DNA from: Chloroflexota bacterium
GTDB taxonomy: Bacteria > Chloroflexota > Dehalococcoidia > JACPQD01
Assembly: GCA_016190665.1 (NCBI GenBank)
Contig: JACPQD010000104.1
Span: 1 to 64,000 of the forward strand
Reading direction: 5' to 3'
Length of the DNA: 64,000 bases
Positions 1 to 64,000 of this stretch are shown one piece after another. The notes under the pieces were generated by a model. The model did no database searches. It saw only the letters and a list, made by a program, of their open reading frames with translations, and had not been told where the DNA came from. Positions within the stretch are counted from its first letter, which is position 1, and each line of letters opens with the position of its first letter. A program made the translations under genes and the position numbers.

Positions 1-56
1 AACCCCTATCCCCCATCCCCTTTCCTTTGTGAATTCATAAGGGAGGCGGTAATATC

Positions 57-620
57 ATGGAGACCACAACCACCTATTTCGCCGAGGCCGGCCGGGACAA
101 CACCGCCGAGACCTTCCGCGTGGCCAAGCGGCGCGCCGACGAGCTGGGGATCAAGACTATTATTGTTTCCTCTACCACCGGGGAGACGGGCGTCGTCGCC
201 GCCGATTTCTTCAAAGGCTATTGTCTCATCATTGTCAGCCACGCCTTCGGCTTCCGCGCGCCGAATGCCTTCTCCATGACCGAGGAGAACCGGGCGAAGA
301 TTCAGGCCAACGGCGCCGTCATCCTCCACGCCCCCCACGTATTCGCTGGCATCGGCCGGTCGGTGCAGCGCAAGTTCAACACGCTCCAGGTAGACGATAT
401 CATCGCCAATGTCTTCCGCGTCTTCTGTCAGGGTATGAAAGTCATCCCTGAGACGGCCATGATGGCCGCTGACGCCGGCCTGGTGCGCACCGACGAGGAG
501 GTGATCGTTATCGCGGGGACCAACCGCGGTTCCGACACGGCCGCTGTGGTCAAGCCGGCCAACTCCAAGGACTTTTTCGATCTGAAGATCCGCGAGATTA
601 TCTGCAAGCCACGCCCCTAG
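57..620 (+). CDS. pyruvate kinase C-terminal (alpha/beta) domain-like stand-alone protein
   Basis: 187 aa ORF; 'ETFRVAKRRADELGIKTIIVSSTTGETG...' resembles stand-alone PK C-terminal domain proteins. Confidence 0.65.
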   Translation: METTTTYFAEAGRDNTAETFRVAKRRADELGIKTIIVSSTTGETGVVAADFFKGYCLIIVSHAFGFRAPNAFSMTEENRAKIQANGAVILHAPHVFAGIGRSVQRKFNTLQVDDIIANVFRVFCQGMKVIPETAMMAADAGLVRTDEEVIVIAGTNRGSDTAAVVKPANSKDFFDLKIREIICKPRP

Positions 621-689
621 GGACGGGGGCCGGGGGTTGGGGACTAGCCCCTGACCCCTGTCCCTGCTGCGCCCAAGACCGCAGCCCGA

Positions 690-1526
690 TCAGTTATCCG
701 CTTTCTGCAGCAGGTCGGCGAAGACCTCGTCGTGGTAGATTTCGTGCTCCTTCACACGCGCCAGAAGCTTCTTGACGTCGGCGTCCTTGACTTCCTCAAT
801 CTGGCGAGCGTATTCTTCGGTGACCTCGCGCTCCACGGCGATGTCAGCTCTTAACATCCGGGCGGCGTCTGGCGAACGATCGATCTCGGCGTGCTCCATC
901 CTTGGCGTGCCTGACTTATCGACCAGCTTCTCCGCCAGCCAGCCCATATGCTGCATCTCATTGACGGCCTGGTCCTCCAGTTCGCGCTTTATGTCGGCGT
1001 TCCCAGTCATGTAGGAGTGAAAGAGGTACTGGAGTATCACTGTATACTCGTGCTCAATCCCCCAGTTCAATACTGCTGCCAGCCGGTCCTTCCGCTCGCC
1101 ACGCCTATCCCGGGCGCCCTGGCGTTGGGCTTTCACGACCAGACTCTCGAACTTGTCCTGATGGGCCACCTCGTCAGAGTGGATGCGCTGGAGGAGCCGC
1201 CTTATCTCGCGGTCCTCAATCGCTGCGATGTGCGCCGCATAGAGGGCGATGGCTTCCTGCTCAGCCAGAACGTCATTCTTCAGCCAGTCGGCCACCCAGC
1301 CATTTCCCTGGCGCATGGGGCCTCTTGCCAGGCTGGGCGCTCCGCCCAGTCTGACCACGGTCTCGGCAAGCCAGTCCATATGGCGCATCTCTTCGCGGGC
1401 GATGGCCTCGATCTCACAGGCGATGTCGCCTTCGCCCACGCCATAGGCATGCTCAAGGTACTGGACTATCGCCGCATGTTCCCCCTCGATATCTTCGTTG
1501 AGCAGTGCGATGAGTTTTTCATTCAA
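690..1526 (-). CDS. tandem ferritin-like/bacterioferritin-type domain protein
   Basis: Two internally similar halves, each with E...EExxHxxWL motifs (AREEMRHMDWLAE; AVNEMQHMGWLAE) and a later ExxxH. Confidence 0.65.
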   Translation of the reverse strand: MNEKLIALLNEDIEGEHAAIVQYLEHAYGVGEGDIACEIEAIAREEMRHMDWLAETVVRLGGAPSLARGPMRQGNGWVADWLKNDVLAEQEAIALYAAHIAAIEDREIRRLLQRIHSDEVAHQDKFESLVVKAQRQGARDRRGERKDRLAAVLNWGIEHEYTVILQYLFHSYMTGNADIKRELEDQAVNEMQHMGWLAEKLVDKSGTPRMEHAEIDRSPDAARMLRADIAVEREVTEEYARQIEEVKDADVKKLLARVKEHEIYHDEVFADLLQKADN

Positions 1527-1538
1527 TTTTTCGACTCC

Positions 1539-2477
1539 CTACCTGACAGCCGTTTGCAGGAGCATGCTGCTGACCATCATGGGTATGCCAACCAGCAGCG
1601 GGGTGAGCAGGGTAACTTTTACGTTTGTAACCAGGACAGGGATAAGTCTGTCCATGTCGTTGTGGTAATTGAGCGCGCCCTTCATCGCTTTGACGCCCAG
1701 TGGGAGCGTGAGCACGCCAGCGATGGCGGCCGGAGGCAACGCTCCGAAGGCTACGGAGAGCACGATCGACGCATACATGGCGGAGAAGAGGGCGACATAG
1801 ACCTTGGCGCTGCTCTTCCGTCCCAGGACTATGGGAAGATGGCGCCGCTCGGCGATCTTGTCGGCCTCGACGTCGGGGAACTGGTTGATGAGGAGGAGGT
1901 TGCTGATCAGGAAGCCTGGCACCAGGGAGGTCAACAAGGCGGCGCTGCTTATGGCGCCTGTCTGGGCATAATAGGTCCCCAGCACCATCGCCAGGCCGAA
2001 GCCGAGGCCCGGGGCGAGCAGGCACAGGATAGGGCGCCGCGTTATGCTGGTGGTATAAAAGTAGACGAGTAACATTCCGGAGATGCCGATAGGTATCATG
2101 CCCCATCCCACGGTGAGCGCGAAATAAAGGCCGATAGGCAGCAGGGCGAGAAGGCTAGCAAGACCGAAGAAGAGAACCTCTGGGGGCGTGAGCAGACCCG
2201 CCGGCAATATGCCGCTGCCGCCGCTGAACGGCGTCCTTTTCGTCCGAAGATCGATGCCGCTCTTGAAGTCGTAGTAGTCGTTCAAGACGTTCACGCTGAT
2301 ATGGGCCAGGAGGGCACCGGCTAATGACAGGAACAGGCGGAAGATATCCACATGGCCGGTGTCGTAGAGGGCGGCGGCGGCCCCCAGAAGGACAGAGGCA
2401 GGAGTAATGAGCAAGAAGTGCGGTCGCGTTTCGAGGAACCACAGTTTAATACCGCTGGGTGCTGCGTCGAGGGACAT
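1539..2477 (-). CDS. UbiA-family prenyltransferase (1,4-dihydroxy-2-naphthoate polyprenyltransferase-like)
   Basis: 312 aa hydrophobic protein with NDYYDFKSGID and NQFPDVEADK Asp-rich motifs typical of UbiA/MenA. Confidence 0.75.
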   Translation of the reverse strand: MSLDAAPSGIKLWFLETRPHFLLITPASVLLGAAAALYDTGHVDIFRLFLSLAGALLAHISVNVLNDYYDFKSGIDLRTKRTPFSGGSGILPAGLLTPPEVLFFGLASLLALLPIGLYFALTVGWGMIPIGISGMLLVYFYTTSITRRPILCLLAPGLGFGLAMVLGTYYAQTGAISSAALLTSLVPGFLISNLLLINQFPDVEADKIAERRHLPIVLGRKSSAKVYVALFSAMYASIVLSVAFGALPPAAIAGVLTLPLGVKAMKGALNYHNDMDRLIPVLVTNVKVTLLTPLLVGIPMMVSSMLLQTAVR

Positions 2478-2638
2478 GGCTTGACCTCCTCTTCATAACC
2501 ATCGTACTGCTCGAAAAGATCCTGCTCACCCGTTGCCCGATCGTTCCCGGGGCGGTTGGCGCGCCGCCCCTTCCTTCCTGTCCACCGCCCCGAGGTCGCT
2601 GCCACCGTTTTCGATGATAGGTTAGCCATGCGGAGATG

Positions 2639-5074
2639 TCAACTCACGCGGATGCTCAGCTTCTGGCCGAGCGCTCTGAAGAGCTCAACCCAGCTTTGTG
2701 CCGTCTTGTCGCCGCTCGAAGCCTTTTCCCGGAAGCCAGGGTAGACGTCGAGGAGAATAGCGTAGTAGGCGTTCTGCGCCTTCCAGAGGTTCACCTCGAA
2801 GGTCAGGGAGCGGGCGAGTCTGACGGTACTCTCCAGCCTCCGGAGCCGGGCGAGGTCAGCAGAGTCAGTCAGCAGCCGCTCAGCCAGGCGGTCGATGGTC
2901 CGGCTCAAGGCGTAGGAAAGACCGGAAGTGTCGAGCTCAATACACATGTTCCTGACGTTGTCCAGGAGCGTTCTCGCATTGTCCGCGTCGACAACGTCCG
3001 CTTCGAAGCCGCGACGCAACTCCGTGTTCAAGATGAACTCGGCAGCGGCCATAAAGGCCTTTGGGATGGGAGTCCTGAGCTCGGTGAAGAAACGCATCAG
3101 CGGGGCGTGGCGAAGATAGATTTCGCGGTAGGCGCTCTCGGCCTCGGCGAGGGGAGCGTCGAGGACCAGATTCATGATCTGGCGTTGTTCGTCTCGGAAG
3201 AGGGACTTGATGGAGTAAATGGACGCGCCGAAATGGGCGCTCATAATCCTTATCACTTCGGTGAGGTCCGCTTTGACGAAGGCTTCGGCGGCGTCTTTCA
3301 CCAGGACCTCGTGAGCCTGGGCACCAAGGAACTCCCGCACGCCTACGCTGAGATTGTGGTCTCCGAAGTGGAGGACGCCGAAAATGAGGTCACAAGTCTC
3401 CCGGGTCACCTCGGAGTCGAAAGTGGCTCTGCCTACGACGAACTTGGTGGCTCCGGCTTCCAGCCTCTGGTACTGCTGGCGCTCCACGAAATAGTGGTAG
3501 ATCTTCGTTCGCTGAGGATAGTCCTTGAACAGGGAGCTTGCCGCGTAGTGCGCCCCCAATTTCTCTCGGTCCACACGGGCCGCGCCCACGAAGGTATCAT
3601 AGATGTGATGCCCGTCTCTGTAGTGAGGACTGTTGCTCTTCGCCCTTTCGATGATTTTGAGGAAGGGAGATTGGAAATCTTCGCCGTGGACATCTCCGGC
3701 GAGTTGGAGGGCGCGACCGGCGTACTGGAGGACCTGCGTTGCCTCGATGCCGGAGATATCATCGAAGAACCATCCGCAACTGGTGAACATGAGCATGGAG
3801 TGGCGTTGTATCTCGAGGAGCCGCAGCGCTGTGACCCGTTCCGCAGGGCTGAGATCGTGGGTGGCGTGCTGGTTAAGAAAGCCGGCTACGTCCTCAGGCG
3901 AGCGGTCGAGGATCACAGCTATGTAGTCATTGCGGGTTTGCCAGGGGTCTTTGAAAAGCTCCCGGCCCAGGGACTCGAAACGGGGCGCCAGGGCGCTGTT
4001 CAGCCAGTCCATGGCCTCACGCAGCGGCGCGCGCCACGATTGATTCCAGCCAGGATGGGCGCCGGTGCTGTCGCCGCAGTCGCCGCGCCAGCGTTCGACG
4101 CCGTGGGAGCAACTCCAGGAAGTGTTCTCGATAATCTCTACTTCGTGGGTCGGCGGATGTTTTGCTAGGTACTCCCCATAGTTGGTGAGGCGCGCCGCGC
4201 CGCGAGTCTCGATGGAGTCCAGGGCGTAAGCCAGCGCCATCTCGCCGAAGCGATGGTGATGGCCGAAGGTCTCGCCGTCGGTAGCGACGTGAACGATTTG
4301 TGGCGGCGCCTCGGGCGGACGCGTTTCGGAGAAAGCGCCCAGGAGCCGACCAGCAAAGTCTTCGCCGCTGCGGAGCAGGCCCTCGAAGGCAACCGCATGT
4401 CCGATGGGCGCGTCGTAGAAGAAGACGCTGATCTTACGCCTGGACGGCAAGCGCACCTGGTAGGCCATGGTCGGGTCTAGCTGCCCACCCTTGGCGTCCC
4501 GCCAGACCCGGGCGCCGATGGGGCGCACGCGGGCCGCCTGGCCCGGGGACAGGATGGTGAACCGGATTCCCAGCTCAGCCATTATGTCCAGGGTTTCCAG
4601 GTCCACAGCCGTCTCGGGAAGCCACATGCCTTCCGGAGGGCGGCCGAAACGGTGTTCGAAATCGCGGATGCCCCAGAGCACCTGGGTATATTTGTCCCGC
4701 CGGTTGGCCAGCGGCATGATAAGGTGGTTGTAGGCTTGAGCTATCGCCGAGCCGTGGCCGGAATAAGTCTTCTGAGATTCGCGGTCAGACGCCAGGATCG
4801 CCTCGTAGACTTCCGGCGCCTTCTCCTCCAGCCAGCTCAGGAGCGTGGGGCCGAAGTTGAAGCTGATCCGGGAGTAATTGTTGACTATCTTAGCTATCTG
4901 TTCTTTCTCCGCCAGTATGCGGGCGGCGGAATTCGGCGCGTAGCACTCGGCCAGGATACGTTCGTTCCAGTCATGATAAGGGTAGGCTGAGTCCTGGACT
5001 TCTATCGCCTCCAGCCAGGGATTCTCGCGCGGCGGCTGGTAGAAGTGGCCGTGGATGCAAATGTAGCGTTCCAC
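2639..5074 (-). CDS. glycoside hydrolase family 57 / DUF3536-type protein
   Basis: 811 aa; 'YICIHGHFYQPPRENPWL' and 'GMWLPETAVDLETLDIMAELGIRFTILSP' typical of GH57 proteins with a DUF3536-like C-terminus. Confidence 0.82.
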   Translation of the reverse strand: MERYICIHGHFYQPPRENPWLEAIEVQDSAYPYHDWNERILAECYAPNSAARILAEKEQIAKIVNNYSRISFNFGPTLLSWLEEKAPEVYEAILASDRESQKTYSGHGSAIAQAYNHLIMPLANRRDKYTQVLWGIRDFEHRFGRPPEGMWLPETAVDLETLDIMAELGIRFTILSPGQAARVRPIGARVWRDAKGGQLDPTMAYQVRLPSRRKISVFFYDAPIGHAVAFEGLLRSGEDFAGRLLGAFSETRPPEAPPQIVHVATDGETFGHHHRFGEMALAYALDSIETRGAARLTNYGEYLAKHPPTHEVEIIENTSWSCSHGVERWRGDCGDSTGAHPGWNQSWRAPLREAMDWLNSALAPRFESLGRELFKDPWQTRNDYIAVILDRSPEDVAGFLNQHATHDLSPAERVTALRLLEIQRHSMLMFTSCGWFFDDISGIEATQVLQYAGRALQLAGDVHGEDFQSPFLKIIERAKSNSPHYRDGHHIYDTFVGAARVDREKLGAHYAASSLFKDYPQRTKIYHYFVERQQYQRLEAGATKFVVGRATFDSEVTRETCDLIFGVLHFGDHNLSVGVREFLGAQAHEVLVKDAAEAFVKADLTEVIRIMSAHFGASIYSIKSLFRDEQRQIMNLVLDAPLAEAESAYREIYLRHAPLMRFFTELRTPIPKAFMAAAEFILNTELRRGFEADVVDADNARTLLDNVRNMCIELDTSGLSYALSRTIDRLAERLLTDSADLARLRRLESTVRLARSLTFEVNLWKAQNAYYAILLDVYPGFREKASSGDKTAQSWVELFRALGQKLSIRVS

Positions 5075-5104
5075 TAGAAGCGTCCATCCTCGTCGCAGGA
5101 ATGG

Positions 5105-5136
5105 TCGGACAAGTCGGACATGTCCGACTTGTCCGA
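5105..5136. repeat. perfect 32-bp palindrome TCGGACAAGTCGGACATGTCCGACTTGTCCGA
   Basis: Read directly; sequence equals its own reverse complement; lies between GH57 and glgB. Confidence 0.95.
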
Positions 5137-5162
5137 CATATTGGGGCGGGTGTCACCCGCCT

Positions 5163-7148
5163 CTACGTCTGCGCGGTTTTTCCTTCGCTCTTCAAGAAAA
5201 TGGCGGCAAGGGGAGGCAGCGTCAGCTTGAGGGAATAGGGACGGCCATGAAAGGACTGGGGGGTCGCTTCCGCGCCGCTGCCGTTGTCCACGCCGCTGCC
5301 GCCAAAATCGAGGGAATCGCTGTTCAGGAGTTCTTTCCAGAATCCTCCTCGAGGCACTCCTACCAGGTAGTCGAATCGGGGGACCGGCGTGAAGTTGCAT
5401 ACCACCAGCATCCGGTCGTCGCTGGACTTGCTCTTGCGCAGAAAGCTGAGCACGCTGTTTTCGGCGTCATTGCAGTCGATCCACTCGAACCCGCGATGAT
5501 CGCAGTCATACTCATGAAGCGCGGGCTCGCTGCGGTATAGCTCGTTCACGGCTCCCACCCACGCCTGCAGTCCGCTGTGGGTGGGATACTTCAGGAGATG
5601 CCAGTCAAGACTCTCCTCGCAGTTCCACTCGCGCCACTGGCCGATCTCTCCACCCATGAACAGGAGCTTCTTTCCCGGTTGACCGTACATGTAGCCGTAG
5701 AGTGTTCTAAGGTTGGCGAACCTCTGCCAGTCGTCGCCGGGCATGATTCCCAGAAGAGACCCTTTGCCGTGAACGACCTCGTCGTGGGACAGCGGGAGAA
5801 TGAAGTTCTCGTGGAACGCGTAGATCATGCGAAAGGTGATCGTGTTGTGATGGAATCTCCGATGGATGGGATCTTTCCGCATATACTCCAGCGTGTCGTG
5901 CATCCAGCCCATGTCCCACTTGAGGCCGAATCCCAGGCCTCCAACGTAAGTGGGTTGAGATACCATGCCCCAGGCGGTGGACTCCTCCGCGATGGTCTGC
6001 ACATCCGGGTAGTTCCGGTACACTTCCTCATTGAAGCGGCGCAAGAAGCAGATGGCCTCAATATTCTCGCGCCCGCCGTAGCAGTTGGGCACCCATTCAC
6101 CTTCTTTTCGTGAATAGTCCAGGTAGAGCATGGAGGCGACGGCATCCAGTCGCAGGCCGTCGATGTGGTACTTGTCCAGCCAGAAGAGGGCGCTGCTAAT
6201 CAGGAAGCTGCGCACCTCGTGGCGACCGTAGTTGAAGATGTAGCTGGTCCAATCGGGGTGGAAACCCTTCTGCGGGTCGGCGTGCTCGTAAAGATGCGTC
6301 CCGTCGAACAAGCCCAGCCCGTGCCCGTCAGTGGGGAAATGGGAAGGGACCCAATCCAGGATGACGCCAATGCCGCGCCGGTGCAAGTAGTCTACCAGGC
6401 ACATGAAGTCTTGAGGAGCGCCGTAGCGGCTGGTCGGCGCGAAGTAACCGGTGGTCTGGTAGCCCCAGGAGCGGTAAAAGGGATGCTCCATCACCGGGAG
6501 GAACTCCACATGGGTGAAGCCCAAGCGCGTCACATATTCCGCCAGCTTTGGCGCCATCTCGCGATAGGAAAGGGCGCGGTGGCCCTCCTCGGGCACTCTC
6601 ATCCAGGAGCCGAGATGCACCTCGTAGATGGACATGGGAGCGTCAAGGGCGTTCCTGGCACGCCGTTTGGCCATCCACTCCTGGTCACACCAGTCATAGC
6701 CCAGGTCCCAGACCACGGACGCCGTTCTGGGAGGGACTTCCTGAAGAAAGGTGAAGGGATCGGTCTTCTCGGCGTGAAAACCCTTGTGCTTCGAGGCGAT
6801 GTGGTACTTGTAAAGCGATCCCTTGCCCACGCCTTCGATGAAGCCTTCCCATATCCCCGACTGCCCTCTCGAGCGCAAGGGATGACGCGTTCTGTCCCAA
6901 TGGTTAAAGTCTCCGACGACGGAGACCTGCCGGGCGTCGGGCGCCCACACGGCGAAGTAGGTGCCTTCGGCGCCATCCACCACAAGATGATGTGCTCCGA
7001 GCTTGTTATAGAGGCGGAAGTGGCTTCCCTCATTGAAGAGGTAGAGGTCATCGTCCGTGAGCAGGCTGGCGGGTGCTGCCCCCAGGGTCCTTGGTTGCCT
7101 GGCGCCACCCCCTCTTTTCCCTTTAAGACTCTTTTCCTTAACGGTCAC
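5163..7148 (-). CDS. glgB: 1,4-alpha-glucan branching enzyme (GH13)
   Basis: 661 aa; [50 protein letters not shown] motifs; GTG start overlapping the upstream stop (GTGA). Confidence 0.95.
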
Positions 7149-9259
7149 TGAGGATATTCCTTTCCCCGTCGTAAGTGGTCTATTTCTCTGAGTATATCAG
7201 TAACCTCAGGCATATGACAAAAGGTGTCGAAATCGTAGCGCGCCTTCGAGCGCCAATTGGGGTTTTCGTCGGTGCTGCCGGGAACGTTCTGCTGGTTGGT
7301 TTCCAGCCACAGGTCCTCCAGGTTGACCATGAGCGTCCGCGCCGGGCCGGCGCTCAGGAAATTCAGGCAACCCCTGAGCAAGGTGAGCAAATCTCCCCAG
7401 TCCCCCTTTAGCCAGACTCGCCGGCCCAGGAAATCCGTCAGGACGTTTTTGAGGTGCTGGCGGTAGCTCCGTTCGTTCTGGGCGCCGTTCTCGTCCAGGA
7501 GGCCCTTGCTGACCCGGTAATCGATGTCGAGGCCGTGCCAGAAGCCAGCGAAGGTGGGGGTATCGTGCGTATTCAGGCTGGCCATGGAGCTTGGGTGCGG
7601 CGCCCTGAGAGCCTCTTCAGGGTTGGGCGCGAAGGCGAACTGCCCCACGTACATCCCGAGGATATTGTGGCGGGCCATATCCCGGTTGACCGCAGGCGGC
7701 ACGGTCCCCAGATTCTCGCCCACGATAACCGACCGGCTTCGGTGGGATTCCAGGATGAGGATGGCGTATAGCTCGTGGGCATGGTAGCGGACGTAGACGC
7801 CTTCCTTTGCTTCCATACCGCTGGGCACCCAGAAGAGCCGGTGCAGGCCCATCACATGGTCGATGCGCAGCGCGCCAGCGTATTTAAGGTGATGACGAAT
7901 GCAGGACGCGAAATAACCGTAGCCTTGCTCTCTGATCTTCTCCGGATGAAGGGGCAGGAGGCCCCAATCCTGCCCCTTGGTGAAGAAGTTATCTGGAGGG
8001 GCGCCGGACGATACGCCCTGGGCGAAGGCGGAGCGCTCTCGCCAGACATCGTAGCTATCCGTCGGGACACCCAGGGGCAGATCGAGGTACAAGCGCGAGC
8101 CCAGCCCTTCAGCCGTGCAGGCGACATCGCCAAGCTGCGTGTCGGCGAGCCACTGGACAAATTCGTGGTACCGGCAAGCTTCTTCATCGTAGTCTTGCGG
8201 GCCTAGAACCCCGTCGCAGAGGGGCTCGGGCCAGGAGGGCCATGCGGCCCGGCGCCGCTCGCCCGCCGCCCGGAAACGGGCGTAGTCCTCCACCGCGGGG
8301 TGCGTTTCCAGGAAGCTGCGGAAGGCGGCATAGCTATCGGGTTTCTCGGCGAGGAAGCAGCGCGACAGCTCCTCCAGCGTCCGGCGCTTCACCGCCATCT
8401 GGCGGCGATAGTCCACGAGGGGGGCGGCTCGCAACTCCTCAAGCTCTTGTTGGATTTCCGCTGAACCAATGATCGTCCCTGGGCAGCCCGTCAACTCCGG
8501 AACCCTGGTGACGTCGACGTAAAGCTCGTTCCAGAAGCACCGGCTGGCCGGGGAGTAAGGGCTGGAGATAAATGGCTCATCGAGGAAGTTGGCCAGGAGC
8601 GGCAGGGTGCCCACGAAGCTGCCTCCCAGGCTCGCGACCCACTCCATTAGACGCCCGAGCTCCGAGAAATCTCCTACTCCCCACCTGGAGCGCAGCGCGT
8701 AAAGAGGCAGGAAGACGCCCCAGACTTTGCCCGTCTGATTTTCGCGGGGCGCGTAAGCCTTGAGCGGGCTGGATATGATCAGCGATTCAGTTTCACTCCC
8801 ATCCACCTCCAGCCTGAGACGGTGATAGCCGTAGGGCAATGTAAAAGGAACGATGATTCTGTGCAGCTCGTACCGCTGGCCTTCCACCGTTTCATCCGCG
8901 ATGTGAGACGCGCGGCCAAGGTCGAAGGTCCACCGTAGCGTCTCCCCCTCTTGAGTCTTCAAGTGGCACTTCGTATGGCGGCGGCTTGATGTGGCGGGTC
9001 GCCGTAGCTCCAGCTCAATGGGCCTGCGGTCCCAGGTCACGATCACAGGCTCGATGTTCCGTCGCCATAGCGCCTGCCGGCGCTCACGGATGGCAGCGGG
9101 GACGTCGCGGAGGGACTCCACGGGAACGCCCAGCGAGCGGAGGACAGCCAGCAATGCTTCCGGGGAGGCGCGGCGTCGCTCCCCTTTCATATCGAAATAC
9201 GAGGTTTTCACGCCGTGAAGCCGGCTCAGCGTCCTGAGTTGGTCCTTCTCGCTACTCAT
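7145..9259 (-). CDS. malQ: 4-alpha-glucanotransferase (GH77)
   Basis: 704 aa; [44 protein letters not shown] motifs. Confidence 0.94.
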
Positions 9260-9347
9260 CGTTCCTTGCTTCTTGGCTAGTGTTCCCTTGTTAATGGGTT
9301 CTTGGTCATTGTCCCTTGTCCCTTGTCCCTTGTTTCTTGGTTATTGG

Positions 9348-12710
<3,363 letters not shown>

Positions 12711-13040
12711 CCAGTGCTTATCCTGAGCCAGGTTGTGACGTAAGTCGCTTATCTATATATTACACGACCTGAGGGGAAGCGGGAAGGGGAAGACTAAATG
12801 ATGAGTGATGAGTGATAAGTGATGAGGAACGCGCGAAACAGGGAGCGGGGAGCGGGGAGGGAGACGCAAGAAGCGGGAAGCGAGAAGTCGGTCGCCCGCG
12901 CAGCTCTACTCGGAGGCATCCTTGACAACCGGGCACCATAGCTTTATAGTCAGTTGCACAAATCGCCCGTCGTGCACATTCCGCCAAGCGCAGGTAAGCC
13001 AAACAGGTTCGGCAGTTTCTGGTGAGAGGCTGATTTAGGC

Positions 13041-14702
13041 ATGAATAATGGCGCGCCCGCGAAGACGTCCATGAACTTGCTAGGCTTGGAACTGCATCCT
13101 AGTCCAAGATTGACCGACAGGCCGCAGTTGTTGCCGGACTTGGGCATCTACTATGTTGGAAACGATACTTTGCCTGTCCTTCGTAGCCACCTCAAGACGT
13201 ATCGAGTCCACGACTTATTGTCTCTCGTCTCGCAGGTCTCCAGCCTTCGTGCGTCGCGCAGAACTGGGTTTGAAGAGCGGCTGAAGAAAGCGGGAGTCGA
13301 CACTGTCTCAACTCTTCGAGACTACCAATTAGCGCTCGTCGTGCGGGTGATTCTCGAAGACGAGGATGAGGGCCAGGTCCGACACATTAAGCCTGGGCTT
13401 CGAGAACTCGTGCACTGCTGTCAGCTGACCACAAACGTCTTATGTTCAGCGGATAGGCTTGTGAGTGCGACTTCTGCCGGTGCAGGCTGGTCCCTCATCC
13501 ACCGGTTCGCCTACCAGCAATTCCCTGATCAGGAAGGCGAGAGATTCCTTCCACGCATCCTAGCTATATACAGGAAGATAGCGCCCTCGCTGTGTGAGCA
13601 TTTCGGTTTCTCACTGTCTCAAGTCTATCAGCAGAAGTATGGCCTAAACCTTGACGAATTATGGTTCTTGGGATTCGGCTTGTACAGTTGCGTAAATGCC
13701 CATCCGGGCAATACGTTCGGACCAGCAACACTCTGCCAATCAAAGGATTTCAAGAGCATAAGCCCGCCGCTCGCCAACCGCTTCTTGGACTTGGTAAGTT
13801 GCACCCCAGCGGAATACTGTTCGAGGTTGGGGGAGCCGAATACCGGCGAGCAAGGCTTCGAGCCGTACAACCTGAACCCGCTCATCAACTGGCCTCTGAT
13901 AAAGCTCGGCGATCAAGAATACGTCCTTCCGCTTCCGCGATACCTCCTATATCGAGTAAGCAGTGGAGTGTACTATGAGCTGGTCCGCGAAGACCAAGGG
14001 CGATTCGGCGGCATCCTCGGGCGAGCCTTTGAAATATATGTCGGCGACATACTCAGAGATCTTCCGGGCGTACCGGAGCTCTTGCCGGAGCAAAGCTACG
14101 AGATTGATGGCCAAAAGAACGTCTCTTGTGAGTGGATGATCGTTGATGGTGAGTCTGCAGTTCTAATCGAATGCAAGACTCGGTGTCTGAGTGCGCTTGC
14201 GAAGATAACCGGTGACCGCGAGAGAATTCGCGCAGACTTGGCTCGTCAGCACGGTGTGGCGGATGGAATAAGAAAGCTGCAGGCAGTGAAATCGGCGATT
14301 GAGCGCGGAGCGACCGGACTTGAGATGCTTGGGGGAGTCAGTCGGGTGTTCTGTCTCCTTGTGACCTTGGACGACTTCTATCTGCCGAACGGCCCGGATA
14401 TTAGAAGTATTATCGATGAAGAACTTGAGGCCCGCGGCGAAGGGCGGCTTACCTGGGACGTCCAAATTACCGACGCGGGAGGACTGGAGTGGCTAGCAGC
14501 CTTGCTAGCCAAGCCGGGCGTGCGCATTGCGGATGTGATGAAGAGAAAAGTAGACGATGTGACGTTCAGGGAATGGGACTGGAAGAATTTCGTGCCCGAA
14601 GTATCAGAAGAACTGTGTGGAGGCCCAGTAGGACCTTGGCTCAAGATATTCGACGATGTGCTCGAGGCTTTTACAGGCGAAATGGCTGAACAATTCCGGT
14701 AG
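13041..14702 (+). CDS. hypothetical protein with a PD-(D/E)xK-like motif
   Basis: 553 aa ORF; 'SCEWMIVDGESAVLIECKTRCLSA' resembles a PD-(D/E)xK nuclease core. Confidence 0.5.
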   Translation: MNNGAPAKTSMNLLGLELHPSPRLTDRPQLLPDLGIYYVGNDTLPVLRSHLKTYRVHDLLSLVSQVSSLRASRRTGFEERLKKAGVDTVSTLRDYQLALVVRVILEDEDEGQVRHIKPGLRELVHCCQLTTNVLCSADRLVSATSAGAGWSLIHRFAYQQFPDQEGERFLPRILAIYRKIAPSLCEHFGFSLSQVYQQKYGLNLDELWFLGFGLYSCVNAHPGNTFGPATLCQSKDFKSISPPLANRFLDLVSCTPAEYCSRLGEPNTGEQGFEPYNLNPLINWPLIKLGDQEYVLPLPRYLLYRVSSGVYYELVREDQGRFGGILGRAFEIYVGDILRDLPGVPELLPEQSYEIDGQKNVSCEWMIVDGESAVLIECKTRCLSALAKITGDRERIRADLARQHGVADGIRKLQAVKSAIERGATGLEMLGGVSRVFCLLVTLDDFYLPNGPDIRSIIDEELEARGEGRLTWDVQITDAGGLEWLAALLAKPGVRIADVMKRKVDDVTFREWDWKNFVPEVSEELCGGPVGPWLKIFDDVLEAFTGEMAEQFR

Positions 14703-14758
14703 CAGCTCACGAGGATCGCGGAAGTCCGGGAACGAGGAAAAGGATACCTCGCGGACTT

Positions 14759-15157
14759 CTATGCCTTGAGTACCTTGAGTCCGGCGCATACTTCGATTAT
14801 GTCGAAATCGCTGTCCTTGTGAAGAAGGACCAGGTCCTTTTCCATGCAGATCGCGGCAATGATGCAATCAACCGTCCTCCTTAGCGTCTTGCCCTTCTTC
14901 CTGCAATTCCTGTAGACCTGTGCCGCTGCCAGGTATGTCTCAGTGCCTTCAGGTCTCTGGAGGGGGAATTCCAGCAGGTAGTCCTTCACCTTCCGAAAAT
15001 CCTTGTCTTCCCTTATGCCTTGCAGGACTTCAGCCAGGACTATCTCCGTGATGGAGACATCCTCTTCCTCGTCTATGAGCCTGTGGAGCGTACGTCGCTC
15101 GGTGGAGTCCACGCCTCTGAGAAAATCAATCCAAACGCTGGTATCTGCCAGGATCAT
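14759..15157 (-). CDS. vapC: PIN-domain toxin, VapC family
   Basis: 132 aa; MILADTSVWIDFLRG N-terminus and C-terminal D-x-D-F-D-I motif; 4-nt overlap with upstream antitoxin. Confidence 0.88.
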   Translation of the reverse strand: MILADTSVWIDFLRGVDSTERRTLHRLIDEEEDVSITEIVLAEVLQGIREDKDFRKVKDYLLEFPLQRPEGTETYLAAAQVYRNCRKKGKTLRRTVDCIIAAICMEKDLVLLHKDSDFDIIEVCAGLKVLKA

Positions 15158-15393
15158 ACTCTGCTCTTCCTCATCTTAGAGAGATTGCCCACCCATTGCA
15201 CCTTGCCCTCGAGCGCCAGGATCCTCTTTCTCCTCGCCTTGCTCACGAGTTCCTTGAGGGCAAGGTTCACCAGTTCCTTCTTCGTTCTTGCGTGGGTGAG
15301 CTTCATGGCCTCATCGACCAGGTCTTCATTAAGTTCGATATTTGTTCTTAACACGCCAGCATCCTCCTTCATGTCATACACAAAACATAGCAT
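15154..15393 (-). CDS. vapB: VapB-type antitoxin
   Basis: 'RTNIELNEDLVDEAMKLTHARTKKELVNLALKELV' is typical of VapB; overlaps the toxin gene; start may be the internal MKED. Confidence 0.8.
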   Translation of the reverse strand: MLCFVYDMKEDAGVLRTNIELNEDLVDEAMKLTHARTKKELVNLALKELVSKARRKRILALEGKVQWVGNLSKMRKSRV

Positions 15394-15449
15394 ATTTGTG
15401 TGTATGGGGCAAAACGAAAGAGACCGGTCCGGTCTTACCCCTTCTCTTC

Positions 15450-15482
15450 AGACCGAGGAGGTTTCGAAAACCTCGTCGGTCT
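15450..15482. terminator. strong hairpin (candidate intrinsic or bidirectional terminator)
   Basis: AGACCGA-G-GAGGTTT-CGA-AAACCTC-G-TCGGTCT: 7+7 bp stem with one G.G mismatch, 3' of the 15496..17709 gene; no clear T-tract. Confidence 0.5.
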
Positions 15483-15495
15483 CAGCGTATCTCCG

Positions 15496-17709
15496 CTACT
15501 TGAACTTCACCAGACAGCTCTCCCGGATATCCTCCGCAGGCTGCAGCGCCGTGTTGATCTTGAGGCGGAGGTCGCAGCGGAAGCAGCGCGCCGCCTGGCG
15601 TTTGGCCCGTTCCTCGGTCATGGCCAGCTTGACCTCCTTGAAGCCTTGAAGCCTCTCGGCCAGAGGGATCAACTCTCCCTCCTCACGCTCCCATTTGTCG
15701 AAGTCCTCGTCGGCGACGAGCAGGGGGCTGAATTCCTCCACGGGCACCAGGGTCTCCTCGATATTCCCGTCGCCGCCCAGGTATTTGTCCACAGAGCTGG
15801 CTGCCTTCCGGGCAGCGGCGATGGCCTCGATAACCGAGGCCGGGCCGGTAACGGCGTCACCGGCGGCGAAGACGCCCTTCACGCTGGTCTGCAGGGTCTT
15901 CTCATCCACACCGAGCCTGTTGCCCCTTCCTGTCTTCACGCCGAACTCTTTCGGCACATCCGGCGCCTGGCCTATGGAGGCAATCACCGAGTCGAACTCG
16001 GTCATGTACTCGCTTCCCTTGACCGGCTCGGGGCTCCGGCGGCCGCTGGCGTCCGGCGCGCCCAGCCTCATGCGGATGCATTCCAGGCCCAGTTTGCCGT
16101 TCTGCGGGACGATCTTTGAGGGCGCCGCCAGGAACTCGATCTTGATGCCCTCCTGCAGGGCGTCCTCTATCTCCTCCTCCGCGGCGGGCATCTCGGCGCG
16201 GGTACGCCGGTAGATGATGGACACTTCCTTCGCGCCCACGCGCAAGGCCACGCGGGCGCTATCGATAGCGGAGTTGCCGCCGCCGATGACGGCCACCTTG
16301 TCGCCGGTCTTCACCGCCTTGCCCAGGTTGACTTCTCTCAGGAAGGAGGCGCCATCCATCACTCCAGGGAGGTCCTCCCCCTCCACGCCCATCTTCATGC
16401 CCTGGTGAGCGCCGATGGCCAGCACCGCGGCGTCGAAGCCCTGCTTCATTAAGGTATCCACGGACTCGATCTTGCTATTGGTCTTGATATCCACCCCGAC
16501 CTCGCGGATGAGATCGACTTCATACTTGAGAATGTCCCTGGGCAAGCGGTACTCCGGTATGCCGTAGCGCATCATGCCTCCGCACTCAGGCAGCGCCTCG
16601 AACACGGTCACCGCATGCCCTTTCTTGGCCAGATAGAAGGCCGCCGTCAGCCCGCCTGGGCCGGCGCCCACGACCGCCACTTTCTTGCCCGTGGGCGGAG
16701 CTACCTTCGAATAATGCTTCCAGCTTTCATTGCCCAGGTCGGCGCAGACCCGCTTGAGTTCCTTGATGGCGATAGGCTCATTTAGCACGTCGCGGCGGCA
16801 GCTTTGCTCGCAGAAATGGACGCACACGCGACCCAGCGAGCCCGGGAAGGGTATCTTCTCGCGGTTGACGGCCAGAGCCTCGCTGTACCTGCCCTGAGCT
16901 ATGTAGTAAAGGTATCTGGGGATGTCTATGTGGGCCGGGCAAGCATCGCGGCAGGGCACCACATAGGCTTCGCCCCTCGCGTAGATGGTCTGATATGGCT
17001 TCTTGTCCATGATGGCGGCCACGGGGCACACCTCGACGCAGGCGAAACAGAACTTGCAGCCCGAGTCCTGGGTGGAGCCGCCCTTGACGGTCATCACCTC
17101 CGTGGGCTTTTCATCCATGTCGAACTTGTAGACGCCGATCCCCCTCAAATCGCGACAGGCGCGGATGCAGCGGCCGCAGACGATGCAGTAGTTGTAGTCG
17201 CGATCGTAATACGGGTTGTCTTTGAAGATATCGTACCCTTTGAAGCGGTAGGGGATCTCTTCCTTGACAGTGCACATATAGTCGGCGGCCTTCTGCAGCT
17301 CGCAATGATAGTTCTTGTTGCAATAAACGCAGTGTTGCGTTACCGCGGTAGTGCGCAGGCATATGTCGGAGGGCCCGCATCTGACCTTGCGCCAGCACGT
17401 GAGGCAATCGTGGGGATGTTCCGCCAGGATATGGTGCAAAGCCTGGCGTCGCAGGTTCTGGACGGCGGGCGTCTCCGAGTTGACGGCCATGCCGTCCGCC
17501 GCAGGGACCATGCAGGACAGGGGGAAATCGTCCCGACCCTCGATCTCTACCACGCAAAGGCCGCAGACGCCGGCGGGCGCCAGGTCCGGGTGGTCGCAAA
17601 GGCCGGGGATGTATATCCCGGTCTCCTGGGCCGCGCGGAGAACGGTAGTCCCTGCCTGGGTCCTCACCTCCCGGCCATTGATCTTGAAAACTATTTCATT
17701 TCCTGCCAT
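15496..17709 (-). CDS. multi-FeS FAD/NAD(P)-dependent oxidoreductase (2Fe-2S + 4Fe-4S + GltD-like)
   Basis: 737 aa; N-terminal 2Fe-2S pattern 'GLCDHPDLAPAGVCGLCVVE', CIVCGRCIRAC, CKFCFACVEVCP clusters, then 'VAVVGAGPGGLTAAFYLAKKGHAVTVFE' GltD-like core. Confidence 0.85.
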   Translation of the reverse strand: MAGNEIVFKINGREVRTQAGTTVLRAAQETGIYIPGLCDHPDLAPAGVCGLCVVEIEGRDDFPLSCMVPAADGMAVNSETPAVQNLRRQALHHILAEHPHDCLTCWRKVRCGPSDICLRTTAVTQHCVYCNKNYHCELQKAADYMCTVKEEIPYRFKGYDIFKDNPYYDRDYNYCIVCGRCIRACRDLRGIGVYKFDMDEKPTEVMTVKGGSTQDSGCKFCFACVEVCPVAAIMDKKPYQTIYARGEAYVVPCRDACPAHIDIPRYLYYIAQGRYSEALAVNREKIPFPGSLGRVCVHFCEQSCRRDVLNEPIAIKELKRVCADLGNESWKHYSKVAPPTGKKVAVVGAGPGGLTAAFYLAKKGHAVTVFEALPECGGMMRYGIPEYRLPRDILKYEVDLIREVGVDIKTNSKIESVDTLMKQGFDAAVLAIGAHQGMKMGVEGEDLPGVMDGASFLREVNLGKAVKTGDKVAVIGGGNSAIDSARVALRVGAKEVSIIYRRTRAEMPAAEEEIEDALQEGIKIEFLAAPSKIVPQNGKLGLECIRMRLGAPDASGRRSPEPVKGSEYMTEFDSVIASIGQAPDVPKEFGVKTGRGNRLGVDEKTLQTSVKGVFAAGDAVTGPASVIEAIAAARKAASSVDKYLGGDGNIEETLVPVEEFSPLLVADEDFDKWEREEGELIPLAERLQGFKEVKLAMTEERAKRQAARCFRCDLRLKINTALQPAEDIRESCLVKFK

Positions 17710-17810
17710 CTACACAGTCCTTTCCCTCGATTTCGCTCTCTAGGGTCGAGGCAGCAAGAGCGGGTGTTCTTGCCCGATGAGTTGAGGCTGTCACGCCTCG
17801 GAACGTCAGA

Positions 17811-17835
17811 AAGGCCGAGCATATAGCTCGGCCTT
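17811..17835. terminator. hairpin AAGGCCGAGC-ATATA-GCTCGGCCTT
   Basis: Perfect 10-bp stem, 5-nt loop, between the oxidoreductase and the E1 beta gene. Confidence 0.6.
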
Positions 17836-18020
17836 CTTCAATTTCCGCGACTTACGTCCACCTCATGAGCCGGTTGCACGACATAATCATTTAGCCCTTT
17901 GCACGGGATCTCTGCGCGAACATCGAACGTCAGAAACCAAGGAATTGATTATATCAGCAAGTTATTGATGGTGCAATCTCTGGCGAATGGTAAATCTACC
18001 TTTGGAAACGATGTCCACAA

Positions 18021-18977
18021 CTATCGCAGTACCTTCCTCACCGCTGCCAGCACCTTCTCTTTGTTGGGCAGAACGAACTTCTCCATAGGTGGGCTGTAGG
18101 GTATGGGTACATCGGGCGCGCAGACCCGCAGAGGCGGGGCTTTTAAGCGCTTGAAGGTCGGGGCATCCTCCACCACAACAGAGATAACCTCAGCGGCCGC
18201 TCCGGCGGTCTGGCAGGCCTCATCGATGACCACCAGCCTCCCCGTCTTGGCCACTGAAGCGCGGATGGACGCCTTGTCCATGGGAATCAGCGTCCGCGGG
18301 TCCAGGACCTCGACGGATATGCCTTCTTTCCCCAGCTCCTGTGCCGCCTCCAGCGCTGCATAGAGCATGTGAGACAGTGCTACGACGGTAACGTCCGTCC
18401 CCTGTCTCTTCACCTCCACATTGCCGAAAGGGACGGTGTATTCTTCCTCTGGCACCGGGCCTTTGATCTTAGAGAGGGCCCAGTGCTCGAAGGAAAGCAC
18501 CGGGTTATTGTCTCTGATAGCCGCCTTCAACAAGCCTTTCATGTCATAAGGAGTGGCCGGCAGGATGACTTTCAGGCCGGGGATGTTCATGAACATGGCA
18601 TAGGGGCTCATGGAATGCTGGGCCGCCATGGACATCCCGCCGCCCACCCATAACCGGTAGACTATCGGGAACCGGGCCTGCCCGCCACACATATACGTTA
18701 TCTTCGCAGCCTGATTGATGAACTGGTCCATAGCCACAAACATGAAGGTGGACCAGCGCACATTCACAATCGGCCTGAAGCCAGAGCCAGCCAGGCCGAT
18801 AGCGGCCCCTACATAGGCCGATTCAGAGATGGGAGTCGTCCTCACCCGGTCGGAGCCGAACCGCTTCTGCAAGTCCCCTGGCGCGTCAGTAGACAGGTGT
18901 ACCAGCCTGTCGTCGCGGAGGAATTCCTCCTGCAAAGCCTCGTTGGCCGCCTCTGCGTAGGTTATCTCTCGCGTCAT
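18021..18977 (-). CDS. 2-oxoacid/acetoin dehydrogenase E1 component, beta subunit
   Basis: 318 aa; 'REITYAEAANEALQEEFLRD', 'VLDPRTLIPMDKASI', 'VVIDEACQTAGAAAEV' motifs. Confidence 0.88.
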   Translation of the reverse strand: MTREITYAEAANEALQEEFLRDDRLVHLSTDAPGDLQKRFGSDRVRTTPISESAYVGAAIGLAGSGFRPIVNVRWSTFMFVAMDQFINQAAKITYMCGGQARFPIVYRLWVGGGMSMAAQHSMSPYAMFMNIPGLKVILPATPYDMKGLLKAAIRDNNPVLSFEHWALSKIKGPVPEEEYTVPFGNVEVKRQGTDVTVVALSHMLYAALEAAQELGKEGISVEVLDPRTLIPMDKASIRASVAKTGRLVVIDEACQTAGAAAEVISVVVEDAPTFKRLKAPPLRVCAPDVPIPYSPPMEKFVLPNKEKVLAAVRKVLR

Positions 18978-18989
18978 CTCATCTCCCCG

Positions 18990-19955
18990 CTATTGAGAGA
19001 ATACGCCTTCCAAGGCGTCCTGAGGCTCCGGCCACGGGCTGTGCTCGGCGAAACTGACCGCCCCGGCTATCTGGGCCTGCACACTTTGATCAATGGCGTC
19101 CAATTCCGCCTGGGTGACCGTCCCATCGTCCCGCAGCTTACGCTCCAGACGAACAATCGGGCATCGCTTCTTCCACTCGGCTATCTCATCGGCGGGCCGA
19201 AAGTCGGCGAAAGCCCCTGATTCCGCGTGGGCATGCCAACGATAGGTCTTGCACTCAAGAAAACTGGGGCCCTCTCTCGCCCTCGCCCTTGCCACAGCCT
19301 CGTGGGCCGCCTCATGCACGGCCAGAACATCGTTCCCATCGAGGACAACGCCGGGCACAGCGTAGGCCCGCGCCCGTTCCGCTATGTCCTTTATCGGTAT
19401 AGCATACTTGGCTGGAGTTACCGAGCCGTAGAGGTTATTCTCGCAAACGAAGACGATGGGCAACTTCCAGATGGAGGCCAGGTTTACCGCTTCGTGAAAG
19501 GCGCCCTCCTGACAGGCGCCATCGCCGAAGAAGGAAACCGCCACCCTGTCCCCACCCTCCAGTTGCGCGGCCATGGCGGCGCCCACAGCTATGGGGAGGC
19601 CGGCGCCCACAATTCCGTTGGCCCCCAGCATGCCCACGCCGAAATCGGCGATATGCATCGAGCCGCCCTTCCCCTTGCAATAGCCGGTTTTCCTCCCATA
19701 GAGCTCGGCCATCATGCGTTCGATGCCGGCGCCCTTGGCGATGCAGTGGCCGTGCCCCCGATGCGTGCTGACAATGCGGTCGTCAACCCTCAGGTTGGCG
19801 CAAACTCCCGCGGCTACCGCCTCCTGACCGATGTAGGAGTGGACCAGGCCCGGTATCACATGATTCGCGTAGTCCTGAGCCACCCTTTCCTCGAAGCGGC
19901 GGATGGTCAACATGGTGGTGTAGATCTGGAGGATTTCTGCTTTTTGCACGGCCAT
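18990..19955 (-). CDS. 2-oxoacid/acetoin dehydrogenase E1 component, alpha subunit
   Basis: TPP motif 'GDGACQEGAFHEAVNLASIWKLPIVFVCENN'; start chosen at MAVQKAEIL (ATG 19953-19955) rather than the longer ORF start at 20048. Confidence 0.88.
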   Translation of the reverse strand: MAVQKAEILQIYTTMLTIRRFEERVAQDYANHVIPGLVHSYIGQEAVAAGVCANLRVDDRIVSTHRGHGHCIAKGAGIERMMAELYGRKTGYCKGKGGSMHIADFGVGMLGANGIVGAGLPIAVGAAMAAQLEGGDRVAVSFFGDGACQEGAFHEAVNLASIWKLPIVFVCENNLYGSVTPAKYAIPIKDIAERARAYAVPGVVLDGNDVLAVHEAAHEAVARARAREGPSFLECKTYRWHAHAESGAFADFRPADEIAEWKKRCPIVRLERKLRDDGTVTQAELDAIDQSVQAQIAGAVSFAEHSPWPEPQDALEGVFSQ

Positions 19956-20191
19956 CCTTCCTGGTAGTGGCAGGGTGGGTGAAGCAGCCTGCCGCTTCGA
20001 CAAGCTCAGGGCAAGCTCTGAGCGCAGCCAAAGGGAAGCGCAACCCACCGGTGAGAAATGCTGATTATCGGCGGTGATGGCAGGCCGTCAGTATTTCATC
20101 GGGACGCCCCGGGACTCTCAGGCGGACGGCCCATCCATTTGATCTACGCCCGCGCTTTTCCCGCTTCCTTCTCCCTGCTCCTCGCTTCTCC

Positions 20192-21892
20192 CTACCTGGC
20201 TATCCACACGTCCTCGAACTTGTGGTTCGTGTAAACGCTCTTGCCTGGGCTCCAGTCTCTGAACCCGGGCCACCAGACGGCCCGGCGCCCTCCCCAGGTG
20301 ATAACGGACCTGGGGGCCTCGCTATGGATTATCCTCTGCATCTCCCAGAGACTTTCCTTGCGCTTTGCAGCGTCTAACATGGCGCTCTGAAGCTGATAGA
20401 GCTGATCAAACCTGGGGCTGCTCCATTTGCCGTAGTTCTTAGCGGTTCCGGTCAGGTAGTATTCGCCCAGAATTACGTCTGGGTCGTCGTGGCCGCTGGC
20501 GTCGGCGAAGACGGCTGCCTCGAAGGCCCCCTTAAAGAGCCGCTCTTTGGAGACGGTTAACTCCAGCACCTGCACCTCAGCCGTGACGCCCAGCTTCGTC
20601 AACTGGTCTTTGCTGAACTCAGCAGCCTCTTTGGCATGGATGCTGCTGCTCGTCATAATCGCGGTCTTGAACCCCTGGGCGAAACCGGCATCTGCGAGCA
20701 GCTTCTTGGCCTCCGCCACGTCCTGGTCCTTGGGTTTTCTGAAGCCGGGCATCGACATCAGCTCTTTCTCGGGAAGGGCCCAGGGCGAACCCGGCAGCAC
20801 ATAGCCGTACCCGGGAAAGTGGCTGCCCGCGCGCACTACCTTGCCCCCCGCCTCGCGGTCGAGAAGGGTGCTGACGGCCTTTCTTACACGGACGTCGCTC
20901 CAGGGGGCCACTTGAGTATTGGGTATGAAGGAGGTCATGCTGGTCTGTGTCCTGTCCTGAACGATGAGCTTTGGCTCCGCTTCTTTGAGGGCTTTCGCCT
21001 GGATGGCAGTCAGTTCGGCAGCCAGGGGCAAGAGGAGGACCTGTTTGGTGCGGAGGGCGCTGATCCGGGACATCTCGTCGAGGACAATGTAGAAGGTTAT
21101 GCCATCGAGGTAGGGTCGGCCCTTCATAAAGTAGCTGGGGTTCTTCACCACCTTGAAGGACACTCCCTCGGTATAGCTCTGGAATTTGAAGGGCCCGGAG
21201 CCCATGACGTCCCTTTTCATATCCCCCTTCCTCTTGATGACCTCAGGGGCGAACACATAGTTGAAGGGCAGGGCCATGAGCTGCAAGAAAGATGCCTGCG
21301 GGCTTTTCAGGGTTATCTTCACCGTCAACGGGTCGGGGGCTTCTATCTTGTCCACGGCTCGATAAAGCTCCTTGCGGGCAGAGAGCATCCCCGTCGGTGG
21401 GAAGATGATGCGGTCCAGATTGAACTTGACGTCGGCGGAGGTAAGCGAGGCGCCATCGTGGAACTTCACCCCTTCATGCAGGCGGAAGGTATAGGTCAGG
21501 GAATCGGGCGATACGTCCCACTTGTTGGCCAGGTCGCCAATGACCTTGTCTTCGTCCTTCGGGTCGTTTTGCACCAGCATGCTGTAGGCGGAGGTGAGGG
21601 GAAGCTGCATGGCGATGGTGGTGTCCTGGTGCATGTCGAAGTGGGGGACGGCGAGCCGGCTGGTGGTCGTCAATGTGCCCCCGTAGCGGGATTGTTCGGC
21701 GGCGGGTTTTGGTGTTGCCTGGGGCGCGCCCGCTGCGGGGGCGGTGGGCGCTCCAGCAGGCGCCTGGGCCGGTTGCTTCGGGCTCGCGGGAGGGGCCGCC
21801 GCAGGGGCGCAGCCCGCGAGTAGCCCGATGACGGCGGCCAGGCTGATAAATGAGAACGAGAGCTTCCTAGTCATTGGTGACCTCCTGGACAT
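20192..21892 (-). CDS. ABC transporter substrate-binding lipoprotein, family 5
   Basis: Lipobox LLAGCAPAA; YGGTL; 'YTFRLHEGVKFHDG'; no adjacent permease or ATPase. Confidence 0.9.
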   Translation of the reverse strand: MSRRSPMTRKLSFSFISLAAVIGLLAGCAPAAAPPASPKQPAQAPAGAPTAPAAGAPQATPKPAAEQSRYGGTLTTTSRLAVPHFDMHQDTTIAMQLPLTSAYSMLVQNDPKDEDKVIGDLANKWDVSPDSLTYTFRLHEGVKFHDGASLTSADVKFNLDRIIFPPTGMLSARKELYRAVDKIEAPDPLTVKITLKSPQASFLQLMALPFNYVFAPEVIKRKGDMKRDVMGSGPFKFQSYTEGVSFKVVKNPSYFMKGRPYLDGITFYIVLDEMSRISALRTKQVLLLPLAAELTAIQAKALKEAEPKLIVQDRTQTSMTSFIPNTQVAPWSDVRVRKAVSTLLDREAGGKVVRAGSHFPGYGYVLPGSPWALPEKELMSMPGFRKPKDQDVAEAKKLLADAGFAQGFKTAIMTSSSIHAKEAAEFSKDQLTKLGVTAEVQVLELTVSKERLFKGAFEAAVFADASGHDDPDVILGEYYLTGTAKNYGKWSSPRFDQLYQLQSAMLDAAKRKESLWEMQRIIHSEAPRSVITWGGRRAVWWPGFRDWSPGKSVYTNHKFEDVWIAR

Positions 21893-21914
21893 TCCTGCAA
21901 CATCTCAAGCCCCC

Positions 21915-23618
21915 TTACCTGGCTAGCCACATCTCCTCGTACATGTAGGCGTAGTAGTGCCCCAATGATGGAGGGGTGTATCCCCTGACTTCTTTCCACC
22001 AGGCATACGCAACTCTGCTCCAATACGCAAGGGCAATGGGGACATCCTTGAGCAGGATCCTCTGCATCTCCCAGACGGTCTTGCGTCGTTCGGCCTCGTC
22101 GACCGTTTGCGATTGCTTCACATACAGCTCGTCGTACTGGGGATTGCTGTAGCCGCTCCAGTTGCTGGGGGAGCCGGTCACGTAGTTGTCGCCCAAGTGC
22201 GCGTCTGGGTCGCCGCCAGCCGGGCCATAGGAGCCCGGAGTCACCGCGAAGGCTTTTCTGAAGCGCTGCTCGTTATAGACTGTGGGCTCCGCCACGTTGA
22301 GATCCACGGTAATGCCGATGGCGGCGACCGCATCCTTGAAGACCAGCGCCAGGGCCTGCTGCGCTGCGGCTGACCTGGCCAGGGCTTCCGTCTTGAATCC
22401 ATTAGGGAACCCCGCCTCGGCCAGCAGCTTCTTGGCCCCCTCGATGTCCGGCCGGGCATAGCCGGGCGCCTTCATCAGTTCTTCTTCCGGGAGGGCCCAC
22501 TTCCCTGGCGGCTGGGCGGCAATCCCCACCACGCCCGCGCCATCCAGCCCGGTCGCCAGCATCCTTTTCCGGTCGAAGGACATGCTCACCGCCTGGCGCA
22601 CGCGAACATCGTTCCAGGGCGGTCTCGCCACGTTGAAGATGGCGCCGTACCAGGCGGGATGAAATGCCCACTGAAGCGCTACTTTGTCCGCTAGCGTCTC
22701 TTCAAGGATTTTCGACTGGGACACGGACATATAAGGTGATGGCGACCACCACAGGATGCTCCTGGTTCTCAGGGCGGCAAATCTGGTGAAAGAATCCTTG
22801 ATTATGTAGCCCTTCACGGAGTCCAGATAGGGCCGTCCCTTGACGAAATAATTGGGGTTCTTCACGAGTTCCCAGCTTACGCCGGTGACGTAATCCTTGA
22901 ACCTGAAAGCGCCGCTCCCCACTATCGTCTTCGTCATGTCGTTCTTCTTCTCCAGGACCACGCGCTTCGGCATCACGGCGAAGAAGAAATGAGCGGCTAT
23001 GGTCGGAATGAAAGAAGCCTGCGGGTTCTTCAGCGTTACTTTGACGGTGTAATCATCTGCCGCGTCGATCTTGGCGACATTGGCAAGCTGCTGTCGCCTC
23101 GGGCTCTTCACGAGGCCCGCCTGAGGATCGCGGATTCTATCGAAGGAGAACTTCACGTCCTCCGCGATGAGGGGACTGCCATCGTGGAACTTCGCCTCCT
23201 TGACCAGGTGAAAGGTGTAGACTCTGCTGTCGGGGCTGAGCTCCCATCTCGTTGCCAGGTCCGGGACCACCTTCGCGTCAGGCCATGCATGGGCGTCGTA
23301 TCTGGCCAGGCCGTTGTAGGTCCCAGCTCCAATGGTGTGGGTGAAGCTCTCCTCGCGGTGAATATCCAGGCTCGGTGGGTCTGCGCCGATGCCGACAGTT
23401 AATACTCCGCCATATTGGGGCTGCGCGGCCGCAGGCTTAGGGCTGAGGGCAGGAGCAAGGGTGGGCGCCGCAGCCGGCTTGGCTGCTGGCGTCTCAACCT
23501 TTGGGGCGGTTGGTTTTGAGGCAGGCGCTGGTGCTGCCGCAGGAGGGGCAGCAGGGGCGCAGCCCGCGACTAGCCCGATGACGGCGACGAGAGAGAGGGT
23601 CAATTTCGCACAGCGCAT
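21915..23618 (-). CDS. ABC transporter substrate-binding lipoprotein, family 5
   Basis: Lipobox LVAGCAPAA; YGGVL; 'FHLVKEAKFHDGSPL'. Confidence 0.9.
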   Translation of the reverse strand: MRCAKLTLSLVAVIGLVAGCAPAAPPAAAPAPASKPTAPKVETPAAKPAAAPTLAPALSPKPAAAQPQYGGVLTVGIGADPPSLDIHREESFTHTIGAGTYNGLARYDAHAWPDAKVVPDLATRWELSPDSRVYTFHLVKEAKFHDGSPLIAEDVKFSFDRIRDPQAGLVKSPRRQQLANVAKIDAADDYTVKVTLKNPQASFIPTIAAHFFFAVMPKRVVLEKKNDMTKTIVGSGAFRFKDYVTGVSWELVKNPNYFVKGRPYLDSVKGYIIKDSFTRFAALRTRSILWWSPSPYMSVSQSKILEETLADKVALQWAFHPAWYGAIFNVARPPWNDVRVRQAVSMSFDRKRMLATGLDGAGVVGIAAQPPGKWALPEEELMKAPGYARPDIEGAKKLLAEAGFPNGFKTEALARSAAAQQALALVFKDAVAAIGITVDLNVAEPTVYNEQRFRKAFAVTPGSYGPAGGDPDAHLGDNYVTGSPSNWSGYSNPQYDELYVKQSQTVDEAERRKTVWEMQRILLKDVPIALAYWSRVAYAWWKEVRGYTPPSLGHYYAYMYEEMWLAR

Positions 23619-23739
23619 TTCTCCTGGACTCCTTTTGCTCCGCTTCAGCTACTGCGCCAACCAGACATTCTGCCATTTCAAGTCCTGGTCTTCCTCAACC
23701 GGCCAAGCTGGAGGCCCTGCGAGGCTCGTGGCTTGCTCG

Positions 23740-24693
23740 CTATGAGACGGAGCAGCTCACCCCAAGCTCCTCGTACCTCTGTCTAACAGCTTCCACCTCC
23801 TCAGGGGAGGGAGACTTGAGGTCTTTGATGAGGTATGGCCTGTCGACGTTGTCGTACTTGCCCATGCCCAGGCGGTGATAGGGCAGAAGCTGAACGGCCA
23901 GGTCTCGACCCAGGGAGCGCACGAAGAGGGCGGTGGCGGTAATGTTAGATAAGGTGTCGTTGAATCCCGGGATCAATGGTATCCGGAAGAGGAGCTCCTT
24001 TGCCTTGCTTGCCGTCAACTTGGCGTTGGTCAGGATCAGCTCGTTGGGCTGGCCGGTGAACTCCCTGTGCAGGTCGGAGTCCATGTGCTTCAGATCGTAC
24101 AGAACGTAGTCGGTGACACTGAGCACTTTCTCCAGTTCTGCTTGGCGGATGTGGCCGGTGGTCTGGATGCAGGTCTGTATGCCCAGCACGTGGCAAGCCT
24201 CGAAGAGGGCCACGACAAAGGGGGCGTGTATAAGGGGCTCCCCGCCGGAGACGGTCACGCCGCCGCCGGAACCATCGAAGAACATCTTGTCCCGGCGCAC
24301 CTTGTCGACGACCTCCGCGAGGGTCATTCCCTTGCCATAAACGGTGAGAGCCTCCTGATAGCATACGGGCACGCACTTGCCGCAGGCGTCGCACTTCGCC
24401 CGGTCGACGGTGATCAGTCCTTCGGTGTCCAGGCTCAGCGCTTCCTGGGGACAGGCTGCGAGACACTTGCCGCATTTGTTGCAGCGCGCCCGAATCACGC
24501 CCAGCTCAAGGTTCGGACTTATCGATTCCGGATTGGAGCACCAGCGACATCTCAAGGGACAGCCCTTGAAAAAGACGGTGGTCCGCAAACCGGGCCCATC
24601 GTGGAGACACAACGTCTGGATATTGAAGACGGTTGCCGACGCCGCCTCGGCGTCAGCCGGAGCTTCAGGCTTAAACACAGCTGATTCGTCCAA
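23740..24693 (-). CDS. glycyl-radical enzyme activating protein (radical SAM, with 2x4Fe-4S insert)
   Basis: GCPLRCRWCSNPES = CxxxCxxC; two clusters CNKCGKCLAACP and CDACGKCVPVC; 'TVSGGEPLIHAPF'. Confidence 0.93.
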   Translation of the reverse strand: MDESAVFKPEAPADAEAASATVFNIQTLCLHDGPGLRTTVFFKGCPLRCRWCSNPESISPNLELGVIRARCNKCGKCLAACPQEALSLDTEGLITVDRAKCDACGKCVPVCYQEALTVYGKGMTLAEVVDKVRRDKMFFDGSGGGVTVSGGEPLIHAPFVVALFEACHVLGIQTCIQTTGHIRQAELEKVLSVTDYVLYDLKHMDSDLHREFTGQPNELILTNAKLTASKAKELLFRIPLIPGFNDTLSNITATALFVRSLGRDLAVQLLPYHRLGMGKYDNVDRPYLIKDLKSPSPEEVEAVRQRYEELGVSCSVS

Positions 24694-24823
24694 CTAGATA
24701 TGCTCCTTCGCTATACTGGGCGTCCGGCAGGGGCGCGGCGCACCATGCCCCCACTCTTCGCATTTGTGTGGCCTACGTGCGACGCTTGCCCGAAGGGACC
24801 GGCGCTGCCGCCACAACACCACA

Positions 24824-26476
24824 TCATTTTGCCAACCAAACATTCTGATATTTCTGGAAGTTGTAGTTACCAATAAGTTTACCGCGGCCTCTCACCTCCG
24901 GCCACATACCCACTAGACCGTTTCTCCAGTAAATTACAATTTTGCCTGCCACATCAATCAACGCGAGATCGAGCTCACGCACGATTTTCGCCCGCTCCGA
25001 CGGATCTGTGGCCCGCGCTTGCCTGGCCCAGAGATCGACGATCCTCTTGTCGTCCACCCTTGCCCAGTTCTGGCCCCAGTCCCCACGCAATGGAGGCGTC
25101 CAGAATCGAGATTCATTCTGGGGGTCGGGGTACATGTAGGCGCTATGGGAGGCATAAGCGTTAAAGGCGCCCTCGGTCAGCAAGGCGGTGCGCACAGCGG
25201 TTTCCTTGATATCCAGCTCGTACTTGATCCCGACCTTGGCGAGTTCATTGGCTATGTAGACTGATAGCTCGCTATTGATCTTTTCCGTCCTGACCAGCGC
25301 CTTTGTGGCAAGGCCATCAGGGTAGCCGGCTTCGGCGAGAAGCCGCCTGGCCTCGGCGATGTCGGCATCCTTGGGCTGACGCCAGCCAGGGATGGTCGCC
25401 AGTTGCTCCTTGGGGATGCCCCATTTGCCGGGAAAGTGGCTGCCTACCTCGCCGTATCCCTGAGCCAGGAGCTTCAGCGCGTTGTGCCGGTCGAAGGCCA
25501 GGCTGACCGCCTTCCTGACTCGGATATCAGAAAAGGGTTTCTGCGCGGTGTTCAACGTTACGTTGCCATATTGCAGGCTCGGATACGATATTATGACGAC
25601 GTTGGGGATTTCCTTCTTGACGGTCTCCGTGTCAGTGGGCATCAGGCCGGCTTCCCCCGGACCGGTGAGCCTGACCCGCCCGGTGCGGAAGGCCGCCAGC
25701 CTGGTCGCGGCATCCGCAATGATGTAGAAGGTGATGCCATCCAGATAGGGGCGGCCCTTCACAAAGTAATCGGGATTCTTGATGTGTTCCACGGAGACGC
25801 CTGGCGAGTAATTCTTGAGCTTGTAGGGACCGGTCCCCATGACGTCCTTCTTCATGTCGCCCTTCTTCTCCAGAAAGCTCTTCGAGTAAATGACCTGGTA
25901 GCCCGAAGAGAAGACGTTGAAAAGGGAGCCGAAGGGGTACTTGAGGAGGAGCCTGATCGTATCCTTGTCTGGCGTCTCGACCTTGGCGATGGCCTCCATC
26001 TCCGGGCGGCGCGGCGCTCGAATGCCCCTCGGGGGGTCGAGCTGGCGGTCAAAGCTGGTCTTGATGTCCTCGCTGGTAAACGGCGCGCCGTCATGGAACT
26101 TGACGTTCTCGTGCAAACGGAAAGTATAGGCAAGGCCATCTTTGCTGATCTCCCAGCTCTTGGCGAGGTCTCCAATGACTTCCTCAGGATTCTCGGGGTC
26201 GGATTGGACGAGGCCGTTGTAGGCGCTTTGAAGCACAGTCACCACCGGATAGGTTGCTTCCTGGGCCACATCCAGGCTCGGCGGGTCTCCGGTGGTAGGT
26301 ACAGTGAGCGTGCCGCCGTATTTGGGCCCCTCGGAGGCGGCTTTGGCCGTGACCGCAGGTGTGGCCGCCGGACTCCCTGTCGCCGCGGAGGGGGCGGACG
26401 TGGTTGCCGCTGGGGCGCAGCTTGCCGTGAGCATCAGTAGTGTAATCAGACTGGCCGCGGAGACTGACGTCTTCAC
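24824..26476 (-). CDS. ABC transporter substrate-binding lipoprotein, family 5
   Basis: Lipobox LTASCAPAA; YGGTL; FHDGAPF; start chosen at GTG 26474-26476 preceded by AGGAGG; the ORF-track start at 26599 would overlap the upstream gene. Confidence 0.85.
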   Translation of the reverse strand: MKTSVSAASLITLLMLTASCAPAATTSAPSAATGSPAATPAVTAKAASEGPKYGGTLTVPTTGDPPSLDVAQEATYPVVTVLQSAYNGLVQSDPENPEEVIGDLAKSWEISKDGLAYTFRLHENVKFHDGAPFTSEDIKTSFDRQLDPPRGIRAPRRPEMEAIAKVETPDKDTIRLLLKYPFGSLFNVFSSGYQVIYSKSFLEKKGDMKKDVMGTGPYKLKNYSPGVSVEHIKNPDYFVKGRPYLDGITFYIIADAATRLAAFRTGRVRLTGPGEAGLMPTDTETVKKEIPNVVIISYPSLQYGNVTLNTAQKPFSDIRVRKAVSLAFDRHNALKLLAQGYGEVGSHFPGKWGIPKEQLATIPGWRQPKDADIAEARRLLAEAGYPDGLATKALVRTEKINSELSVYIANELAKVGIKYELDIKETAVRTALLTEGAFNAYASHSAYMYPDPQNESRFWTPPLRGDWGQNWARVDDKRIVDLWARQARATDPSERAKIVRELDLALIDVAGKIVIYWRNGLVGMWPEVRGRGKLIGNYNFQKYQNVWLAK

Positions 26477-26564
26477 GAAAGGGCCTCCTCTTGGTCGGAC
26501 TGAAGACGCTGGACCCATTATTAACTTAAGGCGTGGAGATTGATTTCTTTTCCTTGTGGCTGTT

Positions 26565-27134
26565 TCAGGCATGTTCTGGAACAGGCTGAATGAGAGCATC
26601 GATAACCCGGCGCGTCATTTCCTCGGCCTTGGCTGCTTCCTCAGATGGGTCTATCCTCCCCGGCCTGGGTTGAGCGAGTGGCACGATTCTGAGACCGGGA
26701 ACCCCGAGCGCCCGGGCCTGGGAGTGGGCGGCGACGGCGAATCTGTCGTGGACGATGACAGCGCAAGGGAGGCCCTTCTTCTCGAATTCAATGGCGTCGC
26801 GCACGGCGGCCGACGTACAGGAGCCTCAAGCGCCAACGCCAACCACTACCATGTCCGATCTCGTCGCAATCTCTTCGAGTGCTTCCTTTGAGACGCCGAC
26901 GGAGCCTCCTTTTCCTTTCACCCGGCAGATAACGTTTGAGAAGCTCTTTCTCTCCTCGATGCCCCGCTGGAACGCTTCCCAGAAGAAAATCGCAGCGTAA
27001 TGCCCGTTGTAAAGAAGCCCCACCGCCTTGCCATCAGCGGTGGGGAGGTTGGCCGACACCTCCCTCGAAACAACTGCCTGGACTTCGCCCACGGGGTCCA
27101 GCAGGACAAAACCCGTTCCCTGGGTCATGGTCAC
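26565..27134 (-). CDS. UGSC-type selenoprotein, in-frame TGA at 26826-26828 (Sec)
   Basis: Track ORFs 26826..27134 and 26565..26804 share a frame; reading through TGA gives ...VVVGVGA-U-GSCTSAAVRDAIEFEKKGLP...; 189 aa. Confidence 0.88.
26795..26815 (-). promoter_or_regulatory. SECIS-like hairpin, 10 nt after the TGA
   Basis: CGTCGGC-CGCCGT-GC(G)CGACG by eye: 7 bp with one bulge, GU at the 3' side of the loop. Confidence 0.55.
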
Positions 27135-27146
27135 CTACCCGTCTCT

Positions 27147-28250
27147 TCAGCCATTGTTCAGATCCCGGTTGCCTGGCCTCTCGATCTTCCTCGTTTGCAC
27201 CCAACCCCCATAATGTCCCCAACCATGGAGAACGGCGCAGAACGCTCCTGCGGCTCCCCACCCGCCGGCCACCACAAGCACAATGTCCTCCTTACGGCGC
27301 GCCACAGGGATCAGGCCAGTGGGGTCTTCCAGGTTAACCCATTTTGGGAAGTTGAAGTGGACGCGGGCGGCCTTACGTCGCTCTAACGATGTGGTCAGCG
27401 CCACCAGGGCGGCAGGCTTCCGGGCATTCTCGAAAAGGAACGTCCTGACGTCCTCTTTCGAATACGACTCCTGGGCGAGCACGGCGGCGGCCCGTGGGCC
27501 GATGACGATCATGATGTTCCCGCCGGCATGGAGGTTGTTGCTGCCCAGCTTCGCCATGGCGTCCCCTATCCTCATCAGCACTTGCATGGCGGAGCCGGAG
27601 CCGGTGCTGACATGGCTGGGCGCCTCGCCGCCGAAGACGGTTACCGCGCTGTCCTCAGGCTTGAGTCCTCTTTCAACGTGAATGGGCTCCCAGGGGTTGT
27701 CTTCCTGATTCTCAGCGATGCAGAAAGCGTACTCGCCCGGATGGCCCAGCGTCGACCTGTCCATATCCCCGGGAAAGCCGCCGCCGATATTCCACCGGAT
27801 GAGTCTGATGGCTCGTCCCACGGCGCCGTTGGCGCGCGACCCGGAACCGTAGAACACACCGTCCCCGTAGCCGAAGCCCAGCTCCTTTACGATGGGTCCG
27901 CTGACCACCGTGATGGGTGCGGCGTTATGGGTGGTGGTATTCAGGCCGCTGAGGTTGAAATCTTCCGCCAGCATCGCTTCCAGAGCGGCGATAACGACGG
28001 GCACGTGTTCAGGCAGGCAGCCGCCCATGACGCAGTTGATGGCGATCTTCTCCACGGTGGCAATACCGTTCCTCGGGCCGATGGTTCCGATCACCTCTCC
28101 GGGGTCCCGTCCCAGGTATTCGAGCGCCTCCCGTACTTTGTCTTCAGTAGGCAGGACCACGGGCAAGCCGTCGGTCCATCTCCGAGAGTATACTTCCTCC
28201 ACGGCGGCTTCGTAGTCTTTCACTCCGATCCGCGCGGACTTCAGCTCCAA
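27147..28250 (-). CDS. 'DGLP domain' partner protein (uncharacterised)
   Basis: 367 aa; WTDGLPVVLPT, AINCVMGGCLPEHVPVV, NGAVGRAIRLIRWNIGG; homologous to the partner modules of the other five UGSC genes. Confidence 0.8.
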   Translation of the reverse strand: MELKSARIGVKDYEAAVEEVYSRRWTDGLPVVLPTEDKVREALEYLGRDPGEVIGTIGPRNGIATVEKIAINCVMGGCLPEHVPVVIAALEAMLAEDFNLSGLNTTTHNAAPITVVSGPIVKELGFGYGDGVFYGSGSRANGAVGRAIRLIRWNIGGGFPGDMDRSTLGHPGEYAFCIAENQEDNPWEPIHVERGLKPEDSAVTVFGGEAPSHVSTGSGSAMQVLMRIGDAMAKLGSNNLHAGGNIMIVIGPRAAAVLAQESYSKEDVRTFLFENARKPAALVALTTSLERRKAARVHFNFPKWVNLEDPTGLIPVARRKEDIVLVVAGGWGAAGAFCAVLHGWGHYGGWVQTRKIERPGNRDLNNG

Positions 28251-28331
28251 GGAACCTCCCTCGAGGAAGTAGTGGACACGGTGGACGGCAGGGGCACTGT
28301 GCCCTACTCCCTACAACCTCCAGCCTTTAAC

Positions 28332-30761
28332 CTACAGAGACTGTTCGGTGCGACTAATTATCTCGTCTTGCACCTCGGGCGTCAAGTTCACGAAATAGGC
28401 GCTATAGCCAGCCACGCGCACCACCAGGTCCTTGTGTTTCTCCGGGTGTTTCTTTGCCTCCAGAAGCACCTTCTTGTCGATGAAGTTGAACTGCACATGA
28501 AGGCCGCCGTTGCCAATGAAGGTGCGCGTCAGGGCGGCTATCTTCTGCATGGTCTCCGGGTTCTGCACCACGGTGAGGGGAAACTTCTGGTTCAGGATGC
28601 CCACCATGGCCTCGGTGAAATCGGCCTTGATGGCCGAATTGAGCACCGCCGTGGGTCCGTTTCTGTCCATGCCGTTCATCGGCGAGAGCGAGCCATCGGC
28701 GAAGGGAGCGCGCGCCTTGCGGCCGTTGGGGAATGCCCCCACTCCTTTGCCTCCGGAGTAGTGCCAGGAAACCCCATTGCGATTGACGCTATGGGGGTAG
28801 CCGAAGCAGTTTTTCTGCGTGGTGACAAACTTGCCACTGAACTTGGCCACGTCCCGCAGCACGTAGTCCGCCTCATCGATGTCGTTGCCGTATTTCGGAG
28901 CGGCCAGGCACATACGGCGGATCTCCTCTCCCCTCTCGCCGGCGAAGTCGGAATCCAGGGCGTCCAGCAGTTCCCCCATAGTCAGCTTCCTGTCCTCGAA
29001 GACGAGCTTCTTGACGGCCGTCAGGGAGTCGCCTACATCGACCAGCGCGCGGTCCTTGTTGTGCCAGAGAGGATAGGCCTCCGCGCCGCCAGTGAGGTGG
29101 CTCTTGCCGTTCCTGATGGTGGCGGAGTCCAGGGCGGAACGCAGGGGCATCCGGAAGACCTGCATCGAAGCCAGATGCATCAGGTTCTGAATCCGGAAGA
29201 GCCTGCCAAAGACGAACTCATACTGCTTGTGGTAGGCGTCGACAAGCTCGTCGAAGGACTTGAAAGTCCTGGGGTCGCCCGTCTGGGGGCCGATCTGCTT
29301 GCCGCTGAGCGGCGACACGCCATTATGCAGCGCCAAGTCCAGAGGCACGGCGGTGTTCATCTGCAATGGGTTGTAGTGGCCGTAGTCAGGCACCACCGGC
29401 TGGGAGCAGCCCACCACTCCCCAGTCACGGGCCACCTCCAGTGGTATGCCCTTCTTGCACATGACGTCGATGACATGCTTGTCGTTGAGGTACATCGGGA
29501 TGCCGTTAACCTTCTGGTTGGTCTCCAGGCACTTCTCCATAAGCCAGTCCGGCGTCCCCTCATGCAAACGGACCGTGGCGTGGGGTTCCGCATATCTCAG
29601 TTGGCCCAGAACATGGAGCATGAGATGGGTCAGCTCGTTGGCGCCCTCGACCCCATCCCGGTTCACACCGCCGAGGGTTATGTGGTTTATCATCGTGGCC
29701 TGATGGCCCTCGCGGCCGTGCTGTGCGGCGCGTATCTGCTCCAGGCGCGCTACGTAGGTGATGAAGTCACCGAGGATGTCAGCCGCCTTCTCCAGGGTGA
29801 TCCGCCCTTCCTCGATGTCCCTCTTGAAATAGGGATACAGGAACATGTCCATTCTGCCCAGGTCATTGCCCTTGCGAGCGTTCTCCATGATCAGGGCGGA
29901 ATGGGTCAGGCGGAACGACACCACGGCCTCGAGGAAGGTGCGAGCGGATTTCTCCGGGACCCAGTCACAGGCAGTGGCGAGGTCTTCCAGTTCCTGGCGC
30001 CTCGCGGGGTCCGTCTCCCTGGCAGCCATCTCACGGGCCAACCGGGCGTAGCGGTGGGCGTAGTCTATCACGGCCTGGCAGGCGATGATGGTGCCTTGCC
30101 AGAAGTATAGCTTGTCCGGGTCGTGTTCGTTGCTCGCGCGGAAGGACGCCATGGCCTCCTCCGCTTCCCTGATGATGCCGCCCAGGCCGACGCGGACCAG
30201 TTTCTCCCACATGGGCAGGCCGGGCAAATAGGGCACCTCCTCGTAGCGGGGCGAGCTGGCCCGTATCTCCATCGCATCGTCATACCAGTCGCCGTAGACC
30301 GCCTTGGCCATCTCCAGAGCGGCCTCCGCCGGGGTGCGCCCCTTGAAATAGGCCGCGGCCTCCTTGCAGGCCTCCCAGTCCTCGGCGGACATGTTCCCCA
30401 CCTCGGCCGGGCCTCCGAAGGTCACCTTATTTCCCTCGACGACGTGCTCGAAATAAGTCCCGTTCCAGTCGATGTAGGGCGCGCTGCCACGGAAAAAGCG
30501 AGTTTGGCTGCCCGGAGTCAACTCTCCGTCAAAAATGACCAGAGGCATGCCTTCCAGGACTGCTTTCAGCTTCTTGGCGCTCCGCAGGTCGATGGGCTCG
30601 CCCTCAGTCTCGCGCAACGACTTCACGGACAGCTTCAGACGCTCGGCGCAGACCTGGGGCGCCTCCTCGAAATACTTGGCCCGAAGCTTCTGGAGCCTTA
30701 GGCTCATGGGCAGCGCGTCAATTTGCCTTCTCAGTTCTGCTGGGCTGGTAGCGGTGATCAT
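28332..30761 (-). CDS. glycyl radical enzyme (PFL-like family)
   Basis: 809 aa; C-terminal RVAGYSAYFVNL Gly-radical loop (Gly codon 28407-28409); Cys loop VVGCSQPVVP (Cys codon 29406-29408). Confidence 0.93.
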   Translation of the reverse strand: MITATSPAELRRQIDALPMSLRLQKLRAKYFEEAPQVCAERLKLSVKSLRETEGEPIDLRSAKKLKAVLEGMPLVIFDGELTPGSQTRFFRGSAPYIDWNGTYFEHVVEGNKVTFGGPAEVGNMSAEDWEACKEAAAYFKGRTPAEAALEMAKAVYGDWYDDAMEIRASSPRYEEVPYLPGLPMWEKLVRVGLGGIIREAEEAMASFRASNEHDPDKLYFWQGTIIACQAVIDYAHRYARLAREMAARETDPARRQELEDLATACDWVPEKSARTFLEAVVSFRLTHSALIMENARKGNDLGRMDMFLYPYFKRDIEEGRITLEKAADILGDFITYVARLEQIRAAQHGREGHQATMINHITLGGVNRDGVEGANELTHLMLHVLGQLRYAEPHATVRLHEGTPDWLMEKCLETNQKVNGIPMYLNDKHVIDVMCKKGIPLEVARDWGVVGCSQPVVPDYGHYNPLQMNTAVPLDLALHNGVSPLSGKQIGPQTGDPRTFKSFDELVDAYHKQYEFVFGRLFRIQNLMHLASMQVFRMPLRSALDSATIRNGKSHLTGGAEAYPLWHNKDRALVDVGDSLTAVKKLVFEDRKLTMGELLDALDSDFAGERGEEIRRMCLAAPKYGNDIDEADYVLRDVAKFSGKFVTTQKNCFGYPHSVNRNGVSWHYSGGKGVGAFPNGRKARAPFADGSLSPMNGMDRNGPTAVLNSAIKADFTEAMVGILNQKFPLTVVQNPETMQKIAALTRTFIGNGGLHVQFNFIDKKVLLEAKKHPEKHKDLVVRVAGYSAYFVNLTPEVQDEIISRTEQSL

Positions 30762-31089
30762 TGCATGCCTCCCTTGAAGTGTTGCTCACACAAAAATGAT
30801 TTGCTACGGTCAGTCCTCAATCCCTAGCAGGGGAAAGCCCGTCCCCCCCCCACCGAGTTCGTTGGAATGCACCGGGACCCTTGCCCACCAGTGTTTTCAC
30901 TCTTTGTGGGTTGCTGATGACTGATGAGGATTATCCGCCAACGGGACTACTGACGCTACTATAGTACCACGGCGCAAGAGTGTCAAGTGCAAGAGGGGCT
31001 CCAACGTCTTGGTGGCCATGCCACGCCTGCCCTCTGACCCGACGCGGGCTGAGTGCGTCAGCGCGGTCTACTTTCGAAAGCGCTTCGCG

Positions 31090-32724
31090 CTATTTCGCCA
31101 GCCAGGTCTCCACGTGCTTGTACGAGTTCCAGGCGCCGACGGGTGCGGGGTAATTCCTGACGATTTCCCAAATGCCCATGGTCCACATGCCACCCTTAAG
31201 GCTTGGCACCACCGGCAGAAGTTCGAACAGGCGGGAGTGAATGTTGCCTACCAGCCTCTTGCGTTCTTCAAAGTCCAGAATCCTCGACTGCGCTTTCGCC
31301 CATTCTTCCAGTTGCTCATCCCGTAGGGTTGCGTTCCCGAGAATGTTTTCGAGCCAAGCCGTGGGATCATCCGCATCCACTCCCCAGCTATCGAACAGCA
31401 ACTCATACGCCTGGCGGGTCTTGCGGTCTTGCCAAACGGCGGTCTCCAGGATTTCCAGCTTCAAGTCTATGCCGACGGCACCATACTGATCCCGCAGCAC
31501 TTCAGATGCTTGGGCGTGAATGCTGCGCGAAGGCATAGTCAAGGTGAGACCCCTGTCATAGCCAGCCTCGGCCAGCAGCTTCTTGGCCTCCTCAATATCG
31601 GCCGCCTTGTTCGGCCGATATCCGGGCATCTTCAAGATCTCGGCATTCGGAAGGTCCCACTTGCCGTGGGGTTCCGGCAGGAAGAAGGTGGCCAGGATGC
31701 CTTCTCCCCCAAAGGCGACCTTGATGAAATTAGGGCGGTCGATGGCCAGGTGAAGGGCCCGCCGAACCCTGACGTCGCTCAGGGGTTTGTGAGAGACATT
31801 AATGAGGACATATGTGTTGCTCATGCCAACATACCGCAATGGTCTAGCTTTTCCCTTGAGCTCCCGCTCGGTAATCTCTGCCGTAACCGGGTTCAGCCCA
31901 CCCGCCGCCAGCGAGGTAAGCAGCACTCTTCCTGTTCGGAAGGCGGCAAACCCAGTGGCAGGGTCGGTGATGATGTAGAACATAAGTCCGTCCAAATAGG
32001 GACGACCCTTGACGAAATAGTCCTTGTTCTTTGCATATTCAATGCTTGCCCCGGGATAGTAATTGGTGAACCTGAAAGGCCCCGTGCCGAGGACTGTCTT
32101 CTTCATGTCACCCTTCTCCTCCACCACTTTCTTGGGATAGATGACGTGGTGGCTGAGGGCCAGGCCGCCCAGCAAGCTAGCATCGGGGTACTTGGTGACT
32201 ATTTTGACTGTGTTGGCGTCTGGCGTCTCGATCCTATCGACGGAGGCTAGCAAAGCCTTCCTGGGGCTCTGTACGCCCCTCGGAGGGTTGCGCAGCCTGT
32301 CGAGGTTGTACCGTACATCTTCCGCCGTGAGGAGGGTGCCGTCGTGGAACTTTACCCCTTTATTGAGGTAGAACATGTATTCCAGCCCGTCCTTGCTCAT
32401 TTCGTACCTCTCAGCAAGGACATTAATGATTTCACTCTGGTTAAGGGGATTGTATCCCAACAGAGCGTCGTAGGCCGGGATGGCGACCGCGCGCGTGGCC
32501 GCCAGTTGTTGCTGGTGCAGGTCGAAGCCGGGAGGCTCCAGATACGCGCGTATGGGGAGGATGCCGCCATATCTTGGCTTTTCCTCTGTTGCTTTCACCG
32601 TGGGCGTTGGCGCCCCAACCAAGGAGTCTTGGGCGGCTGGGACCGCAGACGGGGCGCAGCTTGCCACTAACAAGCTCACCACGGCTAACAGGCCCGCTAT
32701 CAGCAACCATCTCTTTGTCCTCAC
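31090..32724 (-). CDS. ABC transporter substrate-binding lipoprotein, family 5
   Basis: Lipobox LVASCAPSA; YGGIL; 'FYLNKGVKFHDGTLL'. Confidence 0.9.
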   Translation of the reverse strand: MRTKRWLLIAGLLAVVSLLVASCAPSAVPAAQDSLVGAPTPTVKATEEKPRYGGILPIRAYLEPPGFDLHQQQLAATRAVAIPAYDALLGYNPLNQSEIINVLAERYEMSKDGLEYMFYLNKGVKFHDGTLLTAEDVRYNLDRLRNPPRGVQSPRKALLASVDRIETPDANTVKIVTKYPDASLLGGLALSHHVIYPKKVVEEKGDMKKTVLGTGPFRFTNYYPGASIEYAKNKDYFVKGRPYLDGLMFYIITDPATGFAAFRTGRVLLTSLAAGGLNPVTAEITERELKGKARPLRYVGMSNTYVLINVSHKPLSDVRVRRALHLAIDRPNFIKVAFGGEGILATFFLPEPHGKWDLPNAEILKMPGYRPNKAADIEEAKKLLAEAGYDRGLTLTMPSRSIHAQASEVLRDQYGAVGIDLKLEILETAVWQDRKTRQAYELLFDSWGVDADDPTAWLENILGNATLRDEQLEEWAKAQSRILDFEERKRLVGNIHSRLFELLPVVPSLKGGMWTMGIWEIVRNYPAPVGAWNSYKHVETWLAK

Positions 32725-32800
32725 GGTAATGCCTCCCTTCCGCTTGCTTGTTTCGCCCAGAGCGCAAGCCCACCTACAGGCAGGTGAAAACGGGCAGTCC

Positions 32801-33385
32801 CTATGGATTAGCGGCCTGCACCATCTCCTTGGAGCCAGTCAGCACCTCGACCACTCGCTCGATGGCATCATCGGCGTATCGCTCTATCGTTGCCTGAGGC
32901 ATTCCGCCTATCGGATGCGGCACTTTGACTATGGGGAGAGTGGGCCGGCCAAGCATCTTCACTTGAGCCCGTGCGAGCCTCTCGAAGACGTCCGTGCAGA
33001 AAGTGACTACTGGAAGCCCTCGTTTCTCCAGCTCTATTGCAGCGTGGGCACCCCACGTTGTGCAGGCGCCTCAGTCGCCTATACCATTGAGAACGAAATC
33101 GCACTTCTCTGACAGCTCTTTGAGCATTCCCTCGGCGATGGCCCCTCCGGGATGTCTCAGCATCCAGGGTAAGCTGCCCACGCCAAAGGCCTCTTTCAGC
33201 CTTTTTTCGACTCGCGCCAGCAGGATATCGCCCCCGGGCTTGTAGTTGTATAGAACAACCATCGACTTGCCACGCAGGCTGTCGATTCTCGGCGCGGCAG
33301 GCAGCTCTGGCACCGCAGTCTTGACCCCAGCGGGATTGTGGACCCTAACCATTTCTTTGGGCATGTCGTTGCTCCTTCCGGACAT
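32801..33385 (-). CDS. UGSC-type selenoprotein, in-frame TGA at 33071-33073 (Sec)
   Basis: Track ORF ends ...FVLNGIGD; readthrough gives U-GACTTWGAHAAIELEKRGLPVVTF...KEMVQAANP, stop TAG 32801-32803; 194 aa; shares 1 nt with upstream gene (TAATG). Confidence 0.88.
33043..33057 (-). promoter_or_regulatory. SECIS-like hairpin, 13 nt after the TGA
   Basis: CGTGGG-GTG-CCCACG: 6-bp perfect stem with GU in the loop; flanking TGCA/TGCA can extend it. Confidence 0.6.
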
Positions 33386-34452
33386 TACTTCTTGGGCAGG
33401 CGTATCGGCTTGGTGACTGGATGAGCTCTGGTTATGGCGCCCATGAAAGCGGAATGCTTTCCTGGACCGCCGAGCACCAGGATAGTGATATCCTCGGGCT
33501 TCAGTGCGACCGGTACACGGCCGTCGTCGTCAATGTGAATGCCGGTCAGCTCGAGTTGCTGCTTTCGCCACGGCCCCAGCTCCGGCCCATAATAGCTGAG
33601 CGGCAGCCCAGCATGATCAAGGACGAACTGGCGAACCATGGCCTTGGTGTAGCCTCCGCGAGCGACGACCTCCGCATGCTCGGGACAAAAGGCGAGAATA
33701 GAGTCGGCGAATAACATAGTGTTCCCGTTGCCTAAGGGGCTCATGGCATGGCTCAACGTGGTTAACACGCCGACGGCCGTAGTGCTGCTCCGTTCCAGCA
33801 CGTCGTGCGGGCAATCGGCCGGGAAAACGGTTACGACGTTATCTCCCTTCTCGTAGCCCTTCTCTACGTGAAGCGGTTCCCAGGGACTTTGCTCCTCATT
33901 CTCCCCCACGCAAAACGTATACTTGCTGGGCATCCCCGTAGTGGAGAGGTCGAGTATGCCGGGCGTGGCGCCTCCGACGTTAAGCATGATGAGGCGTAAC
34001 GCCCGGCCGATGGTGGCGTTGGCGCGCCAGCCCGGCCCGAAGCAGTTGCTGCGACAGTTGATGTTCAAGTCTTTGCGGATTGGGCCATTCACCACAATGA
34101 GGGGAGCCGCTCCGTGAGTGGTAGCTTGCAGGCCGTGCAAATTGAACTCGCCTTCCGTTATCGCTTCCACGGCGGCGACGACCACAGGCAGGTATTCGGG
34201 AAGGCACCCGGCCATCACCGCATTGATCGCGACCTTCTGAACAGTAGCATCCGCCCAGATTGGCGGGATCTTCCCGAGCACCTCGGACGGACTGCGGTCG
34301 GCGCCCAAAAGCATCGCTTCCACCGCCTCGTCGACAGGCGGCGCAATGGGCAGGCCGTCGGTCCAGCCCTGTTCTTGAAACAAGTTGTTTATGGTCTGGA
34401 AGTCGTTCTCCACCAGGAAACTGGGTTGCTCAACGGCCACTCGGTGGGTCAT
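33385..34452 (-). CDS. 'DGLP domain' partner protein
   Basis: 355 aa; WTDGLPIAPPV, AINAVMAGCLPEYLPVVVAAVEA, RANATIGRALRLIMLNVGG. Confidence 0.8.
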   Translation of the reverse strand: MTHRVAVEQPSFLVENDFQTINNLFQEQGWTDGLPIAPPVDEAVEAMLLGADRSPSEVLGKIPPIWADATVQKVAINAVMAGCLPEYLPVVVAAVEAITEGEFNLHGLQATTHGAAPLIVVNGPIRKDLNINCRSNCFGPGWRANATIGRALRLIMLNVGGATPGILDLSTTGMPSKYTFCVGENEEQSPWEPLHVEKGYEKGDNVVTVFPADCPHDVLERSSTTAVGVLTTLSHAMSPLGNGNTMLFADSILAFCPEHAEVVARGGYTKAMVRQFVLDHAGLPLSYYGPELGPWRKQQLELTGIHIDDDGRVPVALKPEDITILVLGGPGKHSAFMGAITRAHPVTKPIRLPKK

Positions 34453-34557
34453 GATATTTGCTCCTCATATCATTCTGTTTCCATTTGAACGCCTGTCAGG
34501 CTGCCCGGATACCTCCTGGAAGGATCAGCATGTCCCCTTGTGAAACTTGAATCCCAT

Positions 34558-36372
34558 CTACATGGCGGGAAGCGGACCCAGGTCCTCTCCAGCCTGTTTG
34601 ATCAGCTCGCTCCAATTCGTGGGCAGCTTGATTTCCTTGCTTATGGGCTCGAACTTGCCCGAGTATCCCGTCTGCATCCAGTAGCCGTGTCCCGACTGAT
34701 CACCTCCAGCAACGACTATCATGAAGTTCTCCGGTCTGCTCGTTATCGGGCAGGGATCGGGAGACCCTGCCTCTGGCGGTTTGTAGTTACCCAGGTCACG
34801 CCACGGGACTTTTGTATGCTGCCACAAGAAGGCTTTCACCTTTTCCTTGGTCCAACCTAGATTTGCCAGCGGTCCAGCGGCAAAGCGTCCCAATAGCACA
34901 ACTCCAGGTATATTGTATGCGTGACGCCAATTCCCGCTATGCCTCATGTATGCCGCCATGCTCGTCAGCGTCTTTAACGTAGCCTCCTCGGTGGTTGTTC
35001 TCACGCAGTTCAGGTTGTTGGTACCGGCGACAGCAACGACGGTCACCACGTTGCTCTCTCTGGAGAAACCGCGCTCCACGTGTAGGGGCGCCCAGGGGCT
35101 ACCATCCTCATCCTCGGCGAAAACGACATTGGCATACCTGGCCGGCCCCCCATATAGCGACATGCTTCCTGACCCTGGAACGGCTCCGCCCGCAGTAAGG
35201 AAGAGTAGTCTGAGAGCCCGTCCAATCGTGGCGCCCGCCGGATGCTTTGGGTCCGGGCCCAGACAGCCGTACCTTGAGTTGAGGCGGATTTGCCTGGCCG
35301 CCGGTCCGTTGACAATCACCACGGGATAGACGCTGCAGGTGGTTGAATTCATCCTCTCATGGTGGAATCGAGGGTCGGCGATGGCCTCCACCGCAGCGAT
35401 CAAAGTTGGCAAGTACTCGGGACGACCTCCGGCCATGGCAAGGTTGACAGCGATTATTTCTATAGTGGCTATTCCACCTCTGGGCAGGATCTTGGCCACC
35501 ACCTTGTCATGAGGAAGGTCTGCGCCTGTCAGTATCCAATCAACTGACTCTTTTGTTGCCGGCTGGATGGGCAGTCCATCAGCCCAGGAGTTCCTGAGGA
35601 ACAGGTTATTCATTCTAGCAATAGCTTCCCTGTAGTCTCTGCCCTGAACCGTCACCTTCGGCGGTGTGTGAGTCTTCTTCGCTCCGCTGCCGGGCCTCCA
35701 TCTGGTTAGCCCGAAGACAATCTTGTCGATATTCTGCTCAAGTGGGGTTAGATCACTACCGGGCAGGAACATTTCGATGGGGAATTCGAACACGGTTGGA
35801 GCCTCGGCCGGGAATCCAAGGTTGGCAAACGCGTTAGACACGGCTCGTGGAAAGCCTCTACGTGTGACCACTGTCGAAGGTATTCCGAGTTTCTCGACTC
35901 TTGCGGCGGCCCGACCGGCTGCTGTTGAGCAACCACCTCAACCGGCGTTGCCGACGATGACAGCCTGGCATCCCTTCCGCTTCACAATCTCACTAATGTC
36001 GTCAATGTCAATCTCGTCATTCCCGATAGGGAACTCGGTGTAGGGGATGGTCCGCACATCGGGGAAGCCTTTCCGGAGCGCCTCCCGCATCAGAGAAAAC
36101 GTCCTGTCAGCCTCCCACACTCCGTTTGACAACTCGCAAATCGTTTTGCCTCCCAGAGTATCAAGACGGGGTGCGTGGACCTCGGGCACGTCAAAAGCGC
36201 CGGTCGGGTCGTAGAGCTCCAGTGTCACTGGGCCTGCAGCATTTGGCGCCTCCTTGACTGCTCGCGCGGCGGGTTGAGTTGTTGATGCTGGTTCCATTGC
36301 CGGCTTCTCCCAAAATCCGTTCTTACCTTTTCTTCCTTCCCCTGTCGCAGGAACGACGGGCACGTGTGCCAT
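34558..36372 (-). CDS. fused UGSC-DGLP selenoprotein, in-frame TGA at 35938-35940 (Sec)
   Basis: ORFs 35938..36372 and 34558..35871 share a frame; readthrough ...VIVGNAG-U-GGCSTAAGRAAARVEKLGIPSTVVTRRGFP...; 604 aa, ADGLPIQPA partner motif in the C-terminal part. Confidence 0.87.
35906..35922 (-). promoter_or_regulatory. SECIS-like hairpin, 15 nt after the TGA
   Basis: GCAGCC-GGTCG-GGCCGC: 6-position stem with one A.C mismatch, loop GGUCG. Confidence 0.5.
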
Positions 36373-36458
36373 GCGCTGAGTTCCCTAAAATACGCACAAT
36401 TCTTGCGTCTTGTACATGCCAGCCAATAACAGCAGTCAAACCGAGCCTGGAGGCACCT

Positions 36459-37514
36459 TCACCGTATGAGTTTCGTCACAGCATGGGTGACCTGGGTGGA
36501 GCAGCCCGGGATGTAAGCGCAATGCCCTCCCGCGCCGCCGGCAACCACGATGTGCATGTCCTCAACACGGTTGGCGCAGGGGATGTAAGTATCGGCGTTC
36601 AGCTCTCCAACTACGCGTCTTACGTCCATGAACTCCATCACTGGCTCGTTGATGATCGCCTCGGCGACCTCTGGAGTGAAGCCAGACACCCTGAGCCTGG
36701 CGTTCTCAAAGAGGTATCGTCTGGCGTCCTCTTTCGAGTAGCCATCCCTCGCGATAAGTCTGGCGTGCTCAGGACAAATGATGATCAACGCCCAACCATG
36801 CCGGGGGCTGCCGCCGATGGCCATCATTCGGGCAAGGCCGGCCAGGAACTCCCGTCCGGTTGCCGCGTAGGGTCGGATATTAGAGTTGCCCCCGGCGCCG
36901 AAAGCGGTCACAGTGCTCGAGTCAGCACTGAAGCCGAGGTCATGATGGAATGCGGGCCAGGGACTTTCGTCCTCGCTCTCGGCAAGGCAGAAGGAATACC
37001 TTCCCGGCTGCCCCTGGGTGGCGCGGTCAGTGTCTCCCGCCAGTCCTCCGCCCACATTTATCATGATGAGCCTCAAGCAGCGTCCAATGGTGGCATTGGC
37101 GCGGTTACCTTCCCCCAGGCAATTATAGCCACTGTTAATGTGGAGCTTCTTGGCCACGGGACCGTTGACAAGAAAGAGAGGAGTAATGGGGTTAGTCGTA
37201 GTTTGTATTCCGTAAAGGTTAAAGCCCTCCTCAACAATCGCCTGCACGGCGGCAATGACGACTGGCAAGTATTCAGGCAAGCACCCCGCCATGACGGCGT
37301 TCGCCGCAATCTTCTCGACAGTAGCAACTCCCTGCTTTGGCGCTACAAGACCTATTACTTCCTGGGGGTCTCGATCCACTGCCTCCAGCATTCGTTGCAC
37401 CCTCTCCACCGTCGGAGGGATGATCGGCAATCCGTCGGTCATCCTCTCGCGATAGAAGATCTCGTTGATCTCCTCCAGGGAGTCAGGCGTCCGCACTCTG
37501 TCTGTGATCGCCAT
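36459..37514 (-). CDS. 'DGLP domain' partner protein
   Basis: 351 aa; MTDGLPIIPPT, AANAVMAGCLPEYLPVVIAAVQA, RANATIGRCLRLIMINVGG. Confidence 0.8.
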   Translation of the reverse strand: MAITDRVRTPDSLEEINEIFYRERMTDGLPIIPPTVERVQRMLEAVDRDPQEVIGLVAPKQGVATVEKIAANAVMAGCLPEYLPVVIAAVQAIVEEGFNLYGIQTTTNPITPLFLVNGPVAKKLHINSGYNCLGEGNRANATIGRCLRLIMINVGGGLAGDTDRATQGQPGRYSFCLAESEDESPWPAFHHDLGFSADSSTVTAFGAGGNSNIRPYAATGREFLAGLARMMAIGGSPRHGWALIIICPEHARLIARDGYSKEDARRYLFENARLRVSGFTPEVAEAIINEPVMEFMDVRRVVGELNADTYIPCANRVEDMHIVVAGGAGGHCAYIPGCSTQVTHAVTKLIR

Positions 37515-37528
37515 CTCTCAATTCCTTC

Positions 37529-38095
37529 CTATGAGGGGATAGGTTCAGCCGTGGCCCGGGTCAACCCGGAGACGACGGCGCCGAACACTCCGGCGGCCCT
37601 CTCCTTTACATCGTCCCGGGTCAGACCACTCCAACTGTACGGATGGGGTATGGTAACAATGTTGAGGTTCGGCATGCCCAGGGTCTTTGCCAGACCGCGG
37701 GCCAGGGGCGCAAACTCCGTGGTGGTGATGAGCACCGTCGGTTTGCCCCTCTTCTCGAACTCCAGCGCATCGCGGAGACTCCACGATGTGCACCCTCCTC
37801 AGTCCCCCAAGCCAATCACCATGGCATCGCACTTGTCCGCCATCTCCTGCACCAGTTCCTTCGGGGCAGGCCGTGGGACCACGGGCTTCTTCCTCTGAAC
37901 AGCCTCAAGGGAAGGATACTCCCCAACGAGCAATTCCTCCAGGTCGACTAGAAACAAATGGAAATTGGACTTGCCGTTATTGAGCAGGCCGATCACCTTG
38001 CCATCCAGGCCGGCCAGCCGCGGAGATATGCCCCCCTGGCTGACCTGGGGCTTGCCCCTGGGATCCACTAGCTCTACGAATCGAACTTCAGCCAT
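37529..38095 (-). CDS. UGSC-type selenoprotein, in-frame TGA at 37799-37801 (Sec)
   Basis: ...AMVIGLGD-U-GGCTSWSLRDALEFEKRGKPTVLITTTEFAP...; start chosen at MAEVRF (ATG 38093-38095, GGGGG upstream); 188 aa. Confidence 0.87.
37768..37788 (-). promoter_or_regulatory. SECIS-like hairpin, 10 nt after the TGA
   Basis: CATCGTGG-AGTCT-CCGCGATG: 8-bp stem with one G.U, loop AGUCU. Confidence 0.65.
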
Positions 38096-38181
38096 GTTTC
38101 CCCCTTTCATATTCGTATTTTGTGCCCCCGCTCGGGAATGGGCGCCACTCGGACAGAGAGGCATCGACCGCCTTGATGCCA

Positions 38182-39879
38182 TCAGCCTTTGGCCAGCCAA
38201 ACGTCCTGGAACTTATGGTTCCTCTTTACGCTCCTATGGGGCGTCCAATTCTGCACCTCGTCCCGCCAGATGGCCCGATAGCTTTGCCAGGTGACAACAA
38301 TCTTGGGCGCCTCTTGGTGGATGACTCTCTGCATCTCCCAGATGGTTTCCTTGCGTCTCCCTGGATCTAATGTGATGCTCTGGGTCTTGAAAAGCTCATC
38401 ATACTTGGGGCTGCTCCATCCCCCATAGTTTTTTGAGCTTCCAGTGAGATAGTATTCATTCAGAAGTAAGTCTGGCTCGTCGTGGCTGCTTCCGTCCGCA
38501 TAAGAAGCCACCTCGAAATTCCCCTTGAAGAGCCTGTCCCTGGATGCCGCCAACTCCACGACCTGGATAGTGGCAGAAATCCCGCCCTTGGCCAGTTGGT
38601 CCCGGCTGAACTCGGCGGTCTCCTTGGCGTGCATACTGGTGCTTGTCAGGATCGTGGTCTTGAAGCCCTGTGGGTAACCCGCTTCGGCAATAAGCTTCTT
38701 TGCCTCGGCCATATCTTGATCCTTGGGCTTGCGGAATCCGGGCAGCGCCATGAGGTCTTTCTCCGGGAGCGCCCAAGGAGACCCGGGCAGGGCGTAGCCA
38801 TATCCAGGCTCGCCGCTACCGGCGCGTATCACCTTGGCCCCCGCCTCTCTATCCATGAGCAGGTTAACTGACCGTCTTACGCGGACATCGCTCCAGGGCT
38901 CTTTCTGCGCGTTCGGTATGAGCGAGGTCATGTTGGGCGTCAACCTGGTCTGCGCCACCAGCTTGGGATCAGAACTTTGAAGCTCCCTCGCCTGAGCACT
39001 GGTTGGCCCGGCAACTAGCGGGAGCAAGAGGACCTGGCTCGTTCGCAGGGCGGCGAACCTGGCCATCTCGTCGAGGATGATATAGATGGTAATGCCGTCG
39101 AGATACGGGCGGCCTCTGACAAAGTAATCGGGGTTCTTTTTTAACTTGAAGGCGACGTCGGCATCGAAGCCTGCAAACTTGAAAGGCCCGGTGCCCAGGA
39201 CGTCCCTTTTCATATCGCCCTTCTCTTTGATGACATGAGGGGCGAAAATGAAGTTCTTCTCTATGGCCAGAAGCTGCAAGAAGGACGCCTGAGGCCGTTT
39301 CAAGGTTACCTTCACCGTCGCTGGGTCCGGGGCTTCTATCTTTCCGACGGCGGCATAAAGCTCCTTGCGGGGTGAGAGCATGCCCCTGGGCGGGAAGATA
39401 ATCCGCTCCAGGTTGAACTTCACATCTTCAGACACTAGCGGCTTGCCATCGTGGAATTTTACCCCCTCGTGGAGTCGGAAGGTGTAAATGAGGCCATCAG
39501 CGCTTACATCCCAACTTCTCGCCAGGTCCCCTATTACTTTGTCTTCTTCAAGGGGGTCATTGCGAACCAGGGTGCTATAGGCTGAAGAGAGGGGGATCTG
39601 TATTCCAGCAGACGTTTCCTGGTGCATATCAAAATGGGGAATGGCATGCCGGCTGCCTACGATTAGTATGCCCCCGTATCGCGGCTGACCTGTCGCCGAT
39701 TTCGGTGTGGGCTCTGGCGCTGCTGATGGCGTGATAGAGGAAACGGTCGGTGGCTTAATCGCCGGCGAGACATCGGCCTTTGAAGTGGCAGAAGGCAACG
39801 TGGCCGGGCCGCAACTTGCGAGCAGCAGTCCGAAGACTGCCAGACGACCCACGGTGACGAAGGAATTCCCTTTTCGCAT
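38182..39879 (-). CDS. ABC transporter substrate-binding lipoprotein, family 5
   Basis: Start at MRKGNSF with GGAGG upstream; lipobox LLASCGPAT; YGGIL; FHDGKPL. Confidence 0.9.
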   Translation of the reverse strand: MRKGNSFVTVGRLAVFGLLLASCGPATLPSATSKADVSPAIKPPTVSSITPSAAPEPTPKSATGQPRYGGILIVGSRHAIPHFDMHQETSAGIQIPLSSAYSTLVRNDPLEEDKVIGDLARSWDVSADGLIYTFRLHEGVKFHDGKPLVSEDVKFNLERIIFPPRGMLSPRKELYAAVGKIEAPDPATVKVTLKRPQASFLQLLAIEKNFIFAPHVIKEKGDMKRDVLGTGPFKFAGFDADVAFKLKKNPDYFVRGRPYLDGITIYIILDEMARFAALRTSQVLLLPLVAGPTSAQARELQSSDPKLVAQTRLTPNMTSLIPNAQKEPWSDVRVRRSVNLLMDREAGAKVIRAGSGEPGYGYALPGSPWALPEKDLMALPGFRKPKDQDMAEAKKLIAEAGYPQGFKTTILTSTSMHAKETAEFSRDQLAKGGISATIQVVELAASRDRLFKGNFEVASYADGSSHDEPDLLLNEYYLTGSSKNYGGWSSPKYDELFKTQSITLDPGRRKETIWEMQRVIHQEAPKIVVTWQSYRAIWRDEVQNWTPHRSVKRNHKFQDVWLAKG

Positions 39880-40009
39880 TGTCAGCCTCCTTTCGTTTTC
39901 ATGCGTCAGCGGGAAGAAGCGCAGGCCGGCCTGCGGGATGTCAGGAGTGAATTGGCTCCTGGCACTCAGCGCCGCGCCCTTCAAATTCCGGAACGAAGCC
40001 GGAACGATC

Positions 40010-41776
40010 TCAGTATCCCGGGCCTAATTCCTTTTCAGCCTTTTTCAGCAGTTCCTCCCACTTGGCGGGCAGCCTTATCTCCCTGGTTTGGGGGACCACG
40101 CCACTGCTGCCGTGCTGCATCCAGTAGCTGTGCCCCGAGTGCTCTCCCCCGGCGACTGCAATCCTAATGTCCTCAGGAGTCATTGTCAAAGGATAAGGGT
40201 ATTGCACGGCATCTGCGGGCATCACGCCATTGGCAACGTCCAGTTCCAGTTGCCATCTGAGAGCGGGGGAATCAGCGATTCTCGCCTTCTCCCACAGGTA
40301 GGTCTTCACTCTGGTCTTAGACCAACCCGATCTTGACAACTCCCTGGCAATGCCGCGGGGTACGAGCAACAGGCCAGCATCCTGACCGGGCGTGTAAGCG
40401 CCCTCTATATAATTCTTACTCGGATTGCTCATGTGGCCGGCGTACCCCTCGAGGGCGTTCATCATCGATTTCTCAATCGGGGGTTGGGCCTTAGCCATGA
40501 TGCAGATATTGCTCGTGCTGCTGACGTTGAAGACAGTGACAGTGTTGCTGCCTCGAGGGAAGCCACGTTCCACATTGAGCGGCTCCCAGTCCGCAGGAAG
40601 CCCATCTTCGTCCTCAGCAAAGACGATATTGGTATACCTGGCCGGGCCGCCGAATATTGCCATGCTACCTGTGCCGGGGAGACTCCCGCCAACATTCATC
40701 ATAAGCAGTCGGATGGCCCGTCCAATGCTGGCCCCCGCAGGATGCCTTGGATCCGGACCCAGGGCGCCGTAGCCTGAGTTGAGGCGGACCTGCTTGGCCA
40801 CCGGTCCATTCACCACGACTGCTGGATAGGCGGAGCAGGTGGTCGCGTTCATGTGCTGGTGTTTGAATCCCCGCTCCATGATTGCCTCTACTGCCGCTAC
40901 TAGGACCGGCAGATACTCCGGCCGGCCTCCAGCCATAGCAAGGGCAATGGCCAGCATCTCGATGCTCGCCATTCCACCGCGGGGGAGTATCCTACCTTCA
41001 CCTATTATGGTTTCCCGGGGAAGGTCCGTTCCCGTTAGCAGCCACTCAACTCGCTCCTCCGTAGGTGGTTGGATCGGCAGACCGTCTCCCCAGAGGTTCC
41101 TTAGGAACAGGCTGTTCATATTGTCAACAGCTTCTTGATAGTTCTTGCCTTGAACCCTTATTCTCTTTGCCGGATAGTATATTCCCTTGGCCCTTACCTT
41201 CGGCTGCCAAACGGTCAACCCTTCAATGATCTGTTCTAAGTTCTCCCTGATCGGAGTCAAGTCACCAGCCGGCCAAAACATCGCGTGGGGGAAAACGAAC
41301 TGGGAGGCCTCACGCGAAAACCCGGAGCCCGCGAAAGCGTTACCTACGACCCTTTCAAAGCCTTCTCGTGTGACGCTGAAGGTAGGTATGCCCAGCCTCT
41401 CCACCCTGGCGAGGGCACGGCCAACGGCCGTCGCGCACCCCCCTCAGGCGGAGTTTCCACCTATGACTGCCTGGCATCCTTTTTCCTGCATTACTTCGCC
41501 AATCTTGTCAACATCAATAAGATTGCGTCCCACTGGAAACTCGGTATAGGGGACAATCGTCGCATCCGGAAATCGCGCGCGCAGAAGTTCCCTGATCAGC
41601 GGAAATGTACGGGAGGCCTCCCACAGCACGTTGGATAGTTCACAAATCGTTTTGCCGCTCAGCCCATCGAGTCGAGGGGCATGCATTTGGGTCGCCCCAA
41701 GAGCGCCTGTGGGATCAAAGACTTCCAGGTTCATCTGACCACGTTCCCCCCAAACGTCGAATTTCCTCACCAACAT
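40010..41776 (-). CDS. fused UGSC-DGLP selenoprotein, in-frame TGA at 41444-41446 (Sec)
   Basis: ORFs 41444..41776 and 40010..41404 share a frame; ...VIGGNSA-U-GGCATAVGRALARVERLGIPTFSVTREGF...; 588 aa; terminal stop is also TGA. Confidence 0.87.
41417..41431 (-). promoter_or_regulatory. SECIS-like hairpin, 12 nt after the TGA
   Basis: ACGGCC-GTT-GGCCGT: 6-bp perfect stem, GU in the loop. Confidence 0.6.
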
Positions 41777-41905
41777 GGCCGCGCGGCCGTCCCAACTGTC
41801 GCAATTGCTTCTGAGAATCCCTGGGGTTTATCCATGCTTGCCGTTAGGATCCGGGCCTGGACAAAGAGTCTCAGTTGCAGGAAGACCTTTTCTCTTCGGT
41901 GCGCG

Positions 41906-43594
41906 CTACTTAGCCAGCCAAACGTCCTGAAATTTGTTGTTCAAGAAATGCGAACGAGCCGGAAGCCAGTCCCGAACCTCGGGCCACATAACTGCAAACC
42001 GTTTTGCCCAGGCAATGATGATTCTTGGCCCTTCTCGGTGGAGGAGCCGCTGCATCTCCCAAACCAGTTCCAGACGCTTTTGCGTGTCCATGGTCTTGGT
42101 CTGTTCCTCGTAGAGAGCATCGAATTTGGAATTACTCCAGAACCCCCAGTTCTTTGGGCTTCCTGTGAGAAAGCCCTCGCCCAAGAGGATGTCCGGATCG
42201 TCGACGGCACTGGCGTCGCCAGAGACAGTTACCTCAAATTTACCCTCTAACAACACCTGTCTATTTACGGCTTGATCTACGAACTGAATATCCACCGTGA
42301 TTCCGATCCTTGCTAGCTGGTCTTTCGAGAATTCGGCAGTCTCGGCGTGGTGCGGCTGCCGGCTCGAGGACAGCTTGAACCTGAGACCTTCAGGGTAGCC
42401 AGCTTCAGCAAGGAGCCTCCTGGCCTCGGCTATATCCTGATCCTTGGGCTTCCTGTAGCCCGGCATGGCCATCAGTTCCTTCTCCGGTAGGCTCCACTTT
42501 CCCCCTGGCGTAGTATAGCCGTATCCTGGGAAGTAGCCGCCACGTATCACCTTGCCACCTAACTCCCGGTCCATTGCCAGATTGAGAGCCTGTCTCACAC
42601 GGACATCGTCCCAGGGTTTTGCGCGTGTGTTGGGTACGATTGACGCCACGCCGGGAACGGCCCTCTCATACATCACACTGCCAGGCTCACTTCGCTTCAA
42701 CTCCGTCGCGGCAGCCGGGGTCATGTCAGCCGAAAGAGGTAACGCATGGACTCGCTTGGTCTGCCAGGCCGCCATCCTGGTTCGGTCATCAAATACCATG
42801 TAGACGGTTATGCCGTCGAGATAGGGCCGGCCATTAATGAAGTAGTCAGGGTTTCTCTTCACGCTGAAGGATACTCTGTCCACGTAATTGCTGAACTTGA
42901 AGGGGCCTGTGCCCATGACATCCTTTTTCATGTCGCCTTTCTTCTCGATCACGGAGGGTGCGAAAACAACGTTGTAAGGGAGGGCCAGTAGTTGCAGGAA
43001 CGAGGCCTGAGGGTACTTGAGGGTTGCCTTCAGCGTGGCAGGGTCAGTCGTCTCTATCCTTTCCAGAGCGCGGAACAGTTCTTTTCGGAGGGAGACAGTT
43101 CCCTTGGGCGGGGACACGATTCTATCAAGATTATATTTGATGTCCTTGGACGTCAACAGAGTACCGTCATGGAACTTCACTCCCTCGTTAATATGAAAAG
43201 TGTATGTCAAGCCGTCAGCGCTCACCTCCCAAGTCTTGGCCAAGTCTCCGATAATCTTGGTGTCGTCCATAGGGTCGTTCTGAACGACCAGGTTATAGGC
43301 TGGGGCGAGGGGAAACACGACGCCAACGGCGCTTTCTTGGTGCAAGTCAAAGTGATAGGGTTCGGTCTTATTGACAAGCAGCAATGTGCCGCCGTACTTC
43401 GGCTGCTCCGCTGTCGGTCTCGGGGTTGAGGTAGGCGCCACCGGTCTAGGCGCCAGGGTTTCCGCTACTGGCGCCTTGGCCGGCGGCGTTGTCTTTGACA
43501 GCGAGGTTGGCGGCGCAGGCTGGGCGCAGCTAATTATGAAGAGTCCCAGACTCGTTAGACAACTCGCGCCTGAAAGTAGTATTTGTCTGCGCAT
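41906..43594 (-). CDS. ABC transporter substrate-binding lipoprotein, family 5
   Basis: Lipobox-like IISCAQPA; YGGTLLL; FHDGTLL; C-terminus NNKFQDVWLAK. Confidence 0.9.
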   Translation of the reverse strand: MRRQILLSGASCLTSLGLFIISCAQPAPPTSLSKTTPPAKAPVAETLAPRPVAPTSTPRPTAEQPKYGGTLLLVNKTEPYHFDLHQESAVGVVFPLAPAYNLVVQNDPMDDTKIIGDLAKTWEVSADGLTYTFHINEGVKFHDGTLLTSKDIKYNLDRIVSPPKGTVSLRKELFRALERIETTDPATLKATLKYPQASFLQLLALPYNVVFAPSVIEKKGDMKKDVMGTGPFKFSNYVDRVSFSVKRNPDYFINGRPYLDGITVYMVFDDRTRMAAWQTKRVHALPLSADMTPAAATELKRSEPGSVMYERAVPGVASIVPNTRAKPWDDVRVRQALNLAMDRELGGKVIRGGYFPGYGYTTPGGKWSLPEKELMAMPGYRKPKDQDIAEARRLLAEAGYPEGLRFKLSSSRQPHHAETAEFSKDQLARIGITVDIQFVDQAVNRQVLLEGKFEVTVSGDASAVDDPDILLGEGFLTGSPKNWGFWSNSKFDALYEEQTKTMDTQKRLELVWEMQRLLHREGPRIIIAWAKRFAVMWPEVRDWLPARSHFLNNKFQDVWLAK

Positions 43595-43692
43595 TCCGGA
43601 TCCTCCTCTTGGCGCTTCTTGCGCCTAATCTGGAATCTCCGATTTGAATCCTTTTCCCATTTTGACATCTTGGCTGTCATCCCCGTGCAAGC

Positions 43693-44865
43693 TCATAGAG
43701 CAGCCGCTACCAGTTCACCCATCTCTCGGGTGCCAACTTTGGTTTTCCCCGGCTCCATCAGGTCATAAGTGCGATAGGTTTTGAGCACCGTGTCGACAGC
43801 CCGCTCAATGGCCTTGGCCTCTCTGTCCAGCGCCAACGAATGACGGAGCAGTAGCGCAAGGCTCATGATAGTGGCTATGGGGTTAGCCTCGTTCTTCCCG
43901 GCGTGGCTGGGGGCGCTGCCGTGAATCGGCTCGTAGAACCCGAAGCCCCAGAGAAGGGAGCCTCCCTTAGACACGCCCCTCACCTTCCCTGGGTTAAGAG
44001 TGGCAGAGGGAGCCATGCCCAGAGATCCCATCAGCATCGCCGCCTGGTTGTTTAACATGCCCATTGTGGACCTGTTGTCACCGACGATGACGTCGAAGCC
44101 TGCCGGATTGCGAATGAGCTGCATGGCGCAGTTATCTGGGGCCATTACGCCCAACTCCACATCAGGATATTCGGGAGCTATCTCCCCGGCAATTTCCCGC
44201 CATAGGTGCGAGGTCGCAAGGTTGCTGTATTGGCATACCAGCATGAGTTTCCGCCTGCGGCTCTGAGCAAAGCGGAAAGCGAAACCCAACGTACTCCTGA
44301 TCTCTCTCTCAGAACAGACAAGCCTGTCCTGCGCCTGTCTCCCGCGAGAGTTCTGCCATGTTTTCTTCCGGCCTCGAGAGAGTGTGCAGGCGAAGTGGCG
44401 CAGTATTACGAGGTCCACTCCCTTCAGGATTTCCGGCCTGAAGGAGGTACGATGGGCAATGGTGGCGAGGTACTTCGCCGGGCGCAGGTCGGTGGAAAGC
44501 TCCAGCTCTCGACGCAACTGGTATAGACCGCTATTGGGTAATACTTTGGCGCCGAGAAAGTCGTACTTGGGGTCGCCCGCGGCTCCGAAGAGAACGGCAT
44601 CGCTCTTGCGGCACATATCCAGGGTTTCCGGGGGAAGGGGGGGCAGCCCCTTGTCCATGGCGGCTCCGGCGATAAGCCCGTATCTCAAGTTGAAGTTATG
44701 CTTGTAGTGGCGTCCTACCTCCTCGAGAACGGTCACTGCTGCCGGCACTATTTCCCTCCCGATGCCATCTCCAGGGATGACGCCGATGTTGAATTTCACT
44801 GCCTGATCTCCTCCCACTTCACAGCCGCCAAGACGGTAGCATCCCATGGCCTTATTCGCTTTCAC
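43693..44865 (-). CDS. divergent isopropylmalate/isocitrate dehydrogenase-family protein
   Basis: 390 aa; 'FNIGVIPGDGIGREIVPAAVTVLEEV', 'LLWGFGFYEPIHGSAPSHAGKNEANPIATIMS' family motifs; several catalytic-region motifs altered. Confidence 0.8.
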   Translation of the reverse strand: MKANKAMGCYRLGGCEVGGDQAVKFNIGVIPGDGIGREIVPAAVTVLEEVGRHYKHNFNLRYGLIAGAAMDKGLPPLPPETLDMCRKSDAVLFGAAGDPKYDFLGAKVLPNSGLYQLRRELELSTDLRPAKYLATIAHRTSFRPEILKGVDLVILRHFACTLSRGRKKTWQNSRGRQAQDRLVCSEREIRSTLGFAFRFAQSRRRKLMLVCQYSNLATSHLWREIAGEIAPEYPDVELGVMAPDNCAMQLIRNPAGFDVIVGDNRSTMGMLNNQAAMLMGSLGMAPSATLNPGKVRGVSKGGSLLWGFGFYEPIHGSAPSHAGKNEANPIATIMSLALLLRHSLALDREAKAIERAVDTVLKTYRTYDLMEPGKTKVGTREMGELVAAAL

Positions 44866-44872
44866 TCCCCCT

Positions 44873-46558
44873 CTACCGATCGAGCCATACGTCCTGGAAT
44901 TTGTTGTTCAACAAGTGCGAGTGGGCCGGAACATAGTCCTTTACCTCGGGCCAGAAGGCGGCAAAGCGTCTTGCCCAGGCGACAATAGCTTTCGGCGCTT
45001 CGCGATGGAGGAGGCGCTGCATCTCCCGGGCCAACTCGACGCGGCTTTGCTTGTCGACAGTCGTAGTCTGTTTCGCGTATAACTCGTCGTATTTGGAGCT
45101 GCTCCATTTGCCCCAGTTTTTCGTTCCCTCTGTCAGATATGATTCACCCAGGATTATGTCCGGATCATCTGCGCTAGCGGAATCGTTATAGGTGGCGATT
45201 TCAAATCTGCCTTCCAGCAGCCTCTGTTTATGTGCCGCCGAATCGATTATCTGGATGTCTGCGGTAATCCCGACCTTTGCTAGCTGGTCCTTCGCGAATT
45301 CAGCAGTTTCGGCGTGGTGGGCCTGGGAGAGCGTCAATAATGCGCTCCTGAAACCTCCAGCGTAGCCAGCTTCAGAGAGGAGCCTCTTTGCCTCTGCCAC
45401 GTCCTGGTCCTTGGGCTTTCTGAAGCCAGGCATGGCCATCAATTCGTTCTCTGCCAGCGACCACTCTCCGTTGGGCATAGTGTAGCCGTACCCAGGGAAG
45501 TAGCCGGCACGCACCGTCTTTCCACCTAATTCGCGGTCCATTACCAGGTTCACCGCTTGTCTCACCCGAAGGTCGCCCCACGGGTTAACCTGAATGTTCG
45601 GCACGACCGCGACATTGCTTGGTTGAACCCGCTCGTGCACGGTGAGGCTCGGCGCTTTCTGCGTCAGTTGCGCCGCTTCGGCTGGAGTCAAGTCTGCCGA
45701 AAGAGGCAGCATATGGAGCCTCTTTGTCTGCAACGCGGCGCTTCTTGTTCGCGCGTCGGTAATGATATAGATAGTTATGCCGTCAAGATAGGGCCGACCT
45801 TTGATGAAATAGTCCGGGTTTCTTTTCACGCTGAAGGAGATCCTGTCGATGTAACTACTGAACTTGAAAGGCCCCGAGCCAACGACATCGCGCTTCATGT
45901 CCCCCTTCGCCTTGATTACCTCGGGTGGGAAGATGAAGTTGAAGGGCATGGCAAGGAGCGTCAGGATGGAAGGCTGCGGATGTTTGAGGGTCACCCTTAC
46001 CGTCGAAGGGTCAACGGCCTCTATCTTGTCGACGGCGCGGAACAAGTCCTTACGCGCCGATATAGTTCCCCTAGGCGGGAAAACGATTCGATCAAGATTG
46101 AACTTGACTTCCCCGGCCGTAAGCGGAGCGCCGTTGTGGAACTTCACTCCTTCGTGGAGGCGAAACGTATATGTCAAGCTATCCGCGCCTACCTCCCAGC
46201 TCTTGGCCAAGTCTCCGATTATCTTGTTTTCATCCATAGGATCATTTTGAATGAGGAGGCTGTACGACGAGGCAAGAGGGAGCAGCGCGCCGATGCTGGT
46301 ATCCTGATGCATGTCAAAGTGGGCTGGTTCGAGCCTATTCGCAAGCAGCAACGTGCCACCGGATTTTGGCTGCCGGACCATCGGCCTGACGGTTGGCGTG
46401 GGGGCGGCCGCTTTTGTCTGAGGTGCCTCTGTTGCGGCCTGCGCCGTGGGCCTAGCGGCTGGCCCCGGCGGCGTCAGCGCGGTTGGCGGGGCGCAACCCC
46501 CGAGGAGCACGGCGATTAGAAACGAAGTAGCGGCAGCAAGTAAATGTTGTCTTCTCAT
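44873..46558 (-). CDS. ABC transporter substrate-binding lipoprotein, family 5
   Basis: Start at MRRQHLL; lipobox LLGGCAPPT; FHNGAPL; C-terminus NNKFQDVWLDR. Confidence 0.9.
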   Translation of the reverse strand: MRRQHLLAAATSFLIAVLLGGCAPPTALTPPGPAARPTAQAATEAPQTKAAAPTPTVRPMVRQPKSGGTLLLANRLEPAHFDMHQDTSIGALLPLASSYSLLIQNDPMDENKIIGDLAKSWEVGADSLTYTFRLHEGVKFHNGAPLTAGEVKFNLDRIVFPPRGTISARKDLFRAVDKIEAVDPSTVRVTLKHPQPSILTLLAMPFNFIFPPEVIKAKGDMKRDVVGSGPFKFSSYIDRISFSVKRNPDYFIKGRPYLDGITIYIITDARTRSAALQTKRLHMLPLSADLTPAEAAQLTQKAPSLTVHERVQPSNVAVVPNIQVNPWGDLRVRQAVNLVMDRELGGKTVRAGYFPGYGYTMPNGEWSLAENELMAMPGFRKPKDQDVAEAKRLLSEAGYAGGFRSALLTLSQAHHAETAEFAKDQLAKVGITADIQIIDSAAHKQRLLEGRFEIATYNDSASADDPDIILGESYLTEGTKNWGKWSSSKYDELYAKQTTTVDKQSRVELAREMQRLLHREAPKAIVAWARRFAAFWPEVKDYVPAHSHLLNNKFQDVWLDR

Positions 46559-46814
46559 GTCACCTCCCACCGAGATTATTCGGAAACTCGCGCTCGGCTA
46601 GCGACAACGATAGAAGCCGACGCCAATTGCGCTGGTGACAACGCGTGCAGGGCCGCAAACCGGCTGGCCGCACCGCACGCCCATGCCCATCTCGGGTTCT
46701 AGCCAACGGGAGGCCCGCTAGCTTGAGGCTGGGCCCCAAGCGTGAAAATGAGGCCATCTTATCAAATAGGAAACGGATCTCTGTGGAAGGCGACAGTCCA
46801 GCATTACTCGACGA

Positions 46815-49238
46815 TTACAGTGACTGCTCGGTCCGGCTGATGATCTCATCCTGCACCTCGGGTGTCAGGTTCACAAAGTAGGCGCTGTAACCGGCCACCC
46901 GCACCACCAGATCCCGGTAACGCTCAGGATGTTTCTTGGCGTCGAGGAGAACGTTCCTGTCGACGAAGTTATACTGGATGTGAATGCCTCCGTTTGCGAT
47001 GAAGCTGCCCGTCAAGGCGGAAATCTTCTGCATGATCTCCCGATTCTGCACAACAGTTACGGGGAACTTCTGGTTCAAGATGGCCACTAGGGCCTCACTG
47101 AAATCGGCTTTGATTGCAGAGTTGAGGACGGCGGTGGGGCCACTCCTATCCATACCGTTCATCGGGGATAGAGAACCATCTGCAAAGGGCGCCCGCGCCT
47201 GACGGCCATTAGGCAATGCCCCTACGCCCTTCCCAGCCGCGTAATGCCAGGCAACCCCGTTGCGATTAATGCTATACGGGTAGCCAAAGCAGTTCTTCTC
47301 GGATAGGATTATGCTCGCGCTGAATTTGGCGACGTCCCGTAGCATGTAGTCGACCTCGTCCATATCATTCCCGTATTTCGGAGCCTCCAAACACAGGCGT
47401 CGGATTTGCTCACCCTTCTCGCCCGCGAAATTGGAATCGAGCGCATCCAACAGCTCGCCCATGGTCAGCTTCTTGTCATCGAAGACGAGTTTCTTTATTG
47501 CCATTAACGAATCGCCTACGTCGACCAGGCCGCGGTCCTTCATATGCCACAAAGGATAGTAGTCAGAGCCTCCCACCAGATGGCTTTTCCCATTCTCCAT
47601 AGCCCCCTTATCCAGCGCCGAACGCAGAGGCATTCTGAAGCGTTCCACTTCAGCAAGATGCATCAGTCGCTGCAGTCTGAGCATTCTCCTGAAGATAAAC
47701 TCATGCTGTTTCCGGTAGGCATCGTACATTTCGTCGAAGGTCTGGAAGTCTCTCGGATCTCCGGTTGAGATGCCTACTTTTCTCCCTGTAAGTGGAGAGA
47801 CGCCATTGTGCAGCGCCAAATCCAGGGGCACAACGGCGTTTATTTGCATCCCCAGATAATGACCCCGGAGCGGCACCACTGGTTGGGAACAGCCCACGAC
47901 CGCCCAGTCGCGGGCCTCCTCCAGGGGGACACCCTTCCGTTGAATGGTCTCTGTTACGTGCTTGTCATTCAAGTACATGGGGATGCCGTTCACTCTTTGA
48001 TTCGTCTCAAGTGCCTTCGCTCTTATCCATTGCGGCGTGGCTTCATGGAGCCGGAGCGTAGCATGCGGCTCGGCATATCTCAGCAGCCCCAGTACATGCA
48101 GAATGAGATAGGTCAACTCGTTGCAGGCATCTCGCCCGTCCGCTGATGTGCCACCCAGAGTGATATGGTTTATCATGGTGGCCTGGTGCTGTTCTCGACC
48201 TCTTAGGTCCTTGATCTGTTCCAGGCGCGCGACATATGTGATAAAGCTACCGAGTATATCTGCGGCCTTCTCCAGAGTTACGCGACCCTCGTCTAGATCG
48301 TCCTTGAAGTAGGGATACCAAAGCTGGTCCATCCTTCCAAGGTCAGCGCCTTTGCGGCCATTCTCCAGGAGGAGAGCCACATGGGTCAGACGGATAGACT
48401 GGACGGCTTCGTGCAAGGTCCTGGGTGGGTTTTCCGGCACCCATTGACAAGCATCGGCTATTTCTTCCAGCTCTTTGCGTCTCGCTGGATCAGGCTCCTT
48501 GGAAGCGAGCTCCCAAGCCAGTCGGGCATGCCTATGAGCGAACTCCACCACCGCCTTGCAGACAATGGTCACCGCCTGCCAGAAGTAAATCTTCTCGGGG
48601 TCGTGTTCGTTGCCTTTCCGGAAGCGGTCCATCGCTGTCTCGGCGTCGCGGATGATGCCTTTCATGCCCGCCTCGAGCACCCTGCCCCACATCGGTACCC
48701 CGGGCAGGTACGGCTGTTCCTCCTGGCGGAGATTCAACACACGTACGGCGCAGGCATCATCGTACCAATCACCCCATAACGTTCTTGTTATCTCTCTGGC
48801 TGCTTCCGCAGGAGCCTTTCCCTTAAAGTAGGCAGCGGCTTCTTTACAAATCTGCCAGTCCTCATCCGCCATGTCCCCCACCTGCGCCGGGCCGCCAAAA
48901 GTCACCTTGCGTCCGTCCACCACTTTGTCAAAGTACTCGCCATTCCAGTCGATGTAAGGAGCACAGCCACGAAAGAAGCGACTCTGGTTGCCAGCCGTCG
49001 CATCTCCCTTGTGGAAAACAATGGGCACGCCCTCGAGTATCCTCTTCAGCTTCTTCGCGCTCCTGATCTCGACCGGCTCTCCTTCCGACTCCTTCCAAGC
49101 CAGGAGAGCGTACCTGAGCCGTTGGGCGCAGACTTGGGGTCCCTCTTGGAAGTACGTCGCCCTGAGCCTTTGGACACGTGGACTTAGCTCCAAGGCATCA
49201 ATAAGGTCCCGCACGCCTTCTGTCACGATGGGAATCAT
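46815..49238 (-). CDS. glycyl radical enzyme (PFL-like family), paralog of 28332..30761
   Basis: RVAGYSAYFVNLTPEVQDEIISRTEQSL (Gly codon 46890-46892); VVGCSQPVVP (Cys codon 47889-47891); start chosen at MIPIV with GGAGG upstream. Confidence 0.93.
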   Translation of the reverse strand: MIPIVTEGVRDLIDALELSPRVQRLRATYFQEGPQVCAQRLRYALLAWKESEGEPVEIRSAKKLKRILEGVPIVFHKGDATAGNQSRFFRGCAPYIDWNGEYFDKVVDGRKVTFGGPAQVGDMADEDWQICKEAAAYFKGKAPAEAAREITRTLWGDWYDDACAVRVLNLRQEEQPYLPGVPMWGRVLEAGMKGIIRDAETAMDRFRKGNEHDPEKIYFWQAVTIVCKAVVEFAHRHARLAWELASKEPDPARRKELEEIADACQWVPENPPRTLHEAVQSIRLTHVALLLENGRKGADLGRMDQLWYPYFKDDLDEGRVTLEKAADILGSFITYVARLEQIKDLRGREQHQATMINHITLGGTSADGRDACNELTYLILHVLGLLRYAEPHATLRLHEATPQWIRAKALETNQRVNGIPMYLNDKHVTETIQRKGVPLEEARDWAVVGCSQPVVPLRGHYLGMQINAVVPLDLALHNGVSPLTGRKVGISTGDPRDFQTFDEMYDAYRKQHEFIFRRMLRLQRLMHLAEVERFRMPLRSALDKGAMENGKSHLVGGSDYYPLWHMKDRGLVDVGDSLMAIKKLVFDDKKLTMGELLDALDSNFAGEKGEQIRRLCLEAPKYGNDMDEVDYMLRDVAKFSASIILSEKNCFGYPYSINRNGVAWHYAAGKGVGALPNGRQARAPFADGSLSPMNGMDRSGPTAVLNSAIKADFSEALVAILNQKFPVTVVQNREIMQKISALTGSFIANGGIHIQYNFVDRNVLLDAKKHPERYRDLVVRVAGYSAYFVNLTPEVQDEIISRTEQSL

Positions 49239-49240
49239 TG

Positions 49241-50971
49241 TCACTTTCCTCCAGAACGCAGAAGCTCTTCCCACCTGTCTGGCAACACTATCCGCCTGCT
49301 CACAGGCGGCCCCTGTTGGTGATTCTGCACGAATCCCTTGCTCTGGTTCCTACCTGGATCTCCGCTCACGACAATGTTTATCCATTCAGGCCTCAAGAAC
49401 ACCGGGACCATCCTGTTTGGGTCCGTAGATTGACAAAAGTCCCTGGATAGCCTGCCCTCCTCTACGCACTTGCAGAAGTTGAAAACCGTGGGCCCCCCTC
49501 CCCATGCCAGTTTCTCCAACACCCCCGCTGACTCCTGCGCATTATCGTATAAATACTGACGTACGTTATCTTTTGTCCATCCACCGTTGGCTATCACCGA
49601 TGCCACATTGGGACTAAACACGAATAGCGGGTGGAACCTACCGTAATGTGCTGCAGGGGCTGTCTTATACGCCATTGACCGCCGCCCGATGAACTCGGCG
49701 ATTGTTTCCAGATGGTCGAGGGGAGTATCTCCGCCGCTGTTGATAGGCGGGCTCATGCTTATCACACTCTGTACGGTAATCACATTCTCTCCGGCCTTGA
49801 ACCCCCGGTCAACACTGAAGGGCTGCCAGCCCATCTCTGTGACAGCGTCCTCATTCTCTGCCAGGACCACATTAAACGTATATCCGTAGGTAGCTTTGTC
49901 GGTTGCCCCGGGCGGTATTCTCAAGCCGGCGACATTCCTCATGTATAGCCTCAGGAAACGTCCGACACTAGTGTTGGCCTGTCTCCCCACCCGCGTTACG
50001 CCTGCTGCGCAATTGAAATCCAGTTGCTTGATGACCGGGCCGTTCAGGATGATCAGCGGTTCCCAACCTGGAGTGCTGCCAGCATGCTCTATACCAAACT
50101 CCGGGTCCGCAATCGACTCGACTGCGGCCACTAGCAATGGCATATACTCAGGACGGCATCCTGCCAAGACACCATTTACGGCCACATTCAGAATTGTGGC
50201 CTCACGATTCTCAGGCAAGAGCACCCCAAGGACTTCATCCGGTGATCGATCAGTAAAGCTCAGGAACTTCTCAACCATATCTACCGTTGGTGGTATTATG
50301 GGCAGTCCATCAGTCCACAGATTCTCGTAAAAGTACTCCTGGACCTCCTGCAGTGTTCCCCTGAACACGATGTCCCTCGGCCTTGGTTCAACCGGCTTTA
50401 CGGCATCCTCGACTGGCTTGGTTAGTCCCTCAATAATACTATCTATGAGAACCCCTTCAACCTTCCTCCGCAACTGCTCTTCGTTATCTGTCATGATTAC
50501 GCCAGGGTATTCAGCAATAGCAAGGTTCTGTGCACCCAGTGACTTTGCTATCGCCTGCGCCTGTCGAAGAAAGGCCGTGGCCGCTATCGATACGCTGCGA
50601 ACGCCACCCTTCTCAGCCATCGCACTTGCCCGCACCACCGCGGGCGTGCAACTCCCTCAGTGGCCAATGCCAGAGACGACCGCGTCGCACCCATGTTTGC
50701 GAAGCAGGTCAGGCAAGGCTGCCGCCGCAGAGCTATGCGTGTTACCGAATGCTGAATAGTCAACAAACCTGATACCGGGGTATCGCTTTGACAACACATC
50801 CCGAACTATGGAGAAAATCTGGTCTCCCTTGAAAAGCCAGTCCCATAGCTCGCAGATAGTTTTCCCATTTAGGTCTGCAGAACGGCTGGCGAGAGGTATT
50901 ATCTCGTAAACCGACCTGCCAAGTGGCCACATTACCTCGTACACCGGCTGTACCATGCATGCCCTCCTCAA
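49241..50971 (-). CDS. fused UGSC-DGLP selenoprotein, in-frame TGA at 50657-50659 (Sec)
   Basis: ORFs 50657..50971 and 49241..50638 share a frame; ...AVVSGIGH-U-GSCTPAVVRASAMAEKGGVRSV...; 576 aa; terminal stop is also TGA (49241-49243). Confidence 0.87.
50628..50645 (-). promoter_or_regulatory. SECIS-like hairpin, 11 nt after the TGA
   Basis: GCCCGC-GGTGGT-GCGGGC: 6-bp perfect stem; outer GCAC/GTGC extends it across an AA bulge; GU in loop. Confidence 0.65.
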
Positions 50972-51404
50972 ACGGTTTGTCTATGTCAAGCTAAATGGGA
51001 GCGATATTCGGTCTGCGCCTGCCGCGCCGTATCCGCACAGCTTGTCCTGTTCTCCAGTCGCGCCTGGACTTCAGTTTTCTAACGCCGGCCCCCAACTCTA
51101 GAGAATCTGGTTTCGGTCGATGCATGCTTGCGATGGGCGGTGTGACAAAATTATCATAGCAGTGATGTCAAGATACATCTGAATACACGGACTGTGTCCA
51201 AAATATACAGAGATCGGTATCACGAGTCACGATAGAAGATTCGGGAAGAGATGAGAGTCGGCTGAAGTTGGGAGGGGATTTCTTACCGGGCAAATTTCTC
51301 GATCCAACTCGCTCGCTGAGACGGATGAAGCTCGGGATGACCGCAAGCAGAGACAGGATCGGTGCGATCAAAGTGTGAGGAAGGATCGAGAGCAGGAAGA
51401 TGAT

Positions 51405-52346
51405 TTACGGACTATCGTTTAGCGGCTGCCAGCCCCCACGCTTCTTCCTGACCCAGAGGCGGATGGCGGAAACGAGTGACTGCATTTCGCGGGTGAGGGG
51501 ACTGCCGGCTCGGTAGACCAGGAAATAGGGTCTGCTTCTTGGAAAGCCTTCAACATTCACCAAACGGAGCTGGCCGTTCGCCAGTTCATCGTTGGCTACC
51601 GCCCGAGAGACGATGCCGATGCCTATGCCAGCCTTGCAGTACTGTTTGACCAGGTCATTCTTGTTGACCTCCATTACCACTTTGAACTGCAAGCCGTACT
51701 TGTGCTCGACCTCCTTGATTTCTGCACCTATTGAGCTGCCCCTTGACGGCAGGATCATCCTCTCCCTGCTCAGATCCATCACGGAGAGAGAGTCAGATTC
51801 AGCAAAAGGGTGACCAGGAGGCGCTACGACAACCAGCACATCCGCAAATATCGGCAGCCTTACGAGCCTGGGAGCAGGCTCAATCAGCGACGTAAAGATG
51901 AAGTCCAGGCCGCCTTCCAGAAGACGTTGATGAATGTCCTTCCCATGCGCACTCGTGACCGAAACGTTCACGCGCGGATGCTCCGACATCCAGCCAGACA
52001 GAACCTCTGGCAGGAGATGCATCGCGACAGAATTGCTGGCCCCTACCGCGATCTCGCCAGAGAAAACGCTCTTTTTCTCCACCAGCATCTGTGCTGCCAA
52101 GTCTGACAAAGAGACGATCTGCGTGGCAAACTCATGGAGGTCTCTACCAGCCTTGGTGAGGCAAACACGGTTGTCAACCCGCTCCAGCAGCTTCATACCG
52201 CATGCCTTCTCCAAACGTCTGATGGATTTGTTTACAACGGGCTCGCCTACATTGCATTCTTGCGCCGCGCGACTATAGCTGCCCGTCCTTGCTACGTTGC
52301 AGAGATGCAGGAGCTGGTTCAGGGTCAAGCGACAATTAGTGTTCAT
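51405..52346 (-). CDS. LysR-family transcriptional regulator
   Basis: 313 aa; N-terminal HTH 'FLHLCNVARTGSYSRAAQECNVGEPVVNKSIRRLEKACGMKLLERV'-like region (LysR pattern) plus effector domain. Confidence 0.9.
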   Translation of the reverse strand: MNTNCRLTLNQLLHLCNVARTGSYSRAAQECNVGEPVVNKSIRRLEKACGMKLLERVDNRVCLTKAGRDLHEFATQIVSLSDLAAQMLVEKKSVFSGEIAVGASNSVAMHLLPEVLSGWMSEHPRVNVSVTSAHGKDIHQRLLEGGLDFIFTSLIEPAPRLVRLPIFADVLVVVAPPGHPFAESDSLSVMDLSRERMILPSRGSSIGAEIKEVEHKYGLQFKVVMEVNKNDLVKQYCKAGIGIGIVSRAVANDELANGQLRLVNVEGFPRSRPYFLVYRAGSPLTREMQSLVSAIRLWVRKKRGGWQPLNDSP

Positions 52347-52471
52347 AGAATGCAGCTATTGTACCACATAGTCTATTGCCGCCGAAAACTTCCGCATCTG
52401 TCGCGGAAGCGCTTGGCGCTCGTTGAATTCCACCTTTGACAATGGTAATATACCTGCAAGGAGAGTTCAGG

Positions 52472-52696
52472 ATGAGCGTTCCGGACTGGCAATTGACCGC
52501 AACTACCGTCTTCTGCGAGGCAGTGAATGGCGAGGCCACTCTGCTCGTGTACGGGGATGGCTCCGCCCGGTGCATCGCTTACAAGAGGTATTGTCAGAAT
52601 GGCGCCACTCCGAGCAAGGGCGGTTGTGTGGGGACTGAGTGTCGGAAATTGATTGAATATCGGGATCAGTTGTTGGCTGAAGGGACTGAATCGTAG
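52472..52696 (+). CDS. small Cys-rich hypothetical protein
   Basis: 74 aa from ATG 52472 with AAGGAGAG upstream; 5 Cys; ends at the start of livG. Confidence 0.6.
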   Translation: MSVPDWQLTATTVFCEAVNGEATLLVYGDGSARCIAYKRYCQNGATPSKGGCVGTECRKLIEYRDQLLAEGTES

Positions 52697-53535
52697 TGGT
52701 GCAGGCAAGCCCGGTGGTCGCCACTGAACACAAGGCGAGGATTCGGATCGAGAACCTCTCGCTGTCTTTCGGCGGAGTGAAGGCCCTTTCCGACGTCTCT
52801 CTTGACATAAGGGATAAGGAGATTCTGGCTATTATCGGGCCCAATGGCGCAGGCAAGACTTGCCTGATGAATTGCATCAATGGGTTCTATAAACCGCGGA
52901 AGGGCGCCATATACTTCGATGGCCAGAGGATCGACGGGATACGCCCTGACAAGGCGGCCCGTATGGGACTGGCCAGGACCTTCCAGAACATCGAGCTATA
53001 TACCGGGCTGAGCACGCTGGACAACATCATGGCGGCCAGGCACGTTCTCATGAAACAGAATGTACTGGCCAGCGCCTTGTATTTCGGCTGGGCCCACAGA
53101 GAGGAGATCGAGCACCGCAGGGTGGTGGAAGACATCATCGATTTCCTGGAGATAGAGCCTATCAGAAAAAAAGTGGTGGGCATGTTGCCCTACGGCATGC
53201 GCAAGAGGGTGGAGCTGGGGCGGGCGCTGGCACTGGAGCCCAAAGTTCTGCTCCTCGATGAGCCGATGGCCGGGATGAACCTCGAGGAGAAAGAGGATAT
53301 CGCCAGGTTCATCGTCGATATCTTCGAGGGCCAGGGGGACACTTATCCGGAGACGCCGGTGCTCAGGGACGGGGTGAGCTGCATTATCCTTGTGGAACAC
53401 GATATGGGCGTGGTTATGGACCTGGCCGACAGGATCGTGGTTCTCGATTCCGGGAGGAAAATCGCTGAGGGCACCCCCAGCGAGGTCAGAACCAATCCGC
53501 AGGTAATCTCAGCCTATCTCGGAAAAGAGAAGTAG
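52696..53535 (+). CDS. livG: branched-chain-type ABC transporter ATP-binding protein
   Basis: Walker A GPNGAGKT; 'LLDEPMAGMNLEEKEDIARFI'; 'ILVEHDMGVVMDLADRIVVLDSG'. Confidence 0.92.
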   Translation: MVQASPVVATEHKARIRIENLSLSFGGVKALSDVSLDIRDKEILAIIGPNGAGKTCLMNCINGFYKPRKGAIYFDGQRIDGIRPDKAARMGLARTFQNIELYTGLSTLDNIMAARHVLMKQNVLASALYFGWAHREEIEHRRVVEDIIDFLEIEPIRKKVVGMLPYGMRKRVELGRALALEPKVLLLDEPMAGMNLEEKEDIARFIVDIFEGQGDTYPETPVLRDGVSCIILVEHDMGVVMDLADRIVVLDSGRKIAEGTPSEVRTNPQVISAYLGKEK

Positions 53536-53544
53536 GAGGACGGG

Positions 53545-53590
53545 GAAGCGCGGAGCGGGAAGCGCGGAGCGGGAAGCGCGGAGCGGGAAG
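53545..53590. repeat. 14-bp tandem repeat (GAAGCGCGGAGCGG x3 plus partial)
   Basis: Read directly, downstream of livG. Confidence 0.9.
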
Positions 53591-53762
53591 CAGGAAGGAG
53601 TATTCAGCTTTCAGCTATCAGCTGTCAGCCGCCAGGCGACTACAGGTGGAGGCTGTGGGCAGAGTGGGCCGTGTGGACATCAGGAGCACCTCTCTCCGCA
53701 TAGACGCCCGGACATCCGCCCCCGTTCATCATTTCGCATTTATCATTCATTCATCATTTGTC

Positions 53763-55043
53763 TCACTCCCACTTCCTCTCGTCCACGATCCTCGGCGCAC
53801 GCTCAGGAATCGTCCCGGCGGTGACGAAGTCGACCCTGTCCAGCTTAACGCGGCAGACATTCTGGAATCGCTTGTTCAGTTCGTCGGCGACTCGCTCCCT
53901 GTCCAGCGTCTCGTCCTTCAGTTCCGCGGTCAGCGTTATCTCGTCGCGCTGCGCCTGGCGCCCGACCAGGATCTGGAAGTTGGAGATACCCTCAACCACC
54001 AGGATCGCCTGCTCCGCCTGTTTGGCGACGACGAAGACGCCTCTCACTTTCACCGCGTCGCTCGTCCTGCCAACGATTCCTGTGATCCTGCTGGAGGTGC
54101 GACCGCAGTGGCAGGGCTCCGTGGTGTAGGCAGACATATCTCCCGTGCCGAAGCGGATAAGCCCCCACGTCTCGTTGTGCACTGGCGTCACCACGATTTC
54201 CCCGATCTCGCCCGGGCCTAGCTGTTTGCCGGTCTCGGGGTCGACTATCTCCACGACATATTCGTCCATGAGATGCATGCCGGACTTCTCGCGGCACTCG
54301 TAGGCGATGGCGCCGCCCGGCTCGGTAACGGCGTAAGCCTGAGCGGTGGCGATGCCGTAGACCTCCTCGAAGGTCTTGCGGAGCGAGGGCGCCAGCATCT
54401 CGCCAGTGAACCAGGCGCGGCGGAGGACGAAGTGGCGCCGGAAGTCACGGCCCAGTTCCTCGGCCCGCCTGATCACCGTCATCAGGAAGCTCGGCGTGCC
54501 GACGAAGCCGGTGACCTTCAGGTCCAGCATGGTCTGAATCTGAATCTCGGTGCTTCCCGTGCCTATAGGGACCACCGTGGCCCCGCAGTCTCTTAGTGCC
54601 TCGTGCATCAGCATGCCGGCGGGAGACAAGTGGTAGGTGAAAGCGTTGATGACCATGTCGCCCTTTCGGAATCCCGCCGCCCAGAAGGCCTTGGCGAACC
54701 ATTTTATGCTGGAAGTCTGAAGAGGCTCGTAGATAGGGCCGGGTGAGATGAACACCCTCTCCACCTCCTCCGACGGTATGGCGAGGAGGCCGCCGAAGGG
54801 GGGATGGGCCCTCTGTAACGCGATGACATCGTTTTTCCGGGTTATCGGGAGTTTTTCCAGGTCCTTCACCCGGCCAATGTCGCTGGGTGTTACTCCCGCC
54901 CTGTCCAGGAGTTGGCTCGCCGCGGGAGCGGTATGATAGGCGTGCTCCACCGTCTCATACAGCTTTCTGTTAGCGTATCTCTCCCTGGCCTCAGCGGACA
55001 TGGTCTCCAACTCGTCGAAGAACTCGTTGCGCCCTAGAGCCAT
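53763..55043 (-). CDS. phenylacetate-CoA ligase-like AMP-forming enzyme
   Basis: 426 aa; 'YGIATAQAYAVTEPGGAIAYECREKSGMHLMDEYVVEIVDPETG', 'SRITGIVGRTSDAVKVRGVFV'. Confidence 0.9.
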   Translation of the reverse strand: MALGRNEFFDELETMSAEARERYANRKLYETVEHAYHTAPAASQLLDRAGVTPSDIGRVKDLEKLPITRKNDVIALQRAHPPFGGLLAIPSEEVERVFISPGPIYEPLQTSSIKWFAKAFWAAGFRKGDMVINAFTYHLSPAGMLMHEALRDCGATVVPIGTGSTEIQIQTMLDLKVTGFVGTPSFLMTVIRRAEELGRDFRRHFVLRRAWFTGEMLAPSLRKTFEEVYGIATAQAYAVTEPGGAIAYECREKSGMHLMDEYVVEIVDPETGKQLGPGEIGEIVVTPVHNETWGLIRFGTGDMSAYTTEPCHCGRTSSRITGIVGRTSDAVKVRGVFVVAKQAEQAILVVEGISNFQILVGRQAQRDEITLTAELKDETLDRERVADELNKRFQNVCRVKLDRVDFVTAGTIPERAPRIVDERKWE

Positions 55044-55825
55044 CTCTTTCGCCTCTTGTAGTGCTTGACCTCGCGGTAGCTCTTCTTTGTCCCCATGGCG
55101 GAAAGCCCCATGTAGAACTCTTTCACATCCTCGTTGTTAGTCAGGAAATCCGTGGTGCCGTCCAGGACGATGCGACCGTTCTCCATGACGTAGCCGTATG
55201 CGGCGATACCCAGCGCGATCCTCACGTTCTGCTCCACAAGCAGCACGGAGGTCCTGTGCTCACTGCTGAAGCGACTGATTATGTTGTATATCTCCTCCAC
55301 CATGAGCGGCGCCAAGCCGAGGGAGGGCTCGTCGAGCATCATCAGCGTGGCCGCCGACATCATGGCCCGTCCAATAACCAGCATTTGCTGCTCGCCTCCG
55401 GACAGGTACCCCGCTGTGTTGTGGCGCAAAGTCTTGAGCCGGGGGAAGTAATCGTAGACCATCTCCAGGTCACGTTTGACCGCCTTGCCATCGGTGCGAT
55501 GGTAGGCGCCGACGCGGAGATTCTCTTCAGCGGTGAGGTGGGCGAAGACCCGGCGGCCTTCCAGCACTTGCACCAGGCCGAGCTTTCCTATCTCCTCGGC
55601 TCGCTTTCTGTCGATCCGCTCTCCGTTCCATTCGATGCTGCCGTCGGTGATCTCCCCTTCCTCGGTGCGCAGCAATCCGGAGATCGCCTTCAAAGTAGTG
55701 CTCTTGCCGGCCCCGTTTGCCCCCAGCAGGGCAACAATCGACCCGTCGGGGACTTCCAGGGAGACCCCGTGCAGCACACGTATGACATTGAGATAGGTTA
55801 CTTCGATGTTGTTAAGCTTCAGCAT
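55034..55825 (-). CDS. livF: branched-chain-type ABC transporter ATP-binding protein
   Basis: GANGAGKSTTLKAISG; YLSGGEQQMLVIGRAMMS; start taken at MLKLNNIEV. Confidence 0.92.
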   Translation of the reverse strand: MLKLNNIEVTYLNVIRVLHGVSLEVPDGSIVALLGANGAGKSTTLKAISGLLRTEEGEITDGSIEWNGERIDRKRAEEIGKLGLVQVLEGRRVFAHLTAEENLRVGAYHRTDGKAVKRDLEMVYDYFPRLKTLRHNTAGYLSGGEQQMLVIGRAMMSAATLMMLDEPSLGLAPLMVEEIYNIISRFSSEHRTSVLLVEQNVRIALGIAAYGYVMENGRIVLDGTTDFLTNNEDVKEFYMGLSAMGTKKSYREVKHYKRRKRWL

Positions 55826-55873
55826 GATGTCGTTTTGGGCAACAAAAGGCAATCTCCGACACCGTTAGACAGG

Positions 55874-56089
55874 TCAGACCGGTCGGAGATGACCCGAACT
55901 CCGGAACCCACGGGGGAAGTGGTAGGGGGGCTGCTGGCGCGGACGTTGAGCGAGCTGCTTAACGGCCAGGTCCAGTTCAGCCATAAACGCTTTCGCAACT
56001 TCGGGATTTCTCATATGGTACCACTCGTGCGCTGCGCGCGCTTCCGCAATAGCGCCCGGGTGAACCCATATCCTTTCACGCGGCGCCAC
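55874..56089 (-). CDS. RelE/ParE-type toxin
   Basis: 71 aa; 'HPGAIAEARAAHEWYHMRNPEVAKAFMAELDLAVKQLAQRP'; start overlaps upstream antitoxin stop. Confidence 0.75.
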   Translation of the reverse strand: MAPRERIWVHPGAIAEARAAHEWYHMRNPEVAKAFMAELDLAVKQLAQRPRQQPPYHFPRGFRSSGHLRPV

Positions 56090-56382
56090 TAGCGCTCCAG
56101 GATTATGCGACGCGCTTCAGGCCACGGCACCGGCTGAACAGCCCCCGAGTCCAACCCGTGAGTCCGCCAGCTAATCTCTGCCGCCCATTTCGCTTCCGCG
56201 TCGGCGTCGATGGTCTCATCGAGGCTCTCCAGCAACGAAGCTACTAGCGCGGCGCGCGCCTCTTGCGGCAGCTTCAGCGCTTCTTCCAGAAGGCTTGCGG
56301 GTTCCCTCTCCACCTGCTGTCCCTCCCAACCAACGGACTCTGCGACCGACTTCAGCCTAGCACATCCGCGCTGGAGGCGCAA
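56089..56382 (-). CDS. addiction-module antitoxin component
   Basis: 'EEALKLPQEARAALVASLLESLDE...W..EI..R' typical of this family; adjacent to the toxin. Confidence 0.75.
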   Translation of the reverse strand: MRLQRGCARLKSVAESVGWEGQQVEREPASLLEEALKLPQEARAALVASLLESLDETIDADAEAKWAAEISWRTHGLDSGAVQPVPWPEARRIILER

Positions 56383-56663
56383 GACAGCGGTCTGGGTCCG
56401 TCAGCTTACGTTGACCGCTTGCCAGCGCGCTGCACCCCTGTCTGCAGTCTTGTCGAGCAAAAATACTCCACAAAGAGTTCCCCCCGAAGGCTGCAAAGGC
56501 GCTTGCGGCGCTGCGGGCGGGCGCTGCCCAACGTTGTGGCGGACGTCTCTGTCCGCCAGGCGGGGGTAGGTCCCCTCCCGGGCCGATAGGGATGCCGGCC
56601 AGTACCGTGTGACTGTAACCGCCCGCAGGCGAAAGAACCGGAACTAGCTTGGCCAGTTTACTG

Positions 56664-57953
56664 CTAGCCGAACCAGGGGAACTCCTCGTACTTAATCAGG
56701 GGAGCTTCCACCCAGCCGGACACGGCCTGGAACTTTCCGTCCTTGACTTGGTACACTCTCACGGACTTGGAGCCGCGCCGGTCCTGAGGATTGCTGAAGT
56801 CCACCGGGCCCTGCAGCCCTTGCACGTCGTAGCCCTTTACATTGCGGAATCCCTTCTCCTCGATGGCCTTCCAGGACTCCTCATTCCCCTTGGCGAGCAC
56901 CTCATAACCGGCGCTCTTCACCGCCTGCCGCATTATCTCCGCATCGATGAGCGCCTCCGCCCAGGAGATAAGGTAGTCCAGGTTGCCCTCGTGCTCGGGA
57001 TGGTATTTCTTGGCGTACTCCATCACTTTGGCCATCCCCGGCACATTCTCACCCCAGGTGACGGTGGGATAGACGCCGTAGACACCCTCCGCCGCCTTGC
57101 CCGCCATGTCGATAAGCACTTTGGTGAAGCTGGCCTTGGCCATGCCGACGGTGATGTTCTGGAGCATGCCCAGCTCGTTGGCGTTCTTGAGGATGATGGA
57201 CGTGGGAGCAGGCGTGCTGGAGATGAAGAGCACGTCCGGGTTCTTGCCTTTGACCCGGGTAAGAGCCTCGATCTCAGATATGGTCGTGGCCGCATGCTCT
57301 TCGACGGCCACAATCTCAACCCCCAGCTTATCGGCCATAGCCTTGGCGGCGTCGCGCACGCCGTAGCCCGTGGGGTTGTTGAGCAGCAGCAGGGCCATCT
57401 TGGGCTTGCCCTGTTTCTTCCAGAGGTTCTTCATGTAATAGTTGGTGAAGGCCCCCCAATCGTCACCATAGTCGGGCGCCTGGATGTAGATATGCTGCGG
57501 AGGACGGGTGTTTTGCGGCGCGCCAAAGCTGACCATACCGGGGAATCCTGCCCGGTTGGCGATCTCCTGCGACGCCGCCATATCCTTCGAAGCGCTGGTG
57601 GTGAAGAAGAGGTTGCCTTCATCCATCAGCTTCTTGACGATGGTGGCTGATTGCGCGGCGTCATACTTAGTGTCATACCAACTCACCTGGATGGGATGCC
57701 CTTCGACTCCCCCAAGCTCTTCATTGATATACTTCACGGCGTCCAGCTTCCCCTGGCCCATGGGGACGCCCTTCTCCGCTGCCGGACCGGTCATCGGCAT
57801 GCTGAATCCTAGCTTGAGGGGACCCTTGGCGGCTGCCCCTTTGCCTTGGGCCGCCGGACCCGCCGGGCTGCACGCGCTGATAAGCGGCAGCGCGAACAGC
57901 AATAGCGCCAGCAGGGCGAAACTGGCCCGTTTGGTGAACCGATTGTTCCTCAT
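56664..57953 (-). CDS. branched-chain-type ABC transporter substrate-binding lipoprotein
   Basis: Lipobox ISACSPAG; 'LKLGFSMPMTGPAAEKGVPMGQGKLDAVKYINEELGGVEGHPIQV'. Confidence 0.9.
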   Translation of the reverse strand: MRNNRFTKRASFALLALLLFALPLISACSPAGPAAQGKGAAAKGPLKLGFSMPMTGPAAEKGVPMGQGKLDAVKYINEELGGVEGHPIQVSWYDTKYDAAQSATIVKKLMDEGNLFFTTSASKDMAASQEIANRAGFPGMVSFGAPQNTRPPQHIYIQAPDYGDDWGAFTNYYMKNLWKKQGKPKMALLLLNNPTGYGVRDAAKAMADKLGVEIVAVEEHAATTISEIEALTRVKGKNPDVLFISSTPAPTSIILKNANELGMLQNITVGMAKASFTKVLIDMAGKAAEGVYGVYPTVTWGENVPGMAKVMEYAKKYHPEHEGNLDYLISWAEALIDAEIMRQAVKSAGYEVLAKGNEESWKAIEEKGFRNVKGYDVQGLQGPVDFSNPQDRRGSKSVRVYQVKDGKFQAVSGWVEAPLIKYEEFPWFG

Positions 57954-58101
57954 CTGATCGTTCCCCTTTCCATTGGATTTTGTCCTCCTTCCTTCGTGTT
58001 CTTATTTCTGGGTCTCTGCTGCGCACTTAGTAGGAGAAAGGCCAAAGCCGGTAGGAGGCTTCAAAGTCCTGTGAACCTCATTGATGCCGGTCTCGTTCGC
58101 G

Positions 58102-59235
58102 TCAGTATGAAAAGGGCCAAAGCCGGTAGGATGCCTTGAACAGCATCCACCGGTGTGCCAGCCCTCGCGGCTCGAATACCAGAAACAAGATAATCGCCAG
58201 CCCGAAGACCATGGGCGCGATGCCGGTGGCAAAACCGGTGGGCATGGCGGGGAAGGTCTTCTCCAGAATAGGTGTCATGAACATCACTCCTTGCTGCAAG
58301 AGGCGGATGAAAATGACGCCGAAGATTGGGCCGAGGGTTGTGCCCATCCCGCCGATGATGACTATGCCTACATACAGGATGGAGTCCATAAGAGTGAAAT
58401 TCTCCGCGTTGATGAAACCGATCCAATGGGCCAAGAGGGCCCCCGCTATGCCCGCCAGGAAGCAGCCGATGAAGAAGGCGAGGAGCTTGTAATGGAACAG
58501 GTTGATGCCCATCACCTCGGCGGCGAGATCATTGTCTCTGACAGCGATAAAGGCCCTGCCCACCCTCGTTCTCGCCAGGTTCTTGGCCAAGAAAACGCAA
58601 AGAGCCACAATGGCGAAGATAAGGAGATACTGGCTCGCGTCGGTCCTGAAGACGATGGGCCCAATAGACGCGTAGGGCACCTTCATGCCGTTAAAGCCGC
58701 CCGTTAGCTCCGTCCAGTGGTTGATGACCCAGACGATGATGAACTGGCCCGCTATGGTCGTTATGGCCAGGTAGAAGCCCCTTAGCCTGACCGAGGGTAT
58801 GCCAAAGATAAGCCCGATGATGCCGGCGGTAAGACCCGCGCCCAGCAGCCCCACGAGGAAGGGCAGCCCTAGCTTGTTGGTCAGTACCGTGGTGGCGTAG
58901 GCGCCGACGGCCATAAAGCCGGCATGGCCAATGGACAATTGACCGCAGTAGCCAGTCAGGAGGTTTAGGCCGATGGCAGCGATAATGCTGATGCCGATAA
59001 GGTTAGCCACGCCCAGCCAGTACTTGTTCATATAGAGGGGGGCGGCGTAGACGAGCACGAGGAGCAGCCCCATTAGCGCCCACTGGGTCCTGGTCCGAAG
59101 GATCGCCATGTCCGTTGCATAGTCGAAACTACGCGTTCCACAGGGCAAGGTCATTAACTCAAATCCTTTCCGGATTGGGGGCCATGCTTTGCGCTTCCTA
59201 GATCCTCTCGATGCGCTCCTCGCCGAAGAGGCCAT
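58102..59235 (-). CDS. livM: branched-chain-type ABC transporter permease
   Basis: 'GLNLLTGYCGQLSIGHAGFMAVGAYATTVL' and 'GRAFIAVRDNDLAAEVMGINLFHYKLLAF'. Confidence 0.92.
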   Translation of the reverse strand: MASSARSASRGSRKRKAWPPIRKGFELMTLPCGTRSFDYATDMAILRTRTQWALMGLLLVLVYAAPLYMNKYWLGVANLIGISIIAAIGLNLLTGYCGQLSIGHAGFMAVGAYATTVLTNKLGLPFLVGLLGAGLTAGIIGLIFGIPSVRLRGFYLAITTIAGQFIIVWVINHWTELTGGFNGMKVPYASIGPIVFRTDASQYLLIFAIVALCVFLAKNLARTRVGRAFIAVRDNDLAAEVMGINLFHYKLLAFFIGCFLAGIAGALLAHWIGFINAENFTLMDSILYVGIVIIGGMGTTLGPIFGVIFIRLLQQGVMFMTPILEKTFPAMPTGFATGIAPMVFGLAIILFLVFEPRGLAHRWMLFKASYRLWPFSY

Positions 59236-60082
59236 AGGGCTTTATGAGCATGACGATGATAATGATGATGAAGGGTATTATGTCCTTGAATCCCGGCCAG
59301 GTGAGGGGAGTCAGAAATCCGCCGCCGATGCTCTCGGCCAGCCCGATGATTGGGCCGGCGATGATGGCGCCCACGAAGGAATCCAGACCGCCCAGTATGA
59401 CCACGGAGAAAGCTTTGAGACCAGTTTCGACCAGGCCAAAGGTGATGCCGCCGATGCTCGAGACCAGCACCCCTCCGATGGCGGCCAGGACGCAAGCGAA
59501 CATCCAGGACCTGGAGAAAATGGTGGTCACCGGGATGCCGCAGGCTTGAACGGCCAATTGGTCATCGGCAGTGGCCCGCATGGCGATGCCCATCTTGTGG
59601 TAGCGGAAGAAAAGGGAGAGCAGGCAAAACACGGCCAGCGAGATAGCGGCTACCCAGATATACTCCTGGGAGACAGCGGCCGTGCCGATCATGACGGGTT
59701 CCTTGGGAAAGAGGCTGGGCAACGCGGCCACGCTGGTCGGCCAGATGAAGTTCACTGCTCCCTCGATGAAGTAGGCTATTCCCAAGGTCACAGTGATGAG
59801 AGACAGGATGGGTTGGGCGATAAGGGGACGCAAGGTGAGCCTTTCAATCGTCCACCCCAGACCCAGGGCGAAGAGTATGACCATGGGGAAGCCCAGCCAC
59901 GGGGGCAGCTTGGCCTGGACCAGCATCCCGTAGGTGAACCATGAAGAAGCGAGCACGATCTGCCCCAGGGCCAGATTGGCCACGCTGCTGGATTTCCAGA
60001 TGAGCGCGAAGTTGAGAGCGATAAGGGCGTATACCATCCCCACCGCCGTGCCAGTGATCGTGTATTGCAACAGTTCAGCCAC
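59198..60082 (-). CDS. livH: branched-chain-type ABC transporter permease
   Basis: 'GTAVGMVYALIALNFALIWKSSSVANLALGQIV', 'GGLDSFVGAIIAGPIIGLAES'. Confidence 0.92.
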   Translation of the reverse strand: MAELLQYTITGTAVGMVYALIALNFALIWKSSSVANLALGQIVLASSWFTYGMLVQAKLPPWLGFPMVILFALGLGWTIERLTLRPLIAQPILSLITVTLGIAYFIEGAVNFIWPTSVAALPSLFPKEPVMIGTAAVSQEYIWVAAISLAVFCLLSLFFRYHKMGIAMRATADDQLAVQACGIPVTTIFSRSWMFACVLAAIGGVLVSSIGGITFGLVETGLKAFSVVILGGLDSFVGAIIAGPIIGLAESIGGGFLTPLTWPGFKDIIPFIIIIIVMLIKPYGLFGEERIERI

Positions 60083-60094
60083 GGCCTCCCCTTC

Positions 60095-61990
60095 CTATTC
60101 GATGCTGTTCACCCTGATGGTGGTGCTGACAACCCCCTGGCGGCCGTCCCGATAGGTTACGGGCGCGGTTACCTCAACCTCCGCCCCATGCCCGTAGATA
60201 GCGTCGATCAAGTCCTTGTACCTTTGCTCCATGAAGTCGCGTCTCAGTTTTCGGGTGCGGGTAAGTTCGGCTTCGTCAGGGTCGAATTCCTTGTGCAGGA
60301 GTACGAATCTCTTCACTCTCGTAGGCTCGGGTAGATAGCTGTTTACGCGGAGAAGGTCCTGGCGTATCAGGTCGGCTATCTCCCTCTTCTGCGACAGGTC
60401 CACAAAGGTCGTATACGGTATCCTGTGACGCTCCGCCCATTTACCAACCATGGTGAAGTCCATATTCACTATTGCTGATACGAAGTCTTTGTCCTTGCCT
60501 CCGATCACCATGGCGTCCTTGATATAGGGGCTGAACCTGAGCCTTCCCTCGATGTATTGGGGTGCGTACCTGTGTCCCGAGGCCAACTCACCCATGTGCT
60601 CCAGCCGGTCCATGAAGATGAGGTGCCCTTCGTCGTCGACATGGACGGCGTCGCCCGTATGGCACCAACCGTGCACCAGGCTGACGGCCGTCTTTTTCGG
60701 GTCCTTCAGGTAGCCGCTGAACATGCAGTCGCTCTTCACCAGCAGCTCACCCTGGTGCGTTATTCTGACCTGGGTGCCAATAGCGGGACGTCCTACGCTT
60801 TCGAAGTGTATCTCTCCCTTGGCGTGGGACGAGATGAAACCGGCTTCGGTGCTGGCGTAGTTCTGGCGCAGCTCGATGCCGATGGCGTGAATCAGCCGGA
60901 AGGTGTCCAGACTCAGTACGGAGCTCCCTGTGACGGCGAATCTGACCCTGCTTAGCCCCAACTGGTCCTTGAGAGGTCGGAACAAGACCAGGTAGGCCAG
61001 ACCGTGAAGCCCTTTCCAAAAGAAGTTAGGCTCCTTGCCCTGAAAACGGATGTCGGCCACCTTGTGGCCCACAGGCAGACACAGATTGTAGACGAAGCGC
61101 TTCAAGGGATGGGCGTCCATCATCTTCACCTGTATCTGGCTCACCAGGCCCTCCCACTGCCGCGGGCCGTAGGTGACGAAGTGGGGGCCGACTTCCCTGG
61201 TGTCCTCGGCGATGGTTTCAGGCTCCTCAGGGAAGTTGAGCCTGGCGCCGGTCAGCAGGTGGGGGATAGTAGAGAAAAAGCTGTCGCCTACCCACGCGGC
61301 GGGGAAATTAGATATCAGGTCGTCCTCTTCGCTCAGCGGGTAGCGGCTTATGAATCCCTGGGCGGTGTTGATGAGGGCGCGGTGGGTGATCGTAGCGCCC
61401 TTGGGCAGGCCGGTGGTCCCTGAGGTGTAATATATAAAAGCCACATCATCGGCTTTGCCCCTGGCGATGTTCTCCTCGAAAAGGCCGGGGTGGGTCTTCT
61501 CGTATTCCCTACCCAATCTGACGACATCGCTGAAGCTGGCAAGCAGCGAATCGTCGTAGCTGCGCAAGCCCTTGGGGTCCCAGTAGATTATCTTCCTGAG
61601 GGAAGGCAACTGCTCTTTGATTTCGAGGAACTTGTCCGTTTGTTCCTGATCATTGACGACGGCGAACCTCGCGTCCGAGTGCTCCGCGATGTATTTGACT
61701 TCGGAGGGGATGGAGTCAACGAAGATGCCGGTGGCCACACCGCCCGCCGCCTGGGCGGCGAATTCACCCCAGAACCATTCCGGCTCGTTATCGCCGATAA
61801 TGGCGACCACGTCGCCGTGCTGCAAGCCGAGGCTGATCAGTCCTAACGAGAGGTACTTCGCGCTCTCGTAATATTGGGTCCAGGTGTACCTCTGCCACAC
61901 GCCGAATTTCTTCATGCACATGGCAGTGCGGTTGCCCCACTTTTCGAGGTTAGCCTTGATGATCTGCGGGATAGTCTCCCCGGCTTCCAT
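60095..61990 (-). CDS. long-chain-type acyl-CoA synthetase (AMP-forming)
   Basis: 631 aa; 'FIYYTSGTTGLPKGATITHRA' P-loop and 'GWCHTGDAVHVDDEGHLIFMDR'. Confidence 0.92.
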   Translation of the reverse strand: MEAGETIPQIIKANLEKWGNRTAMCMKKFGVWQRYTWTQYYESAKYLSLGLISLGLQHGDVVAIIGDNEPEWFWGEFAAQAAGGVATGIFVDSIPSEVKYIAEHSDARFAVVNDQEQTDKFLEIKEQLPSLRKIIYWDPKGLRSYDDSLLASFSDVVRLGREYEKTHPGLFEENIARGKADDVAFIYYTSGTTGLPKGATITHRALINTAQGFISRYPLSEEDDLISNFPAAWVGDSFFSTIPHLLTGARLNFPEEPETIAEDTREVGPHFVTYGPRQWEGLVSQIQVKMMDAHPLKRFVYNLCLPVGHKVADIRFQGKEPNFFWKGLHGLAYLVLFRPLKDQLGLSRVRFAVTGSSVLSLDTFRLIHAIGIELRQNYASTEAGFISSHAKGEIHFESVGRPAIGTQVRITHQGELLVKSDCMFSGYLKDPKKTAVSLVHGWCHTGDAVHVDDEGHLIFMDRLEHMGELASGHRYAPQYIEGRLRFSPYIKDAMVIGGKDKDFVSAIVNMDFTMVGKWAERHRIPYTTFVDLSQKREIADLIRQDLLRVNSYLPEPTRVKRFVLLHKEFDPDEAELTRTRKLRRDFMEQRYKDLIDAIYGHGAEVEVTAPVTYRDGRQGVVSTTIRVNSIE

Positions 61991-62307
61991 GAGTACCTCG
62001 GCCCGGCCCGTCTGGGGTGTTTGATTGGCGTTTGGGGGTTAGCTTAGCAGACGGCCAGTTCAATGTCAACTCCGCTGTCAGCGCGACCCACTTCTAGTGT
62101 CATGTAACACTTGAAGTTGCGAGTTTCACGGGCTCGTCCCCTGCAGGACTGGCGCTGGCGTGTCGGGGTCGGGGACGACCCCGACTACGGAATCCGCACT
62201 TCTTGCTGTTACGCGATACTAGCCGCTGAGCACCGTTTTACAGCCCGGTTTTTCTGAGGTAGAATGGTTTTGTAGCCTATTTGCTGACTTGTCCGGAGGA
62301 ATGGGAG

Positions 62308-62601
62308 ATGCCCTTCAACATAGGCGTTCCCGAGATGATTCTAATTCTAGTGATTGCCTTGATCGTTTTCGGTCCCGGGAAACTTCCTGAAATCGGCGGC
62401 GCCATCGGTAAAGGGATACGGGAGTTTCGGAAGGCATCCCTGGATCTAACGCGACAGTTCAACGTGGAGCTTGCTCGCGAAGCTGAGGCAGCCAAGGCGC
62501 GGCAGGAACGGGTGGTGTGCGCAAAATGCAATGTCGAGAATCCTTCCGCCAATAAATTTTGTTCCAACTGTGGGACTGAACTCCCGGTGTTAACGGCCTA
62601 G
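62308..62601 (+). CDS. TatA/E-like protein with C-terminal zinc ribbon
   Basis: '[39 protein letters not shown]' TatA core, then '[22 protein letters not shown]' CxxC...CxxC. Confidence 0.88.
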
Positions 62602-62718
62602 CTCCAGCGTCGGGCAAGCGGGCCAGGCTCGTAGGCGCCCCAAAACCTCTCGCAAAGCTTGCGTCGTCAAGGAAGAGGTGATACAATGGCTTGATCTGTT
62701 GGGGGGCAGTGGGGAAAC

Positions 62719-64000
62719 ATGGAAATTCGTCGATTCTTCGTATTGATGCGCAAGTGGCTGTGGTTGATTTTTGTTGGGACAGCCCTTGTCACTTCTCTCA
62801 CCTACCTCATAAGCAGTTCGATGGCGCCTGTCTATGAAGCGAGCGCCACTCTTCTCGACCAGCAGATTTTCACCAACCCCGGCGGCGAATACGCCGCCCT
62901 TCAGGCCAGCCAGCACTCCATCAAGACCTACACAGAGTTGGCAAGATCGACCCCAATGCTGCAAGAGGTTGCGGAACGTCTCGGCCCGGGCTTCACCGTC
63001 GCGCGGCTGCAAAACTCGGTCAGCGCTGCGCCTATCCCTGATACGCAATTGTTGAGAATAACCGCTCATGATAGCAATCCGGAGGTGGCCAAAAACATCG
63101 CCAACGAGCTGGCCGCGATTTTCGCCAAGCGGAACACCGAGATCCGCCAGAGAAGATTCGAGGACGCCAGACGTGAATTGGAGCGTCAGATCGCCGCTAT
63201 TGAGAAGGAGATTGACACCACCCAGTCTGCTATCAACGCCCTCGGCGACCCTAAAGACGCCAAGAACGTCAGCATGCCGGAGTTTGTCAGGTCCGAGATA
63301 GCCAGGCTAGAGAATACATTGATAAAAAAGCAGACGTTGCATACCGTCTTGCTCAGGAGCGCTGAAGACTTTCGCATGGCCTCCGCCAGATATGCCAACA
63401 ATCTGGCGATCTCTTCCATGGCGGAGACGCCTCGTGCACCGGTAAGGCCGAAAGTGCTCAATAACACCCTCCTGGCCGTTGCTGTGGGTCTTGTCTGCTC
63501 CACTGGACTTGCCTTAGTAATGGAACGCCTGGATGATACCATAAAGACTCCAGAGGACGTGTCGGAGAACCTGGCGCTTTCCACGTTGGGGAACATCGGT
63601 CGCCTGCGCGGCCGAAACCCCGGAGACAGGCTCATTGCCGGCCATCATCCTAAGTCCCCTCTTTCTGAGGGATACCGGACGCTTCGAACCAATCTGCAAT
63701 TCTCCACCGTCGACAAGAGCCTCAGTTCCCTGCTGGTCACGAGTCCCAGTCCCGGTGAGGGCAAGAGCGTCACCGCGGCCAACCTTGGCGTCGTGATGGC
63801 GCAGACGGGTCTGTCCGTTGTGCTGGTGGATTCCGACTTGAGGCGTCCCACCCTGCATAGGGTCTTCGAATTGCCCAACAACGTGGGGCTCACTACGCTG
63901 CTGCTTCGAGATGATTTCAGCCTCGAGGGGCATCTCCAGGCGACGAAGCAAGGGAATCTGCGCTTGTTGACCAGCGGGCCTCTTCCTCCCAACCCTTCGG
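62719..64000 (+). CDS. Wzz-like/BY-kinase polysaccharide copolymerase-tyrosine kinase (truncated by window end)
   Basis: Open frame to window end: 'MEIRRFFVLMRKWLWLIFVGTALVTSLTYL...', 'SLLVTSPSPGEGKSVTAANLGVVMAQTGLSVVLVDSDLRRPTLHRVF'. Confidence 0.88.
   Translation, partial: MEIRRFFVLMRKWLWLIFVGTALVTSLTYLISSSMAPVYEASATLLDQQIFTNPGGEYAALQASQHSIKTYTELARSTPMLQEVAERLGPGFTVARLQNSVSAAPIPDTQLLRITAHDSNPEVAKNIANELAAIFAKRNTEIRQRRFEDARRELERQIAAIEKEIDTTQSAINALGDPKDAKNVSMPEFVRSEIARLENTLIKKQTLHTVLLRSAEDFRMASARYANNLAISSMAETPRAPVRPKVLNNTLLAVAVGLVCSTGLALVMERLDDTIKTPEDVSENLALSTLGNIGRLRGRNPGDRLIAGHHPKSPLSEGYRTLRTNLQFSTVDKSLSSLLVTSPSPGEGKSVTAANLGVVMAQTGLSVVLVDSDLRRPTLHRVFELPNNVGLTTLLLRDDFSLEGHLQATKQGNLRLLTSGPLPPNPS

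Follow-up and report, generated by a model that had tools for sequence, protein, structure and literature searches.

In the 64,000-nt stretch of Chloroflexota DNA analysed here (hereafter, the window), a 104-aa ORF on the minus strand (33071-33385) ends at a TGA beyond which the reading frame continues, and the question raised by this locus is whether the codon is a stop or encodes selenocysteine (Sec) and, in the latter case, what such a selenoprotein does in its host. The original prediction favoured Sec in a gene of the UGSC family, and its description of the locus is largely borne out: the in-frame TGA is present on the minus strand, the ORF runs on through it to a TAG, the product consists of 104 residues, Sec and 89 further residues as claimed, and the predicted motif VLNGIGD-U is found, extending to VLNGIGD-U-GACTTWGAH around U105 (Table 1). 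Some details need amendment. The gene had been called split, which is right in so far as UGSC and its upstream partner are two genes and not a fusion, but the UGSC gene itself is a single gene. The partner stop TAA (33385-33387) does overlap the ATG of the ORF (33383-33385) in the sequence TAATG, and the tight coupling that was proposed stands; however, because a strong Shine-Dalgarno sequence, GGAAGGAG, lies just ahead of a second ATG (33362-33364), the latter is the likelier start, so that translation probably begins ~20 nt past the partner stop (187 aa, MPKEMVRV...) rather than at the one-base overlap. Finally, UGAC had been regarded as a rare variant of the motif, which does not hold in this genome, where UGSC occurs 67 times, UGAC 35, UGGC 33, UGTC 24 and UGNC 4 times.

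Table 1. Features of the locus and the other UGSC genes of the window (all on the minus strand)
Feature	Position	Strand	Remarks
UGSC-family selenoprotein gene	32801..33385	-	194 aa with read-through, counted from the ORF ATG; TAG 32801-32803
In-frame TGA read as Sec (U105, motif UGAC)	33071..33073	-	TGA column shared by 168 paralogues; named relatives have Cys or TGA
SECIS-type hairpin CGTGG-GGTGC-CCACG	33043..33057	-	5 bp stem, 5-nt loop, G first and U third in the loop
Shine-Dalgarno-like GGAAGGAG	33372..33379	-	7 nt before ATG 33362-33364; from the sequence itself
Partner gene	33385..34452	-	355 aa; obligate companion of UGSC
SBP_bac_5 ABC-transporter substrate-binding protein	31090..32724	-	Directly downstream; PF00496, 253 bits
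Second UGSC selenoprotein gene (domain)	26592..27104	-	TGA 26826-26828; partner 27147-28250
Third, UGSC-partner fusion	34558..36372	-	TGA 35938-35940 (UGGC)
Fourth UGSC gene	37529..38095	-	TGA 37799-37801 (UGGC); partner 36459-37514
Fifth, UGSC-partner fusion	40010..41446	-	Span from TGA 41444-41446 to the stop
Sixth, UGSC-partner fusion	49241..50941	-	TGA 50657-50659

Evidence for selenocysteine at the in-frame TGA

The homology search that had been proposed as a check gave a clear answer. The read-through product matches the PF24696 (UGSC) profile with 144.4 bits over residues 15-183, i.e., on both sides of U105, against a curated cut-off of 25, which places it in the family, and UGAC at U105 falls on the U/C-G-x-C motif of the aligned active site; with C in place of U the product scores 122.4 bits against NF041046, just below the cut-off of 125. 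A lack of UGSC homology after the TGA, the outcome that was to count against the prediction, was not seen. Conservation of the residues after the TGA points the same way. Over 79 codons, amino-acid identity to the three nearest paralogues is 67-76%, and the nucleotide changes at codon positions 1/2/3 number 13/14/49, 18/13/38 and 11/8/41, a third-position bias that also holds when related pairs are pooled. Because identity is kept and the changes are mostly in the third position, the segment is translated and under selection; judging by its substitutions, it evolves as coding DNA under strong purifying selection.

Among named plasmid records, the TGA column is occupied by Cys in Natrinema zhouii and Halorientalis litorea (archaea), Arthrobacter, Embleya and Variovorax, and by TGA in Acidovorax, Paracoccus ferrooxidans and Microthrix; in P. 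ferrooxidans selB lies ~4.5 kb from the TGA-form gene. The partner adjoins the Cys-form gene in Natrinema, Halorientalis, Arthrobacter and Embleya and is fused to it in Variovorax. A contig search with the read-through protein alone returned a single locus, in Microthrix, and none of the phage records carries a UGSC gene. The genome of our bacterium encodes SelA (568 bits) and SelB (353 bits), each single and full-length, and a SelD that itself has a TGA for its active-site residue (Sec in the conserved GUAAK site).

Downstream of the TGA, a hairpin of the SECIS type starts 13 nt past the codon, with its loop 18 nt past it. When a stem of at least 5 bp, a G in the first two loop positions and the expected distance after the TGA were used as the definition, such a hairpin was found in 152 of 166 paralogues, whereas 200 synonymous recodings averaged 33 and never exceeded 52, and control windows of the same paralogues gave 19-45. 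The minimum free energy in the hairpin window is lower than with synonymous codons (z -0.94 +/- 0.08), with z at about 0 elsewhere, and the paralogous stems occur in alternative compensated forms that pair in register (CGTGG/CCACG, CCGCG/CGCGG, CGTGC/GCGCG). Folded alone, the hairpin at 33043-33057 is not significant by dinucleotide shuffling. Similar hairpins are present in three of five Cys homologues and two of six paralogues with another residue in place of Sec; protein constraint alone can thus yield hairpins like SECIS, and therefore the synonymous control is the fair test. By this test there is RNA-level selection for the hairpin after the TGA.

Tested as a bacterial selenoprotein gene, the locus accordingly shows an in-frame UGA flanked on either side by homologous sequence, homologues with Cys and a 3' SECIS hairpin, and the genome has SelA, SelB and SelD; we put the probability that TGA 33071-33073 encodes Sec, and that the gene is a selenoprotein gene as originally predicted, at roughly 0.9. 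The main weakness of the Sec reading is the tRNA. Searches of the draft assembly for a tRNA-Sec gene (selC) by RF01852, by a covariance model specific to the class and by three patterns, with part of the candidates scored, found none, and neither did ARAGORN or a descriptor script on the sampled part of the genome; the candidate matches are tRNA-Ser, -Leu or -Tyr or chance. Many relatives in the class have a canonical tRNA-Sec of ~95 nt. Two incomplete genomes of the class that carry UGSC-TGA genes (G005 and G009) likewise gave no tRNA-Sec above the cut-off. Given a draft assembly of 107 contigs (96.6% complete, 6.1% estimated contamination), we treat the missing tRNA-Sec as a gap rather than an absence; it may also be that all UGSC UGAs are decoded by a tRNA-Sec too unusual for standard models.

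The missing tRNA would also suit a general or context-free reassignment of TGA to another amino acid, an explanation to which we give hardly any weight, as the homologous residue is Cys, Sec machinery and SECIS hairpins are present, only 3 other in-frame TGAs occur across all 174 UGSC domains of the genome, and global reassignment is rejected because 39 of 166 UGSC genes have TGA as their final stop, i.e., the codon is also a real stop. It is also possible to read the TGA as a genuine stop or a frozen nonsense mutation, with the downstream half being pseudogene remains or a separately started ORF. The missing tRNA and the insignificance of the single-gene hairpin would agree with this, but 168 paralogues and relatives from other phyla share a TGA at this column, the position is Cys in haloarchaeal and other homologues, and purifying selection after the TGA, the excess of SECIS hairpins and the presence of selA, selB and selD all speak against it. 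A stop is in the main refuted by the Cys homologues and the post-TGA conservation, and we consider it very improbable.

Expansion of the UGSC family in one genome

The Sec-encoding gene is one of a very large set. A PF24696 profile search of the genome gave at least 150 matches (the best 150 of 208 candidates). From 1.58 Mb chosen around such matches, a profile built from this DNA converged on 173 UGSC ORFs with 174 domains, of which 166 have TGA at the conserved column, none Cys and six Ser, Gly or Gln, two being truncated; the recurrence of TGA at a single alignment column in 166 ORFs is far beyond chance. A further 0.65 Mb added two more Sec UGSC genes. The resulting count of 168 UGSC genes with TGA at the exact column, as opposed to six carrying Ser, Gly or Gln and no case of Cys, comes from 2.23 of 5.0 Mb, or about 45% of the assembly, and is a lower bound. 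The tree of the copies implies about four losses of Sec, none of them to Cys, and about eleven changes between the fused and the split arrangement. The six non-Sec paralogues (L058, L068, L071, L093, L094 and L122) have lost the second Cys of the motif as well (e.g., SGVY) and are likely to be inactive forms or to have a different function.

A metagenome bin can inflate such a count if several strains or species were merged, in which case no single organism would carry 168 copies, and the 107 contigs and the 6.1% estimated contamination leave some room for this. The copies themselves are not strain duplicates, because the median identity to the nearest paralogue is 70% and only 2 of 166 have a paralogue above 90%; the mean pairwise identity is 31.5%. 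The copies are spread over 46 contigs, and two single contigs of ~350 kb each, the window's contig (C99) and C9, hold 25 and 21 of them, respectively. GC content is uniform over the sampled contigs (0.585-0.632), and SelA and SelB are each present once and in full length. Strain redundancy as the source of the copy number is rejected by the paralogue identities and the per-contig counts, and an assembly artefact in the wider sense appears improbable to us.

Within the same class, 54 of 197 sampled genomes have any match at E <= 1e-20, and in the other class genomes every UGSC match among the matches listed contains one TGA. Candidate counts reach 207 in the genome studied here and 50, 35, 23 and 21 in the next four (G027, G044, G021 and G045, of the same class). 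At most a few dozen selenoprotein genes per bacterial genome have been reported, the largest published sets being 57 in the Olavius algarvensis Delta 1 symbiont and 63 in a Methylomirabilota MAG (2026 review, PMC13188914). These are likewise large sets, and the 63-gene case is likewise metagenome-assembled; our genome differs from them in having, in about 45% of its assembly, at least 168 selenoprotein genes of one family, plus SelD. We consider it likely that the catabolism of one bacterium is built on ~170-200 paralogous selenoenzymes, all of which have a partner domain and in many cases an SBP_bac_5 import protein of their own; this would be the largest known selenoproteome by about threefold. 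What is new is the scale of the expansion, for which we found no equal in the literature; the family, the motif and even the fusion of UGSC were already known (PMC2398784).

The partner, the neighbourhood and a possible function

In the 1.58 Mb, 173 UGSC ORFs are accompanied by 174 partner ORFs (about 1:1) and 219 SBP_bac_5 ORFs. A partner of ~350 aa is fused or adjacent to each UGSC domain: 118 pairs are fused, 115 of them with UGSC first, and most others are adjacent. The partner at 33385-34452 belongs to no Pfam or NCBIfam family, and Pfam and PDB sequence searches gave chance matches only. SBP_bac_5 proteins stand beside most pairs, and their expansion matches that of UGSC in size, the two being interleaved. 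A sample of 116 neighbour proteins includes ABC permeases, class III CoA-transferases, glycyl radical enzymes, 2-hydroxyacid dehydrogenases and LUD and HMGL-like proteins, giving a picture of many small catabolic operons. In the window, which has six Sec-UGSC genes in total, two glycyl radical enzymes (PFL-like; 28332-30761 and 46815-49274) and a radical SAM protein with ferredoxin domains (23740-24693), likely their activase, lie among the UGSC genes, and glycyl radical enzymes near other UGSC genes match sulfopropanediol dehydratase and choline lyase models. These enzymes point to anaerobic catabolism. The best functional clue is a plasmid of Arthrobacter sp. ERGS1:01 (L236, 2636-5810) with the gene row trxB-trxA-partner-UGSC(Cys).

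AlphaFold models of UGSC and of the partner are both confident, with a pLDDT of 92. In the UGSC model a parallel alpha/beta domain is best matched by azoreductases and other flavodoxin-like proteins (E about 1e-4, TM about 0.4), and Sec is placed directly after a strand, at the start of a helix; the predicted fold is flavodoxin-like and not thioredoxin-like. The only fold match of the partner, class I fumarase alpha, is weak and poorly superposed (TM about 0.25). Weak profile matches of UGSC to GrdB, GrdF, GrdH and PrdB centre on Sec (20 of 60 members for GrdB, 14 of 60 for PrdB).

These data are best explained by a scheme in which SelB inserts Sec at TGA 33071-33073 through the SECIS hairpin just 3' of the codon, and the UGSC product is the Sec subunit of a two-part enzyme together with the ~350-aa partner encoded upstream. 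The U-x-x-C at the helix start of the flavodoxin-like alpha/beta domain may serve as the catalytic selenol-thiol pair of a reductase, re-reduced by thioredoxin-type donors. The substrate would be a small organic compound that the neighbouring SBP_bac_5 system imports and that the partner helps to bind; the paralogues would differ in substrate and work in the manner of the Stickland reductases GrdB and PrdB. We give about an even chance to UGSC and its partner being such a thiol-fed, two-part Sec reductase for imported organic compounds, a reading suggested by the weak Grd/PrdB profile matches on Sec and by the Arthrobacter pair after trxB-trxA, and also favoured by the flavodoxin-like model and the catabolic and ABC-transport neighbours. 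The likeness to GrdB, GrdF, GrdH and PrdB comprises the weak profile similarity around Sec, the U-x-x-C pair and the Cys-form relative beside trxB-trxA; in contrast, UGSC scores far under the family cut-offs (26.9 bits against 602 for the GrdB profile) and differs in length and partner, and no GrdA-, GrdC/D- or PrdA-like genes were recognised by Pfam around the locus.

The alternative that survives best is that UGSC and its partner form a lyase or hydratase assisted by Sec, or a redox-stress protein, and that the resemblance to Stickland enzymes is that of a shared Sec motif only. The fumarase match of the partner is to a hydro-lyase, many lyases and CoA-transferases are found among the neighbours, and a Trx-like redox protein was what the study of ocean (GOS) metagenomes had assumed UGSC to be (Zhang and Gladyshev 2008, PMC2398784). 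Against this stand the U-x-x-C pair in surroundings like those of GrdB and PrdB, the trxB-trxA neighbourhood in Arthrobacter and the flavodoxin-like rather than Trx-like fold of the model. This alternative remains a serious, if tentative, contender that in our view falls somewhat short of even odds.

No biochemistry for any UGSC protein was found in the literature. The proteins described here share with the known family (PF24696/NF041046, PMC2398784) the domain, the U-x-x-C motif and the exchange of Sec and Cys. They differ in that a single genome has at least 168 Sec copies, all paired with a partner domain and commonly next to an SBP_bac_5 protein, in that UGAC, UGGC and UGTC are here as normal as UGSC, and in the predicted fold, which is flavodoxin-like and not thioredoxin-like. 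In ocean metagenomes UGSC was found fused to an unnamed domain, "Unknown_1" (PMC2398784), which we equate with the partner domain from its description only.

Sec is a costly amino acid. A genome with at least 168 Sec genes, nearly all of one unstudied family and none with an active-site Cys, means that a large family of catabolic enzymes with diversified substrates can be built around Sec. With standard gene callers, well over 100 enzymes of such a genome are cut short or missed. The many natural pairs of UGSC and partner beside transporters and pathway enzymes that hint at their substrates make the function of UGSC directly testable.
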